NCBI GenBank assembly: GCA_003166915.1
Contig: PMUK01000068.1
Span: 1 to 38,699 of the forward strand
From: Candidatus Cybelea palsarum
GTDB lineage: Bacteria; Vulcanimicrobiota; Vulcanimicrobiia; Vulcanimicrobiales; Vulcanimicrobiaceae
Reading direction: 5' to 3'
Length of the DNA: 38,699 nucleotides
The notes under the pieces are model-generated. The model was not told the DNA's origin and ran no database searches. It was given only the letters and a program-made list of their open reading frames with translations. The position numbers were made by a program, and so were the translations under genes. This document shows, in pieces, positions 1 through 38,699 of the stretch (positions are counted from its first letter, which is position 1; each line of letters begins with the position of its first letter).

Positions 1-1
1 G

Positions 2-712
2 CTGATTCTCCTTCTTCTCATCGCTCTTGGACTGGGCGCGTGCAACGGCACGACCCCCTACGTTACGACCGTCGGAGTTCTCAAAGCCGGGACGACGCTC
101 AGGGAACGGGTCGCCGACGCGCAGTTCAATGCGTTCGCGCCGGAAGTTTCGCAACACCGCGATCTCTTTACGGTGGCGGCAACGGCGCTTCCAAAGGCTG
201 CCGTTCCGCCTCCGCCGCTGCTCCGCGCAGCGGGCGGCGGCCTCGTGGTAACGGCTCCCAATCCGCTGGCGGCGCTGCTGGTTCGCGTCCCCAGCCGCGT
301 GAACTTGGTCGTCGAATCACGGCGCGGTGACGTGAACGTCACGGATATTACCGGTAACGCGCGCATCGTTGCGCGAAGCGGTAACGTCATGTTGCTGGTG
401 CCGGGTTACGCGCAAGCCGCGGTGGGCCGGGGAAACCTCACCGTCACGATGGGAGCGAGCGATTGGCCCGGTACGCTGCATTTTTCGACGCAGCACGGCG
501 ACCTGCAGTTGCGGGTTCGCGCGAACGTCGGGTTTACCGTTCACTTACATACGGACGATGGCGCGCTCTTTACCGATTTTGGGTTGCGCGGCGTCTCGAA
601 CGGCCGCTCCGAGACCATTGACGGCAGCGTTAACGGCGGAGGCGCGCGCCGGATTGACGTCGAGACGGCTTCGGGCGGAATCCAGCTCTTACGTTTGCAA
701 CCGCAACCGTGA
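2..712 (+). CDS. Putative lipoprotein with DUF4097-like beta-solenoid region (5' partial)
   Basis: The frame is open from the window edge, so the true start lies upstream. The first visible residues are a hydrophobic stretch ending in a lipobox Leu-Gly-Ala-Cys, with the Cys codon at 41-43. This indicates a lipoprotein signal peptide and attachment to a membrane. About 60 residues later comes a region of short repeated beta-strand units with Gly-Asp-Val and Ser-Gly-Asn-Val turns (roughly codons 100-210). This resembles the DUF4097 family of putative adhesin or anti-sigma-associated beta-solenoids; the family assignment is by pattern only. No enzyme motif is visible. The stop codon lies inside the 3' end of panE on the other strand, a 24-bp convergent overlap. 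The protein is probably an envelope structural or sensory protein of unknown role. Confidence 0.6.
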   Translation: MILLLLIALGLGACNGTTPYVTTVGVLKAGTTLRERVADAQFNAFAPEVSQHRDLFTVAATALPKAAVPPPPLLRAAGGGLVVTAPNPLAALLVRVPSRVNLVVESRRGDVNVTDITGNARIVARSGNVMLLVPGYAQAAVGRGNLTVTMGASDWPGTLHFSTQHGDLQLRVRANVGFTVHLHTDDGALFTDFGLRGVSNGRSETIDGSVNGGGARRIDVETASGGIQLLRLQPQP

Positions 713-1618
713 GCGCGCGAGCAGTGCCTCTCGCGCTTTGATCAGGCGCACCATGGCCTCGTTGTACGGAGTCGGCATCGCGGTCCGGCGCCCGAACGCC
801 ACGACGGCTCCGTTGATGTGATTGATCTCGCTGGGATGACCCGATTCGAGATCGTAGGCCATCGAGCTCTTCAAATCCGCTCCGAGCGCCACCACCTCGG
901 TGACGTACTGCCACGGATTGACGAACGGCAGGTTAATCTTCAGCGCCGCGGCGACGCCGGCCGTTTCCTCGGCAAGCGCTTCGGCGAGACGCGCGGCGTT
1001 AGGGTCGTTGGGAATATCGCCGGCGTCACAATCGAGAATCGCCGACAGCGCGTTAATGGATGCGTTGACGACGAGCTTTCCCCAGAGGTGCGGGCGAATG
1101 TCGTAGACGACGGCCGCACGCAGACCGCTCCCGGTCAGAAGCTCGGTAACGGTGCGCGCGATGGTGGACGACGCGGTCGTCGATCCAATGATCGTATTGC
1201 CTGCCTGAGAGCTGCGTACGTGACCCGGCTCGATCGTCAGTGAAGACTCCGTCGTGATGCCCAAGATCACGGGAACCGCACCCCCTAAAGCCGTCTTGAT
1301 CGCATCTTCGTTGCCGACGCCGTTCTGAAGCGAGATCACCGGCGCCGTGGGATCGAGTTCGCCGGCGAAGGCGCGCAGCGCTCGTAGCGTGTCCACCGCT
1401 TTAACGAAGAGAAAGAGCATGTGCGAGCCGTACAAATCGCGAGGCCGGTCCGCGATCGCTACGAAACGCGCGGGCTCGTCGTTGACTCTAAGGCCGTTGC
1501 GCTCGACCGCTCGAACGACCTCCGCGTTGTCGTCGAGGATCGTCACGCTGCAACGATCGGCGAGATGGAACCCGAAGAGGGTCCCCATCGCACCGGCGCC
1601 GATGATGCCGATATTCAT
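689..1618 (-). CDS. panE: 2-dehydropantoate 2-reductase (ketopantoate reductase)
   Basis: This enzyme performs the NADPH-dependent reduction of ketopantoate to pantoate in the pantothenate/CoA pathway, in the cytoplasm. The 309-residue protein opens with a Rossmann dinucleotide motif GAGAMG (residues 7-12). It carries the family's central Lys region (HLWGKLVVNASINAL, about 175-190) and the C-terminal block SMAYDLESGHPSEIN, which holds the conserved Ser/Asp/Glu substrate residues. Length is normal for PanE/ApbA proteins. The ATG overlaps the TAA stop of the upstream mlaD by one base (TAATG), so it is the last gene of the mlaE-mlaF-mlaD run. Its link to lipid transport is positional only. The 3' end overlaps the convergent lipoprotein gene by 24 bp. 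Another ketoacid reductase of the same fold is possible but less likely. Confidence 0.88.
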   Translation of the reverse strand: MNIGIIGAGAMGTLFGFHLADRCSVTILDDNAEVVRAVERNGLRVNDEPARFVAIADRPRDLYGSHMLFLFVKAVDTLRALRAFAGELDPTAPVISLQNGVGNEDAIKTALGGAVPVILGITTESSLTIEPGHVRSSQAGNTIIGSTTASSTIARTVTELLTGSGLRAAVVYDIRPHLWGKLVVNASINALSAILDCDAGDIPNDPNAARLAEALAEETAGVAAALKINLPFVNPWQYVTEVVALGADLKSSMAYDLESGHPSEINHINGAVVAFGRRTAMPTPYNEAMVRLIKAREALLARSRLRLQT

Positions 1619-3180
1619 TAGAACTGATACTGAAGTCCGAAGGTGTTCCGTCGAGACGTATGCGTGATGTCCCGTTGCCCGAAGAAAAGCTGCGCGCCGG
1701 GGGCAATCTTGAAATTTCCGTACACGTCGATCATGGGATACGTAAGATCGTAGATGCGTGTTTCAAGGCCAAAGCCGCGCAACGGCTGGTACTGCCCGAG
1801 CAGGCCCATTTGCGAATAGAGAACGCCTCCGCCGAAGTGAAAGTCGCCCTTATTTGCCTCGAGCACCGCGTTCCACGTCGTATTGTTTCCGATCGCATTG
1901 GCGCCCACGACAACGCTCGTGCTGCCGTGCGGTAAGAGCACCAGATTGAGGTCTCCCAGCGGACCTCGGCTGCTCGTCAGTACGGGATTCAATCCGGGGT
2001 TGTGCTGCGGCGAGAGGCCGCTAAGTCGCACTTGAATGGCAATGAGATTGCTGGCCAGCTTGTTGAGCTGACCTTGAAGCCGCGCACGCGCCTCGGGCGA
2101 AATCCCGGTGCCTTGGGTCGTACCGCCGGTCGGCAGAACGTCGGGATATGGCGAGACGCTCGGCAGGACGGCCGGCGCCGGCGTCGCCCCGGCGTCAACG
2201 CCATAGACGCTGCTCGTTCCTCCAAGCTGACCCAGGAGCGAGTTGGCTCGCTGCATGACTGCATCGAGATTGGCGACCGTGCTGCGGACCTGCGCTTGGG
2301 TTTGCGGATTACCCGTCACCGTACGCAAGTCTTTGGTGAGTGCGGCGATCGTTGCCGTCGTATCCGCAATGCTCTGCGTGGTCGCAAGGATATTTGCTTT
2401 TAGGCGAGGGTCGGTCGCAAGATTCTCGAGCGCGCCCATCGAGTGGTTGAGCGAGACGGCCGTCGACGAAAACTGGTCGAGCAGGAATCCGACCTTCTTC
2501 GAATCGGTGGTCGCGGCGCCATTGAGCGTGGCGGAGAGCTGTTCGACGTTGGTGCTGGCGCTAGCGAGACTGCTCTGCAAGTTTGCACCGACCGCCAGCA
2601 ACTCGCTCGAAAGCTGCCGCAGCGAGCTCTTCGTCGTGATCGTCAGCTCGTTCGCGTTGTTGAGCGTCGTTTGAAGTGTGTCCAGCAGTCGCGGCGTGCG
2701 CTTCTCCAGCAGCGCCATCAGCGAGTCGAGGTGCTTGATCTCTCCCTGCCCCTCTTCGAGCAGATCGCCGATACTTGTGGCATTCACGCCGCGTGGCTGC
2801 TCGTCGACGGGCAGGACTTCGCGCGGGAGCAACGCGATCGGCGGTTTCTCCCTCGGCGGCACGATCACCACGGCGGGCGAGCCGGTCAACGGAGCTTGGA
2901 TGAGGAAGCGCGAGGCAACCGGTATGTTGATATCGTGGTTCATTGCCAAGATCACATCGACCGTGTTATCCGGCAGGAGCTGTACGGAGTCGACCGCACC
3001 CGCGTCGACGCCGCTAAAGTAGACTTGCGCCCCCGGCGTCAAGCCGGACGCAGACTCAAAGCGAACTCCCACGCGATATCCGGTATGCCGAGTCCCGAAA
3101 TCGGTCACCAGATAAAAGACTCCGAAGAGCAGGAGCAGCGCGACTATCGTGAACGCACCGACCTGGGCCTGCTTCGTCAT
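1618..3180 (-). CDS. mlaD: MlaD-family MCE protein with C-terminal beta-barrel-like domain
   Basis: This is the substrate-binding/bridge subunit of an Mla-type phospholipid ABC transporter, anchored in the inner membrane. Visible order in 520 residues: an N-terminal transmembrane helix (about 9-27); one MCE domain (about 35-110); a long helical, Ser/Thr/Asn/Leu-rich region (about 140-330) likely to form a tube or coiled coil; a Pro-rich linker (about 335-365); and a terminal segment of alternating beta-strands (about 400-520) ending Tyr-Gln-Phe. E. coli MlaD is about 180 residues and has no such tail. A terminal aromatic residue is the usual signal for outer-membrane barrel assembly. A barrel-bearing MlaD is known from the diderm Firmicute Veillonella parvula, so a transenvelope bridge is plausible. 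An AAGGAG site lies 4 nt before the ATG. It is followed directly by panE and preceded by mlaF and mlaE. Confidence 0.85.
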   Translation of the reverse strand: MTKQAQVGAFTIVALLLLFGVFYLVTDFGTRHTGYRVGVRFESASGLTPGAQVYFSGVDAGAVDSVQLLPDNTVDVILAMNHDINIPVASRFLIQAPLTGSPAVVIVPPREKPPIALLPREVLPVDEQPRGVNATSIGDLLEEGQGEIKHLDSLMALLEKRTPRLLDTLQTTLNNANELTITTKSSLRQLSSELLAVGANLQSSLASASTNVEQLSATLNGAATTDSKKVGFLLDQFSSTAVSLNHSMGALENLATDPRLKANILATTQSIADTTATIAALTKDLRTVTGNPQTQAQVRSTVANLDAVMQRANSLLGQLGGTSSVYGVDAGATPAPAVLPSVSPYPDVLPTGGTTQGTGISPEARARLQGQLNKLASNLIAIQVRLSGLSPQHNPGLNPVLTSSRGPLGDLNLVLLPHGSTSVVVGANAIGNNTTWNAVLEANKGDFHFGGGVLYSQMGLLGQYQPLRGFGLETRIYDLTYPMIDVYGNFKIAPGAQLFFGQRDITHTSRRNTFGLQYQF

Positions 3181-3184
3181 ACTT

Positions 3185-3190
3185 CTCCTT
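3185..3190 (-). promoter_or_regulatory. Shine-Dalgarno of mlaD
   Basis: AAGGAG on the minus strand lies 4 nt before the ATG at 3180 in the 34-bp gap behind mlaF. It fixes the mlaD start just ahead of its membrane anchor. Confidence 0.7.
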
Positions 3191-3214
3191 ATTTAGTCTC
3201 CCGGCGCAAAGAGC

Positions 3215-3985
3215 CTATATTTGAATCGGCCCCGCCTCGGAGCCTTGGAGGAACTGCTGAACGATCGGGTTGGGGGAGTTGCGGATTCGATCCGCCGTGT
3301 CGTACGCGATGATGGCACCCTCGAAGAGCATTGCGATATAATCCGCCATTGTGAAGATCGAGGGCAGGTCGTGTGAGATCACGACCGCCGTTCCGTTGAG
3401 CTTCGAGCGCAGTTTCAGAATCGTCTCGGTGATCAACTTGCTGACGATGGGATCGAGGCCGGTCGTCGGCTCGTCGTAGAGGACCAGTGCCGGCCGGGTA
3501 ACGATGGCGCGCGCGAACCCCGCGCGTTTAAGCATGCCGCCCGAAAGCTCCGCCGGCAGGTCGTCGTACGCGTGAGCGAGTCCCACGCTATCGAGCGCCT
3601 CGAAGACCGTCTGCCGAATCTCCGCGCGCGAGAGTTTCGTGTGCTCGCGCAGCGGAAGCGCCACGTTATCGCCCACACTGAGGCTGTCGAGGAGCGCGGC
3701 GAACTGAAACGAGAGGCCGATTTTTTGCCGCATGACGTTGACCTGCTCTTCGGACAGGTGGCACAGGTCGCTGCCAAGCACGTAGATGTGGCCTTCGCTG
3801 GGAAGCAGTAGGCCGTCGAGCAGTCGCAGGATCGTGGACTTGCCGGCTCCCGAGAGTCCGATGATGCAGGTGATGGCACCCTCGACGACGTCGAGGCTGC
3901 AGTTCTTCAATACGATACGGTCGCCGAACGAGAGCGTCACGCCATCGACTCGCGCGATGAGACTGCGACCATTTTTTGAGTTCAT
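3215..3985 (-). CDS. mlaF: Mla-type phospholipid ABC transporter ATP-binding protein
   Basis: This is the ATPase of the MlaE-MlaF-MlaD lipid transporter, on the cytoplasmic face. The 256-residue ABC protein shows Walker A GLSGAGKST (about 43-51), a signature loop LSGGMLKRAGFARA (about 146-159), Walker B LVLYDEP followed by the D-loop TGLDP, and a switch His in VVISHDLPS. The LSGGM-K/R-R variant signature is typical of MlaF/Ttg2A. The ATG overlaps the mlaE stop by 4 bp (ATGA), indicating translational coupling. No MlaB-like STAS partner is encoded nearby, unlike in E. coli. Confidence 0.93.
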   Translation of the reverse strand: MNSKNGRSLIARVDGVTLSFGDRIVLKNCSLDVVEGAITCIIGLSGAGKSTILRLLDGLLLPSEGHIYVLGSDLCHLSEEQVNVMRQKIGLSFQFAALLDSLSVGDNVALPLREHTKLSRAEIRQTVFEALDSVGLAHAYDDLPAELSGGMLKRAGFARAIVTRPALVLYDEPTTGLDPIVSKLITETILKLRSKLNGTAVVISHDLPSIFTMADYIAMLFEGAIIAYDTADRIRNSPNPIVQQFLQGSEAGPIQI

Positions 3986-4758
3986 CGGCCGCCGAAGAGC
4001 AGCAACGAGAGAACGAAATTCGAAGTGAATATCAGAATGATTGCCAACACGACGGAAAACGTCGTGGACTGCCCGACTCCCGCGGCGCCGCCGCGCGTGG
4101 AGAGGCCTTGGTATGCGCCGACCATCGCGATGATCGTCGCAAAAACGAAGGTCTTGAGCAAGCCTTTGACCACGTCGCTAAAATCGATCGCCTGACGGAC
4201 GGAGCGGATGAACTCGTGGTATGGGATGTGTGCGTACTCGCGAGCGATCCACATGCCGCCGACAATCGAGACCACGTCGGCGAAGATCGTGAGCAACGGC
4301 AGCATCAAGAGCAACGCCACAAGGCGCGGCACGACCAGGAACCGCGCCGGTTCCACGCCCATCGAGCGCAGTGCTTCAACCTGTTCGGTGACGACCATCG
4401 AGCCGATTTCGGCAGCGATCGCGGCACCCACGCGCCCGGCGACAACGACGGCCGTGAGCATCGGGCCGAGCTCGCGCACGGCGGCGTACGCCACGGCTCC
4501 CCCTACGAAACTGGAAAAGCCGTAGGCGACCGCCTGTTGCGCCGACTCGAGCGAAATGACCATACCGGTGAAGAGCGACGTCAACAGGACGATGACCAGC
4601 GACTGCACCCCGAGCAAGGCGCATTGCGACACCGTCTCCGCGACGCGGACGCGAAGCCGCACCAAAAAGCCGAGCGAATCCGCGGTAAGCAGCGTCACGC
4701 CGCCGGCATACTCGAAAAAGTCGTTCGTCACGCGCCCGACCCGAGCCAGAATTCTCAC
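3982..4758 (-). CDS. mlaE: MlaE-family lipid ABC transporter permease
   Basis: This is the inner-membrane permease of the Mla lipid transporter. The 258-residue protein has an N-terminal interfacial helix region, then five or so hydrophobic segments typical of the MlaE/DUF140 family. The conserved central block runs ELGPMLTAVVVAGRVGAAIAA-like over residues about 115-136, followed by the EIGSM-V-EQ-EALR-MG motif that contacts the ATPase, and EPARFLVVPR. Length matches the family (about 260). It starts inside the end of the upstream 112-aa gene with a 4-bp overlap and ends in a 4-bp overlap with mlaF. Gene order mlaE-mlaF-mlaD is as in other bacteria, but no mlaC or mlaA is present in the window. 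Confidence 0.92.
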   Translation of the reverse strand: MRILARVGRVTNDFFEYAGGVTLLTADSLGFLVRLRVRVAETVSQCALLGVQSLVIVLLTSLFTGMVISLESAQQAVAYGFSSFVGGAVAYAAVRELGPMLTAVVVAGRVGAAIAAEIGSMVVTEQVEALRSMGVEPARFLVVPRLVALLLMLPLLTIFADVVSIVGGMWIAREYAHIPYHEFIRSVRQAIDFSDVVKGLLKTFVFATIIAMVGAYQGLSTRGGAAGVGQSTTFSVVLAIILIFTSNFVLSLLLFGGR

Positions 4759-5093
4759 GGCGAACCCTCCGCGCCGGCCAGCGCATTCAACACGGCCTGC
4801 GTCGCTTCGATGCGCTTGACGGCGACGCCGCGTTCGGCAGTGAGATTGAAAACGACCTGATTGGTATGTTCGAGGCGGCGATCCACGTCGCGCAGATGTG
4901 CGCGTGCTTCCCGATCGAAGCTCTCAAAGTACCGGCGTACCGCGCTGCGGTAGGCGTGCCCCGCCCCGGCGTCGACCTCGTCCTTTTCAAGAGCCGTCTC
5001 GATCGCGCGCTGCGCGCGTTTCATCGCGCCATCGGTGATGTGGAACGCTCCCACGCGCGCCACCAGATCCCGCAGCCCGGGATCAGCCGGCAT
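4755..5093 (-). CDS. Hypothetical helical protein upstream of mlaE
   Basis: I do not recognise this 112-residue protein. It has no signal peptide, membrane segment or Cys. The sequence is almost entirely amphipathic helix, with charged heptad-like runs (about 20-60 and 65-105, including [20 protein letters not shown]), so a small coiled-coil or helical bundle is likely. It overlaps the end of rph by 11 bp and the start of mlaE by 4 bp, so it is embedded in the operon and probably coupled to both. By position it could be an accessory or adaptor of the MlaE-MlaF complex, but nothing in the sequence proves this. Confidence 0.65.
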
Positions 5094-5823
5094 GAACGGG
5101 CGAAGGGCCTAGCGCGGCGCGCTGTACTTCGAAGAGCCGGCGAATTCCGCCCTCGGCGAGCGCCAGGAGCGCCTCGAGCTCGCGCCGGTCGAATGGCGCC
5201 GCTTCGGCCGTGCCCTGCAGCTCGACGAAACGTCCAGCGTCGGTCATGAAGACATTCATATCCACCAACGCCGCACTATCCTCGTCGTAGGCAAGATCGA
5301 GGAGCGTACGGCCGCCCACGATCCCCACGCTAGTCGCCGCCACCATCGCTTGCAAGGGCCAACGCTCGCGTACCGCCGCATCGAAGCGCGTGCGCAACGC
5401 CAGCTCGAGCGCGACGTACGCTCCGGTGACGGCCGCGGTCCGCGTGCCGCCGTCGGCTTGAATCACATCGCAATCCAGCCAGATCGTCCGCTCGCCCAGC
5501 TTCGCCGTGTCGGTTACGGCGCGCAGAGCCCGCCCAATAATGCGCTGTATTTCGTGCGTACGGCCACCTAGCCGTCCTTTGGAAACCTCGCGTTGCGTGC
5601 GTTCTTGCGTCGCTCGCGGCAGCATGGCGTATTCGGCGGTCACCCAGCCGAGGCCGCGCCCTTTCATCCAGATTGGAACGCGATCTTCAACCGAGGCGGC
5701 GCAGAGGACGCGAGTGTTCCCCACGCTGATCAGCGCGCTGCCTTCGGCGTATTTGAGGAAGCCGGGCTCGATCGAGACCGGCCGCAGCTCGTCGGGTCTT
5801 CTTCCATCGGACCGAGCCATCAC
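5083..5823 (-). CDS. rph: Ribonuclease PH
   Basis: This phosphorolytic 3'-5' exoribonuclease trims tRNA 3' ends using phosphate. The 246 residues match the usual length. The family start RxDGRxxDELRPV is present at about 4-16. It is followed by SVEDRVP, the [19 protein letters not shown] block, and the phosphate/RNA-binding stretch [26 protein letters not shown] (about 75-100). Metal-site residues fall in the [15 protein letters not shown] block (about 117-131). The first codon is GTG overlapping the glmS stop as GTGA; an ATG follows immediately at 5820. Its 3' end overlaps the next small gene by 11 bp. Confidence 0.95.
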
Positions 5824-7661
5824 TCGACCGTGACGGTCTTAGCCAGGTTGCGGGGCTGATCGACGTCTTTGCCTTCGATATCGGCGATGTGATAGGCCAA
5901 AAGCTGTAGCGGAATGACGTTAACGATCGGCGAGAGCAGCTCGTGGACCCGCGGAACCCAAAAGATGTGATCGGCAACGCTCTTCGCCTCGTCGTCGCCG
6001 ATATTTGCTACGACGATCACGGGCGCTTCGCGCGCCTTCGACTCCATAAGATTTGAAAGCATCTTCTCTCGAACGCGGTCCTCGGTCATGATACCGACGA
6101 CCGGAACGCTCGGATCGAGCAATGCGATCGGGCCGTGTTTCATCTCGCCGGCCGGATAGCCCTCAGCGTGGATATACGAAATCTCTTTCAGTTTGAGGGC
6201 GCCTTCCAGCGCCGTCGGAAAGTTGACGTAGCGGCCGATGAAAAGCACGCTTTGCGACTTGCGCAACTCGCGTGCCACGCGGCGAATCTCGTCAGACATG
6301 TTCAGAACGATGTCGACGGCTGCCGGAAGAAGCTTCGTGCCGTCGGCGATCGCGCGTAGACTTGCCTCGCCGGTGGTTCCGCGCAAACGCGCGAGATAGA
6401 GCGCGAAGAGCGTCAACGCTGCCACTTGGGAGACGTAGGTTTTGGTTGCGGCAACGCCGATTTCCGGTCCGCCCCGAGTATAGAGCATGCCGTCCGCGAG
6501 CCGAGTCAAATGGGATCCGAGCACGTTGCAAATACCCAAGACGCCGCAGCCCGATTGCTTTGCGATCCGCACGGCCTCAATGGTGTCCGCGGTCTCGCCC
6601 GACTGCGACATCGCAATCACCAGGGTCGTGGGATCGATGACCGGGTCGCCGTAGCGAAACTCGCTCGCCAGCTCCATTTCGACGGGCAGATGCACGAGCG
6701 AACGCAGCAGATACATGCCGACCAGTCCCGCATGAAAAGCGGTACCGCAACCGGTAATGGCGATCTTACTGAGCCCTTGGAGCCGCTCGGGGGTGATCGT
6801 GCCGAGCTCGGCACCGAGATGGACGTCGCCCGAGTCGTCGATCCGCCCGCTCAAAGTCTCCTTGATGACCTGCGGCTGCTCGAAGATCTCTTTGAGCATG
6901 AAATGCTTGAAACCGCTCTTCTCGGCCGAGCCCGGGTCCCAGGTAACCGCAATGGGCTCTCGTTCGATGCGCGAGCCGGCATAGTCGGTCAACCGAAATC
7001 CATCACGGCCCACGACGGCGATTTCGCCCTCCTGCAGAATGACCTCGCGCCGCGTGTACGGCAGAATCGCCGGAGTATCGGAGGCGACGTACATCTCACC
7101 GTCGCCGATGCCGATCACCAGCGGGCTGGCGCCGTTGCGCGCAAAGACCAGATGCTCGGGATCGTCGCTGGAGATCACGCCGAGGGCGTAGGCCCCGCGG
7201 ACCTCGGGCAGCGTGCGCCGCACGGCCTCTTCTAGATTTCCGTCGTAGTGGAGCTCGATAAGGTGCGCCAGTACTTCGGTGTCGGTTTGGCTCGTGAAGA
7301 GGTGACCGAGCTCGGCGAGGCGCGCGCGAAGAGATGCGTAGTTTTCGATGATCCCGTTGTGGACGACGGCGATCCTCTCCGTGCAATCCAGGTGTGGATG
7401 GGCGTTGGCATCCGAAGGGACCCCGTGCGTCGCCCAGCGAGTGTGCCCGATGCCGACGGCGCCTGAGAGCGCCTCGCCGTTGTTTAGGCGCTCGGCGAGG
7501 CGCGAAAGCTTTCCCTCGGCCTTGGTACCCGCCAGTCTCCCCGACGCGTCGATGACCGCGATGCCGGCGCTATCGTACCCTCGATACTCGAGACGCCGCA
7601 GCGCGTCGAGGATGATGGGAACGCTGTCGCGCTGGCCGATGTATCCGACGATCCCGCACAT
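5820..7661 (-). CDS. glmS: Glutamine--fructose-6-phosphate aminotransferase (isomerizing)
   Basis: GlmS makes glucosamine-6-phosphate from fructose-6-phosphate and glutamine, the entry step to peptidoglycan and other amino-sugar polymers. The 613 residues compare with 609 in E. coli. The mature N-terminal nucleophile Cys2 follows Met1 (MCGIVGYIG). The class II amidotransferase domain includes GHTRWATHG and fills about 1-240. Two SIS isomerase domains follow (about 290-430 and 460-600), including the CGTAFHAG and SQSGETADT loops and the [14 protein letters not shown] block. The protein ends in the conserved KTVTVE. Only 6 bp separate it from rpoZ, so there is no room for the glmS ribozyme found in Bacillus-type genes. 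Confidence 0.97.
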
Positions 7662-7667
7662 GTTGAC

Positions 7668-7940
7668 CTACTTGATGCCCTCGCGGGTGCGGCGGTACTC
7701 GATCTTTCCCTCGGCGATTTCATCGAGTGCGATCGAGACGGGTTTGTTCGGGTTGATGGTTTCCCGGTCGACGAGAGGCTCGCTCGCGAAGTATTCGCGA
7801 CGATCGGTCGCCGGCAACTGCTGGACCCGAATCCAGTTATTTAACTGCCGAGCGCGCTTCGTGACGATATTGACGAGGCTAAACTTCGAATCTGCGTGCT
7901 CTAAGAGTGCGTCGAGATCTCCGAATACGGACTTGGTCAT
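7668..7940 (-). CDS. rpoZ: DNA-directed RNA polymerase omega subunit
   Basis: This is the small RNA polymerase subunit that helps beta' fold. The 90 residues carry the omega signature: SKFSLVNIVTKRARQLN (about 18-34) and the later PVSIALDEIAEGKIEYR (about 67-83). It lies between gmk and glmS. gmk-rpoZ adjacency is widespread in bacteria and supports both calls. The ATG at 7940 has an AAAGGA site a few bases upstream. Confidence 0.9.
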   Translation of the reverse strand: MTKSVFGDLDALLEHADSKFSLVNIVTKRARQLNNWIRVQQLPATDRREYFASEPLVDRETINPNKPVSIALDEIAEGKIEYRRTREGIK

Positions 7941-7951
7941 GATTCCTTTCG

Positions 7952-8572
7952 TTACGATGACTCGACGCGCCGGATCGAGTCGTCGGGGTAGCGGTGGATG
8001 CGAAAGCGCTCCGCCTGCAAGATTGCGTCAAGATCGCGGACCGCCTGTTCGGTGCAATCCTGCTCGTTGACGACGATGTAATCGAACTGGCGGATGAAGT
8101 TCATCTCGCGAGTCGCAATTTCGAGCCGCCGGGCGATCTCCTCGTTCGTCTCGGTTCGGCGTGCGAGCAGCCGCTCGCGGAGATTCGAGAAACGATCCGG
8201 AACGACGAAGATCAGCACCGCGTCCGGAAACGCCGCCCGAATGGCCAGCGCGCCGTTGACTTCGGGCTTCATGATGACGTCGTAGCCCTCGGTCAGACTC
8301 CGCTCGATGTAATCGCGCGGGGTCCCATAAAGGTTGCCATTGTACTCGCGCGACTCCAAAAGATTCCCACCGTCGCGCAGCCGGTCGAACTCCTGGCGCG
8401 AAACGAAGAAGTAATGCTCCCCCGGCTGCTCCTCCGGCCGAGGCTCGCGCGTCGTCGCCGACACCGAGTACCGCAGGCTCGGCCGGAGGCCTCGCAGCGC
8501 CGCGACGAGCGTGTCCTTGCCGGCCCCGGACGGCCCCGAGACCACAAACAGAAGGCCCGGCCCCGTGATCAA
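7952..8572 (-). CDS. gmk: Guanylate kinase
   Basis: This enzyme phosphorylates GMP to GDP with ATP. The 206-residue protein begins with the P-loop VVSGPSGAGKDT (about 9-20). The last P-loop residues are Lys-Asp-Thr rather than the common Lys-Ser-Thr. GMP-binding residues follow in SVSATTREPRPEEQPGEHYFFVS (split over about 36-58) and the EYNGNLYGTP loop. The start codon appears to be TTG at 8572, supported by a GAAGGG site 8 nt upstream. rpoZ follows after 11 bp. Confidence 0.95.
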   Translation of the reverse strand: MITGPGLLFVVSGPSGAGKDTLVAALRGLRPSLRYSVSATTREPRPEEQPGEHYFFVSRQEFDRLRDGGNLLESREYNGNLYGTPRDYIERSLTEGYDVIMKPEVNGALAIRAAFPDAVLIFVVPDRFSNLRERLLARRTETNEEIARRLEIATREMNFIRQFDYIVVNEQDCTEQAVRDLDAILQAERFRIHRYPDDSIRRVESS

Positions 8573-8580
8573 CGCTGAAT

Positions 8581-8586
8581 CCCTTC
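8581..8586 (-). promoter_or_regulatory. Shine-Dalgarno deciding a TTG start for gmk
   Basis: GAAGGG on the minus strand lies 8 nt before TTG at 8572, just ahead of the P-loop. No ATG or GTG in this frame gives a better full-length start. Confidence 0.6.
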
Positions 8587-8617
8587 ACGCCGGGCGAGCC
8601 CTTGACCTCGAATTTGC

Positions 8618-9040
8618 CTAACAGAGCACGTTTTGCATCGCGACTTGGACGTTGGGATCTGGCTGCGCGGCCGCTGGGAGAGCGTAGACGGTTCGCACGG
8701 CCAGAGCGTCGTGCACGGCGAACCCTTCCCGCAATGTCTTGCCCCCAGGTAACGAAACCGTCGCGACTCCAGCCGCACCCGGACAGGGCGCAAAGGGCTG
8801 GCTGCTGCGCAGCTTCGCACCGCGGTTATGCAGCAGCACGTCGATCGCGACCGCCGATGCCAGGTCTTGCAGCATTCCCGGGAAGCGCTTTCGGCTATAC
8901 GAGTACTCTTGGCGAGCGGCACCTCGTCCTTGCGACCATGCATCGCTCGATCCAGGAATCGGCGTCCACCCCTGGGGCGCCGGCGAGGCACCGCTGCAGG
9001 CCGTCAGAACGAGTGCAATGAGAGCGATTCGCGTGTTCAC
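8618..9040 (-). CDS. Small hypothetical lipoprotein
   Basis: This 140-residue protein is of unknown function. It starts with GTG and a short signal peptide ending in the lipobox Leu-Thr-Ala-Cys (Cys15), so it should be lipidated and exported. The mature part is Ala/Pro/Ser-rich, holds two further Cys residues (one near 84, one the last residue) and has no recognised domain. It is the first minus-strand gene of the gmk-rpoZ-glmS block, 45 bp before gmk. It is divergent from the RqcH-like gene, with only 15 bp between the two start codons, so each gene's promoter must lie in the other's coding sequence. The lipobox argues it is real. Confidence 0.6.
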   Translation of the reverse strand: MNTRIALIALVLTACSGASPAPQGWTPIPGSSDAWSQGRGAARQEYSYSRKRFPGMLQDLASAVAIDVLLHNRGAKLRSSQPFAPCPGAAGVATVSLPGGKTLREGFAVHDALAVRTVYALPAAAQPDPNVQVAMQNVLC

Positions 9041-9043
9041 GCT

Positions 9044-9049
9044 GAGGAA
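9044..9049 (+). promoter_or_regulatory. Shine-Dalgarno of the RqcH-like gene
   Basis: GAGGAA lies 6 nt before the ATG at 9056 (a TTG immediately precedes that ATG). It rules out the much longer in-frame extension upstream, which runs antisense through the lipoprotein gene. Confidence 0.6.
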
Positions 9050-9055
9050 CGTTTG

Positions 9056-10432
9056 ATGCTTACCGATTGGGTCCTCATCGCGCGTCTGGCGCGCGAGCTC
9101 GAGGAGCGGCTGCGCGGCCGGCGAGTTGAAGACGCCGGACTGCTGCCCGATGGGCGAGCGGCGCTGGTCCTTCGTCGCGGCGGCGAGCGCTGCGTCTTGG
9201 CGATCGATCTCTTCTCCTCGCCCCCGCTCGTAACGCTCGAAGATGGCGAGCTAGGCATCCTCGAAGAGCCGGGGTTTGCCCGAACGCTCGCGCGTTCGTT
9301 GAAAGGAATGACGCTCACGGGTGTTGCATCGCGGCGTTCCGATCGGCTTCTGCGGTTCCGGTTTTCGGCGCGCTCGCGCTTTGGAGTCGGCGAAGAGCTC
9401 GACCTTTATGTGGAGCTCGTTCCGCGTTTCGGAAATATCGTCTTAGTCAAGGGCGAGAGCGTCGTTGCCGCTCGCAAAGAGTTTTCGCCCGCAGAGAATC
9501 CGCGCCGCGCGACTGCGCCGGGTTTACCGTACGTCTTGCCGCCGTTGCCCGCGCAGCCGCGTACGATCGAGGTGCCCCCCGAAGGTTCCGTGCTGGACCT
9601 CTTTGCCGGCGCGCGGGCCGAACAGACGCGCCACGCGGAGAAGGCGCGGGACCTTCGGCGCCGCGATGCGTTATTGCGTCGCTTGAGCGATCGCGAGCGC
9701 AAGCTGCGCGACGAGCTACAAGCGCTTTCCAATAAGCGGGCCGCAGCGCAACGGCGCGAGGATCTGCGCGCGCAAGGCGAGAGCATTTTCGCAACCTTTT
9801 ACATGCTAGCAGATGACGAGCGCGAAGCCGCGAAAGACCGCGCCGCCTCGCTCTTTACCGAATACAAGAAGCTCGGCAGCAGTCTCCCGCATATCGCCGA
9901 TCGCGAACGCACCGTCCTTGGCGCACTGCAAATTGTCGACACGCTGCAATGGGAAGCGCAACGGGCCGGCAGCGAAGATATCGAGGACGTCGAAACGGCG
10001 GTCGACGAGCTGCAACGCCGGCGCGCTGCGACTCGTCCGGCGACGCGCAAGCGAAAACGGCGTCTGCTCGAGCTGCGTACGCCTCGCGGCTCGCGCATCG
10101 TCGTCGGGCGGTCGCCGGTGGAGAATGCGGAGCTGACGTTTCACGTCGCGCGGCCCGACGATTTATGGTTTCACGCGCAAGGGGTTCCGGGCGCGCACGT
10201 AATTCTGTCGCGCGACGATCGAGGGCGAGTCCCCGACGAAGACTTGCAGGCTGCGGCATCCCTTGCCGCTTTTTATTCGAAGGCGCAGGCGGCCGCGTCG
10301 GCCGCCGTAGACTATACGCTGCGCAAGCACGTGCGTAAACAACGTGGCGCTCCGCCCGGGCTCGTTTGGTATACCCACGCAAAGACGATTGTTACGCAAC
10401 CGCAGTCCGTTGAGTGCCTCGATCGCGCTTAG
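9056..10432 (+). CDS. rqcH: NFACT-family ribosome quality control protein (RqcH-like), shortened
   Basis: Family members bind split 60S/50S subunits with stalled nascent chains and add Ala tails (RqcH) or C-terminal Ala/Thr tails (Rqc2/NEMF). In this 458-residue protein the NFACT-N domain spans about 1-165 and includes the conserved Asp-Arg pair at 96-97 (SDRLLRF) needed for tRNA-dependent tailing. A charged coiled-coil follows (about 185-330, with a break near 245-280), then a basic stretch (RKRKRR) and the NFACT-R domain (about 335-440) with ENAELTFHVARPDDLWFHA and GAHVIL. Canonical RqcH is near 570 residues; here the linker after NFACT-N runs almost directly into the coiled coil, so the helix-hairpin-helix segment seems missing. 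Previously annotated homologues are sometimes called fibronectin-binding protein. ATG at 9056 chosen from the GAGGAA site. Confidence 0.88.
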   Translation: MLTDWVLIARLARELEERLRGRRVEDAGLLPDGRAALVLRRGGERCVLAIDLFSSPPLVTLEDGELGILEEPGFARTLARSLKGMTLTGVASRRSDRLLRFRFSARSRFGVGEELDLYVELVPRFGNIVLVKGESVVAARKEFSPAENPRRATAPGLPYVLPPLPAQPRTIEVPPEGSVLDLFAGARAEQTRHAEKARDLRRRDALLRRLSDRERKLRDELQALSNKRAAAQRREDLRAQGESIFATFYMLADDEREAAKDRAASLFTEYKKLGSSLPHIADRERTVLGALQIVDTLQWEAQRAGSEDIEDVETAVDELQRRRAATRPATRKRKRRLLELRTPRGSRIVVGRSPVENAELTFHVARPDDLWFHAQGVPGAHVILSRDDRGRVPDEDLQAAASLAAFYSKAQAAASAAVDYTLRKHVRKQRGAPPGLVWYTHAKTIVTQPQSVECLDRA

Positions 10433-10483
10433 AAGGACACCGCCGCACGACGAGCAACCTGGGCTCCATCGCACCACGAATCC

Positions 10484-10490
10484 GAGGAGG
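10484..10490 (+). promoter_or_regulatory. Strong Shine-Dalgarno before the 38-codon membrane ORF
   Basis: GAGGAGG ends 5 nt before TTG at 10496. This near-consensus site has no other start codon at a suitable distance, and is the main evidence that the following micro-ORF is translated. Confidence 0.65.
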
Positions 10491-10495
10491 GTACG

Positions 10496-10612
10496 TTGAA
10501 AAATCCATTGGACTCGCTCTGGGGCACCATCATCAGCGGTTTCGTCTTGACCGCGATTCTCTGGTCAATCGCCAGAGCGATCGTTTCTCACGCGATTGGA
10601 GCCGGGGCATGA
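10496..10612 (+). CDS. Single-pass membrane micro-protein (38 aa) coupled to PuuD-like gene
   Basis: This is a 38-codon frame from TTG to TGA. It is preceded 5 nt upstream by a near-perfect GAGGAGG and overlaps the next gene's ATG as ATGA. The peptide has a short polar start (KNPLDSLWG), then one hydrophobic helix (about 10-34, TIISGFVLTAILWSIARAIV) with an Arg near its end, and no Cys. This layout resembles the tiny subunits that accompany membrane oxidoreductases, such as CydX or CcoQ. I infer a small partner of the following four-helix membrane protein. No homologue is recognised. It could instead be a leader peptide setting translation of the downstream gene. Confidence 0.55.
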   Translation: MKNPLDSLWGTIISGFVLTAILWSIARAIVSHAIGAGA

Positions 10613-11130
10613 GCAGCTCGAACGATTGGATATTTCGCTGGATTCACATCATGGCCGGCATCATGTGGATCGGTCTGCTCTACTTCTTCAACTTCGTCAA
10701 CGCCGCGGCGGTCAAAGAAGCGACTGCGGCCGGCGAAGCGGGACCGATCACAAAATACATTATGCCGCGGGCGCTTCTCTACTTCCGCTGGGGAGCCGTC
10801 GTCACGTGGATCTTCGGCGCGGCGTTGCTGGCGAACTTTCCCGGGCCGGCTGGAATGAACGGGTTTGTGGCCGCGTTCACCTTCCAGGGTGTGATGGCCC
10901 CAATCGGATTTGGAGCGTGGCTCGGCACGATCATGCTGCTCAACGTCTGGGGCGTGATCTGGCCAAGTCAAAAGAAGCTCTTGGGTATCGTTGCGGCCAC
11001 CGATGAGGAAAAGGCCAAAGCTCGACGCCTCGCGTTCCTCGCCTCGCGCGCGAACACGATGCTTTCGATTCCGATGCTCTTCTTTATGGCAACGGGGCCA
11101 TCATCGATGTCACAAGGAATCTATCACTAG
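10609..11130 (+). CDS. PuuD-like (urate oxidase N-terminal) membrane protein
   Basis: This 173-residue membrane protein has about four hydrophobic helices (about 9-30, 57-77, 87-112, 150-165). The start WIFRWIHIMAGIMWIGLLYF matches the N-terminal membrane domain of PuuD-type urate hydroxylases, where a His in the first helix lies on the motif. Full PuuD has further helices and a C-terminal cytochrome c; this protein stops early and contains no Cys, so it has no heme-attachment CxxCH. Many genomes carry such short relatives of unknown activity. It is therefore better seen as a heme/quinone-associated membrane protein than as a proven urate oxidase. The ATG overlaps the stop of the 38-aa ORF by 4 bp. 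Confidence 0.7.
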   Translation: MSSSNDWIFRWIHIMAGIMWIGLLYFFNFVNAAAVKEATAAGEAGPITKYIMPRALLYFRWGAVVTWIFGAALLANFPGPAGMNGFVAAFTFQGVMAPIGFGAWLGTIMLLNVWGVIWPSQKKLLGIVAATDEEKAKARRLAFLASRANTMLSIPMLFFMATGPSSMSQGIYH

Positions 11131-11153
11131 CTGTCCGATTTCCATCATAAGCA

Positions 11154-12143
11154 CTACCATGTAAGTATGATCTTGCCGATGTGTGCGCTGGCTTCCAATC
11201 GAGCGTGCGCGTCGGCAGCCCGTTCGAAGGGATAGACCGAGTCGATCACCGGAACGATTCGATCGCGTTTGGGCAGCAGCGGCCAAATGCGTTCCTCCAG
11301 TTCGCGCGCGATCGCCGCCTTCTCTTCTGAGGTGCGAGAACGCAGGCTCGATGCGAAAATCGCCGCCCGTCGCGTAAAAAGCTGGCCGAAATCGAGCTCG
11401 ACGCGCCGGCCACGCGGCATGGCCACGCAGGTAATTCTGCCGTCCAATGCTAGGCACTCCAGATCGCGCGCGATATAATCGCCGCCAACGATGTCGAGCA
11501 CGACGTTGACTCCGCGACCCAGCGTGAGGCGCTCGATTTCCGCGACGAAATCACTGGTGCGATAGTTAATCGCGGCCGTGGCTCCTAACCGCTCGCACGC
11601 CTCGCATTTCTCCGCGCTGCCGGCAGTTGCAAACGCACTCGCGCCTAGCGCCGTCGCGAACATGATCGCCGTCGTACCGATTCCGCTAGCACCGCCGTGC
11701 ACCAGAACCGATTCGCCGTTCCGCAACCTCGCGCGCGTGAAGAGATTGTCGTACACGGTGAACGCGTTCTCCGGAAGGGACGCGGCCTCGATCGTGCTCC
11801 ACCGCTCCGGGACCGCAAGCACCTGGCCTTGAGGCACGGCGACATACTGCGCATAGCCGCCACCGTTGGTCAGCGCGCAGACGAGGTCGCCGGGTCGCCA
11901 GCGCGTGACTCGCTCACCGACCGCCGCGACCGTTCCCGCAACTTCGAGTCCAAGGATCGTTGACGCGCCGGGTGGTGGGGGATAGTTTCCTTGCCGCTGC
12001 ACCACGTCGGCGTGGGTAACGCCGGCCGCTTCGACGGCAATCAGCACATCGTCGGGGCCCGGCTCGGGCGCCGGAGTCTGCGCAATCTTTAGCACCTCCG
12101 GCCCGCCGGGAGCATCGAAGCCAACGTATCGCATCATTTTCAT
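11154..12143 (-). CDS. NADPH:quinone oxidoreductase, zinc-independent MDR family
   Basis: This is a medium-chain dehydrogenase/reductase of the quinone oxidoreductase (QOR/PIG3) group that reduces quinones or enones with NADPH. In 329 residues, the GroES-like domain (about 1-120) has EVLIAVEAAGVTHADV-like and LGLEVAGTV-AVG motifs but lacks the Cys/His zinc ligands of alcohol dehydrogenases. The Rossmann domain has the nucleotide loop VLVHGGASGIGT (about 140-151). The protein closes with the family block ERAADAHARLEAS-HIGKI. I chose the ATG at 12143 because GAGAGG lies 6 nt upstream; an in-frame ATG at 12173 would overlap queA by 11 bp. It is the last gene of the long minus-strand run and converges with the PuuD-like gene over 23 bp. 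Confidence 0.88.
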   Translation of the reverse strand: MKMMRYVGFDAPGGPEVLKIAQTPAPEPGPDDVLIAVEAAGVTHADVVQRQGNYPPPPGASTILGLEVAGTVAAVGERVTRWRPGDLVCALTNGGGYAQYVAVPQGQVLAVPERWSTIEAASLPENAFTVYDNLFTRARLRNGESVLVHGGASGIGTTAIMFATALGASAFATAGSAEKCEACERLGATAAINYRTSDFVAEIERLTLGRGVNVVLDIVGGDYIARDLECLALDGRITCVAMPRGRRVELDFGQLFTRRAAIFASSLRSRTSEEKAAIARELEERIWPLLPKRDRIVPVIDSVYPFERAADAHARLEASAHIGKIILTW

Positions 12144-12162
12144 AACCTGCCTCTCTGGGGCG

Positions 12163-13223
12163 CTACTTCCCATATCCGTGCGTTAGGAACATGGCATCCC
12201 CGAACGAGTAGAATCGGTATCCGCGCGCGATGGCTTCGCGATACGCCCCGAGGACGCGCTCGCGGCCGGCAAACGCGCTCACCAGCGCGAGCAAAGTCGA
12301 GCGCGGAAGGTGGAAGTTCGTAACCATCGCCTCAACGATCCCGAAGCGAAACCCCGGGCGAATAAAGATGTCCGTGACGTGATCCCCGGCTGTGATGCAA
12401 CCATGACGCTCGAAGTTGCCCTCGAGCGCGCGGACGACCGTCGTTCCTACCGCAACGATGCGGCGCCGTCCGGTGCGGGCTCGCTCGATGGCCTCGGCAG
12501 CACTTGCATCGATTGCGTACGCCTCGGCGTGCATGACGTGCTCGTCGAGCCGCTGCGCGGTTACCGGCCTAAACGTGCCGAGCCCTACCTCTAGCGTGAG
12601 ACGCACGATCTCGATGCCGGCCTGCTCGATCTCGATCAGCAGTTCGGGCGTAAAGTGCAGCGACGCCGTCGGCGCGGCAACGCTGCCGGGAACGCGCGCA
12701 AAGACCGTCTGGTATCGTTGCGCAGCCGCGGCCGTCTCGTTGCGAATATAGGGCGGCAGCGGCATCTTGCCGGCGCGCTCCAGAAACACTTCCAACGACG
12801 CCGGCAGCGAGAGCGCGACCTCGCGCATGCCGTCGGGCAGCACCTTCGTTACCGTCGCTTCGCCGAACTCACCGAACCGGACCCGGTCCCCCTCGCGCAG
12901 GCGCCGCGCGGGGCGCGCCAGCGCGACCCAGGTCAACGCTTGGCTATCGTAGCGCTGGGAGCCGGCCGGATGCAGCAGGAGCAGCTCCACGCTCGCACTC
13001 CCACGCGTACGCTCGCCAAAAAGGCGCGCGGCGATAACGCGAGTTTCGTTGACAACCAGCACGTCATCGTTGCGAAGAAGCCTTGGAAGATCTCGAAAAA
13101 GAAGATGGCGCGCGCCGCTCTGATCGAGCACAAACAGCCGGCTTTCGTCGCGCCGGGGCGCCGGGTGCTGTGCGATCAGCTCTTTGGGCAGCTCGTAATC
13201 ATACGCCGCCGCGTACCGCTCAT
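12163..13223 (-). CDS. queA: S-adenosylmethionine:tRNA ribosyltransferase-isomerase, frameshift at 5' end
   Basis: QueA transfers and isomerises the ribosyl of SAM onto 7-aminomethyl-7-deazaguanine in tRNA, giving epoxyqueuosine. The body is clear: DVLVVNETRVIAARLFG, the PLPPYI block, PTASLHFTPELL, EVGLGTFRPV and TNFHLPRSTL. The first usable start in frame is GTG at 13131. However, the conserved N-terminus (YDYELPKELIAQHPAPRRDE) is encoded upstream in the same frame, back to a TAG at about 13265, and that stretch has no ATG, GTG or TTG. An ATG at 13223, overlapping the spoIID stop as ATGA, is exactly where a start is expected but is out of frame by one base. One extra base near 13217-13222 would restore a start reading Met-(Ser/Arg)-Arg-Tyr-Ala-Ala-Tyr-Asp-Tyr. 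The uninterrupted frame from a standard start is 12163-13131. Confidence 0.85.
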
Positions 13224-14218
13224 CGCTCGAGATCTTCGACGACCGTCCCTGGGAAGTAGTACGCTAAGATCGCCGGTGCGCTGGCTCCCGCGACCGCCAT
13301 GCCATGCGCACCCCATTGACACAGGCCGACGCCGTGGCCCAATCCGCCGCCGTCGATCGTCATCGCCGTTCCATCTTGCGAGCGTTGCAATCCCATGATG
13401 AGCAAGCTTCGCAGCGTACGCGCGCCAATCGCGCGGCGGAACGCACTGCCTCGCACGACCGTGCTGCCCGCGCTCGTCAGCAGTTCGAACGCGCGAGCGC
13501 GCCCGCTGGGGTCGCGCGCGGTGATTCGCAAATCGTCGAGCACGCCCAGACCGGCCAACGGTGCGGCAAACGATTGCGCGACCTGGTCGAGCGTAAGGGA
13601 CATGCTCCAGCGAAAGTGGGGAGAGTCGCTGCATGACGTGCAGACGACGCCTGCGAGGTACGGAATCGGGAGACTGCTCCAGGCATCCGAGGACGCCTCG
13701 GTGTGTCCGCCACAGCACGACGAATACGCAATCTGCGCAAACGCCGCGTTATAGCGAAGCACCCGTCCCGCCGTGGCGCTCACCGCTGCGGTCGCGTTCG
13801 GCGACTCGCCCTCGATGCCGCGATAGACCTGGTCTAACTCCGACGGCACCAAATCGTAGGCACGGCGTGGATCGCTGCGCTGCAAGACGTAGGTGCGCGC
13901 GCAGATCGACTGGGTCTCCAGCGCCGCCGGCGGCCAGTGCGGCGACATCTCCGCGGGAACGACGCTGGAGACGTATGCCTCAAGATCCACGAGATTTACG
14001 ATCTGGCCGTCGTCCAGGCGCGTGAAGCTTCCGCGGTAGAAGCGCCCCTGGAATGCAAATGTCCCATTTGCGGCCGGCGAGGCGTCGCCGGCTCCGAGCA
14101 AGACGCGCAATGCGGGCCGGTTCGAGCTCGTGGCGGGATCCGCATCGCTCTGTGCGCGCGCAGGCCGCGCGACGAGCAGCGGCGCCGCTGAAAGCATCAG
14201 AAAGGTGCTGCGCCGCAC
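13220..14218 (-). CDS. SpoIID/LytB-domain peptidoglycan lytic transglycosylase
   Basis: SpoIID-type enzymes cleave peptidoglycan glycan strands stripped of peptides. The 332-residue protein begins with a basic signal peptide (RRSTFLMLSAAPLL, cleavage near residue 22), so it is exported; a Tat route is possible but the motif is imperfect. The SpoIID domain covers about 60-325, with the catalytic-region Glu90 in VVPAEM, the CARTYVLQ helix, SSCCGGHTEA, a paired CTSC before SP-F-W, and the closing GHGVGLCQWGAHGMA. The Cys-rich pattern suggests metal binding as in Bacillus SpoIID. No sporulation genes are seen; homologues occur widely in non-sporulating cyanobacteria and other diderms, where a cell-wall remodelling role is likely. 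Its stop overlaps the expected queA ATG by 4 bp. Confidence 0.85.
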   Translation of the reverse strand: MRRSTFLMLSAAPLLVARPARAQSDADPATSSNRPALRVLLGAGDASPAANGTFAFQGRFYRGSFTRLDDGQIVNLVDLEAYVSSVVPAEMSPHWPPAALETQSICARTYVLQRSDPRRAYDLVPSELDQVYRGIEGESPNATAAVSATAGRVLRYNAAFAQIAYSSCCGGHTEASSDAWSSLPIPYLAGVVCTSCSDSPHFRWSMSLTLDQVAQSFAAPLAGLGVLDDLRITARDPSGRARAFELLTSAGSTVVRGSAFRRAIGARTLRSLLIMGLQRSQDGTAMTIDGGGLGHGVGLCQWGAHGMAVAGASAPAILAYYFPGTVVEDLER

Positions 14219-14221
14219 GAG

Positions 14222-15301
14222 CTAGAGCAGGCGCTCTTGTGCGAGCGGGGCGCCGGCGAGGCCGAGGTGATGGTAGGCATGAGCCGTCGCGCGTCGCCCG
14301 CTTGCCGTTCGTGTGATGAAACCGGCCTTGAGCAGATACGGCTCGACAACGTCCTCGAGCGTTTCCGCGTCTTCCGTGAGTGAGGCGGCGATCGCGGCAA
14401 TGCCGGCGGGCCCGCCGCCGTACTGCTTCACGAGCGTTTGAAGAAACGCGCGATCGAGCCGGTCAAGACCCACTTCGTCGACGCCCTCGCGCCTCAACGC
14501 GTCGTCGGCAACTTCTGCCGTGATGCGGCCATTTGCGCGCACTTCGGCAAAGTCGCGGACGCGTCGCAACAAGCGGTTCGCGACCCGTGGGGTTCCGCGG
14601 CTACGAGCCGCAATCATTGTGGTCGCGTCGCCGTCGATCGGCACGCCCAAGACCCCGGCGGAACGCACGATGATGCGCTCGAGCTCCGCGTCGGCATAGT
14701 AATCGAGATGGTGCACGATGCCGAAGCGTTCTCGCAATGGCGCGGTCAGCATGCCCGCGCGCGTCGTCGCCCCGACAAGCGTGAAACGCTTGAGCGGAAG
14801 CTTCAACGTCTTGGCATACGCGCCCCGATCGACGATGAAGTCGATCTGAAAGTCCTCCATCGCTGGATAGAGAAACTCTTCGACGACGCGCCCCAAACGA
14901 TGCACTTCATCGACGAAAAAAACGTCGCCGTGTTCGAGCGAGGTCAGGATGCCGACGAGATCCTTCGGTTTGTCGAGGGTCGGGCCGCTGGTTGGCCTAA
15001 AGTTCGCGTCGAGTTCCCGAGCGATCAGTCCGGCCAGCGTCGTTTTGCCCAGGCCGGGCGGCCCGTAAAACAGCACGTGTTCGAGCGGTTCGTCGCGCCG
15101 CTTTGCGGCGTCGATCGCGATGCGTAGATTTTCGACGACGCGTTCTTGCCCGACGTAATCTTCGAACGAACGTGGGCGCAGGCTCGCACCAAATACTTCG
15201 TCTTCCAGCGTGTCCGTTGGATCGACCACGCGTTCCAGCGCCGGTTCGGGCGAAACGTCCGCAGGGCCCAACAGCCGCTTGCGCGCCTTCGGTTCGCTCA
15301 T
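14222..15301 (-). CDS. ruvB: Holliday junction branch migration ATPase RuvB
   Basis: This AAA+ motor drives branch migration of Holliday junctions with RuvA. The 359 residues begin with a short family-variable N-terminus. The sequence then shows RPRSFEDYVGQ, Walker A GPPGLGKTTLA (about 80-90), Walker B FFVDEVHRL, the RuvA-contacting hairpin region after IDFIVDRG, sensor motif GATTRAG, and the C-terminal winged-helix domain ending FITRTASGRRAT. It overlaps ruvA by 4 bp and is followed 3 bp later by spoIID. Some lengthening at the N-terminus compared with the E. coli protein (336 aa) is normal in many phyla. Confidence 0.97.
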   Translation of the reverse strand: MSEPKARKRLLGPADVSPEPALERVVDPTDTLEDEVFGASLRPRSFEDYVGQERVVENLRIAIDAAKRRDEPLEHVLFYGPPGLGKTTLAGLIARELDANFRPTSGPTLDKPKDLVGILTSLEHGDVFFVDEVHRLGRVVEEFLYPAMEDFQIDFIVDRGAYAKTLKLPLKRFTLVGATTRAGMLTAPLRERFGIVHHLDYYADAELERIIVRSAGVLGVPIDGDATTMIAARSRGTPRVANRLLRRVRDFAEVRANGRITAEVADDALRREGVDEVGLDRLDRAFLQTLVKQYGGGPAGIAAIAASLTEDAETLEDVVEPYLLKAGFITRTASGRRATAHAYHHLGLAGAPLAQERLL

Positions 15302-15924
15302 GGTGGGTGCTTCGCCGACTTGGAGCGGTATATCTCCGCCAAGAGCTGCTCCGCTTGATCGAGCTGCGGCTCGCGTTCCATCGTCTGGCGGATCATCGCT
15401 TCGCCCTCGCTGCGCTTGTAGCCGAGCTGAATCAGAACGGCGAGCGCTTCATCCGCGAAGTCCGGAATGGAGGCTGTCGCGGGGAGCGGGGCATCTTGAA
15501 TGAGCAAGAACTTCGCCACCTTCCCTTGCAGCTTTGCGACGATATCGCGCGCCTTTTGCTGTCCGATGCCGGGAAGTTTCTTCAGCAGTTCGTGGTCGCC
15601 CCGATCGATTGCCGCGGCGATCGTCGACATCGGCAACGAAAATGCCCGCGACGCCGAGCGCGGCCCGATCGACGCAACGGTCAGCAAGGCTTCAAAAAAC
15701 TGGCGTTCGATGGCATTGGTGAATCCGTAATACGTGAACCGGCCGCTCTTGCCATCGAGATTGACGACGGCGTAAATTTCGAGGATCACTCGCTCGCCGG
15801 GCTTGGTCGGAACCTTTTCGGCAATGCAGGGCGGGAGCACAATCTCGTATCCCAGTCCCCCGGCTTCGACGATCGCGGCGTCGCCGCTGCGCTCGATCAG
15901 CGCGCCCGAGATTCTAGCGAACAC
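15298..15924 (-). CDS. ruvA: Holliday junction branch migration protein RuvA
   Basis: RuvA forms the tetramer that binds the four-way junction and recruits RuvB. In 208 residues, the N-terminal OB fold (MFARISGALIERSGDAAIVEAGGLGYEI) is followed by two helix-hairpin-helix units (LLTVASIGPRSASR and LLKKLPGIGQQKARDIVAKL, about 80-130). The C-terminal three-helix domain III that contacts RuvB includes ALAVLIQLGYKRSEGEAMIRQ. The start overlaps the end of ruvC by 11 bp and the stop overlaps ruvB by 4 bp, giving the order ruvC-ruvA-ruvB. Confidence 0.95.
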   Translation of the reverse strand: MFARISGALIERSGDAAIVEAGGLGYEIVLPPCIAEKVPTKPGERVILEIYAVVNLDGKSGRFTYYGFTNAIERQFFEALLTVASIGPRSASRAFSLPMSTIAAAIDRGDHELLKKLPGIGQQKARDIVAKLQGKVAKFLLIQDAPLPATASIPDFADEALAVLIQLGYKRSEGEAMIRQTMEREPQLDQAEQLLAEIYRSKSAKHPP

Positions 15925-16429
15925 GAGCCGGCTCGATGCGACTCTCGATGACGTTCAAAAACGCGAGCGCCAGGGCCAGAGCGTCGGAGACATCGTGCGG
16001 TTCGGGTGCATGCCGCAGACGAAGCAAACGCGTTACCATCGCATTGATCTGCTCTTTTCGAGCGCTTCCCGAACCCACGAGCGCCCGCTTCACTCGCGCG
16101 TGTCCGAGCGTGTGCACGGCAACCCCCGCTTGCGCGCCGGCCAAACAGAGCACCCCTCGCGCGTGCCCCATCAAGAGCGCGGCACGCGGATTCTTGTAGC
16201 TGCTGTAGAGTTCTTCGATCACGATCGAGGCCGGCTCGACCTGCGAAATAACTTCCGTGATTCCAGCGTGAAGCTCGTTTAACCGCTCCTCGAGAGTTCC
16301 GCGGATGCTTGGCATGACGACGCCCGCCTCGATCAGATGGACCGTGCCGTTTCGCCGCTCGATCGCGCCGTAGCCGGTGATGCGCAAAGCCGGGTCGATG
16401 CCGAGGATTCGCAACGAGCTACTGGGCAT
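15914..16429 (-). CDS. ruvC: Crossover junction endodeoxyribonuclease RuvC
   Basis: RuvC cuts Holliday junctions symmetrically. The 171-residue RNase H-fold nuclease has its metal ligands visible: the first Asp in LGIDPALRITGYG (about 9-21), the Glu in IVIEELY (about 69-75), and the last acidic pair in HDVSDALALALA (about 145-156). Length is normal. It starts 6 bp after the kinase stop codon and overlaps ruvA by 11 bp. Confidence 0.95.
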   Translation of the reverse strand: MPSSSLRILGIDPALRITGYGAIERRNGTVHLIEAGVVMPSIRGTLEERLNELHAGITEVISQVEPASIVIEELYSSYKNPRAALLMGHARGVLCLAGAQAGVAVHTLGHARVKRALVGSGSARKEQINAMVTRLLRLRHAPEPHDVSDALALALAFLNVIESRIEPARVR

Positions 16430-16435
16430 GTGAGC

Positions 16436-18523
16436 CTATAGCGGCGACGTTCCATTGACGGTGACGCTGACCGACGAGCCCGGCGCGAGCGTCGTCCCGG
16501 CCGGGGGATCGGTTCCCACGACCTTGCCGTCCGCGCCGGCCGTCGTCGTATACTCCCATTTCGCAACGGAGTAGCCGTTTTCCGACAGCGTCTTGATCGC
16601 TTCGGCTTTATACATTCCATTCGTGTCGGGGACTTCGCCCGGGACCGAGAGCGTCACTTCGACGGTCGTTCCCTGCGGACTCTGACCGGGCGGCGGATCC
16701 TGGGCAAGGATCTTCCCGTTGTTTGTGCTCTGCTGCACGTAACGCACGCTATACTGAAAACCGGCCGCGATGAGCGCTTGGAGTGCGGCGGTGTATTCCA
16801 GGCCGGCCACGCTAGGAAGGCTCACCAGTGGGCCGGTGCCTGCCGGCGGCGCGGTGCTGACCGGCACGCCGCTATTGACGACGACGTGAACGGTCGCATT
16901 TCGATCGAGCTTCGTGCCCGCCGCGATACTTTGCGACGCAATGGTATCCGGCGGCATTCCCGCCACCGTCTGCGTCGTGTCCAAAGTTACGCCGAGTTGG
17001 CGCGCTTTTGACTGCGCGCTTTCGACTTTCATTCCGACGAAGTTTGGAACGACGACGGGTGCCGGGCCGTCCGAAACGACCAACGTGATGCGGCTGCCTT
17101 CGGGAACCTTCGCCCCCGGCTTTGGCGCCTGGTCGATCACGTTATCCCTCACCGTATTGTCGAAGCGGCGCACGAGCGTCACCGCAAAGCCGTCCTGCTG
17201 CAAAGTTCTCGCGGCATCGTTCGCGCTATAACCGCGCACGTCGTTGAGCCCCAGCAACGGCTTTCCATTGCTGATGACCAACTCTACGACCTGGTTCTTC
17301 TCGACCTTCGTCTCCGCCGGCGGCGATTGACGGATCACGTGATCGGGCGGAACCGTCTCGCTCGCGCTCTTGGTAAAGCGCGTTCGCAAGCCCGCATTAA
17401 CGACCGCCTGTTGGGCCGCCGCTTGGGTCATGCCCGTATAGTCTTCAACAACGACGCCCGTTCCGAGCGACTGCAACGGCCGAGCGAATAGGAAGTAACC
17501 TAGTCCCGTCGCGCCGATCAATGCGAGCACCAGCGCGGCGGCAACCCACGCCCTTCGGGCCGAACGCGGCGGTTCTTCTTGCGCTTCGGAAAGAGAAGGC
17601 CGATCGGGCATCGGCGAACGTCGCGGCGGGAGCGGCCCGCGCCCGGTAGACGCATGGTCCGGCGCATCGTCGGCGATGCGATACCCCGCGACGCTGGGGC
17701 GCTCGCGAGCTTCGCGCAGCGCAGTGGCAAGCTCGCTTGCCGATTGGAACCGGCGTTGCGGGTTTTTCTGCAGCAAACGATTGACGATGGCTGCCAAGGC
17801 CGGGCTGATACCGCTCGAGCGAACTTCGATTACCGGGACCGGATCGCCGATGTGTTTGAGCGCGACGGTTACCGCCGACTCTCCCGTATAGGGCAGCTTG
17901 CCGGTCAGCATTTGATAGAGCACGATGCCCATGCTGTATAGGTCGGAGGTCTCGTGAAGCTCGTGTTCCTGCGCCTGTTCCGGCGAGATGTAGTAGACGC
18001 TGCCCATCACGAGTCCGGGCTTGGTCAGGGCCATCGTTTGTTGAGATACCGCGCGCGCGATTCCGAAATCGGAAAGCTTCACGACGTCGTCTTTGGTCAC
18101 GAGGATGTTCGCGGGCTTGATGTCGCGATGGAGAATGCCCTGCCGGTGCGCGTAGGCCAGACCGCTGGCGATCTGCGCCGCATAATCGATCGCCACGGGT
18201 TCGGGAATGCATCCGTCCGCGGCAATGATCTCGGCCAGCGACGGGCCGTCCACGAGCTCCATTACGATGAAGTAGGTCTCGCCCTCGTGACCGACATCGA
18301 AGGTATTGACGATGTTGGGATGCGAGAGTTTCGCCGCCGACTCCGCTTCCTGATAGAAACGGCGAACGAACTCGGCATCGGCTGCATATTGCTCGCGAAG
18401 GACCTTTACTGCAACGCGACGGCGAAGCAGAATATCCGTACCGCAGTAGACGATCGCCATGCCGCCTTCGCCGAGCTTTCGGTCGAGCCGGTATCGGTTA
18501 TTGAATATCCGCTCCTCGATCAA
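16436..18523 (-). CDS. pknB: PASTA-domain serine/threonine protein kinase
   Basis: This is a membrane receptor-like kinase of the PknB/PrkC/StkP group that senses muropeptides or lipid II and phosphorylates cell-wall and division proteins. In 695 residues: the kinase domain (about 10-275) has GEGGMAIVY, AVKVL Lys, HRDIKPANIL, SDFG and SPEQ; a disordered Pro-rich juxtamembrane linker covers about 280-325; one TM helix about 327-349 follows. Five PASTA repeats then span about 355-690, seen as repeated VP/VV-x-x-x-G-M entries and closing V-V-x-SxG strands. It overlaps the class B PBP start region by 4 bp, an arrangement like the actinobacterial pbpA-pknB pair. No partner PP2C phosphatase, FHA protein or RodA/FtsW is present in the window. 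Confidence 0.94.
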   Translation of the reverse strand: MIEERIFNNRYRLDRKLGEGGMAIVYCGTDILLRRRVAVKVLREQYAADAEFVRRFYQEAESAAKLSHPNIVNTFDVGHEGETYFIVMELVDGPSLAEIIAADGCIPEPVAIDYAAQIASGLAYAHRQGILHRDIKPANILVTKDDVVKLSDFGIARAVSQQTMALTKPGLVMGSVYYISPEQAQEHELHETSDLYSMGIVLYQMLTGKLPYTGESAVTVALKHIGDPVPVIEVRSSGISPALAAIVNRLLQKNPQRRFQSASELATALREARERPSVAGYRIADDAPDHASTGRGPLPPRRSPMPDRPSLSEAQEEPPRSARRAWVAAALVLALIGATGLGYFLFARPLQSLGTGVVVEDYTGMTQAAAQQAVVNAGLRTRFTKSASETVPPDHVIRQSPPAETKVEKNQVVELVISNGKPLLGLNDVRGYSANDAARTLQQDGFAVTLVRRFDNTVRDNVIDQAPKPGAKVPEGSRITLVVSDGPAPVVVPNFVGMKVESAQSKARQLGVTLDTTQTVAGMPPDTIASQSIAAGTKLDRNATVHVVVNSGVPVSTAPPAGTGPLVSLPSVAGLEYTAALQALIAAGFQYSVRYVQQSTNNGKILAQDPPPGQSPQGTTVEVTLSVPGEVPDTNGMYKAEAIKTLSENGYSVAKWEYTTTAGADGKVVGTDPPAGTTLAPGSSVSVTVNGTSPL

Positions 18524-19926
18524 TTCCCCGTGTTCTCCAGCGCGGTCTTGAGCACGTCACGCGCGATCGGGGCGGCATAGGTCGCACCGTACCCGACATT
18601 CTCGACGACGATCGCTACGGCGACCCGTGGATGCTGGGCGGGAGCGAAGCAGACGAACCATGCGTGCGACCGGCCCAGCGGATTGGTCGCCGTCCCGGTC
18701 TTTCCCGCAACGATCACGTGCGGCAGTTGGGCAGGCGTGCCGGTTCCACGCTGGACCACCGCGATCATCATGTTCGTCACCTTCGCGGCCGTATCGCTCG
18801 ATACCGGGTTTGTGAGGGTCGCGGTAGCGGAGACGCTCGCGGGGATGCCGTCGCGCACGACTTGGCGGACGACGTACGGGCGCGGCTCCTCCCCCGCATT
18901 CGCAATCGTCGCACCGATCAGCGCCATCTGCAGCGGCGACACCAGCAGGGCTCCCTGGCCGAAACCCATTTGCGCCAACTCACCGGGGACGATCTCGGCC
19001 TTCGGGGGTACTCGAGCCGGCTCGGCCGGTAGTTGAAAATCCAACGGAGTTCCGATGCCCCAGCGGTCGAGGTAGGCATAGAACGTGTCCACGCCCATTT
19101 TGAGCGCGATCTGCGCGAAGTCTACGTTGCTCGAAAGGGCGAATGCCGTCGTGAGGTTGGCGTACCCCGTCGCCTCGCTCTCGTTGTCGTGCAGCGTAAA
19201 ATCGCCGATCTGCAGATATCCGGGATCCTCGAAATGCGAATCCATCGTGACCGTGCCGCTGTCGAGTGCGGCCGATGCGGTGAAGATCTTAAACGTAGAG
19301 CCTGGCGGATAAAGACCGTCGAGCGCGCGATCGAGCAACGGAGCCCGCGCGTCATCGCGCAGTGCTGGAAACTCCGCGTCGAGGTCGTTCGGATCGTAGC
19401 TCGGCACGCTTGCGATCGCGAGGACGGCTCCGGTCTGCGGGTCCAGGACGACACCCGCGGCCCGGCTGTAGCGCGATAACGATGAATAGAGTTCTGCTTG
19501 GATCGCCGGAACGATCGTCGTCACGATGTCCGCACCTGCAGCCACGTCGGTAGAGCCGCGAAGGGCGCCCGCAATTTGTTCGAGTTGCGCGATTGGATCG
19601 CCGCTGGCATCCGGAGGCGTGAGCGCGCGGTCGAATGCCGCTTCGATTCCGCTCGTGCCGTAGCGTTGCGAAACGTAGCCGACCAGCGCAGCCGCCTGCG
19701 CGCCCAAGGGATACTCGCGCTTTCCGCCTTGGGTCTGCGCAAGGACCGTCCCATCGCTCGCGACGATGCGCCCTCGGTTCGCGTCGAGCAGCGCGTGACG
19801 CGGATTGCTCGGACGCTGCGCGATTGCAGAGGCGATGACCAACTGCACGTACGCTTGGCGAACCGCGAGAATAACGAATAGAATAACGAAGAACGTCGCC
19901 AGCTCGCGAATCCCGCGGTTGGTCAT
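18520..19926 (-). CDS. pbpA: Class B penicillin-binding protein (PbpA/FtsI-like transpeptidase)
   Basis: This D,D-transpeptidase cross-links peptidoglycan in the periplasm. It starts at ATG 19926, which overlaps the upstream stop as ATGA, and is 468 residues long. One N-terminal TM helix (about 11-30) is followed by a short linker/dimerisation part (about 40-150) and the transpeptidase domain with all three motifs: Ser210-Thr-Phe-Lys213, Ser265-Ser-Asn267, Lys409-Thr-Gly-Thr412. It is shorter than FtsI/PBP2 (about 550-650) because the pedestal domain is small, and is close in size and context to mycobacterial PbpA, which is encoded with PknB. It ends in a 4-bp overlap with the PASTA kinase gene, suggesting they act together. 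Confidence 0.9.
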   Translation of the reverse strand: MTNRGIRELATFFVILFVILAVRQAYVQLVIASAIAQRPSNPRHALLDANRGRIVASDGTVLAQTQGGKREYPLGAQAAALVGYVSQRYGTSGIEAAFDRALTPPDASGDPIAQLEQIAGALRGSTDVAAGADIVTTIVPAIQAELYSSLSRYSRAAGVVLDPQTGAVLAIASVPSYDPNDLDAEFPALRDDARAPLLDRALDGLYPPGSTFKIFTASAALDSGTVTMDSHFEDPGYLQIGDFTLHDNESEATGYANLTTAFALSSNVDFAQIALKMGVDTFYAYLDRWGIGTPLDFQLPAEPARVPPKAEIVPGELAQMGFGQGALLVSPLQMALIGATIANAGEEPRPYVVRQVVRDGIPASVSATATLTNPVSSDTAAKVTNMMIAVVQRGTGTPAQLPHVIVAGKTGTATNPLGRSHAWFVCFAPAQHPRVAVAIVVENVGYGATYAAPIARDVLKTALENTGN

Positions 19927-20732
19927 ACTTCGCGGAGCACGGAGAAGCCCGACTCGGTTTTGACGGCCATGTACGTCCGCGAGCTTTCGCCCGAGATCGT
20001 CGCGTTGACTATTGACAGCGCGTGGCTTTGCGCAACGCTGCCGATCGCCAGTACTTCTTGCACGCCGAGCTCTTCGAGCAATGGGGGTGCGACGTATGCG
20101 CACGACGGCACGCTCTCGAAATGACGTTCCTCATAAAGGCCTTCGTGCCACGGACCCCGTTTGCCGAAGACTTGCGCGTGGTAATCCCAAGCGCACAGTT
20201 GGCGATCCTTCCAGACGAACTCGTCACGTACGCACAACGAACGGCACACCGCGCACGCGACGAGATCGCCGTGCGGACGCGCGAGCCCCTCGACGATTTC
20301 ATCCGGGATATCCTCGATGTTGAGCACGGCGCGCTGGTCGAGGACTTCCGGAATGGGAGTCTCCCATCCAATTCGCGTTAGCATTTCGATATCGCGTAAC
20401 GAGGCAACGAAGGCGTGTTCGTCTTCGCCCGGAAACGTGCGATCGATCCACTCGAGGATGCCGTCGGCCGGAATACCGACATCCTGCCGCCCGTCGCCGA
20501 CGCAAACACCGCGAGGGGTCCATGCCAGCGGAACGAGGCGCGCGGTAACGATGCCGGCCGCCTTGCCGGATTCGGTCGCAGCCCGAAAGCTACTCGTGCC
20601 GGCTAGCGTGCTAGCGTTGCCGCCGAGGATAAAGACGCGCGGCTCCGATACTCTTGCAGGCTGCGCGGCGGGCCCGCCTTGCTTGCGAGCGCCTCCGCCA
20701 GCGCTCGCGCGGTATCTAAACTCGTCAAACAC
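19923..20732 (-). CDS. Uncharacterised Cys-rich protein between carB and the PBP
   Basis: I do not recognise this protein (269 residues from the chosen start). The only standard start before residue 117 is GTG at 20732, which overlaps the carB 3' end by 130 bp; the first 30 or so residues look atypical and may not all be translated. The better-conserved-looking core begins RVFILGGNAS and runs through acidic segments. A cluster Cys160-x2-Cys163-x3-Cys167-x12-Cys180-x4-His185 (ACAVCRSLC...CAWDYH) looks like a zinc-binding knuckle. There is no signal peptide or membrane helix. It ends in an ATGA overlap with the PBP gene, so it belongs to the PBP-kinase unit at least by coupling. Function unknown. 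Confidence 0.6.
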   Translation of the reverse strand: MFDEFRYRASAGGGARKQGGPAAQPARVSEPRVFILGGNASTLAGTSSFRAATESGKAAGIVTARLVPLAWTPRGVCVGDGRQDVGIPADGILEWIDRTFPGEDEHAFVASLRDIEMLTRIGWETPIPEVLDQRAVLNIEDIPDEIVEGLARPHGDLVACAVCRSLCVRDEFVWKDRQLCAWDYHAQVFGKRGPWHEGLYEERHFESVPSCAYVAPPLLEELGVQEVLAIGSVAQSHALSIVNATISGESSRTYMAVKTESGFSVLREV

Positions 20733-23716
20733 GCAATGCTCGCTTCGACCGCAGCGCGGCGAATCTTGTAAGCGTCGGATATTTCTCTCAGTCCTTTCGC
20801 GTCGTTGATAACTAAGTCGACTGTGCGCGAACCGATGAGATCCAGTACGTGGGGCGATCCGTCTGCAATCTTGTTGATCCGCTCGCTCGCGATACCGGCC
20901 GCCTGCAAAAGCTGGTGCGTGCCGGGCGTCGCCACCAGCGTATGCCCCAGCGCGGAATACCTGCGAAGCACCGCAATGGATTCTTCCTTGCTTTCGTCGG
21001 CGATCGAAGCCAGAATTCGCGCGCCGGTACCCGGCAGCCGGATGCCGGCCGCGAGAAAACCCTTCCGCAGCGCTCCGCCAAAGGAATCGTCGATTCCCAG
21101 CACCTCGCCGGTTGACTTCATTTCGGGGCTCAAGATCGTCTCGACGCCGCGCATTTTTGAAAACGAAAAGACCGGCACCTTTACCACGACGTACGGAACG
21201 TGAGGAACGAGGCCGATGCCGTACTCCATATCGCGCAGCCGCTCGCCGAGCGCGATGCGCGTCGCGGCCGCGACGAGATTGATGCCGGTGGCCTTTTGGA
21301 TAATCGGAACGGTACGGCTGGCGCGGGGGTTGGCTTCGATGATATAGAGCTTCTCGTCGTGCAGAACGAACTGGATATTGATCAGGCCTCGAATGCCGAG
21401 CTCTCGCGCGATGGCGTGCGAGATGCCGGCGATGCGCTCTTCCATTTCGGGTCCGATGATTTGCACCGGGTAGACGCTGATCGAGTCGCCGGAATGAACG
21501 CCGGCGCGCTCGATGTGTTCGAAAATGCCCGGAATCAGCACGTCCTCGCCATCGAAAACGGCATCGACCTCGAGCTCGAGACCGCGGAGATACCGATCGA
21601 CGAGCAGCGGTGCTTCTGGAAGTATCGGCGGAGCGGATTCCGCGTACGCGGCTAGCTGGGCCTCGTTATAAACGATCTCCATGGCCCGGCCACCCAAGAC
21701 GAACGAAGGACGAACGAGTACGGGGAAGCCAAGCTCGCGAGCGATCGCTCTCGCTTGACGGAAACTACGCGCGGCCTTTCCTTGCGGTCGCGCGACGCCT
21801 AACCGCGAGAGCGCCGCATCGAACTGCTCGCGATTCTCTGCCATATCGAGCGACTTTCGGTCGCTCCCCAGGATCTGCACACCGCGCCGGCTCAGCTCGC
21901 CCGCAAGATTGATCGCGGTCTGTCCGCCGAAGGCGAGCATGACTCCGCTCGCGTTCGTCGCGCGATATGCGGCCTCGACTTCATCCGCGCCGGGCGGCTC
22001 GAAGATCAGCGTGTCCGATATGTCAAAATCCGTCGACACGGTCTCCGGGTTGTTGTTGACGACGACCGGCGATCGGCCCGCCGCTTTGAGGGCCCAGGCC
22101 GCGTGCACGCAACTGTAATCGAACTCGATGCCCTGACCGATGCGAATGGGGCCGCTTCCCACCACGACGACGGCCCGCGCGGGAGTTGGACGGATCTCGT
22201 CTTGCTCGCCCCGCGAGAGATAGTAATAGGGCGATTGGGCCGGAAACTCCGCCGCCGCCGTGTCGACCATTCGAAAGGCGACCGCGCCGTTGTGCCGTTC
22301 GCCGCGCCGCTCGATTCCGACGAGTTCCGCGAGTTCGTAGAGCCAGAACCGGTCGATGGCCGACAGCTCGTGGATTCGGTCGATCGTCGGGACCGGATCG
22401 TTGCCGCCGCGGCGCAGCAACTCGCAGACGGCAAAAAGGCGCTCGTGCGTCGGTCGAACGACGATCGCCTCGAGCTCGCCGTCACTCCACTCGATCAGCG
22501 GCCCGGTCAAGGTTTCGCGACCGAGGTCGAGACCACGTACCGCTTTGAGCAAGGCTGCCTGGAAGGTTCGGCCGATACCCATCGCTTCGCCGGTCGACTT
22601 CATCTGCGTGCCGATTGCCTTGTCGGCGAACGGAAACTTGTCGAAGGGCCAGCGCGGAATCTTTACGACGACGTAATCGAGCGCCGGTTCGTACGCTGCC
22701 TTCGTAACGCCGGTGACCGGGTTCTCGATCTCGTCGAGCCGCTGTCCCAACGCGATGCGCGTCGAAATCTTCGCGATCGGGTAGCCCGTCGCTTTGGACG
22801 CTAGCGCGGAGCTGCGCGAGACCCGCGGGTTGACCTCGATGATCGCGTATTGGCTGCTGTACGGATCGAGCGCGAACTGAATGTTACAGCCACCTTGTAC
22901 GCCGAGCGCTCGAATCACATTGATGCTCGCGCTGCGCAACATTTGATACTCGAGATCGGAGAGCGTCTGCGAGGGCGCGACGACGATCGAGTCGCCCGTG
23001 TGAATGCCTACCGGATCGAAGTTCTCCATGTTGCAGACGACGATACAGTTGTCGCTGCCATCACGTAACACTTCGTATTCAATCTCTTTCCATCCGAGCA
23101 ACGACGTCTCGAGAAGGACTTGATGGATGAGGCTTGCGTTCAGTCCCGCATCGAGCATCGCGCGCAGCTCCGCATCGTTCGAAACGATGCCGCCGCCCGT
23201 GCCGGCCAGTGTGTAAGCGGGGCGCACAACGAGCGGATATCCCGCCGTTTGCGCAAACGCGACGCCCTGCTCGATATCGGTGACGACTGCGCTCTCCGCG
23301 ACGGGTTCGCCGATCTCTTGCATCTTGAGCTTAAAGCGCTCCCGGTCTTCGGCGAGCCGAATCGTTTCGATCGGCGTACCGAGTAACTCGATGCCGTAGC
23401 GCTCGAGTACGCCCGCCTCATCGAGTTCGACGGCGAGATTGAGGCCGGTCTGCCCGCCGAGCGTGGGAAGCAACGCATCGGGACGCTCGCGCGCTACGAT
23501 CTCTTCGATCGATTGCGCCGTCAGCGGCTCCAGATAGACCGCGTCGGAAATCTCGGGATCCGTCATGATCGTCGCGGGATTCGAGTTGACGAGGACGACG
23601 CGATGGCCTTCCTCACGCAGCGCGCGACACGCCTGAACGCCCGCATAATCGAACTCGGCAGCCTGGCCGATGACGATCGGCCCCGACCCGATGACCATGA
23701 CATTCCGGCGCGACAT
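20603..23716 (-). CDS. carB: Carbamoyl-phosphate synthase large chain
   Basis: CarB makes carbamoyl phosphate from bicarbonate, ammonia delivered by CarA, and two ATP, for pyrimidine and arginine synthesis. The 1037 residues show both ATP-grasp halves: the N-terminal carboxyphosphate unit starts VIGSGPIVIGQAAEFDYAG (about 8-26), and the second carbamate unit repeats the pattern as VVGSGPIRIGQGIEFDYS near 540. Both halves have PS/PAY-VLGG or TLAGTGGG loops and EVNPR/EANPR motifs. The C-terminal allosteric/MGS-like domain (about 920-1010) ends near RSLQEY. It lies about 4 kb downstream of carA, separated by the Bat module and pdxH, and 51 bp after pdxH. Its 3' end overlaps the next gene by 130 bp. 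Confidence 0.97.
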   Translation of the reverse strand: MSRRNVMVIGSGPIVIGQAAEFDYAGVQACRALREEGHRVVLVNSNPATIMTDPEISDAVYLEPLTAQSIEEIVARERPDALLPTLGGQTGLNLAVELDEAGVLERYGIELLGTPIETIRLAEDRERFKLKMQEIGEPVAESAVVTDIEQGVAFAQTAGYPLVVRPAYTLAGTGGGIVSNDAELRAMLDAGLNASLIHQVLLETSLLGWKEIEYEVLRDGSDNCIVVCNMENFDPVGIHTGDSIVVAPSQTLSDLEYQMLRSASINVIRALGVQGGCNIQFALDPYSSQYAIIEVNPRVSRSSALASKATGYPIAKISTRIALGQRLDEIENPVTGVTKAAYEPALDYVVVKIPRWPFDKFPFADKAIGTQMKSTGEAMGIGRTFQAALLKAVRGLDLGRETLTGPLIEWSDGELEAIVVRPTHERLFAVCELLRRGGNDPVPTIDRIHELSAIDRFWLYELAELVGIERRGERHNGAVAFRMVDTAAAEFPAQSPYYYLSRGEQDEIRPTPARAVVVVGSGPIRIGQGIEFDYSCVHAAWALKAAGRSPVVVNNNPETVSTDFDISDTLIFEPPGADEVEAAYRATNASGVMLAFGGQTAINLAGELSRRGVQILGSDRKSLDMAENREQFDAALSRLGVARPQGKAARSFRQARAIARELGFPVLVRPSFVLGGRAMEIVYNEAQLAAYAESAPPILPEAPLLVDRYLRGLELEVDAVFDGEDVLIPGIFEHIERAGVHSGDSISVYPVQIIGPEMEERIAGISHAIARELGIRGLINIQFVLHDEKLYIIEANPRASRTVPIIQKATGINLVAAATRIALGERLRDMEYGIGLVPHVPYVVVKVPVFSFSKMRGVETILSPEMKSTGEVLGIDDSFGGALRKGFLAAGIRLPGTGARILASIADESKEESIAVLRRYSALGHTLVATPGTHQLLQAAGIASERINKIADGSPHVLDLIGSRTVDLVINDAKGLREISDAYKIRRAAVEASIACLTSLDTARALAEALASKAGPPRSLQEYRSRASLSSAATLAR

Positions 23717-23767
23717 GCTCGGGCCGTTGGTTTATCGGATTGGCCGGTCAGTCCCTCTAGAACGATG

Positions 23768-24346
23768 TTAGGGCTGAAGCCGCGTCATCTGCCAGTCGTT
23801 TCCGCTGCGTTTGTATTCGATGCGCTCGTGCATGCGGTTTGGGCGCCCCTGCCAGAACTCAAAATATGACGGCGCGAGCAAATAGCCACCCCAGGAGTGC
23901 GGGCGCGGAACGGCTTCACCCTCGAAACGTTGCTCGAAGTGCGCGAAGCGTTCTTCGAGCACGGCGTGAGAGTCGATCGGCGCGCTCTGCTCGGAGGCCC
24001 ACGCCGCCAACTGATGCCCGCGCGGCCGCGAATCAAAATACTCGTCGGATTCGCTCTCCGAAAGAATTGAGATTACGCCCTCAATCCTGACTTGGCGCTC
24101 CATCCACGGCCAATAGAGCAGTGCGGCGGCGAAGGGATTCTCGGTAAGTTCGCGGCCCTTGCGACTCTCGTAGGACGTAAAGAAACGCAGGCCGCGACCG
24201 TCGAGGCCGCGCAATAGCACCATTCGTGCAGAAGGACGATCGTTCGCGCCGACGGTCGCCAGGCACATCGCTATGGCCTCGATGCGGTTTGAACCGCCCG
24301 CCTCGTCGATCCACTGCGTCAGCCGTGCAGTCGGATCGTCGCTCAC
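23768..24346 (-). CDS. pdxH: Pyridoxine/pyridoxamine 5'-phosphate oxidase
   Basis: PdxH is an FMN enzyme that oxidises pyridoxine-5'-P or pyridoxamine-5'-P to pyridoxal-5'-P. In 192 residues from GTG 24346: the FMN-binding stretch [23 protein letters not shown] (split over about 42-64) is followed by KGREL and [16 protein letters not shown] (substrate/FMN contacts). The [14 protein letters not shown] block and the C-terminal PP-like dimerisation end [25 protein letters not shown] follow. The GTG overlaps the upstream BatA stop as GTGA, which favours this start over an in-frame one 13 codons earlier. It has no obvious functional link with the neighbouring Bat or car genes. Confidence 0.93.
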   Translation of the reverse strand: [192 protein letters not shown]

Positions 24347-25263
24347 GGATAGCGACCTAGGCCGTAGCCGGCCAGAAACACGCACACCATCCCTAAGGCG
24401 CCGGCGACCGCAAACTGCATCGACGCATCGATGCGTTTGGGTTGGAGCGAGGTCGTTCGTCCGAGAGTGGAGAGCGCGTCGCGCAACTCGGTCGCATTCT
24501 CGACTCGCGCATAAGCGCCGCCGCTGGCTTGCGCGTAGCCGCGCAGCGCGTCCTCGTCAATAGTCGCCTCCTCGTTCGTTCCCGGAATTAGACCCCCGTT
24601 CTGGGTGCCGATGCCGACGGTGTAAACCGGGATGTGCTGGGTTCCCAGCCGTTGCGCAACTTCCATCGGATCGGTCCCGCTATTGTTGACGCCGTCCGTA
24701 ATGAGAACGATGACGCGATGGCCCTTGCGCGGGAGCATTCGCGCGGCAAGCGCAAGTGCATCGCCGATCGCAGTGGCACCGTTTGGCGGCGGAATTTCAT
24801 CGAGCCCCGAGAGAATGGCTTGATGATCGTCGCTCAGCGGCACGACGACTCCCGCCGCGCCGGCGAACGAAATGATTCCGATCTTCGTACCTGACGGGCT
24901 CTCGGCAATAAAGGCCCGCGCCGCAGCCTTTGAGGCTTCCGCGCGCGTCGGAAAGACGTCGGTCGCGGCCATGGATCCGGAAGTGTCGATGCAAACGAAA
25001 ACGCTGCCGTCGCGCGCCGGAAGCATCAGCTGCAGATGCGGACCGCCCACGCCGAGGACGAGCGCCGCGAACGCTACGAGCCAGAGGCCCTGCAACACAC
25101 GTGGAATCCACGTTCTGGGCTTCGCCGCGTCCCTGAAGAACGCGATGTTTGAATAGGCCAGGTCTTGTGTCGTGGCGCGCCGAGCAAGCGTCGCGTAGAG
25201 CACCCCAAAAATGACCAGAGCTACGACCCCGAGCCCGAGCCGCAGCGGATGGTCGATCGTCAC
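24343..25263 (-). CDS. BatA-like von Willebrand factor A domain membrane protein
   Basis: This 306-residue protein starts with GTG 25263, which overlaps the DUF58 stop as GTGA; longer in-frame extensions run inside that gene and look non-coding. Two N-terminal membrane segments (about 8-28, 52-70) precede a VWA domain (about 80-270) with an intact MIDAS metal site: Asp-x-Ser-Gly-Ser (IDTSGSM, about 86-92), the Thr in NGATAIGDAL, and Asp in LITDGVNNSG. A last TM helix lies near 280-302. BatA-type proteins act with MoxR ATPases and DUF58 proteins in a membrane chaperone/stress complex. Length is typical (about 320). Confidence 0.88.
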   Translation of the reverse strand: MTIDHPLRLGLGVVALVIFGVLYATLARRATTQDLAYSNIAFFRDAAKPRTWIPRVLQGLWLVAFAALVLGVGGPHLQLMLPARDGSVFVCIDTSGSMAATDVFPTRAEASKAAARAFIAESPSGTKIGIISFAGAAGVVVPLSDDHQAILSGLDEIPPPNGATAIGDALALAARMLPRKGHRVIVLITDGVNNSGTDPMEVAQRLGTQHIPVYTVGIGTQNGGLIPGTNEEATIDEDALRGYAQASGGAYARVENATELRDALSTLGRTTSLQPKRIDASMQFAVAGALGMVCVFLAGYGLGRYP

Positions 25264-26069
25264 GATCGCAATCCAAAGGCGGCCGCCAGCGATGCGCCGC
25301 CCTCTTCTTCTCGCAGGATCCCGGTGCGCCAATTCGCCGCTTCGAAACGTCGTAACAACGATGCTTCTCGTGCGCGAACCGCCGCGTGATACGCCGCCCG
25401 CTCCCGCGCGCCGATGTAGCCTCGTGCGGCTCCGCCTTCCACTCCGCGCAAACGGACGATGCCCGCCAGAGGAAGCTGCTCGTACCACGGGTCGCGTGCG
25501 ATCAACGCGGTGCAGTCGAATCGCGCGCCGAGCCCGGCCAGCTCGCGATCCAAGGCTGCGTCGAGATCGTACCAATCGGAGATTGCCAGGAGCGCCGTTC
25601 CTCTCGGCAGCGCGGCGTAGGCCGTGCGCATGCTTCGCGTTAGATCGAACTCACCGGCATCGTCACGCAACGCGACCGCGCGCCGCGACCCTCGCTGCAG
25701 CGCGGCTGGCGTAATGGAGCCGCCTGCGACTCGAATGCAGCGATCCTCTGCGGTCGCGGCACCGAACCAATCGGCTAGCGCCTCGCGTGCCGCCGTCAGC
25801 AACGGCCGCTTTCGGCCGACCCGCATCGATGTAGAGGCGTCGAGGATCGCTGCCAGCGTCAGCGTCACATCTTCGAGCACGACGCGGGTCTGAAGCTCGC
25901 CCGAGCGGGCGGTCGAGGCCCAATCGATCCGGCGCACGTCGTCGCCGGGAACGTACCCGCGCAACTCCACGAACTCGTAACCGTCGCCGCGAAAGATCGT
26001 CGGCGATCCGGCCCCGAAATGACGCGGCCGCCGCCGCGCTCGCAGCAGCGCGTCGCGAATCGTCATCAC
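25260..26069 (-). CDS. DUF58 domain protein (MoxR-associated)
   Basis: This 269-residue cytoplasmic protein has the DUF58 signature: a basic N-terminus, then GDGYEFVELRGYVPGDDVRRIDW-type block (about 27-52, with the Asp-x-x-Arg-x-Ile-Asp-Trp core). A degenerate VWA-like fold follows (ILDASTSMRVG about 74-84 and AISDWYDLD about 155-163). Such proteins always occur next to MoxR AAA+ ATPases, and may be their substrates or adaptors. It overlaps moxR by 4 bp and batA by 4 bp, so this is a coupled moxR-DUF58-batA unit. Confidence 0.88.
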   Translation of the reverse strand: MMTIRDALLRARRRPRHFGAGSPTIFRGDGYEFVELRGYVPGDDVRRIDWASTARSGELQTRVVLEDVTLTLAAILDASTSMRVGRKRPLLTAAREALADWFGAATAEDRCIRVAGGSITPAALQRGSRRAVALRDDAGEFDLTRSMRTAYAALPRGTALLAISDWYDLDAALDRELAGLGARFDCTALIARDPWYEQLPLAGIVRLRGVEGGAARGYIGARERAAYHAAVRAREASLLRRFEAANWRTGILREEEGGASLAAAFGLRS

Positions 26070-27040
26070 GGCGCAGGAATCGCGGCGATCATCGCGTCGA
26101 TGACGACGTCGGCGCTCACGTTTTCCGTCGCGAGCCGGTAGTTGAATCCGATGCGGTGACGCAACGCCGGTGCGGCGACCGCCCTGACATCATCAGGCAG
26201 GGCAAAATCCCGCCCATCCAAGAGCGCGCGGCCGCGCGCCAAGAAAGCCAGCGCGAGCGTCGCACGAGGGCTCGCGCCGTAGTCGATCATCTCCGCTGCC
26301 TTCAGCGAAACACCCCCAGCGGATTTCACGGCGACGCCTTGCGCGGCACGAGTGATCGCGACCAGATCCACGATATATCGCTTGAGCTTTTCGTCCACGT
26401 GCACCGCATGAGCCGCGGCGCGCCAGGCGCGAACGTCGTCGAGCGTCGCTATGCAGCGGACCGGCTGGGTATCGGCCATCGCGAAACGGTCGAGGATCAG
26501 CAACTCTTCTTCTCGCGTCGGATAGCCGACGTTGATCTTCATCAGGAAGCGATCCATCTGCGCGATCGGCAACGCGTAGGTGCCCTCGGAGTCGAGCGGA
26601 TTCATCGTCGCCATGACCACGAACGGATCCGGAAGCGCATGCGACTCCGGCCCAATGGTTACTTGGCGCTCCTGCATCGCTTCAAGCAATGCAGACTGCA
26701 CTTCAGCGGGGGCACGATTGATCTCGTCGGCGAGCACGACGTTGGCGAAAATGGGGCCGAGCACCGTGGCAAATCTGCTTTCGCGTTGATCGAAAATACG
26801 CGTTCCCACAATGTCGCTCGGCAAGAGATCCGGCGTAAACTGAATTCGCTTGAAATCGCCTTCCAGCGCGGCGGCCAACGAGCGGCAGGCGAGCGTTTTT
26901 GCCAAGCCGGGCGGCCCTTCGAGCAGCACGTGTCCGTTGGAGAGCAACGCCAGCAGCAGCGCTTCGAGCACGCCCTCTTGCCCAACGATGGTCTTCGCGA
27001 GCGCCGCGCGCAGATCGCCGGGTTGCCGCTCGACCGTCAC
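26066..27040 (-). CDS. MoxR-family AAA+ ATPase
   Basis: This chaperone-like AAA+ ATPase of the MoxR/RavA class activates or folds partner protein complexes. The 324 residues show Walker A GPPGLAKT (about 41-48), Walker B VVLADEINRAP (about 103-113) with the MoxR-typical QSALLEAMQERQVTIG, sensor 1 VMATMNPLDSEGTY, and sensor 2 region near GASPRATLALA. It overlaps the BatD-like gene upstream by 4 bp and the DUF58 gene downstream by 4 bp. Its client here is presumably the neighbouring DUF58/BatA complex. Confidence 0.93.
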   Translation of the reverse strand: MTVERQPGDLRAALAKTIVGQEGVLEALLLALLSNGHVLLEGPPGLAKTLACRSLAAALEGDFKRIQFTPDLLPSDIVGTRIFDQRESRFATVLGPIFANVVLADEINRAPAEVQSALLEAMQERQVTIGPESHALPDPFVVMATMNPLDSEGTYALPIAQMDRFLMKINVGYPTREEELLILDRFAMADTQPVRCIATLDDVRAWRAAAHAVHVDEKLKRYIVDLVAITRAAQGVAVKSAGGVSLKAAEMIDYGASPRATLALAFLARGRALLDGRDFALPDDVRAVAAPALRHRIGFNYRLATENVSADVVIDAMIAAIPAP

Positions 27041-27939
27041 GTTTGGGACTCCGCATAGCGTTCGAGCGCGGCGCCGGCGTCGTCAATGGCGGCGGCCAGA
27101 TCTTCATCGTAGGTGAACGCGCTCCGTTCGAGCGCGACGAGCAAGTCGCGCAACGGACCTTCACTGCAACCAGGCCGGCGCAGCACGTCGCCCAACGTTT
27201 CGCCTTCGGGCGCACCGATAATGCGCCACACTGCGGCGCGAACGCGAACCGCAGCCGATCTGGTACGCTCGGCGCGAAGCACGAGGAGCGCATCGTCTAT
27301 TTGATGCCGGCGCCGCTCGGTTTCGCTTAGTACCCGCTGGTACGAGACGGGTTCCACCACCGGTGCCGGAACCGGCGTGACCGGCGCGCGACGCCGGAGG
27401 AGGAATACCGTAAGAAGCGCGGCTCCCACTAACAACGCGAGCCAAATCAGCGCCGCAAAGATCCTGGCGATGTGACGGAGCAGCCCGGCGGCCACACCGT
27501 CGGCAATGCGCGTCGCCGACGAGCGGACCGAGAACGGCAGGTCGTTGGTGAACCACTGCTTCGGTTTGCCGTCTCGCGCGTCAATCGCTTGAAGTGTTGC
27601 GGGCGCAATCACGAAGCGCCCGGCGTCATGGACAACGACGGTGACGACCTCCCGGTACTGCGTTCCGCGAGGGTCTGTGACCGTCTGGCGTTCGTCGCCA
27701 AGCAGTTCAAGCTGTGCGAGCATCGGAAGTTGGAGGTTGGTGACCTGGCTGACGCGTTCGCGAACGTGCAGCGTGACGATCACATGAAAGGGTACGTCGA
27801 CCTGCGGCTGCATCGTGTCCGCCGATAGCACGAAGGTTTGGACGGTCAAGCGCTGCAGCGTCTGCCCCCGTCCGGTTCCAACGGAGGCGAGGCACGCGAC
27901 GGCGACGAGGATTAGCGGCGAGGTAAGTTTTCGAGCCAT
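27037..27939 (-). CDS. BatD-like membrane protein
   Basis: In this 300-residue envelope protein a signal peptide (about 1-25, ending near GRG-Q) is followed by an immunoglobulin-like beta-rich region (about 28-140) with PFHVIVTLHVRERVS and AGRFVIAPATL, as seen in BatD (oxygen tolerance) proteins. One TM helix (about 160-182, LIWLALLVGAALLTVFLL) with a basic flank then precedes a cytoplasmic helical tail (about 200-300) rich in Arg/Leu/Asp. BatD proteins are usually longer, so this is a reduced version. It starts 28 bp inside the carA 3' end and ends in a 4-bp overlap with moxR, placing it at the head of the Bat module. Confidence 0.7.
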   Translation of the reverse strand: MARKLTSPLILVAVACLASVGTGRGQTLQRLTVQTFVLSADTMQPQVDVPFHVIVTLHVRERVSQVTNLQLPMLAQLELLGDERQTVTDPRGTQYREVVTVVVHDAGRFVIAPATLQAIDARDGKPKQWFTNDLPFSVRSSATRIADGVAAGLLRHIARIFAALIWLALLVGAALLTVFLLRRRAPVTPVPAPVVEPVSYQRVLSETERRRHQIDDALLVLRAERTRSAAVRVRAAVWRIIGAPEGETLGDVLRRPGCSEGPLRDLLVALERSAFTYDEDLAAAIDDAGAALERYAESQT

Positions 27940-29003
27940 TGCGCGAAAAGATGACGTGCGTCGAAGGGTCCGGGAGAGGCCTCCGGATGGAACTGTACCG
28001 CCTCAATGGGCAACGTGCGGTGCGCGAACCCCTCGTTCGTGCCGTCGTTGAGATTCGTCATCGTCGCCTCCAGGTCGTCGGGCAGCGAGCGCGCGTCCAC
28101 TGCATAGCCGTGATTGTGCGCGGTTACGATCACGGTGCCTGCGCGTAGCTGCATCACCGGGTGATTCCCTCCCCGGTGCCCGTAAGGTAATTTATAGGTT
28201 CGGGCGCCGCACGCGATGGCGAGGAGCTGGTGGCCGAGGCAAATGCCGAAGAGCGGTTTGCGTCCGACCAGATTGCGCAGCACTTCGATCGTCTCCACCA
28301 AATCCGCCGGATCGCCGGGTCCCGGTGAGATCACGACGGCATCGGGATCGTACGCCAATACTTCTTCGGCGGTTACGTCGTAGGGAACGACCGTAATGTG
28401 CGCGCCGAGCGCTTGCAGTTGCTGCAAAATAGCGCGTTTAACGCCGCAGTCGATGAGCACGATCCCAATGCCCTTTTCCGTTCCCTGCGAGAAGACTTCT
28501 TGCGTCGCCACACTTGGGACGAGCAACTTGGTGTTAGCGGTCCGGACGAAGTCGGTGAGCTTGCGTTCGGCGTCATCGAGCGCAGCTTCGCCGGCGGCAA
28601 GCGCCGCCCAAATCGTTCCATGCTCGCGTAGCGCAATTGTGATCGCGCGGGTATCCGCACCGATCAATGCCGGCACGCCGTGCTCGTCGAGCCACGACGG
28701 AAGGCTTTGCTTTGCGAGATAGTGCGACGGATGGTACGCGATCTGCTTGATGACCGTTCCCGCGGCACACGGCCGCCGAAACTGGGCAGCGCTGCCGGAA
28801 ATCCCATAGTTCCCGATCATCGGGTAGGTAAACGTCAGAATTTGCCCGGCGTACGAAGGGTCGGTCAAGGCTTCTTCGTAGCCGGTCATGCCGGTATAGA
28901 AAACCGCTTCCCCGAGCGCAATGCCCTCCACGCCGAGTGCGCGACCGTCAAAGCGGCTGCCGTCGGCAAGGAACAACGCTGCCGGAGTCTGCGTAGCCAT
29001 CAT
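27912..29003 (-). CDS. carA: Carbamoyl-phosphate synthase small chain
   Basis: CarA is the glutaminase subunit that feeds ammonia to CarB. Start at ATG 29003, overlapping the pyrC stop as ATGA; 363 residues. The N-terminal CPSase domain begins ALFLADGSRFDG and has GEAVFYTGMTGYEE. The class I amidotransferase domain (about 180-363) has the nucleophile Cys in FGICLGHQLLA and the His/Glu pair in VQFHPEASPGP. Length is usual (about 380). The end overlaps the BatD-like gene by 28 bp. It is separated from carB by the Bat module and pdxH. Confidence 0.96.
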   Translation of the reverse strand: MMATQTPAALFLADGSRFDGRALGVEGIALGEAVFYTGMTGYEEALTDPSYAGQILTFTYPMIGNYGISGSAAQFRRPCAAGTVIKQIAYHPSHYLAKQSLPSWLDEHGVPALIGADTRAITIALREHGTIWAALAAGEAALDDAERKLTDFVRTANTKLLVPSVATQEVFSQGTEKGIGIVLIDCGVKRAILQQLQALGAHITVVPYDVTAEEVLAYDPDAVVISPGPGDPADLVETIEVLRNLVGRKPLFGICLGHQLLAIACGARTYKLPYGHRGGNHPVMQLRAGTVIVTAHNHGYAVDARSLPDDLEATMTNLNDGTNEGFAHRTLPIEAVQFHPEASPGPFDARHLFAQWLENLPRR

Positions 29004-30199
29004 CCGGCCAGCTCCGGGACGCAATAGCGCAGGTTTCCGCCGACAATGGTCGCGAGCACTTGGCACGGCAGGCGGCGTCCCGCAAACGGCGTCGACTTCC
29101 CCTTCGATGCAAACCTGGATGGATCGACGACCCACGAGCGTTGGGCAAAAATCGTCACATCGCCCGGCGCTCCCGGGCGCAGCGTTCCGCCGTCAATGCC
29201 GAGAATTCGCACGGGGTTCGTCGAAAGCAGCTCCACGAAGCGCATCATGGGTAAATCCGGCAAAGCTCCGGAGTAGGCGCCGACGGCGATCTCCAATCCG
29301 GAGAAACCCGGAGCGGGGTTGGCGGCATCAATTTTCTCCGCCTCAGTATGCGGCGCGTGGTCGCTCGCCAGCGCATCGATGGTTCCGTCACGTACACCTT
29401 GGCGCAGCGCCGCGACGTCCGCCTCCGAACGCAACGGCGGATTAACGCGTGCGGCGGGACCGATCTCGCGAGCATCGGCAGCCGTGAAAGTGAGATGGTG
29501 CGGCGTCGCCTCGCAAGTAACGTGTATGCCGCCCGCGCGTGCTTCGCGTACCAGCTCCAGCGCATCGCGCGTCGAGAGGTGTGCGAGGTGCCAACGCTTA
29601 CCACTCTCTGCCGCGACGAGGAGATCGCGGGCGACGATTCGATCCTCGGGTTCGCAGTGCGAGATAAAAACGCCCGCAACCCCACGTGCGCGCAGTGCGG
29701 CGGCGCCCAGTACGCCGGCGTCCGCCACGGTATCGCCGTCGTCCGAAAAGCCCACGGCGCCGGCTCCCGCCAACGCTGCAAAGTCGCATGGCTCGCGCCC
29801 TTTGCGGCCAACGGTGATCGCGCCGATTGGATAAACGCGGCAGCGCCCGAAATCTTGGACGCTCTGGGCCAGCCAGTGCAACGTCGAGGGAGCATCGAGC
29901 GCCGGATTCGTGTTCGGCATGCAGGCAACGCTGCTGAACCCTCCACGCACCGCAGCCTCCGTTCCGGTAGCGATCGTCTCCTTGTGCGGAAAGCCGGGTT
30001 CGCGCAAGTGAACGTGCATGTCGACGAAACCGGGTGCGACCACCGCGCCCACGACATCCAGCACGGTTTCGCCTTCACCGGGTTCGAGGTGCTCGCCGAT
30101 CTCCGCGACGATTCCGTTGCGGATCCGCACGTCGCGAACGGCATCGAGCGACGTAACGGGATCGACGACTCTGCCGCCCGCGATGAGAAGACCCGTCAT
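29000..30199 (-). CDS. pyrC: Dihydroorotase, class I
   Basis: PyrC is the third enzyme of UMP synthesis and cyclises carbamoyl aspartate to dihydroorotate. The 399-residue amidohydrolase shows the metal-binding His pair in FVDMHVHLREPG (about 58-69), KETI, the active-site MPNTNP loop (about 94-99), HLSTRDAL and a metal-binding Asp in ALASDHAPHTEAEK (about 296-309). The C-terminal strand region closes the barrel. It matches class I (about 400-430 aa) rather than the shorter E. coli-type class II. It starts 8 bp after pyrB and ends in an ATGA overlap with carA. Confidence 0.95.
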   Translation of the reverse strand: MTGLLIAGGRVVDPVTSLDAVRDVRIRNGIVAEIGEHLEPGEGETVLDVVGAVVAPGFVDMHVHLREPGFPHKETIATGTEAAVRGGFSSVACMPNTNPALDAPSTLHWLAQSVQDFGRCRVYPIGAITVGRKGREPCDFAALAGAGAVGFSDDGDTVADAGVLGAAALRARGVAGVFISHCEPEDRIVARDLLVAAESGKRWHLAHLSTRDALELVREARAGGIHVTCEATPHHLTFTAADAREIGPAARVNPPLRSEADVAALRQGVRDGTIDALASDHAPHTEAEKIDAANPAPGFSGLEIAVGAYSGALPDLPMMRFVELLSTNPVRILGIDGGTLRPGAPGDVTIFAQRSWVVDPSRFASKGKSTPFAGRRLPCQVLATIVGGNLRYCVPELAG

Positions 30200-30207
30200 T
30201 GAAAACC

Positions 30208-31116
30208 TTACAGGCTTCTCGCGTTAACGAGCAGATCCAGGACCGCCATCCGGACGGCCACGCCGTGGTGCACTTGACGCGCGTAGCGCCAGCCGGCGAA
30301 ATCCAGCACGGAATCGTCGAGCTCCATTCCACGATTGTACGGACCGGGGTGCATGACGATCGCATCTTTACGCAATAGCTCGAGCCTGCGGCGATCGAGC
30401 CGATAGCCGGCGACGTACTCTTCATCGGAAATCGGCATCGCAACGAACCGCTCCCGCTGAATGCGCAGCAAAATGACCGCATCGACGTTGGGCAGGACGG
30501 CGTCGAAATCGCGCTCGACGCGAACACCTTCGCCCGCATACGTGCTCGGCAGGAAACCTTCGGGCCCGACTAGCACGACCGTCGTCCCGAGCCGCGAAAG
30601 GCCGCGGATTGCAGAATGCGCGACGCGGCTGTGAAGAACGTCGCCTACAATGGCAATCGCTCGCCCTTCGAGATCGCCAAACTCTTCGATGAGCGTGTAA
30701 ATGTCGAGCAGCGCTTGCGTGGGGTGCGCGTGCACGCCATCGCCCGCGTTGACGACGTGACCGTCAAAGCCCAAGGCGAGGCGCTGCGGAAAGCCTGCTT
30801 CCGGGTGACGCACGACTAAGACCGAGACCCCCATCGCGCCGAGCGTAATTGCGGTGTCTCCCAGCGTTTCGCCCTTGCTCGTGAAGCTCAGGTTACGCGG
30901 CGCGAGATTGACGACATCGGCCCCTAATCTCAGTTCGGCCATGTTGAAGGATGTGAACGTCCGAGTACTCTCTTCAAAGAACATATTGACGCACGTCTTG
31001 CCGGCCAGCCGTCGTCCCGGCGGCGTTTGTTCGAACGCTGCGGTCTGCTCGAACACTTGGGCGATCTCTTCAGCCGTCAGGTCGTCCAGATCGATCAGAC
31101 TACGGCGGATCCGCAT
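30208..31116 (-). CDS. pyrB: Aspartate carbamoyltransferase catalytic subunit
   Basis: PyrB condenses carbamoyl phosphate with aspartate. The 302-residue protein has the carbamoyl-phosphate site FFEESTRTFTSF (about 45-56), the loop FTSKGETL with Lys, HPTQALLD (about 128-135), and the C-terminal MHPGPYNRGMEL (about 256-267). There is no regulatory pyrI chain. It overlaps pyrR by 17 bp, showing tight coupling, and is followed by pyrC after 8 bp. Confidence 0.97.
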   Translation of the reverse strand: MRIRRSLIDLDDLTAEEIAQVFEQTAAFEQTPPGRRLAGKTCVNMFFEESTRTFTSFNMAELRLGADVVNLAPRNLSFTSKGETLGDTAITLGAMGVSVLVVRHPEAGFPQRLALGFDGHVVNAGDGVHAHPTQALLDIYTLIEEFGDLEGRAIAIVGDVLHSRVAHSAIRGLSRLGTTVVLVGPEGFLPSTYAGEGVRVERDFDAVLPNVDAVILLRIQRERFVAMPISDEEYVAGYRLDRRRLELLRKDAIVMHPGPYNRGMELDDSVLDFAGWRYARQVHHGVAVRMAVLDLLVNARSL

Positions 31117-31654
31117 CGGCGTGTCCTAATATCGTCACTTCGTCGGAAGCACTGACTTCGGGCGACAGTACGACCTTCACTCGTTGATTCGGTGACGTCG
31201 GCGTAAAGCGGCCAACGTAGTCGGGCTGAACCGGGAGTTCCCGCAAGCCGCGATCCACTAGAACGCACAGCCTAATCGCCGCCGGGCGCCCGAGATCGGT
31301 CACGGCGTCGAGTGCCGAACGAATCGTTCGGCCGGTGTACAACACGTCGTCGACGACGATGACGACCCGGCCCGAGACGTCGACGGGAATTTGCGAATCC
31401 GGCAGCTCGTGCGTGACGCGGTCGTCGCGGTAGAGATTGATGTTCAGAAAGCCGAGGGCGGGTCTGCACCCACTGATGCGCTCGATCTCCGCCGCGAGCC
31501 GCACGGCCAGCGCCTCCCCGCCGCGCCGCACGCCCAACACGACGAGTCCCTCTTGAGCCTGGTTCGGTTCGACGATCTCGTGGGCGAGCCGCGCGACGAT
31601 CCTTGCGATTTCATCGCTGCGTGCCAAAACGCGGCGCGCTGCCGTCGCCGTCAT
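31100..31654 (-). CDS. pyrR: PyrR bifunctional regulator / uracil phosphoribosyltransferase
   Basis: In Bacillus, PyrR binds pyr mRNA in a UMP-dependent way to cause attenuation, and also has uracil phosphoribosyltransferase activity. The 184-residue protein has the PRPP-binding motif VVIVVDDVLYTGRTI (about 93-107), the N-terminal ARxxHEIVE region, and the family's Arg/Tyr block GRRGGEALAVRL-like at about 42-55. The ATG overlaps the valS stop by 4 bp, and pyrB follows with a 17-bp overlap. No space for a pyr attenuator exists in front of any pyr gene here, so enzymatic activity or a distal target is more likely than classical attenuation. Confidence 0.94.
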   Translation of the reverse strand: MTATAARRVLARSDEIARIVARLAHEIVEPNQAQEGLVVLGVRRGGEALAVRLAAEIERISGCRPALGFLNINLYRDDRVTHELPDSQIPVDVSGRVVIVVDDVLYTGRTIRSALDAVTDLGRPAAIRLCVLVDRGLRELPVQPDYVGRFTPTSPNQRVKVVLSPEVSASDEVTILGHADADPP

Positions 31655-34287
31655 GCCGGTTCCTTCAACGCGCGTAATGCTGCTTCGACTCGCGCCAACT
31701 CGCTGCGATAGGCTTGCAGCTTTTCGCGCTCTTTGGCGACGATCTCGGGAGCCGCCCTCGAGACGAAGGATTCATTGCCCAGCTTCTTCTCGCCGCGGTC
31801 GATTTCCGAAAGCAAATGCCGAACCTCCTTGCCGTAGCGTTCTTCCAACACGCCGTGCGGCGCTCGCACGGTGACGGCGCCCAGGGCGTCGTCCAACTTC
31901 TCGCCGGCCGCAGCCAATCGCTGGATCGTAGCCGCGCAGAAGAGAGCGAGGAGCTGCGCCATTTCCTCAGGTACGTTCGCCGGAACCTCGAGCGTCACTC
32001 GCTCTTTCGGAGCCAATCCAAGCTCCGCCCGCAGATTGCGCACGCGTTCGACCGCGCGTTTGAGAGTTTCAAAGCCCCGCGCCTCGCTTTCGAACGCCGG
32101 AATCTCGAGGGGGTCGGGCCAAGTCGCGGTTACTATCGTCGGTCCGTCGTGCGGCAGAGCGAGCCAAATCTCTTCGCTGATAAACGGCGCGACGGGATGC
32201 AGCAGCCTCATTGCGTTATTCCAAACGAAGGAGAGCACGGCTGCCCGGCTCGGGTGATTTCCTGGTGCCTTTGTCGCTTCGACGTACCAATCGCAAATTT
32301 CATACCAGAGGAAGCGCCAGATGCACTCGGCCGCATTCCCGAAGTCGTACGCGCCGAGCAACTCACCCATCCGCACGACGGTCTCACGCAGTCGAGTGAG
32401 GACCCACCGGTCGGCCGGCGTCAACGCGGCCGCCTGCGGCAGGGTCATCGCCGAGGGCAAGCCTTCCGGCAGCGCAAGTATGTACCGCGTTGCATTCCAA
32501 ATCTTGTTGTTGAAGTTGCGTGCCTCTTCGCAACGCGACTCTTGATAGCGAACCTCCTGGCTTTCGAGGCGCATTTGCCGAAGGATCGAGAGGCGGAATG
32601 CGTCCGCGCCATACTTCTCCGCGAGCTCCATCGGATCGATGGTGTTGCCGAGCGACTTCGACATCTTCCGCCCGGCGGCATCGAAGACCAACGGCGTGAT
32701 GACGACGTCGCGGAACGGAACCCGTCCCATGAAGTGCAGCCCCAGCATCACCATCCGCGCCACCCAAAGAAAGAGGATCTCTCCGCCCGTAATCATCGTC
32801 TGCGATGGGTACCAGCAGCGCAGCTCCTCCGTTTGTCGCGGCCAGCCCAAAATGGAAAATGGCCAAATCCCGCTGGAGAACCAGGTGTCGAGCGTGTCGG
32901 GATCGCGCGTGATCTCGCTCGTGCCGTACGTGCCGCGCGCGAGTTCGAGCGCCTCTTCTTCGCTCTCGGCGACCACTTCGCGGCCGTCGGGCGTGTACCA
33001 AACCGGCAGCCGATGTCCCCACCAAATCTGGCGCGAGACGTTCCAATCGCGGATGTTTTCCAACCATCGCTCGTAGGTGCGGCCGTGGCGTTCGGGCACG
33101 AACCGAAGCCGCTCGTCCCGATAGGCATCCAGCGCCGGTTTTGCCAGTGGCGCCATCTTCACGAACCATTGCAGCGAGAGCAACGGCTCCGTGACATCAC
33201 CGCTGCGATCGCTGGTCGCGACGGAATGCCGGTGCGGTTGCGCCTCGAGAAGTACACCGCACCGGTCCAAGTCGGTCACGATTCGATCGCGCGCTTCGAA
33301 CCGATCGAGGCCCGCATACGGGCCGACGTTGACATCGGTCCCCGCGATTCGCGCATCGAGCCCGATCACCGACGGCATTTCGAGAGCGTGCCGTACGCCG
33401 ATCTCGTAGTCAACTTGGTCGTGCGCGGGCGTTACCTTGACGGCTCCGGTTCCGAACTCCATGTCGACGGCTTCGTCTGCAACGATCGGTATCGCGCGCT
33501 CGAAGAGCGGTGGCAACCACGCGCTGCGGCCGACGATATTCGAGTAACGCGGATCCTGCGGGTGAACCGCGATTGCGACGTCTCCCAGCATCGTCTCCGG
33601 CCTCGTCGTCGCGATCTCGATGCCATCGCTGCGATCCTCTTTTGAAAATGGATAGCGGATGCGCCAAAGCGTGCCGTCGCGCTCCACGTACTCGAGCTCT
33701 GCATCCGAAACGGTCGTTTGCGCGGTCGGATCCCAGTTGACGAGACGCGTTCCGCGATAGATCAGGCCCTCGCGATAGAGCTCGACGAAGATGCGGCGCA
33801 CCGCTGCGGAGAGGCCTTCGTCCATCGTGAAGCGCGAGCGTTCCCAATCGGGTCCGAAACCAAGACGGCGAAACTGCGCGTCGATCTGGCCACCGTAGCT
33901 GCGCGACCACTCCCATGCATGCGAAACGAAGCCTTCGCGGCCGAGATCTTCGCGACGCAGGCCTTTCTGCGCCAACTGCTTGACCAGAACGGCCTCAGTG
34001 GCAATCGCCGCGTGATCGACGCCGGGCAGCCAGTCCGCATTGTTGCCCAGCATTCGATGGTAGCGCGTAAGCACGTCCATCGGCGTGAACGTCGAACCGT
34101 GCCCCAAGTGGGCGCGCCCGGTGACGTTGGGCGGAGGCATACAAATAATGAACGGCGGCCGCGCGGGATCGGGTTCTTCGTGAAAGTAGCCGTTACGCTC
34201 CCATTGCTCGTACAGACGCGGTTCGACCGTCTGCGGATCGTAATGCTTTGGGAGTTCCATGGGTGCGCCAGCGTTCCGCACTGCCAT
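31651..34287 (-). CDS. valS: Valyl-tRNA synthetase
   Basis: ValS charges tRNA-Val. The 878-residue class Ia synthetase shows PPPNVTGRAHLGHG (HIGH-type motif, about 51-64), a connective editing insertion about 200-360, the class-typical WFSSG, GRKMSKSLGN (KMSKS motif near 530-545), and an anticodon-binding helical domain. The C-terminal coiled coil includes EKLQAYRSELARVEAAL. The first ATG is at 34287; another in frame at 34260 lies closer to the conserved start PKHYDP. Neither has a clear Shine-Dalgarno. The leader upstream holds the repeated elements listed separately. The stop overlaps pyrR by 4 bp, making valS the head of the pyr operon, which is unusual. Confidence 0.97.
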   Translation of the reverse strand: MAVRNAGAPMELPKHYDPQTVEPRLYEQWERNGYFHEEPDPARPPFIICMPPPNVTGRAHLGHGSTFTPMDVLTRYHRMLGNNADWLPGVDHAAIATEAVLVKQLAQKGLRREDLGREGFVSHAWEWSRSYGGQIDAQFRRLGFGPDWERSRFTMDEGLSAAVRRIFVELYREGLIYRGTRLVNWDPTAQTTVSDAELEYVERDGTLWRIRYPFSKEDRSDGIEIATTRPETMLGDVAIAVHPQDPRYSNIVGRSAWLPPLFERAIPIVADEAVDMEFGTGAVKVTPAHDQVDYEIGVRHALEMPSVIGLDARIAGTDVNVGPYAGLDRFEARDRIVTDLDRCGVLLEAQPHRHSVATSDRSGDVTEPLLSLQWFVKMAPLAKPALDAYRDERLRFVPERHGRTYERWLENIRDWNVSRQIWWGHRLPVWYTPDGREVVAESEEEALELARGTYGTSEITRDPDTLDTWFSSGIWPFSILGWPRQTEELRCWYPSQTMITGGEILFLWVARMVMLGLHFMGRVPFRDVVITPLVFDAAGRKMSKSLGNTIDPMELAEKYGADAFRLSILRQMRLESQEVRYQESRCEEARNFNNKIWNATRYILALPEGLPSAMTLPQAAALTPADRWVLTRLRETVVRMGELLGAYDFGNAAECIWRFLWYEICDWYVEATKAPGNHPSRAAVLSFVWNNAMRLLHPVAPFISEEIWLALPHDGPTIVTATWPDPLEIPAFESEARGFETLKRAVERVRNLRAELGLAPKERVTLEVPANVPEEMAQLLALFCAATIQRLAAAGEKLDDALGAVTVRAPHGVLEERYGKEVRHLLSEIDRGEKKLGNESFVSRAAPEIVAKEREKLQAYRSELARVEAALRALKEPA

Positions 34288-34302
34288 CCACGCCGCCTTG
34301 CT

Positions 34303-34321
34303 TTTCGGTCCTAGGAGGTTC
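34303..34321. repeat. 19-bp direct repeat, copy 1 (valS-proximal)
   Basis: TTTCGGTCCTAGGAGGTTC on the plus strand, identical to the copy at 34392-34410 (89 bp spacing). It lies 16 bp upstream of the valS ATG at 34287, on the leader side. On the transcribed minus strand it reads GAACCUCCUAGGACC, containing a CCUCC anti-Shine-Dalgarno-like core. Confidence 0.85.
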
Positions 34322-34391
34322 CGTGAACGGGGATTAGGGGTCAGATTTGCCCCAGGCCGAGGAGCGGCGGCCCGAAGTTTATAATGCTTCC

Positions 34392-34410
34392 TTTCGGTCC
34401 TAGGAGGTTC
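34392..34410. repeat. 19-bp direct repeat, copy 2
   Basis: Identical 19-mer to 34303-34321. Part of a longer degenerate unit: a GAAGTTT element precedes each unit (34374-34380 and 34442-34448), and another CTAGGAGG occurs at 34426-34433. Confidence 0.85.
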
Positions 34411-34501
34411 TGATTTAGTCGAGCTCTAGGAGGCGCGGGGTGAAGTTTGCTACGGCAATCGAGCCCCGAGCCGACAACGAGATCGGCTGAATCAGGGCCT
34501 C

Positions 34502-35761
<1,260 letters not shown>

Positions 35762-35788
35762 CGCGCGCCCGGGACTCCTCCACTCGTT

Positions 35789-36397
35789 TTATGCCGGCAC
35801 CGGTAGGCTCGTATGGCTTGAGATGATCTGGTCGATTATACCGTAATCCTTGGCCTCTTGTGCAGTCATATAATAGTCTCGTTCTATGTCCTTGAGAACC
35901 TGTTCGATCGGTTTTTTGGTGGTTTCCTCATAAATTCGCGCCACCGTGTAGCGGGTCGCAATGAGGTCGCGGGCGGCGATTTCCACGTCCGTGGCCTGCC
36001 CGCCGATCTGCGAGACCCAAGGCTGATGGATGACGACCTTGGAGTTCGGGAGCGCGTAGCGCTTGCCCTGAGCACCCCCCGTCAGCAGAATCGAGCCCAT
36101 CGACGCGGCGAAGCCCATACAGATCGTCGCCACGTCGGGCCTGATAAAGCGCATCGCATCGTACACGGCCAGGCCGGCGGTGACGCTACCGCCCGGGCTG
36201 TTCAAATACATGTCGATATCTTTATCCGGGTCTTCCTTCTCCAAAAAGAGGAGTTGCGCGATCACGAGGCTTGCAAGGTGGTCGTCGATCGGGCCGCCCA
36301 CGAAGACGATGCGATCCTTGAGGAGCCTCGAATAGATGTCGTACGCTCGTTCGCCGCGCGCCGTTTGCTCGACGACCATCGGCACCAAATGTCCCAT
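35789..36397 (-). CDS. clpP: ATP-dependent Clp protease proteolytic subunit ClpP
   Basis: This is the serine protease barrel working with ClpX. The 202 residues have the mature N-terminus region ([21 protein letters not shown]), the catalytic Ser in [11 protein letters not shown] (about 105-115), the His in KVVIHQP (about 123-130), and the Asp in the later helix (about 175) near [17 protein letters not shown]. It lies 11 bp after tig and 27 bp before clpX, with tight spacing typical of one operon. Confidence 0.97.
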
Positions 36398-36408
36398 ATG
36401 GCGTTTAA

Positions 36409-37722
36409 CTACGACGCCGAGTCTGAAGTTTCTTCGTTAGGCACGACCTCGGCGTTGTCAATTAGCAGTTCGAGCGTCTTATTCCGCACGATCCCGTCCA
36501 TGAGGGAGAGCAAATTGTTGCCCAACGCCTTGCGTATTCGGGCGGGGGGCTGACCGTAGCGGCGTGACAGTACCTCCAGTTCCGCAGCGATATCGGCCGG
36601 AGTCGCCGTAATCTTTTCTGCCCTGGCAATCTGCTCGATCAGCAGGGTCGTCTTCACGCGCGATTCCGCCGCGCCGCGATAACTCTCGCGCAGTTCCGCT
36701 TCGGTCTTATCGATTCGTTTCAAGTACTCGTCGAAGCTGGGTCCGCTCCCGGCCGCCGCGGCCGCAGCGTCCTCCATCAAACGGTCGAGCTCGGCCTTCA
36801 CCATCGACGGCGGGAGGGCAAAATCGTGTTCCGCCACAAGTCGCTCGAGGATTGAACTACCAATTAAACGGCGGGCGCGGCCCGTCGCGACTGCGGTGAG
36901 CCGGCGGCGTAAATCTGCCCTCAGCTCGTCAAGAGTCTGGTTCGTCGAAACGGCTTTAACGAGCTCGTCGTCAAGCGGCGGAAGTTCAAATTCTTTGACA
37001 TCGTGCAGTTTCACGGCAAAGATCGCCGCTTTTCCAGCCACGGCCGACGACGGGTAGTTGTCGGGAAAGCGCAGCTCAACGTTCTTGCTCTCGCCTGGAG
37101 TCATGCCGACGATGCCCCCAACAAACCCCGGAACGAACCGGCCCTCTGAAAGTTCGATGGTCTCCCCGGCGCCCTGACCCCCCTCAAAGGGGACTCCGTC
37201 GATCGTGCCCTCGTAGTCCAGCGACGCAACGTCGCCGAGCTGTGCCGGGCGCGAGACGGGGACAAGGGTGGCCCGCTCCTTTGCCAGGGCCTCGAGGCTC
37301 CGCTCGACGTCGCCTTCGGTTACCTCGACGGGCGGCCCGGTCACTGTAATGCCCTTATAGGGCCGCAACTCGATGGAGGGACGCACCTCAACGGTCGCCT
37401 TCATGCGGGTGGGGCGGCCGTCGCTCTCCTCGAGAACCTCGAGCTTCGGCCGGTCAACCGGGTCGAGATCGTGCTCCCGAATCGCCTTCGCGTACACCTC
37501 GGGCAGGACGTCCTCGACGGCTTGACTCGTGACGGCCTGACTACCGTAGGCCTGCTCGAAAATTTTCCGCGGCGCCTTACCCATACGAAACCCCGGCAGG
37601 CGAACGTTCTTCACCAGCTTTCGAAAGGCGCGATCCTCGGCCGCGGCAAGCTCCGGGCCGGTGATCGAAAATTCGAGCGCCACTTGGGTGGGGGCGAGCC
37701 GAGTTAAGGTGGAGTTGGTCAT
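36409..37722 (-). CDS. tig: Trigger factor
   Basis: Trigger factor is the ribosome-bound chaperone for nascent chains. In 437 residues: the N-terminal ribosome-binding domain carries the family signature [13 protein letters not shown] (about 46-58, GFRxGKxP). A PPIase FKBP-type insertion follows (about 145-245, [13 protein letters not shown] ... FVPGF). The helical C-terminal arms begin DELVKAV and contain the [22 protein letters not shown] stretch. The ATG lies only 13 nt after the 3' end of tRNA-Gly, with a U-rich, Shine-Dalgarno-free spacer. clpP follows after 11 bp. Confidence 0.96.
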
Positions 37723-37735
37723 AAATAAAGAAATT

Positions 37736-37807
37736 AGCGGAAGACGAGATTCGAACTCGCGACCCTCGCCTTGGCAAGGCGATGCTCTACCACTGAGCTA
37801 CTTCCGC
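37736..37807 (-). tRNA. tRNA-Gly (GCC anticodon)
   Basis: A cloverleaf folds from the minus strand. Acceptor GCGGAAG pairs with CTTCCGC plus discriminator T. The anticodon stem is TCGCC/GGCGA with loop TTGCCAA, giving anticodon GCC, and the T-arm contains TTCGAAT. No CCA is encoded. It is followed within 13 nt by the tig start codon, so tig mRNA probably depends on cleavage at the tRNA 3' end. Confidence 0.95.
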
Positions 37808-37839
37808 ATGCCTGGTAGGTGCCCGGGGGCCTGACAGTT

Positions 37840-37921
37840 TGGGCAAGCAGAGACTCGAACTCTGACGGGTCGCCCCACTGGATTCTAAGTCCAGCGCGTC
37901 TGCCAGTTCCGCCACTTGCCC
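37840..37921 (-). tRNA. tRNA-Leu (UAG anticodon)
   Basis: The minus strand folds into a class II tRNA. Acceptor GGGCAAG pairs with CTTGCCC plus discriminator A. The anticodon stem is CTGGA/TCCAG with loop CTTAGAA (anticodon TAG). A long variable arm (GGGGCGACCC) and the T-arm CAGAG-TTCGAGT-CTCTG are present. It lies 32 bp upstream of tRNA-Gly, in the same direction and probably in the same transcript. Confidence 0.95.
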
Positions 37922-38073
37922 GGCGACTCCGATAGATAGAACGCGCCGAGTGCTTTTCCTTCTGGCGCGAACCGAGGGTTTTCGCCGCCGTGAACTTCGT
38001 GGCGCGGTGAAAGGGACGAGAGTAATCATGGCGCTGAAGGCTGTTCTCAGACTGATCTGTTAGCGTGCGACGT

Positions 38074-38379
38074 ATGACCCGCGAAGATCTCGAAGCTTCT
38101 ATCCAAGCGATTAAGCGTTGGGCCCAGGAAGAAATCGATCGGCTCGTCTACGCCGGCACCCGGCCGGTCTCAATCTGCTCGACCGTCGAAGCCGCTGCAC
38201 GCGAGGCCGCGATCGCGCGAGCCAATTCGATCGTTCACGCCACAGAGATTGCCGAGATCGAGGCTGTCTCAGATTACGTGAGCGAATGCTTGAACGCCGA
38301 CCTTCATCATAACGAGCGACCCGCGCTACCGTCGTCGCTCCACGAACGCGCAGTAGAGCGCTTCATGGCCATCCGATGA
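38074..38379 (+). CDS. Hypothetical small protein
   Basis: I do not recognise this 101-residue protein. The ATG at 38074 is chosen; a GTG at 38065 in frame would add three residues (no clear Shine-Dalgarno supports either). It is largely helical with mixed charges, lacks a signal peptide or membrane helix, and has an Ala-rich central helix (EAAAREAAIARA). Codon-position GC bias and amphipathic pattern suggest it is genuine, but this is weak. It is divergent from tRNA-Leu and convergent with the partial phosphoesterase. Confidence 0.5.
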   Translation: MTREDLEASIQAIKRWAQEEIDRLVYAGTRPVSICSTVEAAAREAAIARANSIVHATEIAEIEAVSDYVSECLNADLHHNERPALPSSLHERAVERFMAIR

Positions 38380-38412
38380 CCTTAAGTTCGGCGAGCGGCG
38401 TGCTATGCTGAC

Positions 38413-38699
38413 CTATTCGTAATCCGGGGCGAAGTAGTCGCTACCGTATTGCTGCATGAAGAACTTGGGCGGTAACGGCGCTTCGATCTTTACGAATTTC
38501 GCCGGTTTCTGCGAGAAGTCGAAGCATTCGGCCGCAGGTGACGCCGAGCGTTTATCGGCCGGTGTATCGAGGTGACCCAGGCCCCACAGATCTTCCGCGA
38601 ACTTGATCACGCTGGCCGTCTCGTACTGGTCGTGGCAAACGAAGTCATGTCTGACGTACGGAGAGAGCATCAGCAGGGGAACTCGCATCCCTAAGCTGT
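38413..38699 (-). CDS. Phosphoesterase family (PF04185) protein, C-terminal part
   Basis: Only the last 95 or so codons lie in the window; the frame is open to the edge, so the gene continues beyond it. The residues GMRVPLLMLSPYVR resemble the C-terminal metal-binding block of PF04185 acid phosphatase/phospholipase C proteins, followed by SVIKFAEDLWGL and the FDFSQKPAKF tail segment that closes this family. Such enzymes are usually exported. Substrate cannot be told from this part. Confidence 0.75.
   Translation of the reverse strand, partial: SLGMRVPLLMLSPYVRHDFVCHDQYETASVIKFAEDLWGLGHLDTPADKRSASPAAECFDFSQKPAKFVKIEAPLPPKFFMQQYGSDYFAPDYE

Follow-up and report, generated by a model that had tools for sequence, protein, structure and literature searches.

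A putative three-component Mla transporter with a predicted C-terminal beta-barrel on MlaD in Candidatus Cybelea palsarum

The mlaD locus

The window, which is the whole stretch of DNA analysed (38,699 nucleotides from Candidatus Cybelea palsarum), contains an mlaD gene with mlaE and mlaF directly upstream on the same strand. These genes form part of the following run:

689..1618 (-): panE-like 2-dehydropantoate 2-reductase, downstream of mlaD (TIGR00745, above cut-off)
1618..3180 (-): mlaD, MCE protein of 520 aa with a predicted barrel (ORF with ATG start; PF02470, E 7.2e-11; profile)
3215..3985 (-): mlaF, ABC ATPase (PRK11831.1/MlaF as best NCBIfam row, E 5.3e-62, below the equivalog cut-off; PF00005)
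3982..4758 (-): mlaE, permease (PF02405, E 2.2e-73; the only MlaE match in the genome)
4755..5093 (-): orf112, small protein with no family assigned (no Pfam match)
5083..5823 (-): rph, ribonuclease PH, upstream in the gene run (TIGR01966, above cut-off)
5820..7661 (-): glmS, upstream in the gene run (TIGR01135, above cut-off)

Overlaps of 4 nt were found between mlaF and mlaE, mlaE and orf112, and rph and glmS, and one of 11 nt between orf112 and rph. The original prediction had envisaged a bridge across the envelope made by one protein. This was not upheld, since mlaE and mlaF adjoin mlaD and the genome (94.8% complete) holds one MlaE match and one MlaD match. A protein pattern scan recovered nine related loci, the nearest 94-96% identical. 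We rejected the reading of the window's mlaD as a gene fragment or frameshift, because relatives carry the gene intact.

In three genomes of the genus (G040, G039 and G042; loci L075, L076 and L077) mlaD was located 5.8-6.2 kb from mlaF. The linkage of mlaD to mlaEF is therefore not absolute. Despite the displaced mlaD, rph, orf112, mlaE and mlaF remained together in all three. At locus L005, the same place as in G040, the ORFs between mlaD and mlaF include CheB/CheR-like ones, as judged by eye. On the other side of mlaD, a toastrack protein (DUF4097/LiaG-like; 173-712, +) is convergent to panE, and the order mlaD-panE-toastrack was seen again in near relatives.

The N-terminal half of MlaD, the helical region and the spacer

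The following regions were delimited within the mlaD gene:

3100..3171 (-): N-terminal transmembrane helix, residues 4-27 (AlphaFold2 helix with low pLDDT; hydrophobic stretch)
2893..3081 (-): MCE (MlaD) domain, residues 34-96 by Pfam (PF02470; the genome search gives 2890-3081)
2221..2772 (-): helical region, residues 137-320, the presumed tunnel (amphipathic alpha periodicity; helices in the model)
2101..2220 (-): spacer rich in Pro, Ser, Thr, Gly and Ala, residues ~321-360, then a short helix at 362-379 (residue counts, 50-row alignment)
1621..2043 (-): predicted ten-stranded C-terminal beta-barrel domain, residues 380-520, ending in YQF (AlphaFold2; structural matches to outer-membrane barrels; hydrophobic alternation in the family)

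A single PF02470 stretch was detected in the protein, above the gathering score. Against TIGR04430, the equivalog model for E. coli-type MlaD, it scored 41.6 bits, short of the cut-off of 135. The full-length AlphaFold2 model was poor (pLDDT 41) and usable for secondary structure alone; it placed helices, with low confidence, at residues 138-318, a helical stretch of about 180 residues. In the 50-row alignment the alpha-periodic hydrophobic moment was strong over residues 137-320 (z 7.8), a value equalled by 0 of 1000 shuffles. The MCE domain, the helical stretch and the beta-rich end finishing in Tyr-Gln-Phe that had been read from the sequence were all recovered (as PF02470, the alpha periodicity and ten predicted strands, respectively), with adjusted boundaries. 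The helical part had been put at about 190 residues; it is nearer 180, and a Pro/Ser/Thr-rich spacer comes between it and the predicted barrel. The beta-rich end was located correctly apart from its start, which lies slightly earlier, at residue 380 and not 395.

From position 320 to the start of the first strand, counting the short helix, 42 sequences of the window's class have 38-74 residues, of which Pro, Ser, Thr, Gly or Ala make up 51-78%. In eight sequences of other classes the same interval was 10-15 residues. The window's class is thus marked by a longer, low-complexity stretch that separates the helices from the barrel, a trait added by the present analysis. These spacers look flexible, and they are relevant to the choice between a conduit role and an anchor role for the barrel. 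With such a spacer in between, a tunnel that leads directly into the barrel is difficult to envisage, which leaves the continuous tube of the original prediction doubtful and favours an anchor role.

The C-terminal domain

Residues 355-520 were modelled with AlphaFold2 on an alignment of nine sequences. The best of the five models (pLDDT 77.5, pTM 0.65) had a short helix followed by ten strands, at residues 380-389, 408-418, 421-430, 433-444, 447-454, 457-464, 470-477, 483-493, 496-503 and 511-519; the other four were poor (39.6-51.0). The full-length model placed ten strands in the same positions. Among the 50 Foldseek matches listed for the best model, most were outer-membrane barrels and a few were thioesterase and hotdog-fold chains; two had E <0.001. 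VIA-align was applied to Foldseek's matches as a second comparison. It ranked OpcA first (Z 16.5, 141 residues aligned, rmsd 3.2), followed by a Legionella porin (15.2) and Pla (14.9), and the designed ten-strand transmembrane barrel TMB10 reached Z 14.5 (129 aligned, rmsd 2.6). On this model, the best of five, the C-terminal domain is predicted to be a closed barrel whose ten strands occupy residues 380-519, which agrees with the earlier expectation of a barrel. A soluble beta sandwich was rejected as its fold, since the model resembles closed barrels.

A closed barrel could also be soluble. The domain might be a lipid-binding periplasmic barrel of the nitrobindin or lipocalin kind, placed at the end of the helices, with MlaD unanchored in the outer membrane, and soluble folds do occur among the structural matches (BFA1, Z 12.2; DUF3598, 12.1; nitrobindin, ~11; fatty-acid-binding folds, ~8). 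They ranked below the six best VIA-align matches, which were all outer-membrane or designed transmembrane barrels. The last residue was Phe, Tyr or Trp in 40 of the 50 aligned sequences, the window's own YQF counted. Most of the family-conserved Gly (426, 452, 459, 501 and 515), together with Asp485 and Arg/Lys503, lay on the polar faces of the strands and only one conserved Gly/Ala (488) and Pro417 on the opposite face, although the faces were divided by hydrophobicity and the charge contrast is therefore partly built in. In addition, a construct of the ten-stranded barrel of Veillonella parvula MlaD was found in outer-membrane fractions by Grasekamp et al. 2023 (PMC10665443). We therefore regard a soluble barrel as quite improbable.

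Hydrophobic alternation along the barrel was significant at the family level, where 33 of 5000 shuffles reached the observed value. For the window's sequence taken singly (residues 405-520) it was not significant, on either the Kyte-Doolittle scale (603 of 2000 shuffles) or the octanol scale (285 of 2000). The polar strand face was somewhat more conserved than the other (entropy 1.66 vs 1.91), but not significantly so (p 0.32). The C-terminal aromatic residue, the alternation in the family, the Gly and Asp/Arg of the polar faces and the even number of strands together suggest that the barrel inserts in the outer membrane; an even number would leave the N- and C-termini both in the periplasm. 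The barrel domain alone, searched with three sequences from three groups, matched no Pfam or NCBIfam model. Its first loop, predicted to be extracellular, has 18-19 residues in families f1 and f2 and 6-7 in the others. A vicinal Cys-Cys pair was observed in this loop in 10 of the 50 MlaD sequences (L010, L031-L038 and L040; it is lacking in L039), and the window has none.

Mla partners and the cell envelope

The original prediction had also stated that MlaA, MlaB and MlaC are not encoded near mlaD. For MlaA (PF04333) and MlaC (PF05494) this could be extended to the phylum: neither was detected in any of its 149 genomes, the window's own among them, and both models detected the E. coli and Caulobacter controls. 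For MlaB it held for the neighbourhood. A search with STAS_2 gave 11 matches in the window's genome, nine of them over the cut-off and none on the window's contig, so the absence of MlaB is limited to the surroundings of mlaD and does not extend to the genome.

The presence of BamA and an outer membrane, on which the barrel reading depends, was supported by the gene content of the same genome. It encodes BamA, a single ORF that carries Omp85 and three POTRA stretches, in a cluster with LPS-type genes (in order TamB, BamA, three OmpH-like ORFs, LpxD, LpxC, a FabA/FabZ-like ORF, an LpxA-like ORF and LpxB). One of the three OmpH-like ORFs was below the Pfam cut-off. A second TamB is located elsewhere in the genome. 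A POTRA and Omp85 protein and LPS genes in one genome are what we looked for in a diderm host. A search of the window's genome for LptD (PF04453) was negative, but of 14 controls the model detects just E. coli and Caulobacter, so this negative says little. An LPS-covered outer membrane is described in thin section for the cultured relative Vulcanimicrobium alpinus (PMC9758169), and LPS and BamA genes were earlier recorded for the phylum (PMC6664022). For Vulcanimicrobium, the polar lipids comprise glycolipids and lipids recorded as unidentified.

Distribution and descent within the phylum

A first MlaD profile (510 positions), built from eight sequences that were all from the window's phylum, Candidatus Eremiobacterota (Vulcanimicrobiota), matched 141 of the 149 phylum genomes in which it was searched. 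With the class counted from the f1-f3 labels, these were 112 of 117 genomes in the window's class and 29 of 32 outside it. The matches reached at least position 489 in 110 of the 112 class genomes, some of them in two pieces; in the remaining two (G081 and G023) they were cut at contig ends. For a second barrel-bearing profile, eight proteins from the other classes of the phylum were used. Of the 32 genomes outside the class, 24 matched it right up to the final position; eight of these 24 had supplied the profile, and in G010 the match was in two pieces. Elsewhere outside the class it stopped short in three genomes (G142, G004 and G014) and gave no match in two. In family f6, the MlaD matches of all three genomes (G006, G007 and G008) were no more than marginal (E 8.6e-6 to 1.4e-4), although two of the genomes have a completeness of 97-98%; the MlaD system may have been lost from this family. 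The barrel on MlaD is therefore near-universal in the window's phylum, a result added by the present analysis.

Compared with hhalign, the barrel of the window's family matched that of f3 with 99.9% probability (E 3.3e-37) and that of the other classes with 97.8% (E 7.1e-13, 108 columns). In a tree of 50 MlaD rows, f1, f2, f3 and the other classes were each set off by one branch; L053 and L054 were flagged as long branches. The agreement of the tree with the family labels fits vertical descent within the phylum. A recent transfer of mlaD was rejected on the same agreement, read with these two warnings. An ancient origin had earlier been argued from a gene neighbourhood different from that of V. 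parvula. This is weak support, as a neighbourhood alone does not show antiquity; better evidence for age comes from the tree and from the between-phylum analysis published in PMC10665443, as its main text presents it. Outside the phylum, barrel-bearing relatives were sought among plasmids; of the five MlaD matches the best covered 65%, and none reached the C-terminus.

Comparison with known MCE systems

Like the window's protein, E. coli MlaD has a transmembrane helix and an MCE domain and has MlaE and MlaF as partners. Unlike it, E. coli MlaD lacks the long helical extension and the barrel and operates with MlaA and MlaC. PqiB, LetB (YebT) and mycobacterial Mce1 were weak sequence matches in a profile search of the PDB. 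In these proteins MCE rings or helices form periplasmic tunnels; PqiB and LetB have several MCE domains and Mce1 is a heterohexamer. To our knowledge, none of the three has a single-chain C-terminal outer-membrane barrel. For Mce1 this also agrees with the main text of PMC10665443. The best PDB profile match was chain I of 13hr, a Mce/MlaD domain-containing protein of 312 aa (residues 7-253, E 6.8e-9), in which the aligned part stops before the window's barrel.

The closest counterpart is the MlaD of V. parvula. In the main text of PMC10665443 it is described as a protein of 419 residues with a transmembrane helix, an MCE domain, about 150 helical residues and ten antiparallel strands. The window's MlaD shares this order of a transmembrane helix, a single MCE domain, elongated helices and a predicted ten-stranded C-terminal barrel. 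Both systems have mlaE and mlaF partners and neither MlaA nor MlaC, and both hosts are LPS-bearing diderms with BamA and TamB. The window's protein is longer (520 vs 419 residues), as are its helices (about 180 vs about 150), and we list as further differences, seen from the side of the window alone, the low-complexity spacer before the barrel and the upstream orf112, rph and glmS. The domain order and the ten-strand model thus favour the Veillonella-type MlaD that had been proposed. Since every sequence-level feature tested was found, the window's MlaD belongs, by its predicted architecture and the published description, to the V. parvula barrel-MlaD type.

This membership is unsurprising given the survey of 1083 genomes in PMC10665443. 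As summarised in the main text, C-terminal barrels were inferred there for 103 of the MlaD sequences examined, or about 10%, and barrel-MlaD is widely distributed in diderm Terrabacteria, in which MlaA, MlaB and MlaC are absent. The main text, whose species list is placed in the supplements, contains neither Eremiobacter* nor WPS-2. The architecture as such is therefore already published, and what is added here is the near-universal barrel in this phylum, the spacer of the class and orf112. The present results extend barrel-MlaD through a phylum only recently brought into culture. They support a conclusion already in print, namely that diderm Terrabacteria as a rule have MlaEFD with a long MlaD and that it is the six-part system of E. 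coli which is exceptional.

Proposed mechanism

We suggest that MlaE, MlaF and the elongated MlaD make up a three-component Mla lipid transporter that works without MlaA and MlaC. At the inner membrane, the transmembrane helix and MCE domain of MlaD would rest on the ABC transporter MlaEF and presumably form a ring of six, and the amphipathic helices would cross the periplasm, presumably as a hydrophobic tunnel of six helices. BamA would insert the ten-stranded barrel of each chain in the outer membrane and so fix the outer end of the tunnel. ATP hydrolysis by MlaF would drive lipid movement, most likely retrograde (from the outer to the inner membrane), the direction put forward for V. parvula. 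The hexamer, the hydrophobic tunnel and the ATP-driven retrograde movement are drawn by analogy with V. parvula, PqiB and E. coli MlaFEDB.

As a whole explanation, MlaEF with a barrel-anchored tunnel MlaD is likely. Counted against it are the low pLDDT of the full-length model, the one confident C-terminal model of five, the matches to soluble barrels, the non-significant alternation in the single sequence and face conservation, the absence of an LptD match, and the linkage broken in three genomes.

In the window's class, the barrels hung on spacers would act as anchors that allow the tunnel mouth to dock against the outer membrane's inner leaflet, and we prefer this role to that of lipid pores. 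A conduit would arise if strands of several chains fused into a larger, TolC-like barrel through which lipid passes. Fusion of this kind is raised in the discussion of PMC10665443, and six chains would be available for it. However, our best model is a single-chain ten-strand barrel, the barrel is called too narrow for lipid in PMC10665443, and the spacer of the class would not be expected to line six chains up with a shared pore. We consider a fused conduit very improbable.

The direction of transport cannot be read from sequence, so the system could also be anterograde (from the inner to the outer membrane), or act on glycolipids rather than glycerophospholipids. In V. parvula, mlaD mutants are sensitive to detergent and hypervesiculate, and their vesicles are enriched in PE, which is taken as a sign of retrograde traffic (main text of PMC10665443). 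In the light of these vesicles, anterograde or glycolipid transport by the window's system appears unlikely, and retrograde movement is retained as the preferred reading.

The orf112 protein

Within the phylum, orf112 was found in 110 of the 117 genomes of the window's class and in none of the 32 outside it. The encoded protein is small, charged and helical-looking. It is a candidate accessory subunit of MlaEF. A variant of the mechanism particular to the window's class, Eremiobacteria, would combine six barrels tethered by flexible spacers instead of prolonging the helical tunnel, so that the tunnel mouth and the anchors move independently of each other, with the orf112 protein as a new MlaEF subunit in place of MlaB. 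The replacement of MlaB was suggested by the 4-nt overlap with mlaE, by the occurrence in the class and by the fact that orf112 stays with mlaEF where mlaD has moved; the variant as a whole is tentative and rather unlikely.
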